DNA from: an uncultured Prevotellaceae bacterium
GTDB lineage: Bacteria > Bacteroidota > Bacteroidia > Bacteroidales > Bacteroidaceae
Assembly: GCA_902776665.1 (NCBI GenBank)
Contig: CACYQZ010000016.1
Location: 1-49,827 of the forward strand
Reading direction: 5' to 3'
Length of the DNA: 49,827 nt
Shown here: piece after piece, positions 1 to 49,827 of the stretch
Layout: the number at the start of each line of letters is the position of its first letter
Position numbering within the stretch: the stretch's first letter is position 1
The notes under the pieces: generated by a model
What the model was told of the DNA's origin: nothing
Databases searched by the model: none
The model's input: only the letters and a program-made list of their open reading frames with translations
Program-made: the position numbers and the translations under genes

Positions 1-37
1 GGCATTTTTCCCGATTTTTCCTGAATTCGAGGATTTT

Positions 38-835
38 TTATTGACAAATTCCCGAAAAAACACGATGAACATTCGCGTTGGTCTGTTGTTCGACTTCTTC
101 TGGCGTAACGCCATAAGCTTCGGCAAGACGATGGAGGACGTGGGCAACGAAAGCGGGTTCGTTGCGCTTTCCACGATGGGGCACGGGCGCCATATAAGGG
201 CTGTCGGTTTCGAGGACGATGCGGTCGAGGGTCACGGCGGCTGGCAGGTCGTCGGGCAGGTGGCTTTTCTTGAACGTGAGAACGCCGCCGATGCCGAGCA
301 CGAAACGCTCGAAGGTGAGCAGTTCGCGGGCTTCGATCTGATTGCCGGTGAAGCAATGGAAAACGCCGCCGGGCAGGTCGTTTTCGTATTTCCGAAGAAT
401 TTTCACCATTTCGTTCTGTGCTTTGCGACAATGAATCATCAGCGGCAGGCGTGTCTCAACCGACCAGCGCACTTGTTCCTCGAAGGCTTCCAACTGCTCT
501 TGCTCGAGCTCGCGACTCCAATAGAAATCGAGGCCGATTTCGCCGATGGCGATGATGGGTGTAGGGTGTAGGGTGATGGGTGATGGGTGGATAAGGGTAT
601 TTATTTCGGCGAGTTGTTCGCGCCAGTCGGCTCGGACTTCCTCGGGATGCAGGCCGACCATCGGATAGAGGCGATTGGGATGTTGGCGGCAGAGTTCGAG
701 GATTGCCTTCGACGATTTCAGGTCGATGGCAGGCACGAAAATCTTTTCTACGCCAGCCTCGCAAGCGCGTTGGATGACGTCGGGAAGGTCGTCGCGAAAT
801 TCTTCGCCGTCTAAATGTGCGTGGGTGTCGATCAT
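38..835 (-). CDS. tatD: TatD family metal-dependent DNase
   Basis: A 265-residue TatD-type hydrolase of the metallo-dependent TIM-barrel superfamily. The family cleaves DNA 3'-5' using divalent metals and acts in the cytoplasm. Visible motifs are the N-terminal THAHLD metal ligands, GEIGLDFYW, MIHCRKA, VFHCFTG and the C-terminal LETDSPYMAP. The start is the ATG at 833-835, because THAHLD follows it directly. Residues about 82-94 (HPSPITLHPTP) are a proline-rich insert encoded by a 7-nt repeat, just before GEIGLDFYW where homologues have a short loop. It lies 31 nt downstream of the polyprenyl synthase gene on the same strand, so the two may be co-transcribed. Family assignment is secure; physiological role is inferred. 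Confidence 0.93.
   Translation of the reverse strand: MIDTHAHLDGEEFRDDLPDVIQRACEAGVEKIFVPAIDLKSSKAILELCRQHPNRLYPMVGLHPEEVRADWREQLAEINTLIHPSPITLHPTPIIAIGEIGLDFYWSRELEQEQLEAFEEQVRWSVETRLPLMIHCRKAQNEMVKILRKYENDLPGGVFHCFTGNQIEARELLTFERFVLGIGGVLTFKKSHLPDDLPAAVTLDRIVLETDSPYMAPVPHRGKRNEPAFVAHVLHRLAEAYGVTPEEVEQQTNANVHRVFSGICQ
554..590. repeat. In-frame 7-nt tandem repeat inside tatD
   Basis: Consecutive heptamers of the type GTGTAGG/GTGATGG. They are read in frame within the TatD gene and encode its HPSPITLHPTP segment. They belong to the same class as the intergenic heptamers elsewhere in the window. Confidence 0.75.
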
Positions 836-840
836 TATTT

Positions 841-866
841 ACAATTAGACAATTTACAATTTACAA
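841..866. repeat. Intergenic 7-nt repeat (TTTACAA type)
   Basis: AT-rich heptamers (units like TTTACAA) fill almost the whole 31-nt gap between the polyprenyl synthase stop and the TatD start. Confidence 0.7.
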
Positions 867-1841
867 TTATGATTTCCTGAACATCATTTCGTTGGCGTAG
901 GCGCGAAGGGCGTTTTTGCGGTCTTCCGACACGTCGACGGCATCGAGATATTTGCGACTTTCGTCGAAATAGTGGGCGATGCGCTCTTGGGCGAGCCGAT
1001 CGACGCCAATCGCGTTGTAGAGGCGCGTGACGGCCTCGATTTTCTCCTGACGGTTGAATTTTTCAGCACCAATCCAATGGAGGAGTTCGGCGCGTTGCTG
1101 CTCGTCGGCACGATTCAACGCATTGATGAGCATAAATGTCTTTTTGTTCGACGTGATGTCGCCGCCGATGGCCTTGCCAAACACCGCCGAATCGCCGTAA
1201 ACATCGAGGTAGTCGTCTTGCAATTGGAAAGCCAGACCGAACTGTTCGCCAAATTTGTAAAGCAACTCGGCGTCGCGCTCGTCGGCATCGGCCATCAGTG
1301 CGCCCATCTTCGTGGCACAGGCCAGCAAAACGCTCGTTTTCAGGCGAATCATCTCGATGTATTCCTCTTCGCGCACGTCGTTGCGATGCTCGAAATCCAT
1401 ATCGTACTGCTGTCCTTCGCCGATTTCAAGGGCGGTTTCGGTGAACAGCGAGAGAATCTGCGGCAACTTTTCTGCTGAGCACTGCGCCATCCGCTCGTAG
1501 GCCAGCACGAGCATCGAGTCGCCCGAGAGAATGGCCGTGTTGGCGTCCCAACGGCGGTGCACGGTCTTATGGCCGCGACGCAGGTCGGCATTGTCCATCA
1601 AATCGTCGTGCAGAAGCGTGTAGTTATGGTACGTTTCCAAGGCGCACGCCTGCGGAAGAATCGTCGCGGAATCGTCGCGGAAAAGTTCGTACGACAGCAG
1701 CATTAACACGGGTCGAATGCGCTTGCCACCGAGCGACAACACATATTTAATGGGTTCGTAGAGCGACTTCGGCTGCCGGTCGTAGGGCAACTGCTCCAAA
1801 TACTGGTTCGTCAGTCTTAAAATTTCGTTTGAATTCTGCAT
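867..1841 (-). CDS. Polyprenyl (isoprenyl) diphosphate synthase
   Basis: A 324-residue trans-prenyltransferase that condenses isopentenyl diphosphate with allylic diphosphates in the cytoplasm to make isoprenoid chains (quinone tails, undecaprenyl precursors). The sequence shows GGKRIRP near residue 38, the first aspartate-rich motif DDLMD followed by NADLRRG, and the second motif FQLQDDYLD with GKAIGGDITSNKKT after it. Length is normal for the family. Chain length of the product cannot be read safely from the sequence, so no symbol is given. It lies upstream of tatD and downstream of a TonB gene, all on the minus strand. The start ATG at 1839-1841 begins MQNSNEIL. Confidence 0.93.
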   Translation of the reverse strand: MQNSNEILRLTNQYLEQLPYDRQPKSLYEPIKYVLSLGGKRIRPVLMLLSYELFRDDSATILPQACALETYHNYTLLHDDLMDNADLRRGHKTVHRRWDANTAILSGDSMLVLAYERMAQCSAEKLPQILSLFTETALEIGEGQQYDMDFEHRNDVREEEYIEMIRLKTSVLLACATKMGALMADADERDAELLYKFGEQFGLAFQLQDDYLDVYGDSAVFGKAIGGDITSNKKTFMLINALNRADEQQRAELLHWIGAEKFNRQEKIEAVTRLYNAIGVDRLAQERIAHYFDESRKYLDAVDVSEDRKNALRAYANEMMFRKS

Positions 1842-1895
1842 ATATTATGGTTATTTCGTAATAAATTTCTAAAAACTATCGTCTGAACTTCTAAA

Positions 1896-2597
1896 TCACA
1901 ATTGAAACACAATCGGAATCGCCATCATCGTCCGACACGGCTCATTGTTTTGAATACCGGGCTTCCACGGTGGCATCAACCGCATCACGCGCATCGCCTC
2001 GCGGTCGAGCAGCGGGTTAATAGAACGCGCAATTTTCAGGTCGCTGACGCTGCCGTCTTTATTGACGATGAACGACACCACCACCCTACCCTGAAGTTTC
2101 TGGTTCCGCGCTGCCTCGGGGTATTTCAGGTTTTTCGTCAGCCATTGCACAAACATCGTCATACCGCCCGGAAATTCAGGAATTTGCTCCACGATTCGCA
2201 CGTCGAGCGGTTTTTCTTTTTCCATCGTTTCCTGCTCAATCGGTTTCGGCTCTTCGGGCACAAAATCCTCAGCATCCACCGTCGCCTGCGAAATCAGTGG
2301 GTCTTCCGTCTTTTCGAGCGGTTCGGGCGGCGTTTCCACCACCTTGATTTGTTCCGCCACCGTCGGCTGCACCACCATTTCCGGCACTGGCAGCAGGTCT
2401 TTCTCGTCCTCCCACGGTTGAATCATCAGTTCCTCGGCCATTTCGTCGAGCAGTGCCTCGTCGATATCGTAGTCCGACTCCTCCGACGTCCATTGCAGTG
2501 CAACGAACAACGCAGAAAGAGCCACCACCAGTCCCAACACGAAACCCGTGGTGCGCTTCCTCTCCAGATTGGCCTGAGCCGACTTCTTTTGTTCCAT
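1896..2597 (-). CDS. tonB: Energy transducer TonB
   Basis: A 233-residue TonB-family protein that couples the proton motive force at the inner membrane to TonB-dependent outer-membrane receptors. I take the start at 2597 (MEQKKSAQ), not the longer frame, because it follows a -7 box and puts one transmembrane helix (FVLGLVVALSALFVALQW) at residues about 18-35. A proline/glutamate-rich periplasmic spacer follows. The C-terminal TonB domain includes PEFPGGMTMFVQWLTKNLKYP, GRVVVSFIVNKDGSV and the RLMPPWKPGIQ segment typical of Bacteroidetes. The window contains SusC-type and thiamine TonB receptors that such a protein could energise, but any pairing is inference. Confidence 0.93.
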   Translation of the reverse strand: MEQKKSAQANLERKRTTGFVLGLVVALSALFVALQWTSEESDYDIDEALLDEMAEELMIQPWEDEKDLLPVPEMVVQPTVAEQIKVVETPPEPLEKTEDPLISQATVDAEDFVPEEPKPIEQETMEKEKPLDVRIVEQIPEFPGGMTMFVQWLTKNLKYPEAARNQKLQGRVVVSFIVNKDGSVSDLKIARSINPLLDREAMRVMRLMPPWKPGIQNNEPCRTMMAIPIVFQL

Positions 2598-2615
2598 TCC
2601 GACGAATAATTTTTG

Positions 2616-2623
2616 CAAAGGTA
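2616..2623 (-). promoter_or_regulatory. Bacteroidetes -7 box for tonB
   Basis: TACCTTTG on the minus strand, 18 nt upstream of the TonB start codon. It matches the TAnnTTTG consensus and lies back to back with the porQ promoter. Confidence 0.7.
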
Positions 2624-2668
2624 CAAAAATAATTATGAAAACTGGATGATGAATCGTGAATAATTTCG

Positions 2669-2676
2669 TATCTTTG
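2669..2676 (+). promoter_or_regulatory. Bacteroidetes -7 box for porQ-cmk
   Basis: TATCTTTG on the plus strand, 21 nt before the porQ start. It supports the downstream start at 2698 over the longer frame beginning at 2656, which would place the promoter inside the gene. Confidence 0.75.
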
Positions 2677-2697
2677 CATTCTAATTCGATTTTCAAG

Positions 2698-3648
2698 ATG
2701 AAAAAAACATTATTTATAATATTACTATTGCTGTCGGCGACCTTTGTCACGGCACAGGAGAGCAAGACGGCATATAATTTTCTGCGGTTGCCCGTGAGTG
2801 CGCACGAGGCGGCTCTGGGCGGCGAGAACATCAGCATCATCGCCGACGACGCTTCGATGATTTTCAGCAATCCGGCGCTGTTGGCGAACGTGACCGACAA
2901 GTCCATCGGACTGAATTATATGAACTATATGGAGGGCGTGAACACGGCGAGTGCTACGTTCAACCGCGTGGTTGGCGACAAGGCGGCGTGGGCGGTCAGC
3001 GGTCAGTTGATGGGCTATGGAACGATGCGCGAGGTGGACGAAAACAATGTGCAGACGGGTGAATTTTCGGCGAAGGACATCGCGCTGAGCGGCTATTTTT
3101 CGTATTTCCTGACGGAACGGCTCACGGGCGGCATTACGGCGAAGTTTATCTATTCAAACATCGGTTCGTATAACTCGGCGGCAGTGGGTGTCGATCTCGG
3201 ATTGAACTACTATAACCCCGAAAACGAATGGTCGGTGTCGCTGGTGGCGAAGAATTTGGGCGGTCAGATCGATGCTTTCGACGACGAATACGACCGTATG
3301 CCCTTCGATTTGCAGGCTGGCGTGTCGAAACGGCTCGTGCACACGCCGTTGCGCTTCTCGGCCACGCTTCACGACCTCGGCCATTGGGACTACAAATTCA
3401 TCAAACACGTGGCGCTGGGTGCCGATTTGCTGCTCTCGGAACAGATTTGGATTGGTATCGGCTACAATTTCCAACGCGCCCGCCAGATGAGCATTCTCTC
3501 GTCGATTGACCAAGAGGAGAGCAGCCACGGCGCAGGCTTGAGCTTCGGTGCCGGCCTCACGCTGCAACGCTTCAAACTCGGGGTCGCCTACGGAAAATAC
3601 CACGTATCAAGCGGTTCAATACTCGTAAATGCAGCGTATTCCCTTTAA
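2698..3648 (+). CDS. porQ: Type IX secretion system protein PorQ
   Basis: A 316-residue exported protein of the PorV/PorQ beta-barrel group. PorQ is an accessory component of the type IX secretion system (T9SS), associated with the outer membrane. A signal peptide is clear (MKKTLFIILLLLSATFVTAQ), and the mature start YNFLRLPVSAHEAALGGEN with IIADDASMIFSNPALL is the family signature. The C-terminus ends in an aromatic beta-strand-like segment (VNAAYSL). The start at 2698 is chosen because the signal peptide begins there and a -7 box lies at 2669. It is followed by cmk after 45 nt; porQ-cmk is a recurrent Bacteroidetes order. Other T9SS genes are not in the window. Confidence 0.88.
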   Translation: MKKTLFIILLLLSATFVTAQESKTAYNFLRLPVSAHEAALGGENISIIADDASMIFSNPALLANVTDKSIGLNYMNYMEGVNTASATFNRVVGDKAAWAVSGQLMGYGTMREVDENNVQTGEFSAKDIALSGYFSYFLTERLTGGITAKFIYSNIGSYNSAAVGVDLGLNYYNPENEWSVSLVAKNLGGQIDAFDDEYDRMPFDLQAGVSKRLVHTPLRFSATLHDLGHWDYKFIKHVALGADLLLSEQIWIGIGYNFQRARQMSILSSIDQEESSHGAGLSFGAGLTLQRFKLGVAYGKYHVSSGSILVNAAYSL

Positions 3649-3688
3649 CTCCCCCTTCACTCCCTTTTAACTCCCCTTTAACTCCCTT
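3646..3688. repeat. Short tandem repeat between porQ and cmk
   Basis: Several copies of a TTTAACTCCCC-like unit, about 11 nt in period, starting at the porQ stop codon and filling the porQ-cmk gap. Confidence 0.6.
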
Positions 3689-3693
3689 CAAAA

Positions 3694-4386
3694 ATGAAAA
3701 AAATCACCATTGCCATCGACGGATATTCTTCTTGCGGCAAAAGCACGATGGCCAAAGACTTAGCTCGCCGCATCGGTTACGTTTATGTGGATACGGGTGC
3801 GATGTATCGCGCCGTGACGCTGTTTGCCCTTCGCAACGGCCTTTTCAACGCCGACGGCAGCGTCAATATCGAGAAATTGGAACATCAGATGCCCAACATC
3901 GCGGTTTCGTTCCAGTTCAACCAAGCGACGCAGAAGCCCGATACCTATCTGAACGGTGAACTCGTCGAGAAGGAAATTCGCTCGCTCGAGGTCAGCAACC
4001 ACGTCAGTTTGATTGCAGCCGTGCCATTCGTGCGCGAGGCGATGGTCGAGCAACAGCAGGCGATAGGTCAGGAGGGCGGTATTGTGATGGACGGACGCGA
4101 CATCGGCACGACCGTTTTCCCGAATGCCGAACTCAAAATCTTCGTCACAGCCTCGGCCGAGGTTCGTGCGCAACGCCGCTACGACGAACTCGTGGCGAAA
4201 GGAATGCCCGAACCCTACGAGGAAATCCTGAAAAACGTGCAGGAACGCGATTATCTCGACACGCACCGCGAAGTTTCGCCGCTCCGTCAGGCCGACGACG
4301 CGTTGTTGCTCGACAATTCAACGATGACCATCGAGGAACAGAACGAATGGCTGATGGAGAAGTTCAGGGCGAAATCTGAAGCGTAA
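3694..4386 (+). CDS. cmk: (d)CMP kinase
   Basis: A 230-residue cytidylate kinase that phosphorylates CMP and dCMP to the diphosphates with ATP in the cytoplasm, in pyrimidine nucleotide salvage. The P-loop is [15 protein letters not shown] at residues about 9-23, followed by the CMP-binding [12 protein letters not shown]. The central [11 protein letters not shown] and the lid region RAQRRYDEL are also canonical. Length fits the family. It sits just after porQ, probably on the same transcript from the 2669 promoter, because no terminator or -7 box is seen in the repeat-filled gap. Confidence 0.97.
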
Positions 4387-4402
4387 ATCGACCTTTTTTC
4401 AC

Positions 4403-4864
4403 TTAATTTTTCTTCGGCACGAAGCTTTCCCAAGTCTGATCGTCGAAGAAAATTCTGATTTCTGTAATCTGTCGGGGCTTTTTGTCAATATTTTTCAAAG
4501 CAAAAGCCTCGGCATTTTTGGGTAAATATTGTCCGATTGGGCGCTCCTGTTCTTTGGGAGCGACTGAAGTGGGGGAGCTATCAAAATCGAGTTGTGGTTC
4601 CATCGATTTGGGGGTCGAATCGGTGGACTGGGGATTTTCTTCGGAGGAAATTTCGTCGGTGTACATCGGACCACGACCGAACATCAACCAGTCGGTAGAT
4701 AGGGCAGGGATTTTTTGCTTGATTCCTTCGACGATGTTGAGGGTCGGTTTGGTTCGTCCGTTAAAAATGCTACTGAGCGTCGCCGGCGCAATTTGAATAA
4801 ATTGTGCAAAAGTTTGCTGCGTCATGTGCTGACTTTCCATGATTTTTTTGATTCGATCTTTCAT
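4403..4864 (-). CDS. XRE-family helix-turn-helix regulator
   Basis: A 153-residue cytoplasmic DNA-binding protein. Residues about 1-65 form a lambda-repressor-like HTH: MTQQTFAQFIQIAPATLSSIFNGRTKPT is the helix-turn-helix, followed by TDWLMFGRGPMY, a segment common in Bacteroidetes XRE proteins. The rest is polar, low in complexity (SSEENPQSTDSTPKS), and ends with a short strand-rich tail (QITEIRIFFDDQTWESFVPKKN). No phage genes or toxin partner lie beside it. It is convergent with cmk. Target genes are unknown; self-regulation through the 4922 promoter is possible. Confidence 0.85.
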   Translation of the reverse strand: MKDRIKKIMESQHMTQQTFAQFIQIAPATLSSIFNGRTKPTLNIVEGIKQKIPALSTDWLMFGRGPMYTDEISSEENPQSTDSTPKSMEPQLDFDSSPTSVAPKEQERPIGQYLPKNAEAFALKNIDKKPRQITEIRIFFDDQTWESFVPKKN

Positions 4865-4921
4865 GCTTTTTTCTGTTTAGTCGATTTTTTGCCCCAAAAA
4901 GGCGATTTTTCTAAGATTTTA

Positions 4922-4929
4922 CAAAGGTA
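4922..4929 (-). promoter_or_regulatory. Bacteroidetes -7 box for the XRE gene
   Basis: TACCTTTG on the minus strand, 57 nt upstream of the XRE start codon. Confidence 0.6.
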
Positions 4930-5642
4930 AAACAAAAATTTTGAATACGCAACAAATGTAGCGAAAATTTTGAAAAATAAATTTTAAAAATTGATTTTCA
5001 AATATTCGGAAATCTAAATTTGAAAACTGCAAAGAATGGTTTAGAAATAGAAATCTAAATTACAGCAGAAAATAGTGTTTTAAGATTCAATTGAATGGTA
5101 AAAACATAAATAACTGGCTATGATTTAGTTATTTAGTGAAATGATTCGATTTTTCGAGCCTTATTCAATCAACAAATCCAAATCTTCTGAAAAAGTGCAG
5201 CGAAAACTTCAAGCAAAGAACATAATTGATTCATAATCAATTGTTTATGTCTGGAAAATAAAGCATTATATTTATACATTTCAAAATCTGAATGGTGAAT
5301 TTAAAAATGAAAATTTAAATTTTCAACATTGTAAATTACCAATCGGCAAGGGGATTTGCAGTTTCAAAAACCAAATTATTCAACTTTCAAAATTATTCGA
5401 GAATCAAAACTACACAAAACAAAATGTTAATGAAATATAACTCTAAATTCGACGCGCTGAAAATGCCAAAAAATCGCCCCATTTTTAAAATTTCTGGGAA
5501 ATTGCCCGATTCGACGAAAATTTGCGAATCTGAGAGGGGGTCAAAAGTGTCGAGAAGTCCGATTTTATCGGGGTTTAACGCTAAAAAAAGTGCCTCAAAA
5601 AAGCACGATTTTTAGTCAAAATAGAAAAAAACGGGGTATTTT
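4930..5642. other. AT-rich stretch with no convincing gene
   Basis: About 700 bases that are much richer in A and T than the neighbouring genes. I see no ORF with family character. One perfect 8-bp inverted repeat with a 3-nt loop lies at 5224-5242 (AATTGATT, CAT, AATCAATT). A weak GTGC/GCAC hairpin followed by T residues lies near 5588-5613. A 63-codon frame at 5424-5615 was judged spurious. The stretch could be a decayed gene or a regulatory region of the XRE/holA unit. Confidence 0.5.
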
Positions 5643-6686
5643 TTAGTGCAAAATGAAGAAAACGAGTTCCTTCATCAGTTCTCCAGCATCCGTATTTGGG
5701 TTTTCAATGCCCTTACTTTTGGCATCGATTTCTCTCATCTTGGAAATGATTTGCATCGTTTTCATTCCAGAATAATTTCTCATTCCAGTCATATAATCGC
5801 GTGCCGCCCATCCCGATTTGAGTCCCAAATGTTGCGCGACGGAATTTTCGTTGGTCCGATTCGGCGCGTAGTGTGCCAACATCAAATTTTGGAAATAATT
5901 GAAGAGCAGCGGCAGGAAAGAATAGACCGAACCCGCTTTCGGATTTTTGTCAAAATATTTCACAATCTGGTTGGCCTTGAACACATTTCGGTTCACGATG
6001 GCCGCTTTCAACTCAAACGCATTGAAGTCTTTGCTCACCCCGATTTCGCGTTCCACAATCTCGGGCGTGACCGTTCGCGCCCCTTCAGGCAGCGAAATCA
6101 GCACCTTGTCGAGCTCGGAAGCCAGTCGGCTGAGGTCGGAACCGATGTGGTCGGCCATCATTTGGGCGGCTTTGTGGTCGATTTTCGCGTCTTTCGCTGT
6201 CAGATAGTCGGCGATGAAGGTCGGCAGTTCGCGCTCATCCTTCTTCTTGCTCTCGAAGAGCACGCCGTTTTTCTCGATGAGCGCCACGAGGCTGCTGTTG
6301 GTCTTTTTGCGGCGGTCGAGCGAGGCATTTTTGTAGCAGAGCACCAAAACGGTCGAGTTCGTCGGCTGTTTTTCAGCGTATTTCTCGATGGGCTCGAGGT
6401 TTTTCAGGTTCTGCGCCTCCTTGACAATCACCACCTGATGCTCGGCCATCATCGGAAAGCGGCGTGCCATGTCGGCCACCTGCGCCGCCGTCGTGTCCGA
6501 GCCGAAGACAATGGTCTGGTTGAAGTCGCGCTCCGATTCGTCGAGCACGTTTTCGGCGATGTAGTCGGCAATCAGGTCTATATAATAAGGTTCGTCGCCC
6601 ATCAGAAAGTAGATGGGCGCAAACTTCCGTGCCTGCAGGTCGCGCATGACGGCGTCGAACGTTTTTCCGCTTCGTTTTTCTGCCAT
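5643..6686 (-). CDS. holA: DNA polymerase III delta subunit
   Basis: A 347-residue clamp-loader delta subunit that opens the beta clamp during replication. The N-terminal region has the HolA signature FAPIYFLMGDEPYYIDLIADYI, followed by RDFNQTIVFGSDTTAAQVADMARRFPMM and VLVLCYKNASLDRR. The C-terminal collar domain ends GELMKELVFFIL. I take the start at 6686 (MAEKRSGK) instead of the longer frame, because a -7 box lies at 6717-6724 and the upstream residues are not family-like. Length matches Bacteroidetes HolA. The promoter is divergent from the outer-membrane protein gene at 6863. Confidence 0.93.
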   Translation of the reverse strand: MAEKRSGKTFDAVMRDLQARKFAPIYFLMGDEPYYIDLIADYIAENVLDESERDFNQTIVFGSDTTAAQVADMARRFPMMAEHQVVIVKEAQNLKNLEPIEKYAEKQPTNSTVLVLCYKNASLDRRKKTNSSLVALIEKNGVLFESKKKDERELPTFIADYLTAKDAKIDHKAAQMMADHIGSDLSRLASELDKVLISLPEGARTVTPEIVEREIGVSKDFNAFELKAAIVNRNVFKANQIVKYFDKNPKAGSVYSFLPLLFNYFQNLMLAHYAPNRTNENSVAQHLGLKSGWAARDYMTGMRNYSGMKTMQIISKMREIDAKSKGIENPNTDAGELMKELVFFILH

Positions 6687-6716
6687 GAATTGCTCTTTTT
6701 TCGTTGAGTTCGGGCA

Positions 6717-6724
6717 CAAAGTTA
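6717..6724 (-). promoter_or_regulatory. Bacteroidetes -7 box for holA
   Basis: TAACTTTG on the minus strand, 30 nt upstream of the chosen holA start. Confidence 0.65.
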
Positions 6725-6809
6725 GCATTTTTCGTCGAAATATGCCACGCTCAAGGCCGTTTTTTCCCATTTTTTAGTATATTTTCTTGGAAGTTATCGC
6801 AATTAGTCG

Positions 6810-6817
6810 TAAATTTG
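6810..6817 (+). promoter_or_regulatory. Promoter of the small outer-membrane protein gene
   Basis: TAAATTTG -7 box with a TTG at 6787-6789, 20 nt upstream, which fits the Bacteroidetes two-part promoter. The 5' leader would be about 40 nt. Confidence 0.7.
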
Positions 6818-6862
6818 CACCGTTTTTAATCAACATTATTCACTCATTTAAAAAGAAAAATT

Positions 6863-7453
6863 ATGAAGAAAGTGATGATTTTGGCCGTTATGATGGTTGC
6901 AACCCTGACGGCAAGTGCACAACAGGCAGTTGGTACATGGTCGGTAACCCCGAAGGTAGGTATGAACCTTGCGACGGTTACTAATACTGACGATGCAAAG
7001 ATGAAGGTTGGCCTTGTGGCTGGTGCCGACTTGACTTATCAAATTGCTCAACCCTTTGCTATCAGCGTTGGTGCCTTCTATTCCATGCAAGGTGCAAAGG
7101 GTAGTGAGTCAGATTATGGTTTGAAAGTTGATCAAACTGTTAACCTCGACTACATCAATGTTCCCATCATGGCTAACATTTATGTCGTTCCTGGTCTTGC
7201 CATTAAGGCTGGTATTCAGCCCGGATTCAATGTTAAGCACAAGGCTAAGATTGAGGCTAAAGGAGAATCTTATGAGAAAGATATCGATGACTTCAAGAGT
7301 TTTGACTTTTCAATTCCCCTTGGTCTTTCTTATGAGTTCAGCGACTTCGTAATTGATGCCCGCTACGTCTTCGGCCTGACTGATTTGGTTGGCTATGATA
7401 AGAGCAAGAACAGCGTGATTCAGTTCACCCTTGGCTACAAGATTCCGCTCTAA
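6863..7453 (+). CDS. Small outer-membrane beta-barrel protein (PorT-like family)
   Basis: A 196-residue exported protein. It has a signal peptide (MKKVMILAVMMVATLTASAQ) and then alternating amphipathic strands typical of an 8-stranded barrel: SVTPKVGMNLATVT, VGLVAGADLTYQI, FAISVGAFYSMQGAK, INVPIMANIYVVPGLAIKAGIQPGF. It ends with the aromatic/hydrophobic strand IQFTLGYKIPL. This layout matches the broad 'outer membrane beta-barrel / PorT family' group of Bacteroidetes, whose functions mostly remain unknown. Codon use is less GC-rich than in its neighbours. It is monocistronic, bounded by its own promoter and a strong terminator at 7479-7508. Confidence 0.85.
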   Translation: MKKVMILAVMMVATLTASAQQAVGTWSVTPKVGMNLATVTNTDDAKMKVGLVAGADLTYQIAQPFAISVGAFYSMQGAKGSESDYGLKVDQTVNLDYINVPIMANIYVVPGLAIKAGIQPGFNVKHKAKIEAKGESYEKDIDDFKSFDFSIPLGLSYEFSDFVIDARYVFGLTDLVGYDKSKNSVIQFTLGYKIPL

Positions 7454-7478
7454 ACCGCGATTCTTTGTCGAAAAAAAA

Positions 7479-7508
7479 GCCGCTTCCCAGTGTGGGAGGC
7501 GGTTTTTT
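7479..7508. terminator. Bidirectional rho-independent terminator
   Basis: GCCGC/TCCCA stem pairing with TGGGA/GCGG around a short loop, with an A-run before it and a T-run after it. It can therefore end both the barrel gene (plus) and the ATPase remnant (minus). Confidence 0.85.
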
Positions 7509-7515
7509 GATTTTC

Positions 7516-7584
7516 CTATTTTAATTTCTCAGGAAATTGGGCTGCCAATCTTAAAATGCGTGATTGTAACTCTCTGTTATACAT
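7516..7584 (-). pseudogene. N-terminal remnant of an AAA-type ATPase gene (tentative)
   Basis: A 22-codon frame reading MYNRELQSRILRLAAQFPEK and ending LK-stop. The opening resembles the start of Bacteroidetes AAA/DUF4143-type ATPases, which usually continue into a P-loop (VVxxGPRQSGKTT) right after the QFP. Here the frame stops instead, so the gene is lost apart from its 5' end. It still has a -7 box (7637-7644), a leader and a downstream terminator. It could also be a real short peptide or a coincidence; the family link rests on 18 residues seen by eye. Confidence 0.4.
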
Positions 7585-7636
7585 AGCCTTATCTAATTTT
7601 TGGACAAATTTTACATTTGACTGCTAAATTTGTCCG

Positions 7637-7644
7637 CAAAGGTA
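7637..7644 (-). promoter_or_regulatory. -7 box upstream of the ATPase remnant
   Basis: TACCTTTG on the minus strand, 52 nt before the MYNREL start codon. A plus-strand TATCTTTG at 7650-7657 lies next to it, pointing into the end of cassette A. Confidence 0.5.
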
Positions 7645-7710
7645 ACGATTATCTTTGAAACAAGCAAATTTTTTCTTTGTTTTTGATGAAAATGATGGGA
7701 AATTGCATTA

Positions 7711-7740
7711 AAAAGCCGATAAATTACTTTTATCGGCTTT
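7711..7740 (-). terminator. Terminator of cassette A
   Basis: AAAGCCGATAAA pairs with TTTATCGGCTTT around a short loop just after the nuclease stop, with T-runs on both strands. The same GATAAA/TTTATC stem ends cassette B (38581-38614). Confidence 0.85.
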
Positions 7741-7749
7741 ATAATAGGA

Positions 7750-8862
7750 TTATTTCGAACTTTTTCGTCGGTTGCAGTCGCGGCATAGCATTTGGCAATT
7801 CTCGGCCACGGTGCGACCACCCTCCACCCACGGCGTGATGTGGTCGGCCTCCATTTGCTCAATCTCGAAATGCTTGCCGCAGATGGCACAAATGCCTTTT
7901 TGTTTTTCATAGACCTCGCGCCGCGTGTTGTCATCGAAGGCGCGGATGCCGAGATGGCGGATGTCGTGGTCGAAAACGTAGTGGAAAATGCCCGTCTTCT
8001 TCTGCACGTCGCTGTCGGCCATCAGGCGCGAAACCTCTTGGGCGATGGCCGTTGCCGTGAGCGTCGTGTCGCGGTATTGGTTGTAAAGCAAGCCCCAATC
8101 CACCGCTTTCATCTCCTTTTTGTATTTGCGCCCGAAGAGTTTCTCCGTCCAGTGAATCACGTCTTGGAAATACTGCCAAAGCTGGTCGGCGTCGGTGTCG
8201 TGCTGATGCTCAGCCATATATTGCTCAATGGTCTTGCCCTGCGCATCGCCAATCCATTTCAGGGCTTTCTCGAAATAGTCCTGACGAATGGGCGAACCCG
8301 AAACGAAATCCGACCCGATTTTATACGCCACGCAGCCAGTTTTCGAGAAGCGGCGCTTGGCCTGTGTCACCCAACTGCCCGAATAAACAGCGTTGCGGAT
8401 TTCCTGTTCCGTGAGTTTTTCGCCGGCAATATTGATGATGTTGAACCATTTGAGTTGTTCCTCGTCGGTTCCTTCGCAGATATAGACTTGCAACGGATAG
8501 TCGAGGATGCGGTTTTGCTGCTCTTCGGTCATATTGCTGAAACCGAGCAGGTTGCCGTCGAAATTCATTAGGTATTCGCCAGCGATGAACGAGCAGATGG
8601 AGATGGTGCGTTGCTGTCCGTCGAGCAGTTCGTATTGGTCGTTGCCGACGCGCACCCAATACATCACATTGAGCGGAAATCCGTTCCATACGGTATCCAT
8701 CACGGCGTTGCGTTTCTTGACGTCATAGACGAACTCGCGCTGATATTTCGGGCGAATGTTCAGCCGTCCGCTGTAGCCCGTGATGCCTTCCTCTTGAATG
8801 CTGAGGTCTTCGTATTTCTCAGCCAATTCGCGAATTTTGATTTGGTGAAGTTCGATTTTCAT
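7750..8862 (-). CDS. DUF262 (GmrSD-N-like) / HNH nuclease, cassette A
   Basis: A 370-residue cytoplasmic protein with an N-terminal DUF262 domain and a C-terminal HNH nuclease. The DUF262 (ParB-like NTPase) signature is YQREFVYDVKKRNAVMDTV and DGQQRTISI at residues 81-89. The HNH module is at residues about 325-370: CAICGKHFE, EADHITPW, GGRTVAENCQMLC and CRDCNRRK, giving two zinc Cys pairs, the catalytic His and the Asn. DUF262 proteins such as GmrS, BrxU and SspE read modified DNA and control a fused nuclease, so I infer modification-dependent restriction. Start 8862 (MKIELHQI) is chosen over the longer frame because copy B begins the same way. The gene starts 16 nt after the MTase. Confidence 0.88.
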   Translation of the reverse strand: MKIELHQIKIRELAEKYEDLSIQEEGITGYSGRLNIRPKYQREFVYDVKKRNAVMDTVWNGFPLNVMYWVRVGNDQYELLDGQQRTISICSFIAGEYLMNFDGNLLGFSNMTEEQQNRILDYPLQVYICEGTDEEQLKWFNIINIAGEKLTEQEIRNAVYSGSWVTQAKRRFSKTGCVAYKIGSDFVSGSPIRQDYFEKALKWIGDAQGKTIEQYMAEHQHDTDADQLWQYFQDVIHWTEKLFGRKYKKEMKAVDWGLLYNQYRDTTLTATAIAQEVSRLMADSDVQKKTGIFHYVFDHDIRHLGIRAFDDNTRREVYEKQKGICAICGKHFEIEQMEADHITPWVEGGRTVAENCQMLCRDCNRRKSSK

Positions 8863-8878
8863 ATTGATTGTTTTAATA

Positions 8879-9985
8879 TTATTGTTTGCGACGGATAAAA
8901 ATTCGTTGATATACAACCCTTGCATTTCCATTTTTATCTAATAAATAAGGGTTTTGAATTCTCCAAGTTTTGTCTTGCTTCTTGAAATATTCGGCTTTTT
9001 CTTTCTTGGGTGGTGTATAAAAAGCACATTCGTTTTCTGCCCATTCAATATCACCGCCACGCCAAATTATCTCAAACTGATTTGGATTGTATTTGTCAAG
9101 GAATGTTACGGGAACGCCCATTATTCCATCATAATCACAAGGTATTTCTCTGTAAGAATCGACATTAATAGCATTATAGTTGTCATACTTCGGATATTCC
9201 TCTGGCGTATATTGTTTGTATAAGATTAATTCTTCATTATGTTTGCTTACGGGTAGATTTGTGAACCAGCAAGAGGTTGAAACACGAGCCATCTTTTTGC
9301 CGTTCTCCAAATGATGGTATTTTTCCCAATCATCTGGAACCTGAAAGTACATTCCTACATTGAAATTCGTATAACCAGTTCTAATTTTATCTTGTTGGAA
9401 TAATTTGAATACTTCACGGCATGCCAGAGCATTAGTATTACCTATTATTAAAAATTGTTTTTGGTGAATTGATAATTGTGCAACGTATTCCCTAAAAAGA
9501 GAGAACGGTGGATTTGTAACTACAATATCGGCTTCTTTTAGAAGTTCGACACATTCATGTGAGCGAAAATCGCCGTTTCCTTTTAACAACGACAGCACGT
9601 TTTTGTCGTTTTGAAGCAAGTATTGCACATCGGCCAAATTCACTGCACCGTCGCCGTTGTAATCTTTTACTTCCGTGATTTCGACTTTGTAAGCAACCTT
9701 TTTTGCCGTTTCCTCGGCAAAATCGAACTTCAACGATAATTCATCGCCCGAAATCGGCGAACCATCGTAACAGGTCGCAATCAACTTTTTCAGTCCAAAA
9801 ACATTGAAATTCAAGGCAAAATACTTGAAGAAATTGCTTTCGTAAGGGTCGTCGCAATTGCAGAAAACCACCTTATCTTTAAAATAAGGTTTGTAATACT
9901 TGAGTTCTTTGGTGATGTCGCCTAACTGAGTGTAAAACTCGTCTTTTTTTGCCCGCTTTGCATTTGTCAAATCAATTCTTGCCAT
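8879..9985 (-). CDS. EcoRI-family adenine-specific DNA methyltransferase, cassette A
   Basis: A 368-residue N6-adenine methyltransferase of the M.EcoRI family. KRAKKDEFYTQ at residues 10-20 and FCNCDDPYESNFF near 41-53 are family segments, and the catalytic motif IV is VVTNPPFSLFREY at 156-167. Residues 108-119 form DYNGDGAVNLAD, a perfect EF-hand/dockerin-type calcium-loop pattern inserted before motif IV. The DNA turns clearly AT-rich from the NPPF region to the 3' end, while the 5' third and the nuclease gene do not, suggesting a swapped specificity half. The gene follows a structured RNA (10023-10271) and precedes the DUF262-HNH nuclease. Modification site is unknown. Confidence 0.92.
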   Translation of the reverse strand: MARIDLTNAKRAKKDEFYTQLGDITKELKYYKPYFKDKVVFCNCDDPYESNFFKYFALNFNVFGLKKLIATCYDGSPISGDELSLKFDFAEETAKKVAYKVEITEVKDYNGDGAVNLADVQYLLQNDKNVLSLLKGNGDFRSHECVELLKEADIVVTNPPFSLFREYVAQLSIHQKQFLIIGNTNALACREVFKLFQQDKIRTGYTNFNVGMYFQVPDDWEKYHHLENGKKMARVSTSCWFTNLPVSKHNEELILYKQYTPEEYPKYDNYNAINVDSYREIPCDYDGIMGVPVTFLDKYNPNQFEIIWRGGDIEWAENECAFYTPPKKEKAEYFKKQDKTWRIQNPYLLDKNGNARVVYQRIFIRRKQ

Positions 9986-10022
9986 AAATTATAGTCTTTT
10001 TGCATAACTATAAGTCACAGCG

Positions 10023-10271
10023 AAAAAGAAGTGCGAGCTTCTCATCACTTACCAAGGTAGCCCTGCGAAGGAAACCTTTTCCACTCTAAGAAAACTCACA
10101 CTAAGCGTGTAAGCATCTTATTACGAGTGGAAAAGACAAACCTATACAGGTTGCCTTTACTGATTATTCCAGCGTTTTATATCCGTTAAACTTTCGCAGG
10201 GCTTTCGGTATAAGTGAAATAATAGTAATGCTTAATCCAACAAAAAATTTGCCCCCTCACAAAGAAAGGAC
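10023..10271 (-). ncRNA. Structured leader/non-coding RNA of cassette A
   Basis: Predicted 249-nt RNA running from G10271 to a T-run ending at 10023. The 5' end is GTCCTTTCTT + T + GTGAGGGGGCAAA, shared with copy B. Helices: P1 outer CACTTA..CC (10216-10207) with GGTAAGTG (10053-10046); P1 inner AGCCCTGCGAA (10203-10193) with TTCGCAGGGCT (10069-10059); P4 hairpin AACCT/AGGTT (10152-10139); P2 CTTTTCCACTC (10135-10125) with GAGTGGAAAAG (10086-10076); P3 CTTACAC/GTGTGAG (10113-10095); terminator hairpin AGAAG/CTTCT (10042-10027) then Ts. Copy B has the same fold with different bases. No ORF fits. It ends 37 nt before the MTase start, so it may be a separate RNA, an attenuated leader, or both. 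Confidence 0.82.
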
Positions 10272-10275
10272 AGTG

Positions 10276-10283
10276 CAAAGATA
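10276..10283 (-). promoter_or_regulatory. Promoter of cassette A RNA
   Basis: TATCTTTG on the minus strand, with a TTG 19 nt further upstream and a likely start at G10271. In copy B the spacing from the -7 box to the GTCC start is identical. Confidence 0.8.
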
Positions 10284-10333
10284 CAAACAAAGATTCGATT
10301 GACAAAAAAAAGCGCGGAAAAATTCAAATCGAG

Positions 10334-10381
10334 CGCGAAAAGAAAGCCGTTCCACTGCCTCGTGATGAAGCGGTGGAACGG
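10334..10381 (-). terminator. Terminator of the M48 peptidase gene
   Basis: A perfect 9-bp stem, CCGTTCCAC (10347-10355) with GTGGAACGG (10373-10381). On the minus strand it is followed by a T-rich CTTTCTTTTC tract. Confidence 0.8.
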
Positions 10382-10405
10382 TGGTTTGTGGTTATTTTAT
10401 TGCAA

Positions 10406-11305
10406 TTATTTTTTCTTCGACGAAATCTTGATGGTTTTCGTACCAGAATTGGCCTTGGCAGCCTTTTTCGTGGTGGTCGTCGTGGTGGTCGGACCCGTGT
10501 AGTATTTCAGGGCCTCGGCCAGGAACTTGTTTTTGATGTTGTTGATGCGGGTTTCGTCGCTGGGGTGGTCGCTGAGGAACTCGGCTGTGCCACCGCCCGA
10601 CGAGGCTGCCATGCGCTGCCAGAACGTCACGGCCACATTCGGGTCGTAGCCTGCCATAGCGGCGAAAATCAATCCCATGTGGTCTGCCTCGGTCTCGTGG
10701 TCGCGCGAGTATTTCAGGTTGCGGAACTGCAGTCCTTGTTGTGCGATGATTTGGGCGATGCTCTGCGTGTTCTGACCCATGCCGAGGGCTCCAGCGACGG
10801 CGGTTCCGATTTGCAAGCCATACTGCTGCTTGATTTGCTTCGACATCTGCTCTGCCGAGTGATTGGCCACGGCGTGGGCGATTTCGTGTCCGAGCACGAC
10901 GGCGAGCGACGCCTCGTCTTGCGTGATGGGAAGCAGACCCTCATAGACAACGATTTTTCCGCCCGGCATACAGAATGCGTTGATGCTGTTGTCTTGCACG
11001 AGGTTGAACTCCCATGCGTAGTTCGACAGTTCGTTGGCGTAGCCGTTGTTCGTCAGGTAGGTTTGCACGGCGTTGGCGAGTTTCTGTCCGACGCGCTGCA
11101 CCATGGCGGTGTTCGTGGCGTTGGTCGATTTCTTGGCACTTGCCATGTACTTCGAATACTCCGTTGCGCTCAGCGAGAGCACTTCCTGATCGCTGATCAT
11201 GAGGTTTTGCTTGCGACCCGTGAGGGGCACTGTGCGTGTCGTTCCGCAGGCCGAGAACAGCACGGCAGCGACGACTGCGAGAAGATAATGTTTCAAATGT
11301 TTCAT
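10406..11305 (-). CDS. M48 family metallopeptidase lipoprotein
   Basis: A 299-residue zinc peptidase of the M48 (BepA/LoiP-like) group. The N-terminus is a lipoprotein signal (LLAVVAAVLFSAC, lipobox Cys at about 20), so it is membrane-anchored, probably on the periplasmic side. The active site is VLGHEIAHAVANHSAEQ (HExxH) at residues about 139-155, with the third ligand in HETEADHMGLIFAAMAGYDP. The C-terminus is a low-complexity threonine/lysine tail. This family handles misfolded outer-membrane proteins; that role is assumed here. It is divergently transcribed from bcp and ends at a strong hairpin. Confidence 0.93.
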   Translation of the reverse strand: MKHLKHYLLAVVAAVLFSACGTTRTVPLTGRKQNLMISDQEVLSLSATEYSKYMASAKKSTNATNTAMVQRVGQKLANAVQTYLTNNGYANELSNYAWEFNLVQDNSINAFCMPGGKIVVYEGLLPITQDEASLAVVLGHEIAHAVANHSAEQMSKQIKQQYGLQIGTAVAGALGMGQNTQSIAQIIAQQGLQFRNLKYSRDHETEADHMGLIFAAMAGYDPNVAVTFWQRMAASSGGGTAEFLSDHPSDETRINNIKNKFLAEALKYYTGPTTTTTTTKKAAKANSGTKTIKISSKKK

Positions 11306-11348
11306 GTTTTTTTATTGTTTAAGTTAAAATTTTTCGGATTTCTGGCGA

Positions 11349-11356
11349 CAAAATTA
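11349..11356 (-). promoter_or_regulatory. -7 box for the M48 peptidase gene
   Basis: TAATTTTG on the minus strand, 43 nt before the start codon. Confidence 0.6.
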
Positions 11357-11439
11357 CGAAGAAATGAGTAAAAAACCAAATTTTCTGCGATATTGTTCGT
11401 AAAAAACGGAAAAACTGTCGATTGTTCACAGAAAATTCG

Positions 11440-11447
11440 TACCTTTG
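11440..11447 (+). promoter_or_regulatory. -7 box for bcp-glnA
   Basis: TACCTTTG, 27 nt before the chosen bcp start. It argues against the longer frame beginning at 11445, which would start inside the -7 box. Confidence 0.7.
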
Positions 11448-11474
11448 CAGGGAATTTTTAACAATTTGAAAAAG

Positions 11475-11930
11475 ATGCTGAAAATTGGAGACAAAGCCCC
11501 CGAACTGCTGGGGCGCGACGAGAACGGAAATGAGTTGAAACTGAGCGACTTCGCAGGCAAGAAACTCGTGTTGTATTTTTATCCGAAGGATGCCACGCCG
11601 GGCTGTACGAGCGAGGCCTGCAACCTGCGCGACAACTACGAGCGGCTGATGGCGAAAGGCTATGCCGTGGTGGGTGTGAGCGTGCAGGACGAGCGGTCGC
11701 ACCAGAAATTCATCGAGAAACACCAACTGCCCTTCCCCCTGATTGCCGACACCGACCACGCGCTCGTGGAGGCTTTCGGCGTGTGGCAGGAGAAGAAAAT
11801 GTGCGGTCGCACCTATATGGGCACCGTGCGCACGACTTTCGTCATCGACGAGCAGGGCACAATCATTGAGGTGTATGACCCGAAGCAAATCAAGGTGAAG
11901 GAGCACGCAGAACAAATTCTAAAGAACTAA
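11475..11930 (+). CDS. bcp: Thioredoxin-dependent thiol peroxidase (Bcp/PrxQ)
   Basis: A 151-residue peroxiredoxin that reduces peroxides in the cytoplasm with thioredoxin as electron donor. The active site DATPGCTSEACNLRD contains the peroxidatic Cys and, five residues on, the resolving Cys of the PrxQ type. GVSVQDERSHQKFIEKHQLPFPLIAD, GVWQEKKMCGRTYMGTVRTTF and FVIDEQGTI are also family segments. Start at 11475 (MLKIGDKAPEL) is the family start. It is followed by glnA after 28 nt without a terminator, so the two may share a transcript. Confidence 0.96.
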   Translation: MLKIGDKAPELLGRDENGNELKLSDFAGKKLVLYFYPKDATPGCTSEACNLRDNYERLMAKGYAVVGVSVQDERSHQKFIEKHQLPFPLIADTDHALVEAFGVWQEKKMCGRTYMGTVRTTFVIDEQGTIIEVYDPKQIKVKEHAEQILKN

Positions 11931-11958
11931 GCAAATAACTAAAAACATTTAGAAAAAA

Positions 11959-13488
11959 ATGGAAAAAAACGATCGTCTGGCGTTGAACGCCAATCCCGTG
12001 GTGGCCTTTCTGAAGAAACTGCCCCATGAGTTTACGAAACAAGACATCATTCGCTTCATCGAGGAGAATGGTATCGAGATGGTGAATTTTATGTATCCCG
12101 GCGGCGACGGCAAGCTGAAAACGCTGAACTTCGTCATCAGCGACCGAGCCTATCTGAACACGATTCTGACCTGTGGCGAGCGTGTCGATGGTTCGAGTCT
12201 TTTCTCGTTTATCGAGGCATCGGCCAGCGACCTTTACGTGCTGCCGCGCTTCTCGACGGCCTTCGTCGATCCGTTTGCCGAGATTCCGACGCTCTGCCTG
12301 CTCTGCTCGTATTTCGACAAAGACGGACAGCCGTTGGCTTCGTCGCCCGAACAGACGCTGCGCCGCGCTGCACAGGCTTTCCGCGAGGTGACAGGTATGG
12401 AATATGAGGCGATGGGCGAGTTGGAATACTACGTGATTCAGCCCGTCGAGGACGTTTATCCCGCCACTGACCAGCGCGGCTATCACGAGAGCGGTCCCTA
12501 TGCCAAGACCAACGATTTCCGCACGCGCTGTATGCACTACATCGCACAGACCGGCGGACAAATCAAATACGGCCATTCCGAGGTTGGAAACTTTGTGCAG
12601 GACGGCCTTAGCTACGAGCAGAACGAGATTGAGTTCCTGCCCGTGCCCGTGTGCGACGCCGCCGACCAGTTGATGGTTGCCAAGTGGGTGATTCGCAATC
12701 TGGCATGGCTCGAGGGTCTGAACGTGACCTTCGCACCGAAAATCACGACGGGCAAGGCCGGCAGCGGTCTGCACGTTCACATGCGCCTGACGAAAGACGG
12801 CAAGAACCAGATGATTACGCCGCAACCGAAGCATCATTTCGGCACTGCCCTCTCCGACGAGGCACTGAAGATGATTGCTGGTATGATGGAACTCGCACCG
12901 AGCATCACGGCCTTCGGCAACAAGAATCCGACGAGTTATTTCCGCCTCGTGCCCCATCAGGAAGCCCCGACGAATGTGTGCTGGGGCGACCGCAACCGCT
13001 CGGTGCTCGTGCGTGTGCCGCTCGGTTGGACGGCGAAGGGCGACATGTCGGTTCTGGCCAATCCCAACGAAAAACCAACCGATTTCGACACGACGCAGAA
13101 GCAGACCGTGGAAATGCGCTCGCCCGACGGTTCCGCCGACATCTATCAGTTGTTGGCTGGCCTGTGCGTGGCTTGTCGTCACGGTTTTGAGATGCAGAAC
13201 GCGCTCGAAGTGGCCGAAAAGAACTACGTCGATGTGAACATCCACGACGATGCCCACGCCGACAAACTCGAGAAACTGGCGCAGTTGCCCGATTCGTGCA
13301 TCGCTTCCGCCGAGTGCCTCGAAAAGCAGCGTGCCGCCTACGAAGCCTACGGCGTGTTCTCGAAAGCGATGATCGACGGCATCGTCAGTCAGCTTCGCGC
13401 CTTTGACGACCGCACCCTGCGTGCCGACATCAGCGGCAATCAGGAAAAAATCACGCAACTCGTCGAGCAGTATTTCCACTGTGGATAA
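11959..13488 (+). CDS. glnA: Glutamine synthetase, type I-like
   Basis: A 509-residue glutamine synthetase that makes glutamine from glutamate, ammonia and ATP. Catalytic segments are visible: ELEYYVIQP (metal ligands), KITTGKAGSGLHVHMRL (ATP/His motif), NPTSYFRLVPHQEAPTNVCWGDRNRSVLVRVPLGW, and VEMRSPDGSADIY, which holds a glutamate ligand and the substrate-binding arginine. The DKPxD-like N-terminal region MVNFMYPGGDGKLKTLNFVI is typical of this Bacteroidetes branch. The C-terminus lacks the NLYxLP adenylylation site, so control by adenylylation is unlikely. It ends at a strong terminator (13511-13546). Confidence 0.95.
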   Translation: MEKNDRLALNANPVVAFLKKLPHEFTKQDIIRFIEENGIEMVNFMYPGGDGKLKTLNFVISDRAYLNTILTCGERVDGSSLFSFIEASASDLYVLPRFSTAFVDPFAEIPTLCLLCSYFDKDGQPLASSPEQTLRRAAQAFREVTGMEYEAMGELEYYVIQPVEDVYPATDQRGYHESGPYAKTNDFRTRCMHYIAQTGGQIKYGHSEVGNFVQDGLSYEQNEIEFLPVPVCDAADQLMVAKWVIRNLAWLEGLNVTFAPKITTGKAGSGLHVHMRLTKDGKNQMITPQPKHHFGTALSDEALKMIAGMMELAPSITAFGNKNPTSYFRLVPHQEAPTNVCWGDRNRSVLVRVPLGWTAKGDMSVLANPNEKPTDFDTTQKQTVEMRSPDGSADIYQLLAGLCVACRHGFEMQNALEVAEKNYVDVNIHDDAHADKLEKLAQLPDSCIASAECLEKQRAAYEAYGVFSKAMIDGIVSQLRAFDDRTLRADISGNQEKITQLVEQYFHCG

Positions 13489-13510
13489 CGATTTCGTCAA
13501 AAATAACGAA

Positions 13511-13546
13511 ACGGGAATTGTCGAGGAAGACAATTTCCGTTTTTTT
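13511..13546 (+). terminator. Terminator of bcp-glnA
   Basis: ACGGGAATTGTC pairs with GACAATTTCCGT (one G-T wobble) around GAGGAA, followed by seven or more Ts. Confidence 0.9.
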
Positions 13547-13629
13547 GTAAATAAGCCCAAATGTTTGTCCGATTTTGCGAATGATACTGAAAATTTCTTA
13601 AATAGTTTCCGCGTTTGTCAGAAATTCGT

Positions 13630-13637
13630 TATTTTTG
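13630..13637 (+). promoter_or_regulatory. -7 box for the A2M operon
   Basis: TATTTTTG, 66 nt before the A2M start codon. Confidence 0.65.
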
Positions 13638-13703
13638 CAGTTTGTAGGCAGGCGGTGTGCGTAATTTCGATGCGAGGCCGTCGCCGAATCTAAAAACTGG
13701 AAT

Positions 13704-16700
13704 ATGATGAAGAAATTATTATTGACAGCCATCTGCGTGGTGGCGTTATCGAATTTTCAAGTGATGGCACAAGGTTATACGGCGTTATGGAAACAGGTGA
13801 GCGACGCACAGTCGAAGGACTTGCCGAAAACGGAGTTGGAGGTGCTCGGAAAGATTGCGGACAAGGCTCGCGCCGACCGCAACTACGGCCATTTGCTGAA
13901 GGCTCAGTTGCGACGGGCGGCGGTGCAGACGCAGATTGCACCCGACTCGATTGATGTCGAACTGGAGCGCGTGAAAAACGCGATGGAACAGGCCGAGAAA
14001 AGCGGAAATCGCGTTCTGGCGGCGGTCTATCAGAGCGTTTTGGGTCGAATCTACCGCGATAAATCGTCGTCGTTCGGCTATCGCGGTGCTTCAGACGACC
14101 TCGAAAGTGCCACGAACAAGGCGTTGTCGAAGGAATTTTATGCAAAATCGTTGGAACCCGTCGAATTGTTGGCGAAGCAGTCGGCGAAAGGCTACGAACC
14201 AGCACTCGTCGATGGCATCGACAGCCATATTTTCGGTGGCGACCTACTGCACGTGCTCGGCATCGAGGCTGGCGACTACAAAACGCTGCACAAGTGGTAT
14301 TTGGCGCGTGGAAATCGCCCTGCGGCGTGCATTTGTGCGCTGAATGACTTGGGAAGTTCAGACCAATCTTCTTCCATTCGGAAGTCAGCCTATCTGCTGG
14401 CGCTCGACTCGCTCATCAACGAATATCAAGACCTCAAGGAGTGCGGCGAACTGGCCATCGCCCGCTATCATTTTATGGAGCAGGCGGAAGACGCTTCGGC
14501 TGAGGAGAAAATGAACTACATCAACTACGCCCTGCAACACTGGGGGTCGTGGCCTCGGATGAACATTTTGCGCAACGCCCAAAACCACCTGACGCTGCCG
14601 TCGTTCTCGGTGTCGGTGGGCGATGGAATTCAACTACCCAACAAGCCTCGGAAGGTGGAAATTCGGCAGTTGGTGAACTGTCAGCAACTGACGATGACGG
14701 TGCAGCGCGTGAATGTCGATGGCGACACGAATTTGAATCCGCAAAACTCGCAGGACTATGCGAAACTGAAAAAACTCATCGTCAACGATGGCACACAGCA
14801 GACCGTGACGCGCCGCTACGTGGGTCAGCCCGACTATAAAGTCATCGAGGACTCAATGACCATCGCGGGGCTGCCCGTCGGTGTCTATCTCGTGGAATTT
14901 TCGACCGAGCGCGCCAATATGCGCACCGAGCGGATGCTGTTGCACGTGAGCGACCTCTACGTGATTCACGAGCCGCTGCCCGACAGTCGGATTCGGTTCG
15001 TTGTGGTGAATGCCACGACGGGACGGCCTGTTCCAGGGGCACAAATCAGGATTTCAAACCGCGCAAACAGCAACGGGAAAGACGGTTTTACGACGCTGAC
15101 AACCGACGCAAAGGGCGAGAAAATCTTTGACTTTTCGCAGGTGCGTCCCAGAACCTATTTCGTCTTCACCGACAAGGACAAATCCAGTCCCGAGCAGTCG
15201 ATTAGCACCTATTATTCGTTCTACGACAACCAAACGACGCAATACACCTACAATGTGCTGACCGACCGCAGTCTGTATCGCCCAGGCCAGACTGTCCACG
15301 CCGCCGTCATCGCCTACAAGACCGAGCGCCACACGGAAACATCGGCATTGGCTGGCGAACAGGTGACGCTGACGCTGCGCAACGCCAACCACGAGGTGGT
15401 GGAAGAGAAAAAAGTCACCACCGACGACTACGGCAAGGCTTCCGCCGACTTTGTGCTGCCCTCGACGGGTCTGACAGGTCAATTTTCCATTTCGACGAAA
15501 CGCGGAAGCACCTATTTCTCGGTCGAGGAATACAAGCGTCCGACGTTCCGCGTCGAGTTCGACGAAGTGACGGAAAAATACGAAAGTGGCGACGAAGTGA
15601 AGGTTAAAGGCCACGTGCGCAGTTTCGCGGGCGTGCCCGTGCAAGGTGCGCGTGTGAAGTATAAGGTGGTGCGCCGTCGTGCAATGTGGTGGTGGCGCGG
15701 CGACAACGAAGGCGACAAAACCCTCGTCGAAGACACGCTCGTAACCAACGACGACGGCAGTTTCGAGGTGATGGTGCCGATGGTGATGGATGAAAATCGA
15801 AGGACGAAAAACGAAAGAATTTCTCGATTCTATAACTTCGTGGTCGAGGCCGACGCCACCGACACCGCAGGCGAAAGCCATCACGGAAGCACGTCGCTGC
15901 CCTTGGGCGACAAGGCGACGGCTTTCAGCGTGACGATGCCGGCGAAAATCGAGGCCGACAGCATTGCGAAGGTGACTTTCCACTATCTGAACAACGCTGG
16001 AAAGCCCATCGACGCGAAAGTTTCGTACAATTTGAAAGATGAAACCTCAAAAATCAAGGAAAATAAGACCGTCGCAGCCAACGAAGCCTTCGAAATGCGC
16101 TTCAACACGCTGAAATCGGGACCTTACACGCTCGAAGCGACCTGCGGCGACGACACGCTGAAGCAGGAAATCATCGTGTTCTCGATGAAGGACAAGCAGC
16201 CAGCCGTGAAGACGCACGACTGGTTCTACACCTCGGCTTCGGAATTTCCACGCGACGGTCGTCCGATTTACATCCAGATGGGCGCGTCGGACAAGGACCA
16301 GCACATCGTTTATTCGATTTTCAGCGGTAACAAGGTGCTCGAAAGTGGTGTCATCGACCAAAGCAACGCCATCACCACACGCCAGTTCACCTACAAAGAT
16401 GAATACGGCGACGGTGCCTTATTGACTTGCGCGTGGGTGCGCGAGGGCAAACTCTACACCCATCAGGCCGAACTGCGCCGTCCCCTACCCGACAAGCGCC
16501 TGAAACTCTCGTGGAAAACCTTCCGCGACCGCCTTACGCCTGGCCAGAAAGAGGAATGGACGCTGCACGTAAGCCATCCTTCATCCCTTGTTGCCGTTCT
16601 CTTCGACCGCTCACTCGACGACATCCGCCGTCATTCGTGGTCGTTTGGCCCGAACATTTGGCGCAGCCTGCCCTCTACGCAGTGGATAGGCCGCCGCGAA

Positions 16701-19343
16701 AGGGATTTCAGCCTCTACGGCGAACAACCTTACAAGTCGCTGGCGGAAAACGAACTCCGTTTCACCCATTTCGACCCCGAAATGTTCGATTTCGCGCCGC
16801 GTGTCGTTTTCAACTACAACAGTCGCGCCGGTGGTATCCGTATTCGTGGTACGGCACCGATGATGGCGAAGGCAACCGCAAGTGTCGAAGAATCGAGCAA
16901 TGTGCTTCGTGAAGTGCCCATTAAGGCTGCCAAGCAGAAAAATGACATTGCAGCGAGAGATGTGGCTGGAAACGACGATTCTGAGGCTCAAAAATCGACT
17001 TCGGAAAGCACTCAGGTTCGCGAAAACCTCAACGAAACGGCCTTCTTCTATCCCTCGCTGATGACCGACAAAAACGGCGATGTTTCGCTGAAATTCACCC
17101 TGCCCGAAAGCATTACGACGTGGCGATTCCTCGGTCTGGCGACCGACAAAGACGTGCGTTTCGGAATGTTGGAAGGCGAGGTCGTGGCGAAAAAAGACGT
17201 GATGATTCAGCCGAATATGCCGCGATTCCTGCGCTCGGGCGACAAGGGAAAAATCGCCGCACGAATCTTCAACACGGGCGAGAAAAACGTGAAAGGAACG
17301 GCGACGATTGAACTGCTCGAACCCGAAACCGAGAAGGTCGTTTATAGCCAAAACACGCCGTTCTCGGTGGAAACGGGCAAGACCGCAGCTGTCAGTTTCG
17401 ATGTGGATGCAGCTTCGGACGCCATCGCCGGCCATTCGCTGCTCATCTGTCGCGTGTCGGCGTCGGGCAACGGTTTTTCGGATGGCGAACAGCACTATCT
17501 GCCCATCCTGCCCGACTACGAACTCGTCATCAACACCGTACCATTCACGCAGCACGGCGCAGGCACGAAAACCATCGACTTGACGAAACTTTTCGGAAGT
17601 TCAGAAATCAAAACACCCAACACCCAACACCCAACATCCAACACCCTCACCTTCGAATACACCAACAACCCCGCGTGGATGATGATTCAGACGCTGCCCA
17701 CCGTGGCCACTTCGTTGGAAAAGAACGCCATCAGTCAGGCTGCGGCCTACTACGCCAACAGCCTCGCCGACCACCTGCTCAAACAGTCGCCCAACATCAA
17801 GACGACCATCGAACTTTGGAAGCGCGAACAGACGGCTGAAACCTCGCTGATGAGCAGTTTGGAGAAGAATCAGGAGTTGAAAACGATGGTGCTCGACGAA
17901 ACGCCGTGGGTCGCCGAAGCCCATCACGAAAGCGACCAGAAACGCCTGCTCAGCAACTATTTCGACGAAAATGCCCTGCGCTATCGCCTCGACAACAACC
18001 TCTCGAACCTGCAAAAACTGCAAAACGGCGACGGTTCGTGGAGTTGGTGGCAGGGAATGTCGGGTTCGCTTCATATGACGGTCGCCGTCAGCAAAATGCT
18101 CGTGCGACTCAACACGATGCTCGACAACCCATCATCCGACACCCAAGAAATGCTCGACAAAGCCTACGGATTTATGGGTCATCAGATTCTGAAAGAGGTC
18201 GAGGAAATGAAAAAAATGGAGAAAAAAGGCGCGAAAAACGTTCGTCCGAGCGAAACCGCCATCGACTGGCTCTATCTGACCACACTCGACGGTCGAAAAC
18301 TGAGCGACCGCGTGCAGGAAGCGAAGACCTATCTCATCAATCGGCTGTCGAAACAGACGAGAGATTTCACGATTTACGGCAAGGCCGTTTCGGCCATCAT
18401 CCTCGGCAAAAACGGACACGAAAAGATGGCGAAAGACTATTTGAAGAGCATTCGCGAATACAGCGTGTTCACCGAGGAAATGGGTCGATATTTCGACACA
18501 CGGAAGGCTGGCTACAGTTGGTTCGACTACAAGATTCCGACCGAAGTGGCGGCCATCGAAGCCATCCGACTGTTGCTACCGCAAGACACGCAAACCGTCG
18601 AGGAAATGCAGCGTTGGCTCTTGCAGGAAAAGCGCACGCAGCAATGGAGCACGCCCATCAATGCCGTGAATGCCGTCTATGCGTTTATGGGCGATGAAAT
18701 GAGCGAAAAACTCGCGCCAATGAATGCGCAACTCAGCGTTCTGAAGGTCGATGGTCGCGAAATCGAGACCTCGCAGGCGACCGCTGGACTGGGTTATGTG
18801 AAATCGACGCAGGAAGGTCGTCATTTCAAGACTTTTACTGCTGATAAAACGAGCGACGGAACCTCGTGGGGTGCCATTTATACACGCTCTTTCCAACCCG
18901 TGAGCGAAATTGCCGACGCGTCGAGCGGCTTGAAAGTGAAGCGCGAGGTGTTCGTTATTTCGAGGAGTTCAGGAGTTCAAGAGGATTCTCGTTCCTCCCT
19001 CCTCGTTTCTCCTTCCTCGTTGAAAGTCGGCGACCGCGTGAAAGTCCGCATCACCATCGAGGCCGAGCGCGACTACGACTTCGTGCAGGTCAGCGACAAG
19101 CGGGCGGCCTGCCTCGAGCCCGTCGGACAACTCAGCGGCTATCGTTGGGGCTACTACTGCGCACCTCGCGACAACGTGACGAACTATTATTTCGACCGAA
19201 TGGCGAAAGGTCGTCACATCGTCGAAACCGAGTATTATGTTGACCGCACAGGCCGCTACCAGACGGGCACTTGCACCGTGCAGTGCGCCTACTCGCCCGA
19301 ATACACGGCTCGCACCGCCGCCGAGTGGTTTGAAGTGAAATAA
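13704..19343 (+). CDS. Alpha-2-macroglobulin family protein
   Basis: A 1879-residue exported protein with a signal peptide (LLLTAICVVALSNFQVMAQ). Segments of the bacterial A2M architecture are visible: a helical N-terminal region; macroglobulin-like beta domains with NVLTDRSLYRPGQTVHAAV near residue 520; the A2M domain ETAFFYPSLMTDKNGDVSLKFTLPES near 1110; and an alpha/alpha toroid with NGDGSWSWWQG near 1440. Bacterial A2Ms are thought to trap or protect against proteases in the periplasm. The CxEQ thioester motif is absent, as in several Bacteroidetes members, so covalent trapping is unlikely. Three short repeat-derived inserts lie in the gene (15792, 17611, 18991). It is followed by DUF1573 and ispH genes at 22 and 3 nt. 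Confidence 0.9.
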   Translation: MMKKLLLTAICVVALSNFQVMAQGYTALWKQVSDAQSKDLPKTELEVLGKIADKARADRNYGHLLKAQLRRAAVQTQIAPDSIDVELERVKNAMEQAEKSGNRVLAAVYQSVLGRIYRDKSSSFGYRGASDDLESATNKALSKEFYAKSLEPVELLAKQSAKGYEPALVDGIDSHIFGGDLLHVLGIEAGDYKTLHKWYLARGNRPAACICALNDLGSSDQSSSIRKSAYLLALDSLINEYQDLKECGELAIARYHFMEQAEDASAEEKMNYINYALQHWGSWPRMNILRNAQNHLTLPSFSVSVGDGIQLPNKPRKVEIRQLVNCQQLTMTVQRVNVDGDTNLNPQNSQDYAKLKKLIVNDGTQQTVTRRYVGQPDYKVIEDSMTIAGLPVGVYLVEFSTERANMRTERMLLHVSDLYVIHEPLPDSRIRFVVVNATTGRPVPGAQIRISNRANSNGKDGFTTLTTDAKGEKIFDFSQVRPRTYFVFTDKDKSSPEQSISTYYSFYDNQTTQYTYNVLTDRSLYRPGQTVHAAVIAYKTERHTETSALAGEQVTLTLRNANHEVVEEKKVTTDDYGKASADFVLPSTGLTGQFSISTKRGSTYFSVEEYKRPTFRVEFDEVTEKYESGDEVKVKGHVRSFAGVPVQGARVKYKVVRRRAMWWWRGDNEGDKTLVEDTLVTNDDGSFEVMVPMVMDENRRTKNERISRFYNFVVEADATDTAGESHHGSTSLPLGDKATAFSVTMPAKIEADSIAKVTFHYLNNAGKPIDAKVSYNLKDETSKIKENKTVAANEAFEMRFNTLKSGPYTLEATCGDDTLKQEIIVFSMKDKQPAVKTHDWFYTSASEFPRDGRPIYIQMGASDKDQHIVYSIFSGNKVLESGVIDQSNAITTRQFTYKDEYGDGALLTCAWVREGKLYTHQAELRRPLPDKRLKLSWKTFRDRLTPGQKEEWTLHVSHPSSLVAVLFDRSLDDIRRHSWSFGPNIWRSLPSTQWIGRRERDFSLYGEQPYKSLAENELRFTHFDPEMFDFAPRVVFNYNSRAGGIRIRGTAPMMAKATASVEESSNVLREVPIKAAKQKNDIAARDVAGNDDSEAQKSTSESTQVRENLNETAFFYPSLMTDKNGDVSLKFTLPESITTWRFLGLATDKDVRFGMLEGEVVAKKDVMIQPNMPRFLRSGDKGKIAARIFNTGEKNVKGTATIELLEPETEKVVYSQNTPFSVETGKTAAVSFDVDAASDAIAGHSLLICRVSASGNGFSDGEQHYLPILPDYELVINTVPFTQHGAGTKTIDLTKLFGSSEIKTPNTQHPTSNTLTFEYTNNPAWMMIQTLPTVATSLEKNAISQAAAYYANSLADHLLKQSPNIKTTIELWKREQTAETSLMSSLEKNQELKTMVLDETPWVAEAHHESDQKRLLSNYFDENALRYRLDNNLSNLQKLQNGDGSWSWWQGMSGSLHMTVAVSKMLVRLNTMLDNPSSDTQEMLDKAYGFMGHQILKEVEEMKKMEKKGAKNVRPSETAIDWLYLTTLDGRKLSDRVQEAKTYLINRLSKQTRDFTIYGKAVSAIILGKNGHEKMAKDYLKSIREYSVFTEEMGRYFDTRKAGYSWFDYKIPTEVAAIEAIRLLLPQDTQTVEEMQRWLLQEKRTQQWSTPINAVNAVYAFMGDEMSEKLAPMNAQLSVLKVDGREIETSQATAGLGYVKSTQEGRHFKTFTADKTSDGTSWGAIYTRSFQPVSEIADASSGLKVKREVFVISRSSGVQEDSRSSLLVSPSSLKVGDRVKVRITIEAERDYDFVQVSDKRAACLEPVGQLSGYRWGYYCAPRDNVTNYYFDRMAKGRHIVETEYYVDRTGRYQTGTCTVQCAYSPEYTARTAAEWFEVK
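15792..15819. repeat. In-frame heptamers in the A2M gene (1)
   Basis: Four 7-nt units (GAAAATC, GAAGGAC, GAAAAAC, GAAAGAA), read in frame as a charged insert between two beta domains. Confidence 0.6.
17611..17646. repeat. In-frame heptamers in the A2M gene (2)
   Basis: Five copies of an AACACCC-type unit encoding TPNTQHPTSNTL, just before the toroid domain. The unit is the same as the ispH insert about 2.9 kb downstream. Confidence 0.8.
18991..19018. repeat. In-frame heptamers in the A2M gene (3)
   Basis: Four 7-nt units (GTTCCTC, CCTCCTC, GTTTCTC, CTTCCTC) encoding a serine/leucine-rich stretch before the C-terminal domain. Confidence 0.6.
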
Positions 19344-19365
19344 AATCGTCAAAAAATCGAAGAAA

Positions 19366-20445
19366 ATGAAAAATATCAAGAAAATTGTGTTGAAAACAGC
19401 CCTCGTGCTCTTGGGAAGCGCGATGGCGACGAATGCCGACGCCCAGCACATCGAGGCGAAATCGCAGACCATCAACGTCGGGCAGGTGATGTTCCGCCAA
19501 CCCGTCACCGTCGATTACCAACTGCACAACCGAGGCCACCACACGCTCTACATCGACCAAGTGCGCACGAGTTGCGGCTGCACAACGGTCGATTATCCGC
19601 TGACGAGCATTCGCGGCGACGAATTTTTCACCGTCCGCGCCGTTTTCGACGCGAAGCAAATGGGCCATTTCACGAAGCAAATCGGCATCTACGCCAACGG
19701 CAGCAAAACGCCCTACATCCTCACGTTGAAAGGCGTTGTCGTCGAGGAAGTGACCGACTTCGTGGGCGATTACCCCTACCAGTTGGGCGACCTGCTGACC
19801 GACCAAAACGCCATTGAGTTCGACGATGTGAACCGCGGCGACCTTCCGATGGCGAAAATCCACATTCTCAACAATACCGACCATCCCGTTCAGCCCGTCA
19901 TTATGCACCTTCCCGACTATCTGCAAGCCGAAATTTCGCCCTCGGAAATTCGTGCTGGACGTTCGGGCGAAGTCATTTTCACACTCGACACGCGCCAGAT
20001 TCGCGACTTCGGCCTGACGCAAACGAAGGTCTATCTCGGCAGTCGGCCTGGCGACAAAGTGGCGACCAACAAGGAAATCAGCATTTCGGCATTGCTGCTG
20101 CCCAATTTCAACGACCTCAGCGACGCGCAACTCGCCCTCGCACCGAAAATTCAGCTTTCGACAACGTCGCTCAACCTCGGTTCGTTCAGTGGAAAGAAGA
20201 AGTTAAAGGGCGAAATCGACATCCAAAACACGGGAAAATCGACCCTTGACATCAGCCACGTCGAAATGATGACGATTGGCCTGCAAATCTCGCTCAACAA
20301 GACGAAACTCGAACCTGGCGAATACGCGAAATTGAAGATTACGGCGGTCGAGAAAGACCTGCGACTCGTCAAGGAACCGAGGATTCTGATGATTAGCAAC
20401 GACCCGAGCAACCCGAAGGTCATCATCGACGTGAAAACAGAATAG
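19366..20445 (+). CDS. DUF1573 domain-containing exported protein
   Basis: A 359-residue protein with a signal peptide (IVLKTALVLLGSAMATNADA). A DUF1573 immunoglobulin-like domain follows, with the hallmark RTSCGCTTVDYPLTSIRGDE at residues about 65-84 and FTKQIGIYANGSKTPYILTLKG. At least one more Ig-like region follows (SFSGKKKLKGEIDIQNTGKSTL), ending RILMISNDPSNPKVIIDVKTE. The family is abundant in Bacteroidetes; its biochemical role is unknown and it is probably periplasmic. It is tightly linked with the A2M gene and ispH (22 and 3 nt), so co-expression is near certain, though a shared pathway does not follow from that. Confidence 0.88.
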   Translation: MKNIKKIVLKTALVLLGSAMATNADAQHIEAKSQTINVGQVMFRQPVTVDYQLHNRGHHTLYIDQVRTSCGCTTVDYPLTSIRGDEFFTVRAVFDAKQMGHFTKQIGIYANGSKTPYILTLKGVVVEEVTDFVGDYPYQLGDLLTDQNAIEFDDVNRGDLPMAKIHILNNTDHPVQPVIMHLPDYLQAEISPSEIRAGRSGEVIFTLDTRQIRDFGLTQTKVYLGSRPGDKVATNKEISISALLLPNFNDLSDAQLALAPKIQLSTTSLNLGSFSGKKKLKGEIDIQNTGKSTLDISHVEMMTIGLQISLNKTKLEPGEYAKLKITAVEKDLRLVKEPRILMISNDPSNPKVIIDVKTE

Positions 20446-20448
20446 AAA

Positions 20449-21372
20449 ATGATTCAGATTGAAATCGACAGCGGTAGCGGCTTTTGCTTCGGCGTGACAA
20501 CGGCCATCAAAAAGGCGGAGGAAGAACTTTCGCCCACCCCTCAACACCTATCACCCAACACCCAACACCCAACACCCAACACCCAACACCCAACACCCCT
20601 CCTCTACTGCCTCGGCGACATCGTCCACAACAGTAAGGAGGTGGAGCGCCTTCACGAGAGCGGCCTCGTCACCATCAACCACGAGCAACTCGCCGACCTG
20701 CGCGACGCAAAAGTGCTGCTCAGGGCACACGGCGAACCACCCTCGACCTACGAACTGGCACGGCGCAACAACATCGAAATCATCGACGCGACCTGCCCCG
20801 TGGTGTTGCAGTTGCAGAAGCGAATCAAACGGCAATACGACAGCCAACCCGACGCGCAAATCGTCATTTTCGGTAAAAACGGCCACGCCGAAGTGCTCGG
20901 ACTCGTCGGCCAGACCGACGGTCACGCCATTGTCGTCGAAAACCTCAACGACGTGAAGCAACTCGACTTCTCACGCGACATTTTCCTCTATTCGCAGACG
21001 ACGAAAAACCTTGACGAATTCCACGAAATCATCGCCTTCATCCAGAGCCACATCGCGCCCGAAGCCACTTTCCGCAGTTTCGACACGATTTGCCGCCACG
21101 TCGCCAATCGAATGCCTGCCATCGCCGCCTTCGCCGAGCGCCACGACATGATTCTCTTCGTCTCGGGTCGCAAAAGTTCCAACGGGCGCGTGCTGTTCAA
21201 CGAGTGTCTGCGGCGCAATCCCAACAGCCACCACATCGAAAGCCCTGCCGAAATCGACCTCAGTTGGCTCAACGGCGTTCAAACCATCGGCATCTGCGGC
21301 GCCACCAGCACCCCGAAATGGCTGATGGAACAGTGTCGCGACTATATTTTGGCCACGACATCGGAAAAATGA
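20449..21372 (+). CDS. ispH: 4-hydroxy-3-methylbut-2-enyl diphosphate reductase
   Basis: A 307-residue [4Fe-4S] enzyme making IPP and DMAPP in the last step of the MEP isoprenoid pathway. The three cluster cysteines sit in SGFCFGV (residue about 13), IDATCPVV and ICGATSTPKW. The proton-relay motif HGEPPSTYELA and the CLGDIVHN segment are also present. Start at 20449 matches the family. Between the N-terminal helix (KKAEEEL) and CLGDIVHN, where relatives have a few residues, there is a stretch of about two dozen, built on a repeated NTQHPTP unit. It is encoded by CCCAACA heptamers in frame. It is the last gene of the A2M operon. Confidence 0.95.
   Translation: MIQIEIDSGSGFCFGVTTAIKKAEEELSPTPQHLSPNTQHPTPNTQHPTPLLYCLGDIVHNSKEVERLHESGLVTINHEQLADLRDAKVLLRAHGEPPSTYELARRNNIEIIDATCPVVLQLQKRIKRQYDSQPDAQIVIFGKNGHAEVLGLVGQTDGHAIVVENLNDVKQLDFSRDIFLYSQTTKNLDEFHEIIAFIQSHIAPEATFRSFDTICRHVANRMPAIAAFAERHDMILFVSGRKSSNGRVLFNECLRRNPNSHHIESPAEIDLSWLNGVQTIGICGATSTPKWLMEQCRDYILATTSEK
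20532..20598. repeat. In-frame CCCAACA heptamer array inside ispH
   Basis: About eight copies of a CCCAACA-type unit. Three 7-nt units make 21 nt, so the protein repeats every seven residues (NTQHPTP). The array is in frame and the downstream ispH motifs remain intact. Confidence 0.9.
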
Positions 21373-21434
21373 CCGTTTTCGAGATTTTTTGATGATATTT
21401 TCATCGAAATGGCGGATAATTTCGGAAAAATTTA

Positions 21435-21442
21435 TAAATTTG
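21435..21442 (+). promoter_or_regulatory. -7 box for pyrK-pyrD
   Basis: TAAATTTG, 63 nt before the pyrK start. Confidence 0.65.
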
Positions 21443-21505
21443 CAATCGAAATCGTCTGCGTTCGTTTCGTGTTCGCACAATGGCGCAGAATTGACATAGA
21501 ATTTC

Positions 21506-22282
21506 ATGAAAAAACATTGTTTAGACTTGACGGTGAACGCAGTGGAACGGCTGAATGAACGGTACGCGCTGCTGCGACTGACGGACGACAAACCGCTGCC
21601 GGAAATGCTGCCCGGACAATTCGTGGAAGTGCGCGTGGACGGCAGTTCGACGACCTTTCTGCGCCGTCCGATTTCCATCAATTTCGTCGATCGGGAGCGC
21701 AACGAATTGTGGCTGCTGGTGGCGATGGTGGGCGACGGAACGCGGCGACTGGCGGAACTGAAAACGGGTGAGAAATTGAATTGCGTGTTGCCGCTCGGAC
21801 GCGGTTTTTCGCTGCCCAAAAGCCCCGAACAGCGATTTTTGCTCGTCGGAGGCGGTGTCGGCACTGCCCCACTGCTGTTGTTGGGCAAGGAAATCGCCCG
21901 ACTCGGCGGCGAACCGACTTTCCTGCTTGGAGCCCGCACGGAAACCGATTTGTTGGAACTGGATTATTTTAATAGGTTCGGGCGCGTGCGCGTGACAACC
22001 GAAGACGGTTCGGCGGGCGAGCGTGGTTTCGTGACCAACCATTCGATGCTGCAAAATGAGCATTTCGACCAGATTTGCTGCTGCGGTCCGTTGCCGATGA
22101 TGAAGGCAGTGGCGGCATTTGCAAATCGCGTGGAAACACCCTGCGAGGTGTCGCTCGAAAATATGATGGCCTGCGGCGTGGGCGCGTGTCTGTGTTGCGT
22201 GGAAAAGACGACGAAGGGCAACGTCTGCGTCTGCACAGAAGGACCAGTGTTCGATACAAAAGAATTATTATGGCTGATTTAA
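21506..22282 (+). CDS. pyrK: Dihydroorotate dehydrogenase electron-transfer subunit
   Basis: A 258-residue iron-sulfur flavoprotein that passes electrons from dihydroorotate dehydrogenase (PyrD type 1B) to NAD+ in pyrimidine synthesis. An FAD-binding segment ([21 protein letters not shown]), an NAD-binding Rossmann part ([30 protein letters not shown]) and a C-terminal [2Fe-2S] motif ([13 protein letters not shown] followed by CVCTEGPVF) are all visible. The 3' end overlaps pyrD by 13 nt, a sign of translational coupling of two subunits. Confidence 0.95.
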
Positions 22283-23181
22283 GAGTAAATATCGGAAAAC
22301 TATCGCTGAAAAATCCCGTGCTGACGGCTTCGGGAACATTCGGCTACGGCCTTGAATTTCAGGATTTTGTGCCGTTGGAAGGCATCGGCGGTATCATTGT
22401 GAAGGGCACGACGCTGCACCCGCGTGAGGGCAACGACTATCCGCGCATGGCCGAGACCGCGAGCGGAATGCTCAACTGCGTGGGACTTCAAAACAAGGGC
22501 GTCGATTATTTCTGCGAACAGATTTATCCGCAGCTCAAGGACATCGACACGAATTTCATCGTCAATGTCAGCGGTTCGACCCTCGAAGACTATGCCGAAT
22601 GTGCTGCCCGAATCAATGCGCTCGAGAAAATTCCCGCCATCGAACTGAATATTTCCTGTCCCAACGTGAAACAGGGCGGAATGGCGTTCGGAACCTCGTG
22701 CGAAGGGGCTGCCAGCGTCGTCAAGGCTGTGCGCGAGCGATACAAAAAGACGCTGATTGTAAAGCTTTCACCCAACGTGACCGACATTGCTGAAATTGCG
22801 CGCGCGTGCGAGGCCGAGGGTGCCGACAGCGTGTCGCTCATCAACACGTTGATGGGCATGGCGATTGACATAGAAAAGCGCCGTCCGGTGCTGTCGATTG
22901 CGACGGGCGGACTCAGCGGTCCTGCCGTGAAACCCGTGGCCCTGCGGATGGTTTGGCAGGTGGCGAAGGCAGTGAAAATTCCCGTTGTTGGACTTGGCGG
23001 CATCATGACTGCCGAGGATGCCATCGAGTTTTTCATGGCAGGTGCAACGGCCATCGAAATCGGCACGGCGAACTTCATCGACCCGACCGCGACCATCAAG
23101 GTTCGCGATGGCATCAACGATTGGCTCGACCGACACGGCTGCCAGTCGATTCAAGAGATTATCGGAAACATTGAATATTGA
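22270..23181 (+). CDS. pyrD: Dihydroorotate dehydrogenase, catalytic subunit (type 1B)
   Basis: A 303-residue FMN TIM-barrel enzyme oxidising dihydroorotate to orotate. The catalytic cysteine of class 1 enzymes is in [51 protein letters not shown] and [28 protein letters not shown] are the FMN/substrate segments. I take ATG 22270 ([11 protein letters not shown]) as start because the family begins there and it overlaps the pyrK stop by 13 nt. Its last residues (GNIEY) run into a heptamer repeat, which supplies the stop codon. Confidence 0.95.
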
Positions 23182-23216
23182 ACATTGAATATTGAACATT
23201 GAACATTGGACATTGA
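23167..23216. repeat. GAACATT heptamer array at the 3' end of pyrD
   Basis: Tandem GAACATT/GAATATT units that begin inside the last codons of pyrD, contain its stop codon and continue into the gap. Confidence 0.8.
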
Positions 23217-23228
23217 AAAAGTAATCAA

Positions 23229-23258
23229 AACTCTACACTATCCACTCTACACTCTACA
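23229..23258. repeat. CTCTACA heptamer array
   Basis: Four units of the CTCTACA type immediately before the start of the carbon-nitrogen hydrolase gene. With the preceding array it fills the whole pyrD-hydrolase gap. Confidence 0.75.
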
Positions 23259-23267
23259 CTAAAAAAA

Positions 23268-24188
23268 ATGGAACTAAAAATTGGCATCCTGCAACAGCAC
23301 AACACGGCTGACAGGAAAGAAAATATGGCGCGACTGGCGGCTGGAATCCGCCGATTGGCTGCCGAGGGAGCGGAACTCGTCGTTTTGCAGGAATTGCACA
23401 ACGGACTGTACTTCTGCCAGACCGAAAACGTCGATGTTTTCGACCAGTCGGAGCCGATTCCCGGCCCTTCGACCGAGTTCTACGGCGCATTGGCGAAGGA
23501 ACTCGGCGTTGTCATCGTCACGTCGCTGTTTGAGCGTCGTGCCGCCGGCCTTTACCACAACACCGCTGTCGTCATCGAAAAAGACGGAACGATGGCCGGA
23601 AAATACCGCAAAATGCACATTCCCGACGACCCCGCCTACTACGAAAAATTCTATTTCACGCCCGGCGACCTCGGTTTCCATCCGATTCAGACGAGCGTGG
23701 GCAACCTCGGCGTGTTGGTTTGTTGGGACCAGTGGTATCCCGAAGCCGCCCGACTGATGGCGTTGCAGGGCGCGGAACTGCTGATTTACCCCACTGCCAT
23801 CGGCTACGATAGCAACGACACGCCCGACGAACAGGAACGGCAGCGCGAGGCGTGGACAACCGTGCAGCGCGGTCACGCCGTGGCGAATGGACTACCCGTT
23901 GTCACCGTGAATCGCGTCGGTTGGGAAGACAGCCCAGAAGCCCAAAACTCTCAACCCTCAACTGTCAACTGTCAACTATCAACTAATCAAGGCATCCATT
24001 TTTGGGGTTCGTCGATGGTGGTCGGACCACAGGGTGAGTTCCTCTATCGTGCCCCGAAGGACGAGGAAGTGGCGCAGGTTGTTACCGTCAGCCTCGGGCG
24101 CAGCGAACAGGTTCGTCGTTGGTGGCCGTTCTTGCGCGACCGCCGCATCGATGCCTACGAAAACCTGCTCTGTCGCTTCGCCGATTGA
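23268..24188 (+). CDS. aguB: Carbon-nitrogen hydrolase, probable N-carbamoylputrescine amidase
   Basis: A 306-residue nitrilase-superfamily amidase. The catalytic triad is readable: Glu in LVVLQELHNGLYF, Lys in KYRKMHIPDDPAYYEKFYF, Cys in GVLVCWDQWYPEAARLMAL. The KFYFTPGDLGF and YPTAIGYDSND segments match N-carbamoylputrescine amidases, which complete the agmatine-to-putrescine route. The usual partner, agmatine deiminase, is not in this window, so the substrate is inferred from family resemblance. Residues about 226-240 (NSQPSTVNCQLSTNQ) are a repeat-encoded insert in frame before GIHFWGSSMVVGP. It lies 86 nt behind pyrD. Confidence 0.88.
   Translation: MELKIGILQQHNTADRKENMARLAAGIRRLAAEGAELVVLQELHNGLYFCQTENVDVFDQSEPIPGPSTEFYGALAKELGVVIVTSLFERRAAGLYHNTAVVIEKDGTMAGKYRKMHIPDDPAYYEKFYFTPGDLGFHPIQTSVGNLGVLVCWDQWYPEAARLMALQGAELLIYPTAIGYDSNDTPDEQERQREAWTTVQRGHAVANGLPVVTVNRVGWEDSPEAQNSQPSTVNCQLSTNQGIHFWGSSMVVGPQGEFLYRAPKDEEVAQVVTVSLGRSEQVRRWWPFLRDRRIDAYENLLCRFAD
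23944..23989. repeat. In-frame AACTGTC heptamers in the carbon-nitrogen hydrolase gene
   Basis: Units AACTCTC, AACCCTC, AACTGTC, AACTGTC, AACTATC. Near-identical units (AACTGTC, AACTATC, AACTCTC) occur between genes at 41186-41218. Confidence 0.85.
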
Positions 24189-24291
24189 TTTTTTTGAATA
24201 ACATTCTCCCTAAAAGGATGAACAAATCGTTAAAAAATCTTTATTTGTGATATTTTAACAACATTTTGGTGAGAAACAACATTTATTAGAT

Positions 24292-24299
24292 TATCTTTG
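24292..24299 (+). promoter_or_regulatory. Promoter of the SusC/SusD operon
   Basis: TATCTTTG -7 box with a TTG at 24266-24268, and a leader of about 55 nt before the SusC start. Confidence 0.75.
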
Positions 24300-24356
24300 T
24301 AGTATCAAACTACGAAGATTTTTTTTTATTTATTTTTTAACCAAAATTTTACAGAC

Positions 24357-27300
24357 ATGATGAAAAATCAATCAAGAAAAACGCTCTTTTCGATGAGAGC
24401 AATTCTGACTGGCTTTCTGATGCTCTTTGTCGCAGCCGTTTCGGCGCAAGACATCACGGTCAGGGGTTCTGTGAAAGATGCCGCAGGCGATCCGGCCATC
24501 GGCGCGACGATTCGCGTTCAAGGCTCATCGACTGCCGGAGCAGTCACAGATGTGAATGGTAATTTTACCATTACGTGTTCTCCGAGGGCAACCTTGGATG
24601 TAGCTTACATCGGCTATGAAACTCAGTCGGTTGCCGTCAATGGACGCAACAACATCACTGTAAGTCTAAGCCAGTTAACCACCGACTTGAACGAAGTGGT
24701 GGTCGTCGGTTACGGTACGCAGAAGAAGGTGAATCTCTCTGGTGCCGTTTCCACGGTGAAGATGGAGGATGTGCTCGGCGACCGTCCGCAGCCCAACGTG
24801 GCAGCCGCTTTGCAGGGTGCTATTCCAGGCCTGTTCATTGGCTCAGGTTCGAACTCGCCGGGTCAGACCGACAAGACCATTCAGATTCGCGGTACAGCCT
24901 CGTTCTCGGGCAGTAACAACACCGTGAGCGGCATTTCTCCGCTCATCCTCATCGACAACGTGCCGGGCGACATCGACGCACTCAACCCGGAGGACATCGA
25001 GTCGGTGACGGTGTTGAAAGATGCCTCTTCGTCGGCCATCTACGGTGCTCGTGCAGCCGCAGGCGTGGTGCTCATCACCACGAAGCGACCCAAGCAAGCC
25101 CAGAGAGTGAAGGTGAACTACAGTGGCGATGTGGGCTTTGTGAATGCCGTTTCGCGCACGAAGCAAGTGAGCACGGAGGACTATATTCAGGTCTATAAGG
25201 ATGCGTTCAACACGAATCAATACACCGGAGCACAGAACCAGAATCTGGACGATTGGCTTTCGTATCTTCAGCAGTACAAGGCTGGAACGCTCGCTGGTGT
25301 TACCGACAATGGCATCTACGTGGCTCCCGACGGTCTTCGCTACTATTTGGGCGGCGGCGACAACAACGGTCGTATGCTGGAAACCGGTACATCGTGGAAT
25401 CACAACCTGTCGATGAGCGGTGCCACCGACGCCATCCGCTTCCGTATGTCGGCCAACAGCTACAACGAAGACGGTCCGCTTTACAGCAAAAAAGACACCT
25501 ACGACCGCAAGTCCATCAACGGCGTGATTTCTGCCGACTTGGCAAAATGGTTTACGCAAGAGTTGGACATCTACTACACCCAGCAGAATCGTGAATTCTT
25601 GCAGGACGAGACGGGCGCACTCTTTGGACAGCGCAATGTCGATTTCCTGCCCGACGGCAGAGACCCCGCTGGTTATCTGATTCGCACTCCGCGCAACATC
25701 ATCGACGTGTCGAACGTGCGCACAACGCTTATCGAGACACCGCGTATCTTCACGAAGTCAATTTTCCGTCCGTTTAAGGGTCTGGAGGCCATCTTCGAAT
25801 ACACCTACCAGCGCAAAGGCACCGATTTCAACTACTATTCTGGAAAATACACGATGACAGACATTCAGCTCAACGTGTTGAAAGGTCCCGACCACGACTA
25901 TTCCATCGCACGCCGTTTCTATGAGTCGCGCAAGGCCATCAATGCCTATGCCACTTATCGATTCGAACCGTGGAAAGAGCATCATTTCTCGGTGATGGGC
26001 GGTTACAACCAAGAATTCTGGAGCTATTCCTACTACAACACCCGTGCCGAAGATCAAGCTATCATGGACATCCCATCGATGAGCGGTGCACAGGGAACGG
26101 TGACCACCAGCGACGTGTTCCAAGAATATGCCCTCCGAAGCGGTTTCTTCCGTTTCAACTACGACTATGCCGGCAAATACCTTTTGGAAGTGAGCGGTCG
26201 CTACGATGGCTCCTCCAAGTTCCCCAAGGATTCGCGCTTCGGCTTCTTCCCCTCATTCTCGGTTGCGTGGAATGTCACCAACGAAAATTTCATGAAGGGC
26301 ACCAGCAGCTGGCTCACCCAGTTGAAACCGCGCTTCTCCTATGGTTCGATTGGCAACCAGACCTCCGTCGGCTACTACGACTACATCTCCTCGATGGCAC
26401 TCAACACGCGGGCTAACGTCTGGCTGAGCGGCAATGCCAACGACTATGTCACGGTGATTGGCCGTCCGGGAATCGTCAGCGACAAGTTCACGTGGGAAAC
26501 CATCACGACGCTCAACGTGGGTTTGGACTTCGCACTTTTCAACAACCGCATCACGGGTTCGTTTGAATATTTCGTGCGCAAGACCAAGGATATTCTTTCG
26601 CAGAGTGTAGCCCTTCCCGCCGTTCTTGGCGACGACGCTCCGATGCAGAACGTGGGTGCGATGAAGACCAACGGTTGGGAGTTCAACATCAACTACCGCA
26701 ACCATGTGGGTCCTGATTTCAGCTATCGCATTGGCTTCAATATCTGGGACTATCAGTCGAAGATTACCAAACTCAATTTCAATGAAGAAAAGAGCCTCAA
26801 CTACCTTTACGAAGGCAAGAAAGCAGGTGAAATTTGGGGTTACGAGACCACTGGTTTCTACACTGTTGACGACTTTTCCGACCTCTCGACATGGACGCTC
26901 AAGGATGGTGTCGTGAAAGTCGATGGCGTTTCTCCTCGCCCGGGCGACTATAAATTCGCCAACCTCCGCGATGGCGATGTCGATGCCGACGACGTGAACC
27001 GCATCAACACGGGTAAGAACACGGCCAACAATCCTGGCGACCGAAAGGTGATTGGTAATACGACTCCGCGCTTCCAATATGGCATCAATTTCGGTGCAAA
27101 CTACAAAGGCATCGATCTGAATGTGATGCTGCAAGGCGTGGCCAAGCGCGACTACTTCGCCAACGGTCCCTATTTCTACACGTTGGCGGCTGGCGACGGC
27201 ATCTGGATGCCCGTATTCGAGGGCACGACCGACTATTGGAAGCCGCTGAGTCAGGACGCTTCTTCGCCCGACTACTACGTGGCAGCCAATCCTGGCGCAA

Positions 27301-27587
27301 AACTGCCTCGCATCTATGGCAACGTGGGCAACGGCGGCTACAACCGCAACACCAACACGAAGATGCTGCAGAGCGCGGCCTATATGCGCGTGAAGAACAT
27401 CACCCTCTCCTACACGTTCCCCAAGAATCTGTTGCAGAAGGTGTTCATCTCGAACCTCCGTGCCTACGTGAGTGCCGAGAATCCCTTCACATTCACCTCT
27501 CTCCCCGACGGTGTGGACCCGGAGACCCTGAGTTGGTCATATCCGATGTATCGCACCATTTCCTTCGGTCTTAACATCACTCTTTAA
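24357..27587 (+). CDS. SusC/RagA TonB-linked outer-membrane transporter
   Basis: A 1076-residue TonB-dependent receptor of the SusC class. After a signal peptide ending VSAQD, a carboxypeptidase-D-like domain is seen (ITVRGSVKDAAGDPAIGATIRVQGSSTAG, residues about 32-105). The TonB box LNEVVVVGYGTQKK follows, then the plug (VLGDRPQPNVAAALQGAIPGL, IESVTVLKDASSSAIYGARAAAGVVLIT) and a 22-strand barrel ending YRTISFGLNITL. These proteins import large substrates such as glycans with a SusD lid. The substrate cannot be told: no glycoside hydrolase, peptidase, sigma or anti-sigma gene flanks it here. The partner SusD starts 13 nt downstream. Confidence 0.96.
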   Translation: MMKNQSRKTLFSMRAILTGFLMLFVAAVSAQDITVRGSVKDAAGDPAIGATIRVQGSSTAGAVTDVNGNFTITCSPRATLDVAYIGYETQSVAVNGRNNITVSLSQLTTDLNEVVVVGYGTQKKVNLSGAVSTVKMEDVLGDRPQPNVAAALQGAIPGLFIGSGSNSPGQTDKTIQIRGTASFSGSNNTVSGISPLILIDNVPGDIDALNPEDIESVTVLKDASSSAIYGARAAAGVVLITTKRPKQAQRVKVNYSGDVGFVNAVSRTKQVSTEDYIQVYKDAFNTNQYTGAQNQNLDDWLSYLQQYKAGTLAGVTDNGIYVAPDGLRYYLGGGDNNGRMLETGTSWNHNLSMSGATDAIRFRMSANSYNEDGPLYSKKDTYDRKSINGVISADLAKWFTQELDIYYTQQNREFLQDETGALFGQRNVDFLPDGRDPAGYLIRTPRNIIDVSNVRTTLIETPRIFTKSIFRPFKGLEAIFEYTYQRKGTDFNYYSGKYTMTDIQLNVLKGPDHDYSIARRFYESRKAINAYATYRFEPWKEHHFSVMGGYNQEFWSYSYYNTRAEDQAIMDIPSMSGAQGTVTTSDVFQEYALRSGFFRFNYDYAGKYLLEVSGRYDGSSKFPKDSRFGFFPSFSVAWNVTNENFMKGTSSWLTQLKPRFSYGSIGNQTSVGYYDYISSMALNTRANVWLSGNANDYVTVIGRPGIVSDKFTWETITTLNVGLDFALFNNRITGSFEYFVRKTKDILSQSVALPAVLGDDAPMQNVGAMKTNGWEFNINYRNHVGPDFSYRIGFNIWDYQSKITKLNFNEEKSLNYLYEGKKAGEIWGYETTGFYTVDDFSDLSTWTLKDGVVKVDGVSPRPGDYKFANLRDGDVDADDVNRINTGKNTANNPGDRKVIGNTTPRFQYGINFGANYKGIDLNVMLQGVAKRDYFANGPYFYTLAAGDGIWMPVFEGTTDYWKPLSQDASSPDYYVAANPGAKLPRIYGNVGNGGYNRNTNTKMLQSAAYMRVKNITLSYTFPKNLLQKVFISNLRAYVSAENPFTFTSLPDGVDPETLSWSYPMYRTISFGLNITL

Positions 27588-27599
27588 TTGAATTTTGTT

Positions 27600-29738
27600 A
27601 TGAAAAAGTATATCAATATGCTGCTTGCAATCGCAGCTTTTACGGGACTTGTTTCTTGTAACGACGATTTCTTGGATTTGGAGCCGAAAGGTTCAGTGAC
27701 AGAAGCGTCTGCCTTTGCCACATTCGAGACCTGTACGGACTATAGTCTGAATCTGTATAACGTGTTCAACGGCCCCAATGTCAACGCTGCGGCCGTCTAT
27801 TTCCAAGGGCCAACTGTCAATTACAGCAGCGGTCTGGGTTCTTCGCAACGCGACATCTGGTCGGGTCTGCTCACACAGTACACTAACGGCTACTCCACCA
27901 TTCCGAATATGTATGCCGCCCAAACCGTGACCATTCCGACCACTTCGGCAGCCTACTCCTATCCCTATCAGATGATTCGCACGGCCAACATTCTGCTCGA
28001 ACATCTGAACGATGGCGACCTCAACGATGCACAGCGCAAGCATTTGGAAGCTGTGGCTCGGTTCTTCCGCGCTTATTGCCACTATGCACTGCTGCTGAAC
28101 TTTGGCGACTGCATCTATGTCGATAAGGTACTAGGCGAAAATTCTGAGGAACTGATGGGTAGCAGGTCTTCCCGTCTGTTTGTAGCCGACCAGATTTACA
28201 AGGAACTCCAATGGTGTGAAAGCAACATCCAAGACGATTTGGCAGAGCCCAACACCATCAATTCCGATGTCGTGAAAGCCTTTATGTCGCGTTTCTGCCT
28301 CTTCGAGGGCACATGGCGCAAATACCACAATGTGGCTGAAAGTGGCGAATACGTCTCTGGCACACAATTGTTGCAGACCTGCGTGGCCGTTTCCAAGGAT
28401 TTGGCGGCGAAATATCCCACGCTCTACACTGGCGACAACAACGACAAGCACCCGGGCAAGGGCTGGGGACAAATGTGGACGACGGAGAATCTGGGTAAAG
28501 TTCCCTCTGTTCTGCTCTATGTGAAGCACGTCGAAGACAAGAAGATGCACCGTCTGGGCCACTACGAGCACATCGCATCGGCTTGTCTTGAAATGCCGCA
28601 AAGCACGGTTGACCTCTACCTCACCGTTGACGGTCTGCCCATCCACAATGCCAACGTCAAGACCTACGACTACAACGGCCTGACCAAGACCTACACCGAG
28701 TCTGCCACGCCGTATGACTACGCCAATGCCGACTCTTACAAGACTTTCCGCAAGCGCGACCCGCGTCTGTGGCAGATGGTGACGCCTCCCTACCACGTTA
28801 TCAACAACGTCGGCACCAATGGTTGGATACCCGATGAGTCGAATGATGGTGTTTACTCTGAATTTATCCATCAGTTTGCACCCCGAGGCAATAAGAAGAC
28901 CGACGCTTCGGGCAATCCGTACTGGGATAGCCCGAACTTCAATGTCGCTTACCACCAAGTTGAAACCCACAAGTCGCTGCCTTCGACCAACTGGGCAGGA
29001 AACATTCTTCCGGGCGTTCCTCACACGCAAATGAGCGACAATGCCAACAAGTATAACAATGGAAAGATTGGCTATTACGGCGGCAAGGGTTTCCAGCGTG
29101 GCAAGAGTAGCTATTTCGTTTGGAAGCACGTGGCCAACTGGGACCGTCAAGACCCCACCTTCACTGCAGACATTTCAGACAAACCCGTCTTCAAGATGGA
29201 AGAAGTGCTGTTGAACTATGCCGAGGCTGCCTTTGAACTCGGTCAATTCAACCAAAGCATTGCCGACATCACCATCAACCGCCTGCGCGACCGCGCCGAA
29301 GTGGGTCGGATGAACGTGGCTGTCATCGACGAGAATTTCGACCCCGACCGCGACAAATCCGTGGCTCCCGTGCTGTGGGAAATTCGTCGTGAGCGCCTCA
29401 TCGAACTGATGGGCGAAAGCTTCTCGTTCGACGATGTACGTCGTTGGAAGAAGGGCGATTGGTTTGTCAATAAGCATCATTATGGAGCTTGGGTGAATAG
29501 CGACAATCTCGATGCCGTCGTTTCCCGCACGGGCGGTCAGACTGGCGTGATGAACAATGCGACGCATCTGGAGGCAAGCCCAGCCGAGGCCTCGGCTCAG
29601 GGTGGCGGTCACCTCTATTACTATTTAGACCCCAAGAAGGCAGGCAAGGGCTGGTTGGACAAATACTACCTGATGCCCATTCCTACTGAGGAACTGCTTC
29701 TGAACCCGAACCTGCAACAGCAGGATGCATGGAAATAA
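27600..29738 (+). CDS. SusD/RagB-type outer-membrane lipoprotein
   Basis: A 712-residue surface lipoprotein forming the lid of the SusC transporter. The lipobox is FTGLVSCND (Cys at about 21), followed by the SusD N-terminal pattern DDFLDLEPKGSVTEASAFAT. The TPR-type helical core includes RHLEAVARFFRAYCHYALLLNFGD, as written KHLEAVARFFRAYCHYALLL. The C-terminal part has EEVLLNYAEAAFELG, INRLRDRA, IRRERLIELMGESFSFDDVRRWKKGDW and YLMPIPTEELLLNPNLQQ, all classical. It is longer than many SusD proteins (about 500-600), with an enlarged middle part. The start at 27600 is preferred because the signal peptide begins there. Confidence 0.95.
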   Translation: MKKYINMLLAIAAFTGLVSCNDDFLDLEPKGSVTEASAFATFETCTDYSLNLYNVFNGPNVNAAAVYFQGPTVNYSSGLGSSQRDIWSGLLTQYTNGYSTIPNMYAAQTVTIPTTSAAYSYPYQMIRTANILLEHLNDGDLNDAQRKHLEAVARFFRAYCHYALLLNFGDCIYVDKVLGENSEELMGSRSSRLFVADQIYKELQWCESNIQDDLAEPNTINSDVVKAFMSRFCLFEGTWRKYHNVAESGEYVSGTQLLQTCVAVSKDLAAKYPTLYTGDNNDKHPGKGWGQMWTTENLGKVPSVLLYVKHVEDKKMHRLGHYEHIASACLEMPQSTVDLYLTVDGLPIHNANVKTYDYNGLTKTYTESATPYDYANADSYKTFRKRDPRLWQMVTPPYHVINNVGTNGWIPDESNDGVYSEFIHQFAPRGNKKTDASGNPYWDSPNFNVAYHQVETHKSLPSTNWAGNILPGVPHTQMSDNANKYNNGKIGYYGGKGFQRGKSSYFVWKHVANWDRQDPTFTADISDKPVFKMEEVLLNYAEAAFELGQFNQSIADITINRLRDRAEVGRMNVAVIDENFDPDRDKSVAPVLWEIRRERLIELMGESFSFDDVRRWKKGDWFVNKHHYGAWVNSDNLDAVVSRTGGQTGVMNNATHLEASPAEASAQGGGHLYYYLDPKKAGKGWLDKYYLMPIPTEELLLNPNLQQQDAWK

Positions 29739-29760
29739 GCGTTTCAGAATACTTTTCAAG

Positions 29761-29798
29761 GAAATTCCGCTCCGAAAAGAGCGGGATTTCTTTTTTTC
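29761..29798 (+). terminator. Terminator of the SusC/SusD operon
   Basis: GAAATTCCGCTC pairs with GAGCGGGATTTC around CGAAAA, followed by a T-run. Confidence 0.88.
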
Positions 29799-29813
29799 TG
29801 AAGTTTCGATTTT

Positions 29814-32555
29814 TCACCCGAAAAACTTCTGAATCGGGTTCATAAATCGGGTGAGTTGGCGCGGACGGGGATTGTTGCGGTGGTCGAGGCGGGTGAGGCA
29901 CTGCGCCACGTAAAGACGGCGACGCGCACGGGTCAGGGCGACATAGAATTTTCGGGCATCCTCAGCGAGACCGACGGGATTATTGCGGTTGAAATAGCTC
30001 GGATAGCGGTCTTCAACGGCATCGAAAACGATGACATTGTCGAATTCAAGGCCCTTCGCCTTGTGGACGGTCGTGACGAAAATGCGGTCGTCGAGGCTCT
30101 GGCTGTTGCATAAATCGGCCTCTTTCAGCGTATTGATTTCGACGATGTGGGCGGCGAGTTGCTGGGCAAGCGAATGTTCGACTGACGCATCAATCAACTC
30201 GTCGGCGAGGTAGCGCGTGATGTAGTGCAGTTTCTCGACGGGACGGACGATTTCAGCCTCTGTCAGATAGTCGTGGAAACGCTGCAACTCATCGACAAGG
30301 CAGTTCGATTCCTGAAAACGGTATAAATTCTTATACGATTCCACAAAATAATCGCGATATTGCCGCCGAAGGGCGTTCACGCGGTCTTTCACGCGCTGCT
30401 GTCGGCGAAATTCTCGTTGCATCGGCAAGACAGCTTCGGCTCGTTCGCGGCAATGGCGCACGAGCGAGCAGGTCGCAGCCACGTCGGCATCGGCCAAATG
30501 GCTGTTTTCACCCTCCAAATGGAACATTTCGAGCAGATATTTCAGTTTGTATTGCTTCAAATCGGGTTCGAGCAGGCGAATGAGTTTCAACGAGTCGAAA
30601 ACGGGACGGCTCAGAATGGGTGTGAGGCCGTGGCGATGGCAGTTGTTGCGCAACATCTGCCAGTCGAAAGCGACATTGTGGCCGAGCAACGGCGTGGTGC
30701 CGATGTAGTCGAGGAATTGCTGCAATGCCTCGGCTTGCGGCAGTTGTTCGTGGTGGCGCAGTTCCTCGAGAATCGGATTGTCGAGGTCGCCGAGTTTTTC
30801 GGGTATTGGACGCGTGGTTTGCAGGTAGATGTTGAACTGCGAACCCTCTACCACCGCGCCGTTTTTCATCCGCACGGCGGCAATTTGCACAATTTCGTCG
30901 TTGAAAACGTCGAGGCCGGTGGTTTCAGTGTCGAAAACGACGATTTCACCGCCGTCGAAAGCCTTGGCAAACTCTTCGAGATAGGTGCTGTCGTCGTAGA
31001 GCAGAAAATCGTTGGGCAGCATCGCACGCTGGCGCAACGACTGCACGAAATTGCGGGCGTAGGCATTGGACACCATCACGCCGAAACCCTTCAAAATCCG
31101 TGCCCACGCGATGAAATTATGCTCATTGGCCAGCACGTTGAGGTGCGCCATCAGCAATTTCACTTCTTTCGACGAAAAAAGGTCTTCACCCGACACCTTG
31201 AAATGGTCTTGATGCATCCGCAGCAACTCGTCGCTGACGAGGTCGGCATCGGTGTTGGAATTGACGACGATGGCGGTGGTTTGGTCGGGATAGGCCTCGG
31301 CAAACAACTGCGCCAAGTGCGCCACGTCGTAATATTCGGTTTCGAGCGTGTTGCTACGCAGGATGCGCAGTGGATTTTCGCCTTTCCGTTCGTCGTTTTC
31401 GGCCTGTGGCGACGCTTGCGGCAGCAGCGTCTTGTCGATACCAAGCACCACGTTGGCGTATTCGTTGAAAACCTCCAAAAGATACGCTGGCGAGCGGTGG
31501 TTGGTGGAAAGGTGGTGGATGTGACCCTCGCAACGCTGGCGCAGGGCCTTGAGCGTGCTCAGTCGGGCACCCATAAACGAGAAAATGGCCTGCTGCTCGT
31601 CGCCGAGGTACATCACGGTAAAGGGAAGCCCCACCCCCGTCCCCTCCCCTGAATGGGAGGGGAGAATTGATTGGTCGGTGATGAGGTCGATGATGGCGAG
31701 TTGCAGCGGATTCAAATCCTGCACTTCATCGACTTGAATCCATCGATATTTCCTAAAAACTTCACTCCCTAACTCCTTAACACCATCACTCCTCAGATGG
31801 TCATACGCCATGATGAGCAAATCCTCGAAATCAACGAGGTGATTCTCGCGTTTGTACTGCTCATACTGCGTTGCGACGGTCATTTTCCGCAGCAATCGGT
31901 CGATGGCGGCCTGCGAACCGAGGTCGTAGCCCTCCGCAGAACGCAGATTTGTGAGGTAGAAATCCGCGTGGTCGTAGATGTCGATCATCGCCTCCGCGTC
32001 GAAATTCATCCGCTGCACCTCGCAGATTTTCTGCATCGAAGCCACATCGTCGGCATTGCAACTCTCGGGATGCAACCGCAGTTCACGAGGCTGTCGGGAG
32101 CGAATCTGACGCATAAAATGCGAGAAATGGATGATGCCGAAATACTCGCGACGGCGCACCGCATTCTCCATCACCTGCATCTCGTCTTCGTCGAGGTAGC
32201 GCGCCACGATGCTCACCGCGTCTTCCTCGTCGATAATCGACGTTTCAGCAGGCAAAATATTGTTTTCAAAGAGGAATTTCGAGCAAAACCGATGGACATT
32301 GCCCACATAGACCTGCGCCACCTCCTCGTCGTCGATGTTTTGGCGGATTCGCTCAATCATACCCCGAGCGGCGCGGTTCGTAAAAGTCAGGCAGAGCATC
32401 TGGTCGTAGGGCACGCCATCGCGCTCGTGCGCTCGACGGATTCGCTCAGTCAGAATCTGCGTTTTTCCACAGCCCGGCGGCGCCAGCACCAAGTGGTAGC
32501 CGCCCTCCGCGTCAATCACGCGTTGTTGGCTCGCGTCGGGGTGAAAACTATTCAT
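29814..32555 (-). CDS. UvrD/PcrA-type helicase with an internal DnaQ-like exonuclease
   Basis: A 913-residue superfamily 1 helicase. Motif I APPGCGKTQ lies near residue 27, the Q-motif DASQQRVID before it, motif II VDEVQDLNPLQ, motif III YLGDEQQAIFSFMGA, motif IV STNHRSP, then TVHKAKGLEFDNVIVFDAVED and FYVALTRARRRLYVAQ near the C-terminus. Between domains 1B/2A and the C-terminal motifs, at about residues 538-700, sits a complete DEDDh exonuclease: VFDTETTGLD, LGHNVAFDWQML, HLADADVAAT. One polypeptide could thus unwind and trim DNA. A repeat-like insert (ILPSHSGEGTGVGLPF) lies before motif III. It overlaps the BASS transporter gene by 4 nt (ATGA). Repair or recombination role is inferred. Confidence 0.92.
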   Translation of the reverse strand: MNSFHPDASQQRVIDAEGGYHLVLAPPGCGKTQILTERIRRAHERDGVPYDQMLCLTFTNRAARGMIERIRQNIDDEEVAQVYVGNVHRFCSKFLFENNILPAETSIIDEEDAVSIVARYLDEDEMQVMENAVRRREYFGIIHFSHFMRQIRSRQPRELRLHPESCNADDVASMQKICEVQRMNFDAEAMIDIYDHADFYLTNLRSAEGYDLGSQAAIDRLLRKMTVATQYEQYKRENHLVDFEDLLIMAYDHLRSDGVKELGSEVFRKYRWIQVDEVQDLNPLQLAIIDLITDQSILPSHSGEGTGVGLPFTVMYLGDEQQAIFSFMGARLSTLKALRQRCEGHIHHLSTNHRSPAYLLEVFNEYANVVLGIDKTLLPQASPQAENDERKGENPLRILRSNTLETEYYDVAHLAQLFAEAYPDQTTAIVVNSNTDADLVSDELLRMHQDHFKVSGEDLFSSKEVKLLMAHLNVLANEHNFIAWARILKGFGVMVSNAYARNFVQSLRQRAMLPNDFLLYDDSTYLEEFAKAFDGGEIVVFDTETTGLDVFNDEIVQIAAVRMKNGAVVEGSQFNIYLQTTRPIPEKLGDLDNPILEELRHHEQLPQAEALQQFLDYIGTTPLLGHNVAFDWQMLRNNCHRHGLTPILSRPVFDSLKLIRLLEPDLKQYKLKYLLEMFHLEGENSHLADADVAATCSLVRHCRERAEAVLPMQREFRRQQRVKDRVNALRRQYRDYFVESYKNLYRFQESNCLVDELQRFHDYLTEAEIVRPVEKLHYITRYLADELIDASVEHSLAQQLAAHIVEINTLKEADLCNSQSLDDRIFVTTVHKAKGLEFDNVIVFDAVEDRYPSYFNRNNPVGLAEDARKFYVALTRARRRLYVAQCLTRLDHRNNPRPRQLTRFMNPIQKFFG
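31632..31663. repeat. GC-rich palindromic element in frame within the helicase gene
   Basis: A C-rich tract followed by CCCCTCCC, GAAT and GGGAGGGG. It is read in frame and encodes part of PSHSGEGTGVG. It resembles intergenic REP-like palindromes rather than coding DNA. Confidence 0.7.
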
Positions 32556-33409
32556 TTCGCTGTATTTTTCAGGCTCAAAACACCAACATAAGTCAGCAGA
32601 ATAACATTCATCAGCAGGGCATAGATGATGGCGGGAATGGCGATGATGTCGTTGTTGAAGACGAGCGGACTACACGCCACGGTGATGGCTTGTGCAGCGT
32701 TCTGCATTCCGACTTCGATGACGATGGTGCGACGCTCGCGACCCGTCAGTCGCATCAGCCACGAAAGCAATACGCCACCCATCATCGCAGCAAGAATCAG
32801 GACGCTGACAGACGCGCCCAACGACGGAAATTCCCGAATGATGGTGTCTTGATGGGAGAAGAAAAACACCGTTGCAAGCGATATCAGCAACGGAAAAGCA
32901 AGGAATTTGAGGATTTTGTGGATGCAAGCAGCGAGTTCCTTTTTTCGCATCGACAGCCAGATGCCGAGCACGATGGGAACGGCCATCAGAACGATGTTTT
33001 GCATCAGCAAATTTCCGACGGGCAGGTGGACATCGGTGCCAGTTCCGACGTGTTGCGTGACCCACGCCATGATCATCGGCACGGTGAACAGCGTGATGAT
33101 GCTACTGAACGCCGTGAGCGACACGGAGAGGGCGACATCGCCTTTCGCCAACATCGAGAAAACATTGCTCGAACTACCTCCCGGACTACATGCCACGAGC
33201 ATGATGCCGAGGAAAAACAGCGGCGAAAGCCCGAAAATACTGCCTACTGCCCACGCGATGACAGGCAACAAGATAATCTGGCCAATCAGACCAGCCAAAA
33301 TGGGTTTCGGACGATGGAGAAAGAGTTTGAAATCTGCCGGTTTCAGCGTCAAGCCGAGGTCGAACATCAGCAGCGTCAGAATCGGAAGGACAATCCAAAT
33401 GGTGTTCAT
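32552..33409 (-). CDS. BASS-family (bile acid:sodium symporter-like) transporter
   Basis: A 285-residue inner-membrane protein with about nine hydrophobic segments, typical of the SBF/BASS family of sodium-coupled carriers of organic anions. Family segments are LVACSPGGSSSNVFSMLAKGDVALSVSLTA (written in parts: ACSPGGSSSNVFS and GDVALSVSLTA) and EVGMQNAAQAITVA, which hold sodium-site residues. The substrate is unknown; bacterial members carry bile acids, pantoate and other organic acids. The gene has its own -7 box and its stop codon overlaps the helicase start, so it probably drives helicase expression too. Confidence 0.9.
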   Translation of the reverse strand: MNTIWIVLPILTLLMFDLGLTLKPADFKLFLHRPKPILAGLIGQIILLPVIAWAVGSIFGLSPLFFLGIMLVACSPGGSSSNVFSMLAKGDVALSVSLTAFSSIITLFTVPMIMAWVTQHVGTGTDVHLPVGNLLMQNIVLMAVPIVLGIWLSMRKKELAACIHKILKFLAFPLLISLATVFFFSHQDTIIREFPSLGASVSVLILAAMMGGVLLSWLMRLTGRERRTIVIEVGMQNAAQAITVACSPLVFNNDIIAIPAIIYALLMNVILLTYVGVLSLKNTAK

Positions 33410-33438
33410 ATTGTTTCATTTTTTGCATGAAAGTGGCG

Positions 33439-33446
33439 CAAAATTA
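33439..33446 (-). promoter_or_regulatory. -7 box for the BASS-helicase unit
   Basis: TAATTTTG on the minus strand, 29 nt before the BASS start codon. Confidence 0.6.
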
Positions 33447-33532
33447 CAAAAATTTTCAAGGAAAACAAAATATTTGGCTTGCTTTTTGCGTTTGCAACAA
33501 TGAACCCATCAAAATTGTAAATTGTTAATTCA

Positions 33533-33853
33533 GTGAAAATCATCCACAACCGCCTGCTACCCTTCCGTCGCTACGACGCAATCAACATCTGCGGACTGCT
33601 ATTTTGTCGCAAGGGCGTGACGATTACGACGGATCTCATCCAACACGAGCGCATCCACACGGCTCAGATGCTGGAAATGCTTGTCGTGGGCTTCTATTTG
33701 TGGTATATCGCAGAGTGGCTCATCCGCCTACCGATGCGCGGACGAGCCTACTCCAACATTTCTTTCGAGCGTGAGGCCTACGAGCACATGCACGACCCGA
33801 ACTATCTTCTCACACGACGTCGTTTCGCGTGGTGGAAATACTTAGTCAATTGA
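33533..33853 (+). CDS. Small conserved membrane protein with an HExxH motif
   Basis: A 106-residue protein with a GTG start. It carries LIQHERIHTAQMLEML (HERIH is a full HExxH motif) at residues about 37-51. An amphipathic/hydrophobic segment VVGFYLWYIAEWLIRL follows, and then SNISFEREAYEHM, where a glutamate could be a third metal ligand. I recognise it as a type found in Bacteroidetes but know no function. A minimal membrane-bound zinc-peptidase-like fold is a reasonable guess, since HExxH...ExxA also occurs in small M48/M56-like proteins. It is convergent with the OPT gene and separated from it by 6 nt. Confidence 0.78.
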   Translation: MKIIHNRLLPFRRYDAINICGLLFCRKGVTITTDLIQHERIHTAQMLEMLVVGFYLWYIAEWLIRLPMRGRAYSNISFEREAYEHMHDPNYLLTRRRFAWWKYLVN

Positions 33854-33859
33854 CGTTTT

Positions 33860-35857
33860 TCACTTTTTCACCTTTCCTTTTGTCGCCCAGATGAAGTAGG
33901 CAATCAGCAGGATATAGGCCACAAGCGAGAGGGCTTCCGACATCGGATTGGCCAGCCAAGCCTCATCGACAGGATTGAAGCCACCGAAGCGCAACAGAGC
34001 CGACACTACGCCCATCAGTGCACCACCGGCAATGAATCCCGAAGCGATGAGCGTACCTTTTTCGCCACGAGCCTTGTTCTCTTCCTCGTTCTTCGAACGC
34101 GTCGTCACAAACCAGTTCACAGCACCACCCACGAGCAACGGAATGTTCAGTTCGATGGGGATGAACATACCGAGCGCGAAAGCCAGCGCAGGAACCTTGA
34201 AATAGGTCAGAACGATGGCGAGAACGGCTCCGATGGCGTAGAGCAGCCACGGCGCACCCACACCGTTCATCAGCGGGTCGATGACGGCTGCCATCGCGTT
34301 GGCCTGCGGTGCGGCGAGTTGTCCCGTCGTGAAGCCGTAGGTTTCGTTCAACAGCATCATCACACCGCCCACAGTGGCCGCCGAAACGAGCGTACCGAGG
34401 AACTTCCACTGTTCTTGTTTGCGCGGCGTCGTGCCGAGCCAATAACCGATTTTCAGGTCGGTGATAAACGCGCCTGCCACAGCCAAAGCCGTACAGACCA
34501 CACCGCCCATAATCAGCGCTGCCACCATACCGCTCGTGCCTTTCAAACCGATGCCCACCATCACGACAGAAGCCAGAATCAGCGTCATCAGCGTCATTCC
34601 CGACACGGGGTTCGTGCCGACGATGGCGATGGCGTTGGCAGCAACGGTCGTAAAGAGGAAGGCAATGACCGCCACGAGCGTAATCGCGACGAGTGCCTGG
34701 AATACGTTGCCGTCCATCACACCGAACCAGAAGAAAAGGAACGTGATGATCAGCGTCACAATCGAGGCGATGGCGATGAACTTAAACGACAGGTCTTTCT
34801 CGGTGCGCTTCGCGTTCGCCGAAACGTCGCTACTGCCGCCCTTCATCTCCTGCGCAGCCAGTCCGACAGCACTCTTGATGATGCCCCACGACTTGATGAT
34901 GCCGATGATACCAGCCATTGCGATGCCACCGATGCCAATCGACTTGCCGTAAGCCTTGAAAATATCCTCGGGCGACATATCGCCAACCGCCGTTGTGATG
35001 CTCGGATCCCACTGGTTCAGCACCGTGTCGGGGAAGAACAATGCCAGTCCCGGTACAATCAGCCACCAAACCGACAGCGAACCCAGACAAATAATCAGCG
35101 CATACTTAAAACCGATGATATAGCCCAGACCGAGCACCGCAGCACCCGTGTTCACCTTGAAAACGAGTTTCGCATTGTCGGCCAGCTGCTGTCCCCAACC
35201 CACGACACGCGTCGTGAAATTCTCGTTCCACCAGCCGAAAGTCGCCACGAAAAAGTCGTAGAGTCCGCCCACGATTCCTGCCAGCAACAGCGGTTTGGCC
35301 TGGTCGCCGCCCTTCGCACCCGAAACCAGCACCTGCGTCGTCGCCGTGGCTTCAGGGAAGGGGTATTTTCCGTGCATCTCGCTCACGAAATACTTTCTGA
35401 ACGGAATCAGGAACAAGATGCCGATGATGCCGCCTAAGAGCGACGAAATGAAGATTTTGATAAACGAAGCCGACATTTCGGGGTATTTCGCCTGCAAAAT
35501 GTAGATGGCGGGCAGCGTGAAAATCGCTCCGGCCACCACTGCACCCGAACACGCACCAATCGACTGGATGATGACGTTCTCGCCGAGTGCCTTCGAGCGT
35601 TTTGCCGCCGTGGAAACGCCCACCGCGATAATCGCAATCGGAATGGCCGCCTCGAACACCTGTCCGACCTTCAGTCCCAGATAGGCCGCAGCCGCCGAGA
35701 AGAGCATTGCCATCAGCACGCCCCACGTCACCGACCACGCGTTCACCTCAGGATAATTACCTTCGGGCGACATCAACGGTTCGTACCGTTCGCCCTGTTT
35801 CAACTCTCTAAACGCATTTTCCGGCAATCCCACCGCCAGTTTGTCTTTTTCTTCCAT
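33860..35857 (-). CDS. OPT-family oligopeptide transporter
   Basis: A 665-residue polytopic inner-membrane transporter of the OPT family, with around 15-16 hydrophobic segments. Family segments include EVNAWSVTWGVLMAMLFSAAAAYLGLKVGQVFEA (in parts: WSVTWGVLMAML and AYLGLKVGQVFEAAIP), KYPFPEATATTQVLVSGAKGG, and the C-terminal MFIPIELNIPLLVGGAVNW with GLIASGFIAGGALMGV as TLIASGFIAGGALMGV. The bacterial branch imports peptides or peptide-like metal chelates with protons. The gene has its own -7 box at 35891 and no linked peptidase. Confidence 0.93.
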   Translation of the reverse strand: MEEKDKLAVGLPENAFRELKQGERYEPLMSPEGNYPEVNAWSVTWGVLMAMLFSAAAAYLGLKVGQVFEAAIPIAIIAVGVSTAAKRSKALGENVIIQSIGACSGAVVAGAIFTLPAIYILQAKYPEMSASFIKIFISSLLGGIIGILFLIPFRKYFVSEMHGKYPFPEATATTQVLVSGAKGGDQAKPLLLAGIVGGLYDFFVATFGWWNENFTTRVVGWGQQLADNAKLVFKVNTGAAVLGLGYIIGFKYALIICLGSLSVWWLIVPGLALFFPDTVLNQWDPSITTAVGDMSPEDIFKAYGKSIGIGGIAMAGIIGIIKSWGIIKSAVGLAAQEMKGGSSDVSANAKRTEKDLSFKFIAIASIVTLIITFLFFWFGVMDGNVFQALVAITLVAVIAFLFTTVAANAIAIVGTNPVSGMTLMTLILASVVMVGIGLKGTSGMVAALIMGGVVCTALAVAGAFITDLKIGYWLGTTPRKQEQWKFLGTLVSAATVGGVMMLLNETYGFTTGQLAAPQANAMAAVIDPLMNGVGAPWLLYAIGAVLAIVLTYFKVPALAFALGMFIPIELNIPLLVGGAVNWFVTTRSKNEEENKARGEKGTLIASGFIAGGALMGVVSALLRFGGFNPVDEAWLANPMSEALSLVAYILLIAYFIWATKGKVKK

Positions 35858-35890
35858 ATTGTTTGATGATTAAAAATTAGTTTCGATTTG

Positions 35891-35898
35891 CAAAGATA
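35891..35898 (-). promoter_or_regulatory. -7 box for the OPT transporter gene
   Basis: TATCTTTG on the minus strand, 33 nt before the OPT start codon. Confidence 0.7.
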
Positions 35899-36082
35899 AC
35901 ATAAATAAAGAGAAAAACCAAAGGAAAAGTCATTTTTCATTGTTTTTTCTCCTTTTTACAAAGATTGTTTTTCCATATTTCAATTAATTACTAATAAAGT
36001 TATTACTAACAAAGTTATTACTTTTAACATTTTATTTCATTGATAGAAAAAAACTTGCCTCCAAAAACAAAAATGGCATAAA

Positions 36083-36106
36083 ATTTCGCAAAATAATTTG
36101 CGAAAT
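36083..36106. promoter_or_regulatory. Perfect palindrome over the cassette B promoter (operator candidate)
   Basis: ATTTCGCAAA, ATAA, TTTGCGAAAT: a perfect 10-bp inverted repeat. It covers the -33 TTG (36098-36100) and lies 14 nt before the -7 box. Copy A has no counterpart. Confidence 0.6.
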
Positions 36107-36120
36107 CCGTCGAATGTTAC

Positions 36121-36128
36121 TATCTTTG
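36121..36128 (+). promoter_or_regulatory. Promoter of cassette B RNA
   Basis: TATCTTTG with a TTG 20 nt upstream. The predicted start is G36133, at the same distance as in copy A. Confidence 0.8.
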
Positions 36129-36132
36129 CATC

Positions 36133-36377
36133 GTCCTTTCTTCGTGAGGGGGCAAAACATATTGTTTAATTAGCATTGGCTATTATTCGCGTTCAAGAAA
36201 AAAGTCTGGAAAACTAATTTCTTGCAGAATTAGAATAGCAAATGTTCACGGAAGAAACGGAACTTCCCTTCCTCATCATATAGCACTGATGTAAGTCAGT
36301 GTGAGTGTATCTATGATGAGGAGCGGGTTTTTTCCAGACTTCCCGTGAACGCGAGTGGATATACTCACTTTCTTTTT
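36133..36377 (+). ncRNA. Structured leader/non-coding RNA of cassette B
   Basis: Predicted 245-nt RNA. The 5' end is GTCCTTTCTT + C + GTGAGGGGGCAAA, then GCATT..CTATTATT, both shared with copy A. P1 outer CGCGTTCA (36188-36195) pairs with TGAACGCG (36346-36353); P1 inner AAGTCTGGAAAA (36202-36213) with TTTTCCAGACTT (36330-36341). P4 is GGAAG/CTTCC (36250-36267); P2 CCTCATCATA (36271-36280) with TATGATGAGG (36312-36321); P3 GCACTGA/TCAGTGT (36283-36302). An extra hairpin CTAATT/AATTAG is at 36214-36233. A weak GAGT/ACTC hairpin and T-run end it at about 36377, 45 nt before the MTase. Helices match copy A in order and spacing but not in sequence. Confidence 0.82.
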
Positions 36378-36422
36378 CTGCCAAAAGTGATTGATGGCGA
36401 TGCACAAAACGCTATCAATCGT

Positions 36423-37475
36423 ATGGCTAAAAAAAGTTTCAGAGATGCGAAAACCGCAAAAAAAGACGAGTTTTACACTCAACTTGTCGATATAGAAAAC
36501 GAACTGCGGCATTACAAAGAACATTTCAAAGACAAAACGGTGCTTTGCAATTGCGACGACCCACGTGTGAGCAACTTTTTCCATTATTTTAGTTACAATT
36601 TTGAGCAATTGGGTCTGAAAAAACTTATCACGACTTGCTACAAAAATCAAAACCGAGACTTGTTCAGCAAAAACGATTCAGAACGCGCCATCTGGTTGGA
36701 ATATTTCGGTGACCGCAACGGCAACCGAGTACCCGACCCCGAAGAAATCGGCATCCATTATTTTAAAGGTGACGGAGATTTCCGTTCATCAGAATGTATT
36801 GAACTGCTCAAAGAGGCCGATATTGTAGTAACAAATCCACCGTTTTCGTTGTTTCGAGAGTATGTTGCCCAATTGATTCAATATAATAAAAAATTTGTGA
36901 TAGTAGGACATCAAAATGCTATCAAATATAAAGAGATATTTCCTCTGATAAAAGAAAATAGAATTTGGTTAGGCTATGGTTTTAAAGGCGGTGCGGCTCA
37001 TTTCTTTAGCAAATATGACGATACGGCAACTGCTGGCGACCATCGCGAAGGAATGATTCGTGTTTCTGGTGTTAATTGGTTTACTAATCTTGAAATCCAA
37101 AAACGTCACGAAGAATTAATTTTGTATAAAACTTATAATTCTGAAGATTATCCAAAATATGACACTTATGACGCTATCAATGTAGATAAAACATCAGAGA
37201 TTCCAATAAATTATGATGGCGTTATGGGTGTTCCCATCACTTTTTTAGATAAATACAATCCAGACCAATTCGAGATTGTTGGAGAGTTTAATAATGGTAG
37301 TGACTCTGAATTAGATTTGGCAAAACCGATTATAAACGGAGAACAGAAATACTCTAGAATAGCCATCCGTCGTCGTCAAACTGAATCATCAAAAGTCGTT
37401 CCATACAAACCTATTAATTCTTCGATTTCGATGGCGGCAGAAACATTAGGGACATCAGAACAATCAAAAGAATAG
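36423..37475 (+). CDS. EcoRI-family adenine-specific DNA methyltransferase, cassette B
   Basis: A 350-residue paralogue of the cassette A enzyme: DAKTAKKDEFYTQ at residues 8-20, LCNCDDPRVSNFF, and motif IV VVTNPPFSLFREY at 136-147. Residues 97-108 (DRNGNRVPDPEE) again fit an EF-hand loop, in the same place but with a different sequence. The start at 36423 (MAKKSFRD) is chosen because it aligns with copy A and lies after the RNA terminator; the longer frame would run through the RNA. The 3' half is markedly AT-rich from NPPF onward. The C-terminal tail (TESSKVVPYKPIN...) is absent in copy A. The nuclease starts 6 nt later. Confidence 0.92.
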   Translation: MAKKSFRDAKTAKKDEFYTQLVDIENELRHYKEHFKDKTVLCNCDDPRVSNFFHYFSYNFEQLGLKKLITTCYKNQNRDLFSKNDSERAIWLEYFGDRNGNRVPDPEEIGIHYFKGDGDFRSSECIELLKEADIVVTNPPFSLFREYVAQLIQYNKKFVIVGHQNAIKYKEIFPLIKENRIWLGYGFKGGAAHFFSKYDDTATAGDHREGMIRVSGVNWFTNLEIQKRHEELILYKTYNSEDYPKYDTYDAINVDKTSEIPINYDGVMGVPITFLDKYNPDQFEIVGEFNNGSDSELDLAKPIINGEQKYSRIAIRRRQTESSKVVPYKPINSSISMAAETLGTSEQSKE

Positions 37476-37481
37476 AAAAAT

Positions 37482-38573
37482 ATGAAAATCGAACTGCACA
37501 AAATCACCGTCCGCAACCTTACGCAAGGCTATTCGGACAACAATGAAAATGGAGTACGCGCCTACGGAGGCCGCCTCGATGTGCGACCACCCTATCAGCG
37601 CGAATTTGTCTATAAAGAAAAACAGCGCGATGCCGTCATCGACACGCTTACACAGGGTTTCCCGCTCAATGTGATGTATTGGGCTGTACGAGACAACGAC
37701 ACATTCGAAATCATCGACGGACAGCAGCGCACTATCAGCATTTGCCAATATGTGACTGGTGATTTCGCTTTCAATTTCCGCTATTTCCACAACCTTCAAC
37801 CCGACGAACAGGAAAAAATCCTCGACTATGAGTTGCAGGTTTACATTTGCAGTGGCACCGACAGCGAAAAACTCAAATGGTTCAAGACCATCAACATCGC
37901 AGGCGAAGAACTGACCGAGCAGGAATTACGCAACGCCGTGTATGCAGGCAATTGGACGAGCGACGCAAAACGCTATTTCAGCAAGAACGGTGCGCCAGCA
38001 GCCAAAATTGGCAGCGACTATCTCACTGGCTCGGCTATTCGTCAAGACTACCTCGAAACAGCCATTTCTTGGATTTCCGACGGTAATATAGAGGTGTATA
38101 TGTCGAACCATCAACACGACGCAAGTGCGGCGCCGCTGTGGCAATTCTTTCAGGCTGTGATTACGTGGATTGAGACATCGTTCCGACCGACCAAAGAACG
38201 CAAGAAAATTATGAAAGGCGTGGAATGGGGAATGTTATACAAACAATTCAAAGATGAAGTTTTTGACCATCAAAAAATTGACGAGGAGGTGAAACGCCTC
38301 ATTCTCGATGACGATGTGACAAAAAAGACGGGCATCTATCCATACGTTTTGACTCGGAAAGAAAAATTCTTGTCTATTAGAACTTTCACCGATGCACAAA
38401 AACTGGCCGCTTACGAGCGGCAAGGCGGCATCTGCAGTGACTGCAAACAGCATTTTGAACTGTCGCAAATGGAAGCCGACCACATCACGCCGTGGGTCGA
38501 GGGCGGTCGGACGGTCGCCGAAAATTGCCAAATGCTTTGTCGGGAATGCAATCGGCGTAAGAGTTCGAAATAA
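37482..38573 (+). CDS. DUF262 (GmrSD-N-like) / HNH nuclease, cassette B
   Basis: A 363-residue paralogue of the cassette A nuclease. DUF262 motifs: YQREFVYKEKQRDAVIDTL and DGQQRTISI at residues 79-87. The HNH module at about 318-363 has CSDCKQHFE, EADHITPWVEGGRTVAENC and CRECNRRKSSK. From the QMEADH segment to the C-terminus the two proteins differ by one residue (Asp/Glu), whereas the middle parts are diverged, so the nuclease end is under strong constraint and the central part may carry specificity. The protein starts MKIELHKI, like copy A. A terminator of the same design follows. Confidence 0.88.
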   Translation: MKIELHKITVRNLTQGYSDNNENGVRAYGGRLDVRPPYQREFVYKEKQRDAVIDTLTQGFPLNVMYWAVRDNDTFEIIDGQQRTISICQYVTGDFAFNFRYFHNLQPDEQEKILDYELQVYICSGTDSEKLKWFKTINIAGEELTEQELRNAVYAGNWTSDAKRYFSKNGAPAAKIGSDYLTGSAIRQDYLETAISWISDGNIEVYMSNHQHDASAAPLWQFFQAVITWIETSFRPTKERKKIMKGVEWGMLYKQFKDEVFDHQKIDEEVKRLILDDDVTKKTGIYPYVLTRKEKFLSIRTFTDAQKLAAYERQGGICSDCKQHFELSQMEADHITPWVEGGRTVAENCQMLCRECNRRKSSK

Positions 38574-38580
38574 AAAACAA

Positions 38581-38614
38581 AAAAATCCGATAAATCAACG
38601 TTTATCGGATTTTT
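38581..38614 (+). terminator. Terminator of cassette B
   Basis: AAAATCCGATAAA pairs with TTTATCGGATTTT around TCAACG, with a T-run. The stem core (CCGATAAA/TTTATCGG) equals that of cassette A. Confidence 0.88.
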
Positions 38615-38631
38615 CAATGCCATCAAATTTT

Positions 38632-41160
38632 TCAATTCCTAAATACCAACCCATCGCCGAACTCGTCGATGATGACGGGTTTTTCACGGCTGACTTCCTC
38701 GGCAAGCAGGCGCTTGGAAAGTTCGTTGAGCACGTACTGCTGAATGGCACGCTTCACGGGACGGGCACCAAACTGCGGGTCGTAGCCGACGGTGGCGAGG
38801 TAGTCGATGGCCTGCGGCGTCCACTGCAAGTCGAAGCCCTGCGGTGCAAGCATATCGCGCACTTTTTCCATTTGCAGCGTCACGATAGCGGAAATCTGCT
38901 CGCGCGTCAGTGGCTGGAAGGTGATGATTTCGTCGATTCGGTTGAGGAATTCGGGTCGCATCAGCACGGAAAGTTGTTCGCGTGTGGCGTTCGACGTCAT
39001 AATAATCAGCGTGTTCTTGAAATTGGCGGTGCGACCCTTGTTGTCGGTCAGACGACCATCGTCGAGCACCTGCAACAGCACGTTGAACACGTCGGGATGG
39101 GCTTTTTCGATTTCGTCGAAGAGCAGCACCGAATACGGCTTGCGGCGCACGGCCTCGGTGAGTTGTCCGCCCTCGTCGTAGCCCACGTAGCCCGGAGGCG
39201 CACCGACGAGTCGGCTGACGGTGTGCTTCTCTTGATATTCCGACATATCGATGCGCGTCATCATCGTTTCGTCGTTGAAAAGATACTCGGCCAAAGCCTT
39301 CGCCAACTCGGTTTTGCCGACGCCCGTCGTACCGAGGAAAATGAACGAGGCGATGGGTCGTTTCGGGTCTTGCAAACCGGCACGAGAGCGCCTGACAGCG
39401 TCGCTGACGGCCTGAATGGCCTCGTCCTGCCCGACCACGCGGCGATGGAGTTCGTCTTCCAAATGCAGCAATTTTTCCTTTTCGCTCTGCAACATCCGCG
39501 TCACGGGAATACCCGTCCAGCGCGACACAACCTCGGCGATGTCGTCGGCGGTGACGGCCCCTTCCAAACCTCCACCCGTGGGGGAGGCTTTCTGTTGCGC
39601 CATAATGTTATTCAGTTCTTCGTTCTTTTGTTTGAGCAGGCCGTAGCGAATCTCCGCCACACGACCATAGTTACCTTCGCGCTCGGTACGCTCGGCTTCG
39701 AATTTCAGTTGTTCGATTTCCTCCTTCACCTGCTGATATTTGTCGGAAAGCGACTTTTCGCTCTCCCACTGCGCTCGCATCTGCGTTTCCTGTTCACGAA
39801 GTTCGGCGATTTGCTTTTCCAATTGCTCGATTTTCGTGGAGTGTGAAGGGTTGAGTGTATTCGGGGCTTCACGTCGAATACTCTCCCTTTCGATCTCCAG
39901 TTGAGCCCTTTTTCGCATAATCTCGTCGAGTTCCTCGGGTACCGAATCGCGCTCCATCCGCAGTTTGGCGGCGGCCTCGTCCATCAGGTCGATGGCTTTG
40001 TCGGGCAGGAATCGCTCGGAAATATAGCGTTCCGAGAGTTTCACGGCAGCGATGCACGCATCGTCTTGAATCCGCACTTTGTGGTGGTTTTCGTAACGCT
40101 CTTTCAGACCACGAAGAATCGAAATGGCCGACAGTTCATCGGGTTCATCGACCATCACCGTCTGGAAACGGCGTTCCAGCGCCTTGTCTTTCTCGAAATA
40201 TTTCTGGTATTCGTTGAGCGTCGTGGCTCCGATGGCACGCAGTTCGCCTCGTGCCAGCGCCGGTTTCAGAATATTGGCCGCGTCCATCGCGCCCTCACCG
40301 CCGCCTGCCCCGACGAGCGTGTGGATTTCGTCGATGAAGAGGATGATTTCACCCTCGGACTGCGTCACTTCCTTCACCACGCCTTTGAGTCGCTCCTCGA
40401 ACTCGCCTTTGTATTTCGCACCAGCCAACAGCGCACCCATATCGAGCGAGAAAAGTTGCTTGTTTTTCAAGTTTTCGGGTACGTCGCCGCGCACGATTCG
40501 CTGTGCCAAGCCCTCGACAATCGCCGTTTTACCCGTGCCTGGTTCACCGATGAGAATCGGGTTGTTTTTCGTGCGTCGCGACAGGATTTGCAACACACGG
40601 CGAATCTCGTCGTCGCGCCCGATGACGGGGTCGAGTTTGCCCTTCCGAGCATCATCGACGAGGTTTTTCGCGTATTTCGAGAGGGCTTGGAAATTCTCGT
40701 CGCCACTCATCGACTGCACCTTCTGACCCTGTCGCAGTTCGACGATGGCCTGCTGAAGCGTCTTTTCGGTGATGCCAGCATCTTTCATAATGCGGCTCGC
40801 CGTGCTGTTCACACTGAGCAATGCCAACAGCATCGGCTCCACTGAAACGAATTCATCGCCCATTTTCTGGGCTTCGTCGATGGCTTTTTGCAAGACCTGC
40901 GAAGCCGCATTCGAGAAATACGGTTCACCGCCCTGCACTCGCGGCAAATGGGCGATTTCGCCCTCGACGAGTTGTTCCAACTGCCGCACATTCACGCCCG
41001 ACTTGCCGAACAGGTAGTCGGTCACGTCCTTGGCTTTCTGCATCACGCCGTAGAGCAGGTGAACTGGCTCAATGGCCTGCTGTCCAGCCGTTTGCGCACG
41101 CCCTGCAGCCGCCTGCACAGCCTCTTGCGCCTTGATGGTAAATTTGTCTAAAGTCATCAT
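38632..41160 (-). CDS. clpB: ATP-dependent disaggregase ClpB
   Basis: An 842-residue Hsp100 chaperone that pulls apart protein aggregates with DnaK. The N-domain starts [20 protein letters not shown]1 has Walker [14 protein letters not shown] and [20 protein letters not shown]; a coiled-coil M domain follows; NBD2 has [18 protein letters not shown], Walker [34 protein letters not shown] and [11 protein letters not shown]. Two adjacent ATGs occur; both follow a GGAGG-like site. Residues [10 protein letters not shown], between the M domain and NBD2, are encoded by a GC-rich palindrome in frame (39564-39591). It is convergent with cassette B and divided from it by 18 nt beyond the terminator. 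Confidence 0.96.
39564..39591. repeat. GC-rich palindrome in frame within clpB
   Basis: CCTCC, ACCCGTGGG, GGAGG: a hairpin-forming element read in frame as [10 protein letters not shown] at the border of the M domain and NBD2. Confidence 0.65.
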
Positions 41161-41185
41161 TTTTTCCTCCTTTTTATATTTTAAT

Positions 41186-41218
41186 TATTAACTGTCAACT
41201 ATCAACTCTCAACTCTCA
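41186..41218. repeat. Intergenic AACTGTC heptamers upstream of clpB
   Basis: Units AACTGTC, AACTATC, AACTCTC, AACTCTC in the leader of clpB. This is the same family of units found inside the carbon-nitrogen hydrolase gene at 23944-23989. Confidence 0.85.
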
Positions 41219-41235
41219 AACCTTGCGCCAACCAC

Positions 41236-41275
41236 GAAAAACCGCCATTTTGTCACTTTCGAGCGACGAAATGGC
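41236..41275. terminator. Terminator of the SAM methyltransferase gene
   Basis: GCCATTTTGTC (41244-41254) pairs with GACGAAATGGC (41265-41275), with one wobble. T-runs follow on the minus strand and also on the plus strand. Confidence 0.8.
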
Positions 41276-41313
41276 AGTGTTTTTTCTTCAAAACTTCGAT
41301 TCGGCCAAACGGG

Positions 41314-42102
41314 TTACGGTCGAAGCAGGTAGAAAGCCGATGTCGTATAGAAATTTCTGAGATATTTCAGACTCGACAAAAAACCATTGAGGCGGCGCGG
41401 CGTGAGGCCGAACTTCTGCTGATAGTGGGGATTGATGAACCAGAGCGTGCGCCGCTGCAGCGTGTAGCCACAGTCGCGACACAGCCGTTCGAAATGCTCA
41501 ATCGACATTCGCGCCCGCTTGATGCTCAGCAGTTCATTGACGCAGTTGTCGCCATTGCCGCAAGCCCTGACAATCGCCTTGTAGAGCGGGTTCGGCAACA
41601 GATGGATAAAGGGCAGTTTCCCTGCCAGACCGCGACAAATCTGCTGATGGCCGCCGAAAGGCATCTGCCACGCTGGAAAACCGAAGAAAATCAGTCCGTT
41701 GGTCTTCAAAAACGGTCGGATATGCTCGAAAAACTCGCGTTTGTAAGGTTTTTCGATGTGTTCAATGACATCGTGGATGAGGACAAGGTCGAAGCGCTCG
41801 TCGTCGGTCGCAGGTTTCTCGGCGAGAATGAAATTCTGGCTGAGAAACGTGGCATTCTGGCCTGCCTCGGCGAAAAATTCGCGTGCTTGCGCAATGCGCG
41901 TCTCACTGAGGTCGATGCCCGTCACCTGACAGCCGATTTCGGCAAAGGGCAACAGGTTTCCGCCTTCACCACAACCGATTTCCAACACGCGCGTCTGCGC
42001 CGTAATCTCGATTTCTGGTCGCAGATAGTCGATGTAGAACGCCCTTGAGGTGTTGGCCAATTCGTTGAAATACTGCTTTCTGTTTTGATGTCTTTCTTGC
42101 AT
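41314..42102 (-). CDS. Class I SAM-dependent methyltransferase
   Basis: A 262-residue cytoplasmic methyltransferase of the Rossmann (UbiE/COQ5-like) type. Motif I VLEIGCGEGGNLLPFAEIG lies near residue 39, then VTGIDLSETRIAQA (SAM ribose acid), FDLVLIHDVIEHI and FLKTNGLIFFGFPAW. The C-terminal part (LYKAIVRACGNGDNCVNELLSIKRARMSIEHFERL, in parts) is found in enzymes acting on lipids or sugars, but the substrate cannot be told. It has its own promoter (42132) and terminator, so it is monocistronic, and is divergent from the membrane HTH gene. Confidence 0.88.
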   Translation of the reverse strand: MQERHQNRKQYFNELANTSRAFYIDYLRPEIEITAQTRVLEIGCGEGGNLLPFAEIGCQVTGIDLSETRIAQAREFFAEAGQNATFLSQNFILAEKPATDDERFDLVLIHDVIEHIEKPYKREFFEHIRPFLKTNGLIFFGFPAWQMPFGGHQQICRGLAGKLPFIHLLPNPLYKAIVRACGNGDNCVNELLSIKRARMSIEHFERLCRDCGYTLQRRTLWFINPHYQQKFGLTPRRLNGFLSSLKYLRNFYTTSAFYLLRP

Positions 42103-42131
42103 GAAAAGCCGATTTTGTCGATAATTGTTTG

Positions 42132-42139
42132 CAAAGTTA
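42132..42139 (-). promoter_or_regulatory. -7 box for the SAM methyltransferase gene
   Basis: TAACTTTG on the minus strand, 29 nt before the start codon. Confidence 0.65.
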
Positions 42140-42295
42140 CGATTTTTTTGTGTTTTCGGTCGATTCTGGTTCGATTTTTTTCGTTTTTCGCATCCGAAAG
42201 GCCAAATTTAGGCCTATATTTTAACTTTTGCGAACCGCTGAAACGATTGCGAATTATTGCAAACCATTTTTCTTGCAAATGTGATTTTTTAGTGC

Positions 42296-42303
42296 TATCT
42301 TTG
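42296..42303 (+). promoter_or_regulatory. Promoter of the membrane HTH protein gene
   Basis: TATCTTTG with a TTG at 42273-42275, 20 nt upstream. The leader is short (about 22 nt) and sets the start at 42331. Confidence 0.75.
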
Positions 42304-42330
42304 CATCGAAAATCAATCAAAATCGAAAAA

Positions 42331-43002
42331 ATGAACGAAATCCTAACCCAACGAGAATGGCTGTTGCTGCTGATTGTTGCAGCAAGTTACGTGCTACTGT
42401 TTGTGCTGACGGTGCAGAACAGCCGGCGAAAGGTGCTCGACCTGCAAGAACGACTGAATAAGGTTCGCGCGATGCAGGAGGAGCAACAGGCGCAAAGTCG
42501 GGAGGGAATCGACCAAAATCGCCAGAAAATCGCGGAGTTGGAGGCACTCATCCGAAAGTTGGGCGACGAAAATTCGGTGTTGAAGTTGGAACTGGAGGAG
42601 AAAAAGACGCGGTTGGACTACACCAACCGAATGGCCGAACTCGAGAGCGAAAAGCGTAGTCAGGCCGAGAGCGTCATCTTCGGCAGCGACATCTACGGAC
42701 ACATCCAGCGACTGCTCGACAGCGGCGACTGTATGGGCAACGACGAGTGGCGACGCTTGGAACAGGTGGTCAATTCGGTCTATACGGGCTTCACTGAGCG
42801 GCTCTACGGCCTTTATCGGATGAGCGAACAGGATTACCACGTGAGCCTTCTGGTGAAAATTCGGTTGCAACCGAAAGACATCGCCACGCTGACGGCCCAT
42901 TCGAAAGAAAGCGTGGCATCGACGCGCAGCCGACTCTATCAGAAAGTGTTCGGCGTGAAAGGCTCGTCGAAAGACTGGGACGACTTTGTGTTGGGAATGT
43001 AA
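42331..43002 (+). CDS. Membrane-anchored coiled-coil protein with a C-terminal helix-turn-helix
   Basis: A 223-residue protein. One transmembrane helix lies at residues about 10-27 (WLLLLIVAASYVLLFVLTV), followed by a long charged coiled coil (about 30-115). The C-terminal domain contains MSEQDYHVSLLVKIRLQPKDIATL, in parts, and SKESVASTRSRLYQKVFG. This C-terminal domain is the one at the end of many Bacteroidetes TPR-containing regulators (pattern LxxxDYHxCLLIKxxxxxxEIAxLL...SxSxxRxRLYxKLFG). Here the TPR and sensor parts are missing. I infer a membrane-tethered DNA-binding regulator; its target and signal are unknown. It is upstream of nfeD by 35 nt of repeat. Confidence 0.78.
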   Translation: MNEILTQREWLLLLIVAASYVLLFVLTVQNSRRKVLDLQERLNKVRAMQEEQQAQSREGIDQNRQKIAELEALIRKLGDENSVLKLELEEKKTRLDYTNRMAELESEKRSQAESVIFGSDIYGHIQRLLDSGDCMGNDEWRRLEQVVNSVYTGFTERLYGLYRMSEQDYHVSLLVKIRLQPKDIATLTAHSKESVASTRSRLYQKVFGVKGSSKDWDDFVLGM

Positions 43003-43004
43003 TA

Positions 43005-43030
43005 CAATTAACAATTAACAATTAATATTT
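43005..43030. repeat. AACAATT heptamer array
   Basis: Three AACAATT-type units between the membrane HTH gene and nfeD. Confidence 0.75.
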
Positions 43031-43037
43031 TATCATT

Positions 43038-43493
43038 ATGATCGAGTACTTATCACAACACCTTTGGCAGATGTGGGCGGTGATAGCCGTCGTCTGCCTG
43101 ATTCTGGAGCTCACGGCAGGCGATTTCTTCATCCTCTGCTTCTCCATCGGTGCCGCCTTCGCCGCCACGAGCGCGGCTTTCGGTGCCGGATTCTACGTGC
43201 AACTGGGCGTTTTCGCCGTGTTCACGTTGGTGAGTTTGTTTTTGGTGCGTCCGTTTGCGCTGCGCTACCTGCATCGCAACGACGAAAACCGAGTGAGTAA
43301 CGCCGACGCGCTTTTGGGGCGCAAGGGTCGGGTCGTGGAGCCGATTGAGGCCGACGGCTTCGGTCGCGTGCAAATCGACGGCGACGTGTGGAAGGCCGTG
43401 ACGAAAGGCGACGAGGCCATTCCCGTTGGCACAAACGTCCGCGTCATCGATCGCGAGAGCACGATTATCACCGTGGAATTAATCGACAATTGA
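43038..43493 (+). CDS. NfeD family membrane protein
   Basis: A 151-residue short-form NfeD protein. Transmembrane helices are MWAVIAVVCLILELT, FFILCFSIGAAFAATSAAFG and VQLGVFAVFTLVSLFLV. A C-terminal OB-fold domain follows (LLGRKGRVVEPIEADGFGRVQIDGDVWKA, GTNVRVIDRESTIITVELI). NfeD proteins associate with SPFH/stomatin proteins in membrane microdomains, and a stomatin-type gene lies two genes downstream. It is 3 nt before the next gene, so an operon is very likely. Confidence 0.92.
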   Translation: MIEYLSQHLWQMWAVIAVVCLILELTAGDFFILCFSIGAAFAATSAAFGAGFYVQLGVFAVFTLVSLFLVRPFALRYLHRNDENRVSNADALLGRKGRVVEPIEADGFGRVQIDGDVWKAVTKGDEAIPVGTNVRVIDRESTIITVELIDN

Positions 43494-43496
43494 CAA

Positions 43497-44015
43497 ATGG
43501 CGCGACCTGTTGAAATCAATCGGAAGAAGACCCGTCTGTTGTGGCTGGCAGTGGTGTGGATAGGTCTCACCGCTTGGCAGGTGTGGGGAAATTACGACAA
43601 TCTGATGTCGTTCACTTGGAAAGCCATCCCGAACTTGCTGTTCGCTGCCATCCCTGCTTTCAGTGGCCTCGTGGCACTCGCATTGCTGCTGCACAGCCTG
43701 TTCAAACGCGAGCCTTATCTGCTCGTCTATGACGACCACATCGAGATAGACCGCCCCATGAACAGAAACTTTTGGGTGCTGCATTTAAGCGACGTGAAAG
43801 ACCTGACTTCAGAGGGCGACGGCGACAAGAAAAAGGCCGTATTCGAGTTGCAGCCGTTCCAGAAAAAGAGCGATTTGCCAAAGCGCAAGGTGTTCCAAAA
43901 TGCCAATTACACCATCAAACTTGGAGCACTCGACAGGACTTCCGACGAGGCTTACGACCTGATTCTCGACAGATTTCTTGCCTACAAAAAAAAGAAACAA
44001 CCATTCAACAATTAA
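43497..44015 (+). CDS. Hypothetical membrane protein, possible PH-like domain
   Basis: A 172-residue protein with two hydrophobic segments (LLWLAVVWIGLTAWQVWG and LFAAIPAFSGLVALALLLHSLF). A soluble C-terminal region begins YLLVYDDHIEIDRPM and continues FWVLHLSDVKDLTS, a strand pattern that resembles bacterial PH-like domains found next to membrane helices. It sits between nfeD and the SPFH gene, 3 nt after nfeD, which suggests a third component of that membrane complex. I recognise no named family; the PH resemblance is by eye. Confidence 0.7.
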   Translation: MARPVEINRKKTRLLWLAVVWIGLTAWQVWGNYDNLMSFTWKAIPNLLFAAIPAFSGLVALALLLHSLFKREPYLLVYDDHIEIDRPMNRNFWVLHLSDVKDLTSEGDGDKKKAVFELQPFQKKSDLPKRKVFQNANYTIKLGALDRTSDEAYDLILDRFLAYKKKKQPFNN

Positions 44016-44045
44016 CAATTATCAATTAACAATTTAAAATTCAAC
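44007..44045. repeat. AACAATT heptamer array before the SPFH gene
   Basis: AACAATT/ATCAATT units that start within the last codons of the preceding gene (FNN) and fill the gap to the SPFH start. Confidence 0.75.
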
Positions 44046-44049
44046 AACT

Positions 44050-45003
44050 ATGGACATTATGAGTTATGTACTGATTGCCATCGCAATTTTGGTAATTATT
44101 TTCGTGAAGATGGCGCTTGTCATCATTCCGCAGAGTGAAACAAAGATTATCGAGCGTCTTGGCCGCTACTACGCCACGCTGAACCCCGGTATCAACGTGA
44201 TTATCCCCTTCATCGACCGCGCCAAGCAGATTGTCGTGCTCCAGCGCGGACGCTACGTTTACAGCGACACCATCGACCTGCGCGAACAAGTCTATGACTT
44301 CGACCGCCAGAACGTGATTACGAAGGATAACATCCAGATGGAAATCAACGCCCTGCTGTATTTCCAGATTGTCGATCCGTTCAAGGCCGTCTATGAGATT
44401 TCAAATCTGCCCAACGCCATCGAAAAACTGACACAGACAACCCTGCGTAACATCATCGGTGAACTCGAACTCGACCAGACGCTGACCTCGCGCGACACGA
44501 TTAACACGAAACTGCGTGCCGTGCTCGACGACGCCACCGACAAGTGGGGTGTGAAGGTGAACCGCGTCGAATTGCAGGATATTATTCCGCCGTCGTCGGT
44601 GCTCAACGCGATGGAGAAGCAGATGCAGGCCGAGCGTAACAAACGTGCCGCCATTCTGACGTCGGAAGGTGACAAGCAGTCGCAGATTCTGCAATCCGAA
44701 GGTGAAAAAGCTGCTACCATCAACCGCGCAGAAGCCGCCAAGCAACAGGAAATCCTGCGTGCCGAGGGTGAGGCACAGGCTCGCATCCGCAAGGCCGAGG
44801 CCGAGGCAAAGGCCATCGAACTCGTCACCGAGGCTGTCGGTCAATCGACCAATCCTGCCAACTACCTCATCGCACAGAAGTACATCTCGATGATGGAAGA
44901 ACTCGCCCACAACGACCAGACGAAGACCGTCTATCTGCCCTTCGAGGCCACGGGCGTGCTCGGCTCCATCGGAGGCATCAAGGAAATGTTCAAAAACGGA
45001 TAA
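44050..45003 (+). CDS. qmcA: SPFH/band 7 (stomatin-like, QmcA type) protein
   Basis: A 317-residue membrane scaffold protein. The N-terminal helix is YVLIAIAILVIIFVKMALVI, then the band 7 domain starts IPQSETKIIERLGRYYATLNPGINVIIPF. It contains VDPFKAVYEISNLPNAIEKLTQTTLR and the stomatin signature ELELDQTLTSRDTINTKLR with WGVKVNRVELQDIIPP. A long alpha-helical Ala/Glu coiled coil follows (AERNKRAAILTSEGDKQSQ...). Members form oligomers that organise membranes or regulate proteases. With NfeD upstream this is the classical bacterial NfeD-stomatin pair. Confidence 0.92.
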   Translation: MDIMSYVLIAIAILVIIFVKMALVIIPQSETKIIERLGRYYATLNPGINVIIPFIDRAKQIVVLQRGRYVYSDTIDLREQVYDFDRQNVITKDNIQMEINALLYFQIVDPFKAVYEISNLPNAIEKLTQTTLRNIIGELELDQTLTSRDTINTKLRAVLDDATDKWGVKVNRVELQDIIPPSSVLNAMEKQMQAERNKRAAILTSEGDKQSQILQSEGEKAATINRAEAAKQQEILRAEGEAQARIRKAEAEAKAIELVTEAVGQSTNPANYLIAQKYISMMEELAHNDQTKTVYLPFEATGVLGSIGGIKEMFKNG

Positions 45004-45005
45004 CT

Positions 45006-45479
45006 ATGAAAAAATTATCAATCGCGAAATGGAGTATGCTGGCTGCCGTCAGCATACTCTTTATGGCTTGTTCCGAAAACTATTCGCGTGGTGAAAAAGT
45101 CGGTACAGTCATCGAGTTTGCCGAATCGGGACTCATCTGGAATTCTTGGGACGGAAGGTTGAATCTTACACAAACTGGTATGAACACCGCTGGTGAGCCA
45201 TTCACCTTTTCGCTTGATAACGACCGAACCGACCAACAACATCTTGTTGATTTACTCTATCAAGCACAGATTGAAGGTTGGAAAATCAAGGTAAAATATC
45301 ACAAGGTGATGGGATGGAACTGGTTTGGAAATCGAGGACGTTCTGATTATTTTGTCGATGATGTGACCATTCTTGACAAAGACTTTGCCAACCCTTTGAA
45401 AAATATGAAAGGCGAAATGAAAGGTCAGATTGTTGATACGATTTTCGTGGTTATCGACAAGTCGCAACTGAAGAAATAG
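45006..45479 (+). CDS. Hypothetical lipoprotein downstream of the SPFH gene
   Basis: A 157-residue protein with a lipobox (LAAVSILFMACS, Cys at about 22), so it is probably attached to a membrane facing the periplasm. The mature part is strand-rich: SRGEKVGTVIEFAESGLIWNSWDGRLNL, in parts, and WKIKVKYHKVMGWNWFGNRGRSDYFVDDV. This SRGxRVGxV...GELxL pattern recurs in Bacteroidetes proteins of unknown function. It starts 2 nt after the SPFH stop and is the last gene of the nfeD operon. Confidence 0.75.
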   Translation: MKKLSIAKWSMLAAVSILFMACSENYSRGEKVGTVIEFAESGLIWNSWDGRLNLTQTGMNTAGEPFTFSLDNDRTDQQHLVDLLYQAQIEGWKIKVKYHKVMGWNWFGNRGRSDYFVDDVTILDKDFANPLKNMKGEMKGQIVDTIFVVIDKSQLKK

Positions 45480-45578
45480 CCACTATTCTATCAGAATTTT
45501 CGGTATTTTTCTTATCATTGATTGACTGCAAAGGCTATCATTTTTCGCAAAACATTTGTCACTATCGGACATTTTTTC

Positions 45579-45586
45579 TATTTTTG
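45579..45586 (+). promoter_or_regulatory. -7 box for the wecB-like gene
   Basis: TATTTTTG, 23 nt before the chosen start at 45610. It argues against the longer frame from 45556. Confidence 0.7.
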
Positions 45587-45609
45587 CACCGTCAAAAAAA
45601 CAACATCCT

Positions 45610-46713
45610 ATGAATATTTGTATCGTAGCGGGCGCTCGCCCGAACTTCATCAAGGTGGCGCCAGTGATTCGGGCGATTGAAAACGCTCGTGCGCATGGTC
45701 GCGACATCGGCTACACCCTTGTCTATACGGGTGCGGAAGACGACCCGACACTCGAACCCTCGCTGTTCGAAGACCTGCAAATCGCACCGCCGCAGGTGTT
45801 TCTCGGCGTGACTTGCGAAAATCTCAACGAACTCACGGGACAGGTGATGTCGGCCTTCGAGCGTTATCTGCAGTCGAATCCGACCAACGTGGTGATTGTC
45901 GTCGATGACCTTGCCTCGACGATGGCGGCGGCGATTGTCACAAAGAAACAGGGCATCAAACTGGCGCATATCGTGGCCGGAACACGCTCGTTCGACATCA
46001 AAATGCCGAAGGAAATCAATCGCCTCGTCATCGACGGCCTGTCCGACCTGCTTTTCACCGCCGGAATGGGCGCAAACTCGAATGCCACACGCGAAGGTGC
46101 CGAACTCTCGAAGATCTACACCGTCGGCAATATCCTGATGGACACGCTGCGCTTCAATCGCAATCGACTGAAAGCCCCGTCGGGGCTTGAACTTCAGGCA
46201 GGCAACTACCTTGTTTTCACGCTCAATCGCAAGGCGTTGCTGGCCGACCGCGAAAACCTCCGTCGAATGATTGAGGCGATGATTGAAAATGCCGGTGGAA
46301 TGCCGATTATCGCGCCGTTGCGCGGAAAAGCGAAGGAAATCGTCAGCGAAATCATCGAAAATTCAACATCGGCGCAGCCGACCATTCAAAATTCAACATT
46401 CAACATTCAAAATTCCCTCAGTTACCTCGAATTTGGCTGGCTCACCGCCAACGCCCGCGGCATCATCACCGACTCCGGCAACGTCGCCGAGGAAGCCACT
46501 TTCAACGGTGTGCCGTGCATCACACTCAACAGCTACACCGAGCACATCGAAACGGTGAAAATCGGCACGAATGAACTCGTTGGCGAGGATGCCGCCCTGC
46601 TCGGCGAAATGACGGCGAAAATGGTGCGTGGCGAATGGAAGGACAGCGCTCTACCCGACCGCTGGGACGGTCGCACAGCAGAGCGCATCGTTCAGATTTT
46701 GATGGAAATTTGA
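45610..46713 (+). CDS. UDP-GlcNAc 2-epimerase-like protein (divergent WecB)
   Basis: A 367-residue member of the UDP-GlcNAc 2-epimerase superfamily (GT-B fold): MNICIVAGARPNFIKVAPVI at the start, YTGAEDDPTLEPSLFEDLQI, VVDDLASTMAAAIV, HIVAGTRSFDIKMPKEINRL, VGNILMDTLRFN, and DSGNVAEEATFNGVPCITL. In classical WecB the HVEAGLR segment carries a catalytic Glu; here it reads HIVAGTR, with Val in that place. The Asp of the preceding segment and the Glu of PKEINR remain. Altered chemistry or a non-epimerase role is possible, so I give no symbol. Residues about 250-270 hold a repeat-encoded insert (heptamers in frame). A strong terminator follows. Confidence 0.85.
   Translation: MNICIVAGARPNFIKVAPVIRAIENARAHGRDIGYTLVYTGAEDDPTLEPSLFEDLQIAPPQVFLGVTCENLNELTGQVMSAFERYLQSNPTNVVIVVDDLASTMAAAIVTKKQGIKLAHIVAGTRSFDIKMPKEINRLVIDGLSDLLFTAGMGANSNATREGAELSKIYTVGNILMDTLRFNRNRLKAPSGLELQAGNYLVFTLNRKALLADRENLRRMIEAMIENAGGMPIIAPLRGKAKEIVSEIIENSTSAQPTIQNSTFNIQNSLSYLEFGWLTANARGIITDSGNVAEEATFNGVPCITLNSYTEHIETVKIGTNELVGEDAALLGEMTAKMVRGEWKDSALPDRWDGRTAERIVQILMEI
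46357..46416. repeat. In-frame CAACATT heptamers in the wecB-like gene
   Basis: Units CAACATC, CAAAATT, CAACATT, CAACATT, CAAAATT, encoding an Asn/Ser/Gln-rich loop before LSYLEFGWL. Confidence 0.8.
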
Positions 46714-46724
46714 GGGTCTTCCCT

Positions 46725-46766
46725 GCAAAAAAATGCGAATCTCTTGCAAAGGTTCGCATTTTTTTG
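46725..46766 (+). terminator. Terminator of the wecB-like gene
   Basis: AAAAAAATGCGAA pairs with TTCGCATTTTTTT around a loop containing GCAAAGG, followed at once by the next promoter. Confidence 0.88.
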
Positions 46767-46774
46767 TACCTTTG
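46767..46774 (+). promoter_or_regulatory. -7 box for the thiamine transport operon
   Basis: TACCTTTG immediately after the terminator T-run, about 25 nt before the TPP riboswitch. Confidence 0.75.
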
Positions 46775-46799
46775 CCCCCGATTCGCAGAATGCGGATTA

Positions 46800-46898
46800 A
46801 GGGGTGCTGATTTTTTCAGACATGAGAATCGGCTGAGATGATACCCTCTGACCTGAACAGGGTAATGCCTGCGTAGGAAACTGGACTTCTTCTGCCCC
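46800..46898 (+). ncRNA. TPP riboswitch (THI element)
   Basis: The conserved core is readable: GGGGTGC at the 5' end, GGCTGAGATGATACCCTC, then GACCTGAACAGGGTAATGCC and TGCGTAGGAA, closing with CTGCCCC, which pairs with the 5' GGGGTG. This is the thiamine-pyrophosphate sensor. It lies 28 nt before the TonB receptor start, so translational control is likely: TPP binding would hide the start region. No separate terminator hairpin is seen between riboswitch and gene. Confidence 0.97.
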
Positions 46899-46926
46899 TT
46901 ATTGCGTAAAATAAGGAGTAAAAACA

Positions 46927-49377
46927 ATGAAAAAACAGGTATTTTTAATGGCTTTGACGGCGATTTCCTTGCAGATTTCGGCCTCGAACCTTCGTGTCGT
47001 TTCGGAAACAGACACGACCGCCGTCGAAGAGTTGCACGAGGTGGTTGTGCAGGGTGTTCGGGCACAGAAAAACGCGCCCTACGCCGTGGCGAACATCCAG
47101 AAAAAGGAGTTGCAAGCGTTCTCGACAACGGGACGCGAACTGCCGATGCTCTTCTCACAGACTCCGGGCGTGCTGGCGTGGAGCGAGAACGGACTCGGCA
47201 CGGGCACGACTTATCTGCGCATTCGCGGTGCAGGCGATTCGCGCATCAACGTGACGCTCGACGGCGTTCCGCTCAATTCACCCGAAGACCAATGCGTTTT
47301 CTGGGCGAATATGAACAGTTATGCGTCGTTGCTCGGTTCGGTGCAGATTCAGCGTGGCGTGGGCGCCTCGACGAATGGCGACGGAGCCTTCGGCGGAACG
47401 GTGGCACTGGCCTCGAAATCGCCTGACACAAAACCGTCGGCAGAACTGACGGCGAGCGTAGGCTCGTACAACACCTACCACGTCGGCGCTTCGTTTTCAA
47501 CGGGAATTCTCTGGAACCATTGGCTGCTCGACGGTGCCTATCACGAAACCAACACCGACGGCTACATCCACGGCACGGGCGGGCGGTCGGGCTCGTATTA
47601 CGCCTCGCTGCGCTACATCGCCGATAATTTTACCCTCGCCTACAAGAATTTCGGCAATTTCGAGACGACTGGACAGGCGTGGAACGGCGTGACTGCGGGC
47701 GACAATGAACTTTCGCTGATGGATGGAACGTATGGCGAAAAAACGGGCATCAAAACCTACAAAGATATGTACGACCGAGGTCTCGGCAAGTATAATTCGC
47801 TCTTCGAAAGGCTCAAATACGACAAAAACGGCGATTTTGCCCGCGACGAAAACGGCAACTACCTCACCGAGCGCTATTCCCTCACGAATCACCTCTTGCC
47901 TCCCACCAACTATTATTGGGACAGAACCACCGACCATTTCTGGCAGAGCCACAACATTCTGACGGCTGCGTGGACCATCCATCCGCATTGGACGACCACC
48001 GCATCGCTGCACTACACGCACGGCTACGGCTATTACAACGAGTTCCGATACAACAACAAACTCTCGAAATTCGGCCTGCCGACCCTCACCGTCGATGATG
48101 AAAAAGTCAAACGCAGCGATCTCGTGCGAAAAAAAGGGCTCAAACAAGACACTTACGGCCTCGTCTGGAATGCGAACTACAAAAATCGCAACTGGGACAT
48201 CATCGGCGGCCTTTCGCTTCAGAATTTCACGGGCAACCACTTCGGCTACCTCACCTACGCGTCGAATCCGTTCGTCAGACAGCATCTCATCTGGCTTACC
48301 TATCCCGAAATCAATGGCGCGGCAGAACTTGAACCGAACTACAAATATTACGATTCCGATGCCCGAAAATTCGACGGGAACGCCTATCTGAAGGCTGCCT
48401 ATCGCCTCACGCCGCAGTGGGAAATCTTTGCTGATGTGCAATATCGCCACGTCTCATACAAAACTGACGGCTACAACGACAAATTCATCGACAACGGCGA
48501 CGGAACCTATTCGAAACACTACCTCGACATCAACGAAAAATACCATTTTTTCAACCCGAAGGCTGGATTTGCGTGGCACAACAACGGCCATCGCGTCTAT
48601 GGCTCGGTGGCGATGAGCCATCGCGAGCCCGAGCGCAATAATTTCACGGACAACGGTCACTACCCTGCACCGAAGGCCGAACGCGTCACCGACTACGAAC
48701 TGGGCTATCAGTTCACCGCGACGAAGTGGCACGTCGGCGCGAATGCCTATTGGATGGACTACACCGACCAATTCGTGCAGACGGGACAGGTGAGCGACAT
48801 CGGCGAATCGATGACGACGAACATCAAGTCGAGTTATCGCCTCGGCCTCGAACTGACGGCATCGTGGATGGCGACAAATTGGCTCACCGTTGAGGGAAAT
48901 GCTGCACTGAGCGCGAATAAAATCAAGGATTTCGACGAGTTTGTCGAAGACTGGGATTTGGGAGTGCGCCAGTTCCACTACGACCATTCCACGCTCGCCT
49001 TCTCGCCCTCGACCATTCTCAACGGCTTCCTACACTTCCACCACCGCTATTTTCAGGCCACTTGGCACACGAATTTCGTCAGTCGGCAGTATCTCGACAA
49101 CACCGAGAACCACGACCGTTCGCTGCCTGCGTTTTCGCGGTCTGACCTCAATTTAACCTACACGATTCCCGTCAAAAACGATGGTTGGGGCATTCGGAGT
49201 ATGGTGTTCGGCTTGAATTTCGGCAACATTTTCAACGCCCACTACGCCGCCAGCGGATGGGTCTATTCCGCCATTGCCGAGAGTTACGGCCACACGCCCG
49301 ACAATCGCTATTATCAAATCGGTTTCATCCCGATGAGCGGTTTTACTGCGATGGGAAGTCTCACGCTTAAATTTTAG
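46927..49377 (+). CDS. TonB-dependent receptor, thiamine uptake (riboswitch-controlled)
   Basis: An 816-residue outer-membrane transporter. A signal peptide (MKKQVFLMALTAISLQISAS) is followed by the TonB box EELHEVVVQGVRAQKN. The plug domain contains LPMLFSQTPGVLAWSENG, TYLRIRGAGDSRINVTLDGVPLN and GVGASTNGDGAFGGTVAL, and a 22-strand barrel ends FTAMGSLTLKF. It lacks the N-terminal carboxypeptidase-like domain of SusC, so it belongs to the vitamin/siderophore type. Its place after a TPP riboswitch and before a PnuC-like gene points to thiamine or a thiamine precursor as substrate. This locus type is known in Bacteroidetes. Confidence 0.93.
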   Translation: MKKQVFLMALTAISLQISASNLRVVSETDTTAVEELHEVVVQGVRAQKNAPYAVANIQKKELQAFSTTGRELPMLFSQTPGVLAWSENGLGTGTTYLRIRGAGDSRINVTLDGVPLNSPEDQCVFWANMNSYASLLGSVQIQRGVGASTNGDGAFGGTVALASKSPDTKPSAELTASVGSYNTYHVGASFSTGILWNHWLLDGAYHETNTDGYIHGTGGRSGSYYASLRYIADNFTLAYKNFGNFETTGQAWNGVTAGDNELSLMDGTYGEKTGIKTYKDMYDRGLGKYNSLFERLKYDKNGDFARDENGNYLTERYSLTNHLLPPTNYYWDRTTDHFWQSHNILTAAWTIHPHWTTTASLHYTHGYGYYNEFRYNNKLSKFGLPTLTVDDEKVKRSDLVRKKGLKQDTYGLVWNANYKNRNWDIIGGLSLQNFTGNHFGYLTYASNPFVRQHLIWLTYPEINGAAELEPNYKYYDSDARKFDGNAYLKAAYRLTPQWEIFADVQYRHVSYKTDGYNDKFIDNGDGTYSKHYLDINEKYHFFNPKAGFAWHNNGHRVYGSVAMSHREPERNNFTDNGHYPAPKAERVTDYELGYQFTATKWHVGANAYWMDYTDQFVQTGQVSDIGESMTTNIKSSYRLGLELTASWMATNWLTVEGNAALSANKIKDFDEFVEDWDLGVRQFHYDHSTLAFSPSTILNGFLHFHHRYFQATWHTNFVSRQYLDNTENHDRSLPAFSRSDLNLTYTIPVKNDGWGIRSMVFGLNFGNIFNAHYAASGWVYSAIAESYGHTPDNRYYQIGFIPMSGFTAMGSLTLKF

Positions 49378-49389
49378 GCCTCACCAACT

Positions 49390-49827
49390 ATGACCTTCTC
49401 CTGGCTCGACCTCCTCACGACGATTCTCGGCTTGGCCTACATCATCCTCGAATACCGCGCCTCGATTTGGCTCTGGGCGGTCGGTTTCGCGATGCAGGCG
49501 CTCGGCATCGTGCTCTATTACGAAAAAGGGCTGTACGCCGACTGCGGAATGGAATTTTACTACCTCGCGATGACGGTTTATGGTTGGTGGAATTGGGCGC
49601 GACGAGGGAAGCGAGGAACGAGAAGCGACGAGCGAGAAGCGACGAGCGAGAAACGAGAAGCGAGGAGCGAACTTCCGATTCGCCATTTTCCGCTTCGCCT
49701 CGCCTTGATTTGGGGCATTTTCACGCTTGTTGCGTGGGCTGCGCTCTATCTTTTCCTCGTCACCTGCACCGATTCGCGCGTGCCCGTCGCCGATTCGTTC
49801 ACCACGGCTCTTTCCTTCGTCGGCATC
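49390..49827 (+). CDS. pnuT: PnuC-family thiamine transporter, PnuT-like (partial, runs off the window)
   Basis: The first 146 codons of a PnuC-type inner-membrane vitamin transporter. Helices are visible in WLDLLTTILGLAYIILEY and LWAVGFAMQALGIVLYY, and the family motif YGWWNW ends the third. A charged stretch (RGKRGTRSDEREATSEKREAR) follows, encoded by a GAGAAGCGACGAGC tandem repeat read in frame. The next helix is LALIWGIFTLVAWAALYLFLV. Being 12 nt after the thiamine receptor and under the same TPP riboswitch, thiamine is the expected cargo. The 3' end, and possibly a thiamine pyrophosphokinase gene, lie beyond the window. Confidence 0.88.
   Translation, partial: MTFSWLDLLTTILGLAYIILEYRASIWLWAVGFAMQALGIVLYYEKGLYADCGMEFYYLAMTVYGWWNWARRGKRGTRSDEREATSEKREARSELPIRHFPLRLALIWGIFTLVAWAALYLFLVTCTDSRVPVADSFTTALSFVGI
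49603..49671. repeat. In-frame 7/14-nt repeat in the pnuT-like gene
   Basis: GAGAAGC/GACGAGC-type heptamers, arranged partly as a 14-nt unit, encoding a highly charged cytoplasmic or periplasmic loop between two helices. Confidence 0.8.

Follow-up and report, generated by a model that had tools for sequence, protein, structure and literature searches.

A structured RNA ahead of a restriction-modification operon: probably a cis-acting attenuator, and seemingly one of a modular family of Bacteroidales leaders

What might a large, structured RNA be doing between a promoter-like box and the first gene of a methyltransferase-nuclease operon? The question is raised by cassette A, found within 49,827 nucleotides of DNA from an uncultured Prevotellaceae bacterium (here 'the window', meaning that entire stretch). 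Restriction-modification (R-M) systems endanger their hosts when the timing or the ratio of their expression is wrong, and known solutions to their control include helix-turn-helix (HTH) C-proteins as well as antisense promoters. A sequence-only reading had suggested instead a new defence system, with the RNA its regulator, guide or sensor. To us the unusual part looks to be the RNA rather than the genes. It resembles a shared and undescribed on/off switch.

Judged by family match, the gene pair of cassette A (Table 1) is a type II-like R-M operon with nothing out of the ordinary about its genes. The methyltransferase (MTase) matches PF13651 and PADLOC model MTase_II PDLC03297, while the nuclease, with its GmrSD_N (E 1.4e-16) and HNH (E 3.6e-15) domains, aligns over residues 1-370 with the 372-position PADLOC model REase_II PDLC03418. 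As PADLOC-DB 2023 models for a type II MTase (E 1e-110) and a full-length type II REase (E 5e-136) thus already cover both proteins, the idea that the pair is an undescribed kind of system is not supported. That the two form a unit is upheld, the partner being present at 142 of 156 PF13651 loci. Also as had been claimed, no EcoRI-like endonuclease was noticed, by eye, among the ORFs around cassette A, and an HMM search for a C-protein found no HTH ORF within 700 nt upstream of either cassette A or cassette B. The DGQQR and HNH/zinc motifs of the nuclease appear by eye to be intact, and the start given as 8931 by the ORF lister extends the frame upstream of the ATG at 8862. PDB searches returned no match for the MTase and, for the nuclease, an HNH fragment plus a weak maturase match. 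The terminator that had been described following the operon is visible as a hairpin with T-run, which is absent, however, from the calls of a terminator scan.

GmrSD, BrxU and SspE are DUF262 defence proteins that act on modified DNA, and they resemble this nuclease in joining DUF262/GmrSD_N to an HNH nuclease domain. The nuclease of cassette A differs in having an MTase as its partner and a type II REase as its best full-length PADLOC model. A type IV, modification-dependent DUF262 system, which would lack an MTase of its own, was rejected given the MTase gene inside of the operon. An RNA-guided nuclease of the IscB/OMEGA kind (RuvC plus HNH) was rejected as well, as only the HNH stretch resembles Cas9d (E 3e-8) and IscB (E 5e-7) models, far under their cut-offs.

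Cassette A is not alone. A second full cassette, i.e., RNA, MTase and DUF262-HNH gene, occupies 36135-38573 (+) of the same window, a third MTase copy, also with RNA, lies on another contig, and the leader family has six matches in this genome, one of them weak.

Table 1. Positions in the window of the parts of cassettes A and B
Feature	Position	Strand	Basis or remark
Cassette A
Promoter-like -7 box TATCTTTG, Bacteroidetes type	10276-10283	-	sequence; fits consensus
Structured leader RNA	~9986-10269	-	putative 5' end, placed from -7 box
r1 (GCATTACTATTATTTCAC)	10214-10231	-	partner: r2 or r5
P1 5' strand	10211-10216, partner 10046-10051	-	double changes in 7/8 pairs
P3 5' strand	10193-10202, partner 10060-10069	-	double changes in 4/8 pairs
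r2a (GGAATAAT)	10163-10170	-	r1 partner (PK1)
r2b (GATGCTTACAC)	10107-10117	-	apical hairpin P4, 5' arm; its ATGC also able to pair with r1 GCAT (by eye)
r3	10087-10102	-	apical hairpin P4, 3' arm; pairs with r4 too
r4 plus U-run	10023-10042	-	terminator-like once r3-paired
r5 (GTGACTTATAGTTATGC)	10002-10018	-	start-codon hairpin P6, 5' arm; complementary to r1
r6	9986-9995	-	P6 3' arm; abuts ATG at 9985
PF13651 adenine MTase	8879-9985	-	368 aa; EcoRI_methylase E 1.2e-133
DUF262(GmrSD_N)-HNH nuclease	7750-8862	-	370 aa from ATG at 8862
Hairpin with T-run, 3' of operon	7710-7740	-	seen in sequence
Cassette B
Promoter-like box TATCTTTG	36121-36128	+	sequence
Leader RNA	~36135-36422	+	R1 match, 85.1 bits at 36167-36425
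r1	36173-36190	+
r5	36387-36403	+
PF13651 MTase	36423-37475	+	start from RNA match and homology (ORF lister: 36345)
DUF262-HNH nuclease	37482-38573	+	60% identical to cassette A nuclease

That a structured RNA precedes the MTase was confirmed. For the sequence at 9980-10275 the folding energy is -99.8 kcal/mol (z -6.4 versus 200 dinucleotide shuffles; for the cassette B leader, z -8.7 versus 100 shuffles), and the structure is conserved in relatives, on the coding strand. The proposed promoter, too, is supported: its box fits the Bacteroidetes -7 consensus, TAnnTTTG, and in 146 of 162 RNA copies such a box precedes the RNA by no more than 120 nt, versus 16 of 162 after letter shuffling. (These copies are 169 match rows less seven, three cut by a contig end and four short reverse-strand P6 matches.) Model R1 (E-values of all the models are rough owing to short calibration) matches the cassette A leader at 141.7 bits (9983-10237), the window sequence itself being one row of R1's alignment, A3. 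Rfam (4227 families) has no match in the window at gathering threshold and, in E-value mode, none near threshold on the leader; a known riboswitch was rejected on these grounds, there being no match at a useful score. An Acido-Lenti-1 match above Rfam threshold at one related locus, L209, falls outside of that locus's leader.

Conserved segments r1 to r6 possess alternative partners, with r1:r2, r3:r4 (before the U-run) and r5:r6 (at the start codon) set against r2:r3 and r1:r5. A3 consists of 31 dereplicated loci plus the window, which makes 32 main-type RNAs, and structure played no part in their alignment. Its 1664 cells are 92.3% paired versus 35.6-40.5% when slid, with 19 pairs displaying double changes versus 9.1 in shuffles (0/500). 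At paired columns there are 86 G.U versus 30 A.C combinations, which argues for an RNA on the gene's strand. What results is a covarying, coding-strand structure between promoter box and start codon, as expected of a cis-regulatory leader. The r3:r4 pairing is seen in 91% of cells, with double changes in 6 of 10 pairs, and r3 covaries with both of its partners; a terminator-like stem plus U-run, as in an attenuator, shares r3 with P4. The stretch following r4 is 70% T in A3 (178 of 256, versus 28% overall) and 68% T in 73 non-PF13651 copies (alignment A6, 73 of 93). As r3:r4 crosses P1 and P3, either a pseudoknot is formed or P1/P3 must open. An r3:r4 duplex test on fixed windows, passed by 19/69, 7/17 and 22/61 copies, did not discriminate, as other helices fall inside those windows, and has been superseded by the column-based count.

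The r1:r5 pairing is better than at least 49 of 50 shuffles at 90 of 92 PF13651 loci, with compensated variants found, and among copies of at least 150 bits it beats at least 39 of 40 shuffles in all 69 PF13651-like and in 14 of 17 other copies. The test is passed by no more than 16 of the 62 non-PF13651 copies that score lower, at 60-149 bits, and that precede surface genes and some R-M genes. The pairing passes in 19 of 36 tested copies of the R3 set (see below), and is weaker in the window's copy A, at -13.6 kcal/mol versus a mean of -19.8. RNAalifold recovered P1, the P4 core, PK3 and P6 on A3, not P3, r3:r4 or r1:r5. On the type-2 alignment alone (A4, 22 of 23 type-2 RNAs) it gave r1-r5 (14 pairs), r2-r3 (16) and a local hairpin before the U-run. 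A MAFFT/RNAalifold consensus over 81 mixed upstream regions was near-empty, as several sub-types are mixed there; a further alignment, A5, holds 37 of 41 chosen cores.

Trp-type attenuators and riboswitch platforms are built as a chain of mutually exclusive helices, one of them terminator-like, and these leaders are alike in that respect. Different here are an extra r1:r5 arm reaching to the start codon, absence from Rfam, and the lack of any excess of leader-peptide ORFs: uORFs that open with ATG and span 8 aa or more are found in 67 of 72 leaders versus 68-71 of 72 when shuffled, and a trp-type leader peptide was rejected on this count.

We consider it probable, from comparison of sequences, that the RNA is the 5' leader of the R-M operon, a cis-acting attenuator which also gates translation and which is one of a Bacteroidales leader family. 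Comparison reveals the helices, shows that r1 and r3 each have more than one partner, and brings out the U-run, the promoter box and the modular spread. In the OFF state, r1 would pair with r2, r3:r4 would form just before the U-run, causing RNA polymerase to stop, and the start codon would be closed by r5:r6. In the ON state, r2:r3 would form, leaving no terminator, and r1:r5 would form as well, opening the start-codon hairpin such that MTase and nuclease are made. Here we infer termination, the coupling of these pairings into two states, and which of the two is ON. Regulator is the best supported of the three roles that had been offered for the RNA, guide and sensor being without support from the sequence.

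Does the RNA then belong to this one system, always lying upstream of the MTase-nuclease pair? It was found at 93 of 156 sampled PF13651 loci, a non-random sample of which 80 are the query's best relatives among the matches listed, with a few duplicates dropped. At the other 63, neither type-1 nor type-2 RNA was detected, and in 8 of these an HTH gene lies beside the MTase; 32 MTase plus DUF262 loci have neither detected RNA nor HTH gene. An HTH-like ORF of 67-76 aa replaces the RNA at 5 PF13651 plus DUF262 loci and is divergent at 3 more, as found by a custom HMM whose 5 seeds had been picked by eye as XRE-like; in all, 8 of 158 upstream regions have such an ORF, and neither an R1 match nor the r1 motif is seen in any of these 8. 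On a tree of the MTases, built with FastTree only, the RNA types are intermixed, and RNA versus no RNA amounts to 14 changes. The upstream regions of 13 loci, labelled 'other structured' by eye and by a crossing-helix score (12 shuffles per locus), were left out of the RNA family. Among 239 genomes of the genus, moreover, 82 of 144 RNA copies are not directly before a PF13651 gene (119 PF13651 rows kept, those without an N-terminus having been left out). A dedicated component of the R-M pair, as the RNA had been taken to be, was therefore rejected, it being undetected at so many loci and often fronting other genes.

Covariance models made from PF13651 loci alone match upstream of unrelated defence genes, including type I, II, IIG and III R-M, Tsp45I, DndC, SspB and PLD-SNF2 helicases. 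A lower-scoring branch precedes surface-protein genes, with BspA-like LRR, BACON, Acyl_transf_3 and lipoprotein genes among those following related leaders. Genes were classed by Pfam/PADLOC matches of cluster representatives. Genome-wide R1 scans, run with strict filters, missed type-2 RNAs, hence model R3, whose set numbers 65 copies, 46 of them analysed. In that set, the classes of L385, L392, L396, L399, L400 and L402 come from a scanned protein with which each is 68-93% identical, that of L366 from the DrmD match L348 (45% identity), that of L363 from a match under the family cut-off, and those of L364 and L390 from a ResIII match only; the L377 protein was left out of the scan. The RNA thus looks like a modular leader family of Bacteroidales that is common to unrelated defence genes, unlike a component of one system. 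For defence and surface genes together, no common input is evident.

Could the RNA act other than as a leader? As with type III toxin-antitoxin systems, a terminated RNA might be a trans inhibitor binding the nuclease or MTase, with the terminator setting the RNA:mRNA ratio. The order of promoter, structured RNA, terminator-like stem and defence gene is that described for AbiF/RCd22 (PMC12373285), and in Clostridia loci L061 and L105, among the 'other structured' ones, T-run hairpins are seen by eye between an analogous RNA and the MTase start. Against this, Tandem Repeats Finder detected no array in 9980-10290, ToxIN- and AbiF-like repeats thus being rejected, r5/r6 adjoin the start codon as a cis element would, and the family fronts proteins with nothing in common, i.e., no single partner family, which is difficult to square with an RNA dedicated to binding a single protein. 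We view this alternative as unlikely. Equally the RNA could be a metabolite riboswitch, e.g., for SAM or SAH, with r1-r6 as expression platform. The conserved core, which is compact and includes P1, P3 and pseudoknots, the platform-like alternative helices and the SAM-using enzyme downstream speak for that, whereas the Rfam result, the wide variation of helix sequences and the lack of evident metabolic linkage of genes such as BspA-like LRR, BACON and Acyl_transf_3 speak against, leaving it improbable. It is nonetheless compatible with an attenuator, whose input it would specify.

A guide or structural RNA, participating in target recognition by the nuclease or MTase, would suit a large pseudoknotted fold accompanied by an HNH domain with distant Cas9d/IscB resemblance. 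The same RNA, though, precedes enzymes with their own target-recognition domain (MmeI_TRD; L346, L393), self-sufficient REases (Tsp45I; L198, L388) and surface proteins, its variable parts covary within the RNA, and the 32 pairs with neither detected RNA nor HTH gene also count against guidance, which we thus reject as very unlikely. Least credible is that the inverted repeats are a protein-binding or recombination site in DNA; a DNA hairpin or mobile element was rejected. They are long, and their spread is multi-copy, but G.U wobbles outnumber A.C mismatches on the coding strand, copies have diverged, and the element, preceded by its promoter box, usually ends at a start codon (in 111 of 155 copies the final three positions of the model, which itself contains the ATG, are where the first ORF begins). 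Neither blastn, with a single query each against plasmid and phage collections, nor one exact pattern against viral contigs found any copy, searches by which divergent copies may be missed.

Returning to the attenuator, R-M control has precedents. C-proteins, i.e., HTH controllers, govern type II systems, and EcoRI and Eco29kI are controlled by antisense RNA from reverse promoters, according to PMC3874152. The former likewise are dedicated control elements upstream of R-M genes; here that element would be RNA, in cis and common to unrelated R-M types, and a C-protein-controlled system was rejected for cassettes A and B with no HTH ORF found in the 700 nt upstream. The latter, as there described, share RNA-level control of a type II operon, with antisense transcripts rather than a sense-strand structured leader.

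More speculative, and in our estimation doubtful, is a defence-wide switch, with the leader family making R-M, phosphorothioation (DndC/SspB), PLD-SNF2 helicase and surface proteins answer to one post-transcriptional signal. Phage attack might be that signal, or else a stochastic on/off state. Among type-1 leaders, and likewise among type-2 leaders, r1 and r5 could almost be swapped from one copy to another, so that terminated leader fragments might also work in trans, reaching the start regions at other loci and linking these into a network.

No description of such a leader was found in Rfam or in the portion of the open-access PMC literature that was covered. If the attenuator reading is true, then a structured leader recruited by unrelated R-M and defence genes would be a new mode of control, one suggesting that a single RNA fold serves a cell in regulating several of its defence systems. 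The covariance model would serve also as a searchable marker for Bacteroidales defence genes, including the unannotated family that follows the leader at L219, L247, L261 and L266. The leader bears, that is, on the long-standing question of what keeps incoming R-M systems safe and when chromosomal ones are turned up.

The coordinates that the sequence-only reading gave for cassette A are correct upon re-reading of the minus strand, and the leader of that cassette folds far more stably than shuffles (z -6.4). A second complete unit, cassette B, lies in the same window on the opposite strand (36121-38573, +), about 26 kb from A, and a third copy is found on contig C19 of the same genome. The true start of the cassette B methyltransferase (MTase) is probably 36423, with the ORF lister's 36345 falling inside the RNA. 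Directly after the promoter, both cassettes display a near-identical 5' hairpin, CCTTTCTTyGTGAGGGGGCAAA (10269-10248, -; 36135-36156, +), a looser pattern of which matches near that position in few of 111 loci. Leader copies in this genome are those of A, B and contig C6, as found by R1, i.e., the covariance model of main-type (type-1) leaders, and those of C19, C22 and C29, as found by R3, which was trained on 22 type-2 PF13651 leaders only.

Features of the two cassettes and further leader matches in the same genome (G000)
Feature	Coordinates	Strand	Remarks
TATCTTTG box, cassette A (sequence)	10283-10276	minus	
Leader, cassette A	between box and MTase	minus	about 280 nt
PF13651 methyltransferase, cassette A	9985-8879	minus	368 aa
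DUF262(GmrSD_N)-HNH protein, cassette A	8862-7750	minus	370 aa
Hairpin with T-run, end of cassette A	7740-7710	minus	
Leader RNA, cassette B	~36135-36422	plus	fold z -8.7
MTase, cassette B	36423-37475	plus	52% identical to MTase of A
DUF262-HNH nuclease, cassette B	37482-38573	plus	60% identical to nuclease of A
Leader match L207	G000:C6:55932-56206		before small membrane-type ORF, then GIY-YIG-like ORF (names of both given from the sequence alone)
Leader match L383	G000:C22:18234-18492		before PLD-SNF2 helicase; R3
Leader match L384	G000:C29:6876-7123		before C10 peptidase with LRRs; R3, 41 bits

As judged from profile matches, the cassette's two genes are an ordinary restriction-modification (R-M) pair, with 'REase' a predicted role. 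PADLOC-DB assigns the MTase of A to a type II MTase model (1e-110) and, over its full length, the DUF262-HNH protein to a type II REase model (5e-136). A same-strand DUF262-HNH gene is present, moreover, in 142 of 156 PF13651 loci whose gene is usable, as drawn from Bacteroidales, Clostridia, Lentisphaeria and other records; among the remaining 14 are loci on truncated contigs and loci where another partner lies upstream. The claim that no known system pairs such an MTase with a DUF262-HNH protein thus does not hold. PF13651 is present in 38/294 sampled genomes of the order and 13/247 of the phylum sample (own genome counted in each), and in 8/245 sampled around a Clostridia genome (centre genome counted). 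Five PF13651 MTases (L135, L136, L138, L139, L148) have neither a DUF262 partner that was found nor an R1 match; in four of these loci the same upstream protein gene, as seen by eye, ends just before the MTase. At G598:C62 (L105/L162) and G601:C47 (L166), tandem extra copies of the C-terminal ~70 PF13651 profile positions follow the gene, possibly as exchangeable target-recognition modules.

The RNA is, going by the genes which it precedes, a module separate from this MTase-nuclease system. R1 finds it in 97/239 genomes of the genus and 18/294 of the order (own genome counted in each), and in none of the 246 other phylum-sample genomes. Only 62 of the 144 copies in the genus genomes stand directly upstream of a PF13651 gene, which does not support the claim that the RNA belongs to the system; from the other side, it is present at 62 of the 119 PF13651 places with an N-terminus in those genomes. 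An ORF follows immediately in 155 of 162 fetched copies, starting in 111 of these at the model's last three positions. Sixty-nine of the 155 are PF13651-like, and the other 86 form 45 clusters. Going by Pfam and PADLOC matches of cluster representatives, 24 of the 86 have an R-M or defence function, namely the REase Tsp45I, IIG enzymes of the MmeI and Eco57I/TaqI types, an N6_Mtase protein that also has HSDR_N, N6/N4 and D12 MTases, DndC (1e-141), PLD and SNF2 helicases (one DrmD, 5e-203), GmrSD, a ResIII-HNH protein and PDC-S11. The RNA reaches 50 bits or more in 18 of these 24; weaker matches are those of GmrSD (26 bits), DrmD (29 and 39 bits) and three IIG cases (42-44 bits), with R3 backing two such places (G008:C16, G007:C56). 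Many remaining first genes encode exported or envelope proteins, e.g., BspA-type LRR, BACON, CsgG, acyltransferase 3, sulfatase/EptA, MBOAT and GT2. Directly behind four high-scoring leaders (L219, L247, L261, L266; 209-239 bits) are related large proteins, of which that of L266 (770 aa) has no Pfam or PADLOC match, and which, because of their leader, may be an undescribed defence family. Leaders L253 and L269 (226 and 200 bits) are followed 26-28 nt on by lipoprotein-like ORFs, with no defence gene, and perhaps are what remains after R-M gene loss.

It is type 2 that gives, on predicted gene functions, the strongest defence link of the RNA. The 65 copies that R3 detects are spread over 27 of 60 genomes, and a first ORF within 160 nt was examined for 46 of them. 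In raw counts, six are PF13651, 33 are of other R-M or defence type and seven are others; defence-type genes are a small minority of a genome. Eighteen of the 33, one scoring below its cut-off, are R-M enzymes (type I HsdM, type II and III MTases, IIG enzymes, Tsp45I), the rest being SspB, 12 SNF2 helicases (the majority carrying a PLD domain, and 'HKD+Snf2' to PADLOC where scanned) and two proteins with a ResIII domain only; six of the 33 take their class from a scanned protein to which they are 68-93% identical. The seven others are PAP2, DUF4419, a C10 peptidase with LRRs, two lipocalin-like lipoproteins and two without class.

A TAnnTTTG box, which we take to be the Bacteroidetes -7 consensus, lies within 120 nt upstream of 146/162 copies versus 16/162 after one letter shuffle, at a median of 30 nt from the model start, which argues that the RNA is most likely the 5' leader of its transcript, with its own promoter-like box. 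Structure was assessed as 53 named pairs in A3, an alignment by sequence of 32 type-1 leaders. Cells are paired in 92.3% of cases versus 35.6-40.5% with partners slid, double changes occur in 19 pairs versus 9.1 in column shuffles (0/500), and the covariation score is 0.182 versus 0.099 (0/500). Those double changes fall in 7/8 pairs of helix P1, 4/8 of P3, 2/4 of PK3 (a pseudoknot flanking the 3' strand of P3), 5/9 of the apical hairpin P4 and 1/10 of the start-codon hairpin P6 (96% paired), with none in the four pairs of the short P2 (79% paired) nor in the ten of PK1, where element r1 at the 5' end pairs with r2 and the only changes are one-sided ones to G.U. Summed over the named helices and r3:r4, there are 86 G.U pairs and 30 A.C mismatches, an excess which points to coding-strand RNA. 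No Rfam family matches the leader; Acido-Lenti-1 RNA (RF01687) does score above gathering in locus L209, at 2161-2205 (+), outside of the leader.

Certain leader elements can also pair otherwise. Element r3, the 3' arm of P4, pairs as well with r4, directly after P1 (91% of cells paired, double changes in 6/10 pairs), and is followed by a U-run (T in 178/256 letters versus 28% background); 73 copies before other genes retain r3:r4, with the next eight letters 68% T versus 29%. Likewise r1 and r5, the latter being the 5' arm of the start-codon hairpin, are complementary, and their pairing beats at least 49 of 50 shuffles in 90/92 PF13651 loci (mean -19.8 kcal/mol), with compensated variants between as well as within types (e.g., GCAC.../...GTGC in L275). 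Among R1 copies this pairing holds in 69/69 that are PF13651-like and 14/17 others of at least 150 bits, but in only 16/62 non-PF13651 copies scoring 60-149 bits, whose genes are envelope genes, some R-M genes and genes without class. In the R3 set r1:r5 passes in 19/36 non-PF13651 copies, and pairing within a locus is better than pairing across loci by a mean of 3.7 kcal/mol. From A3, RNAalifold predicts P1, the core of P4, PK3 and P6, with P3, r3:r4 and r1:r5 absent; from the type-2 alignment alone it returns r1 with r5, r2 with r3 and a local hairpin before the U-run. Taken together, r3:r4 with its U-run, r1:r5 and the type-2 folds suggest a switch, of which the OFF state would consist of 1:2, 3:4 and 5:6 and the ON state of 2:3 and 1:5; we infer the coupling of these pairings, and which of the states is ON.

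What sort of element this leader might be can be weighed against known forms of control. Short ORFs are present in 67/72 leaders versus 68-71 in shuffles, and with no such excess a peptide-sensing attenuator is not indicated. A type III toxin-antitoxin RNA is also unlikely, as the leader has neither repeats nor a common partner protein. The 'guide' role raised by the sequence-only reading fares no better: the HNH stretch alone is similar to IscB/Cas9d, at scores well short of the cut-off, and enzymes that bring a recognition domain of their own (MmeI_TRD) have this RNA in front of them too. Two ways of controlling R-M systems are described in PMC3874152: HTH C-proteins, and antisense RNA as in EcoRI and Eco29kI. 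At the 156 PF13651 loci, a type-1 or type-2 RNA is present in 93, rather than always, and an HTH-like gene stands beside the MTase in eight (five in line and immediately upstream, three divergent), none of the eight having an R1 match or r1 motif; a further 13 have structured upstream regions of other kinds, a label given by eye and score, and the last 42 fall in none of these groups. On the MTase tree (FastTree), it takes 14 changes to account for RNA versus no RNA and 15 for the type-2 RNAs (23 rows), the types being interleaved yet more clustered than shuffled labels. This distribution is what one would expect of an exchangeable control element, an argument limited by the few HTH loci and by shared ancestry. 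Four loci labelled as Clostridia, Lentisphaeria or Saccharibacteria (L061, L105, L102, L096) have unrelated upstream sequence in a similar layout, that is, a long hairpin whose apex is complementary to a segment after it, with a T-run hairpin next in L061 and L105, ahead of the MTase; these may be an analogous or very distant RNA.

The AbiF RNA, as described in PMC12373285, has the order promoter-RNA-terminator-gene, which the leader has in common with it. No shared sense-strand leader of R-M genes was found in the open-access literature, as gauged by paper listings. The leader is, on these comparative grounds, a new family of putatively cis-regulatory, defence-linked RNA, for which a switch mechanism is plausible, and it is the RNA, rather than the gene pair by itself, that merits attention.
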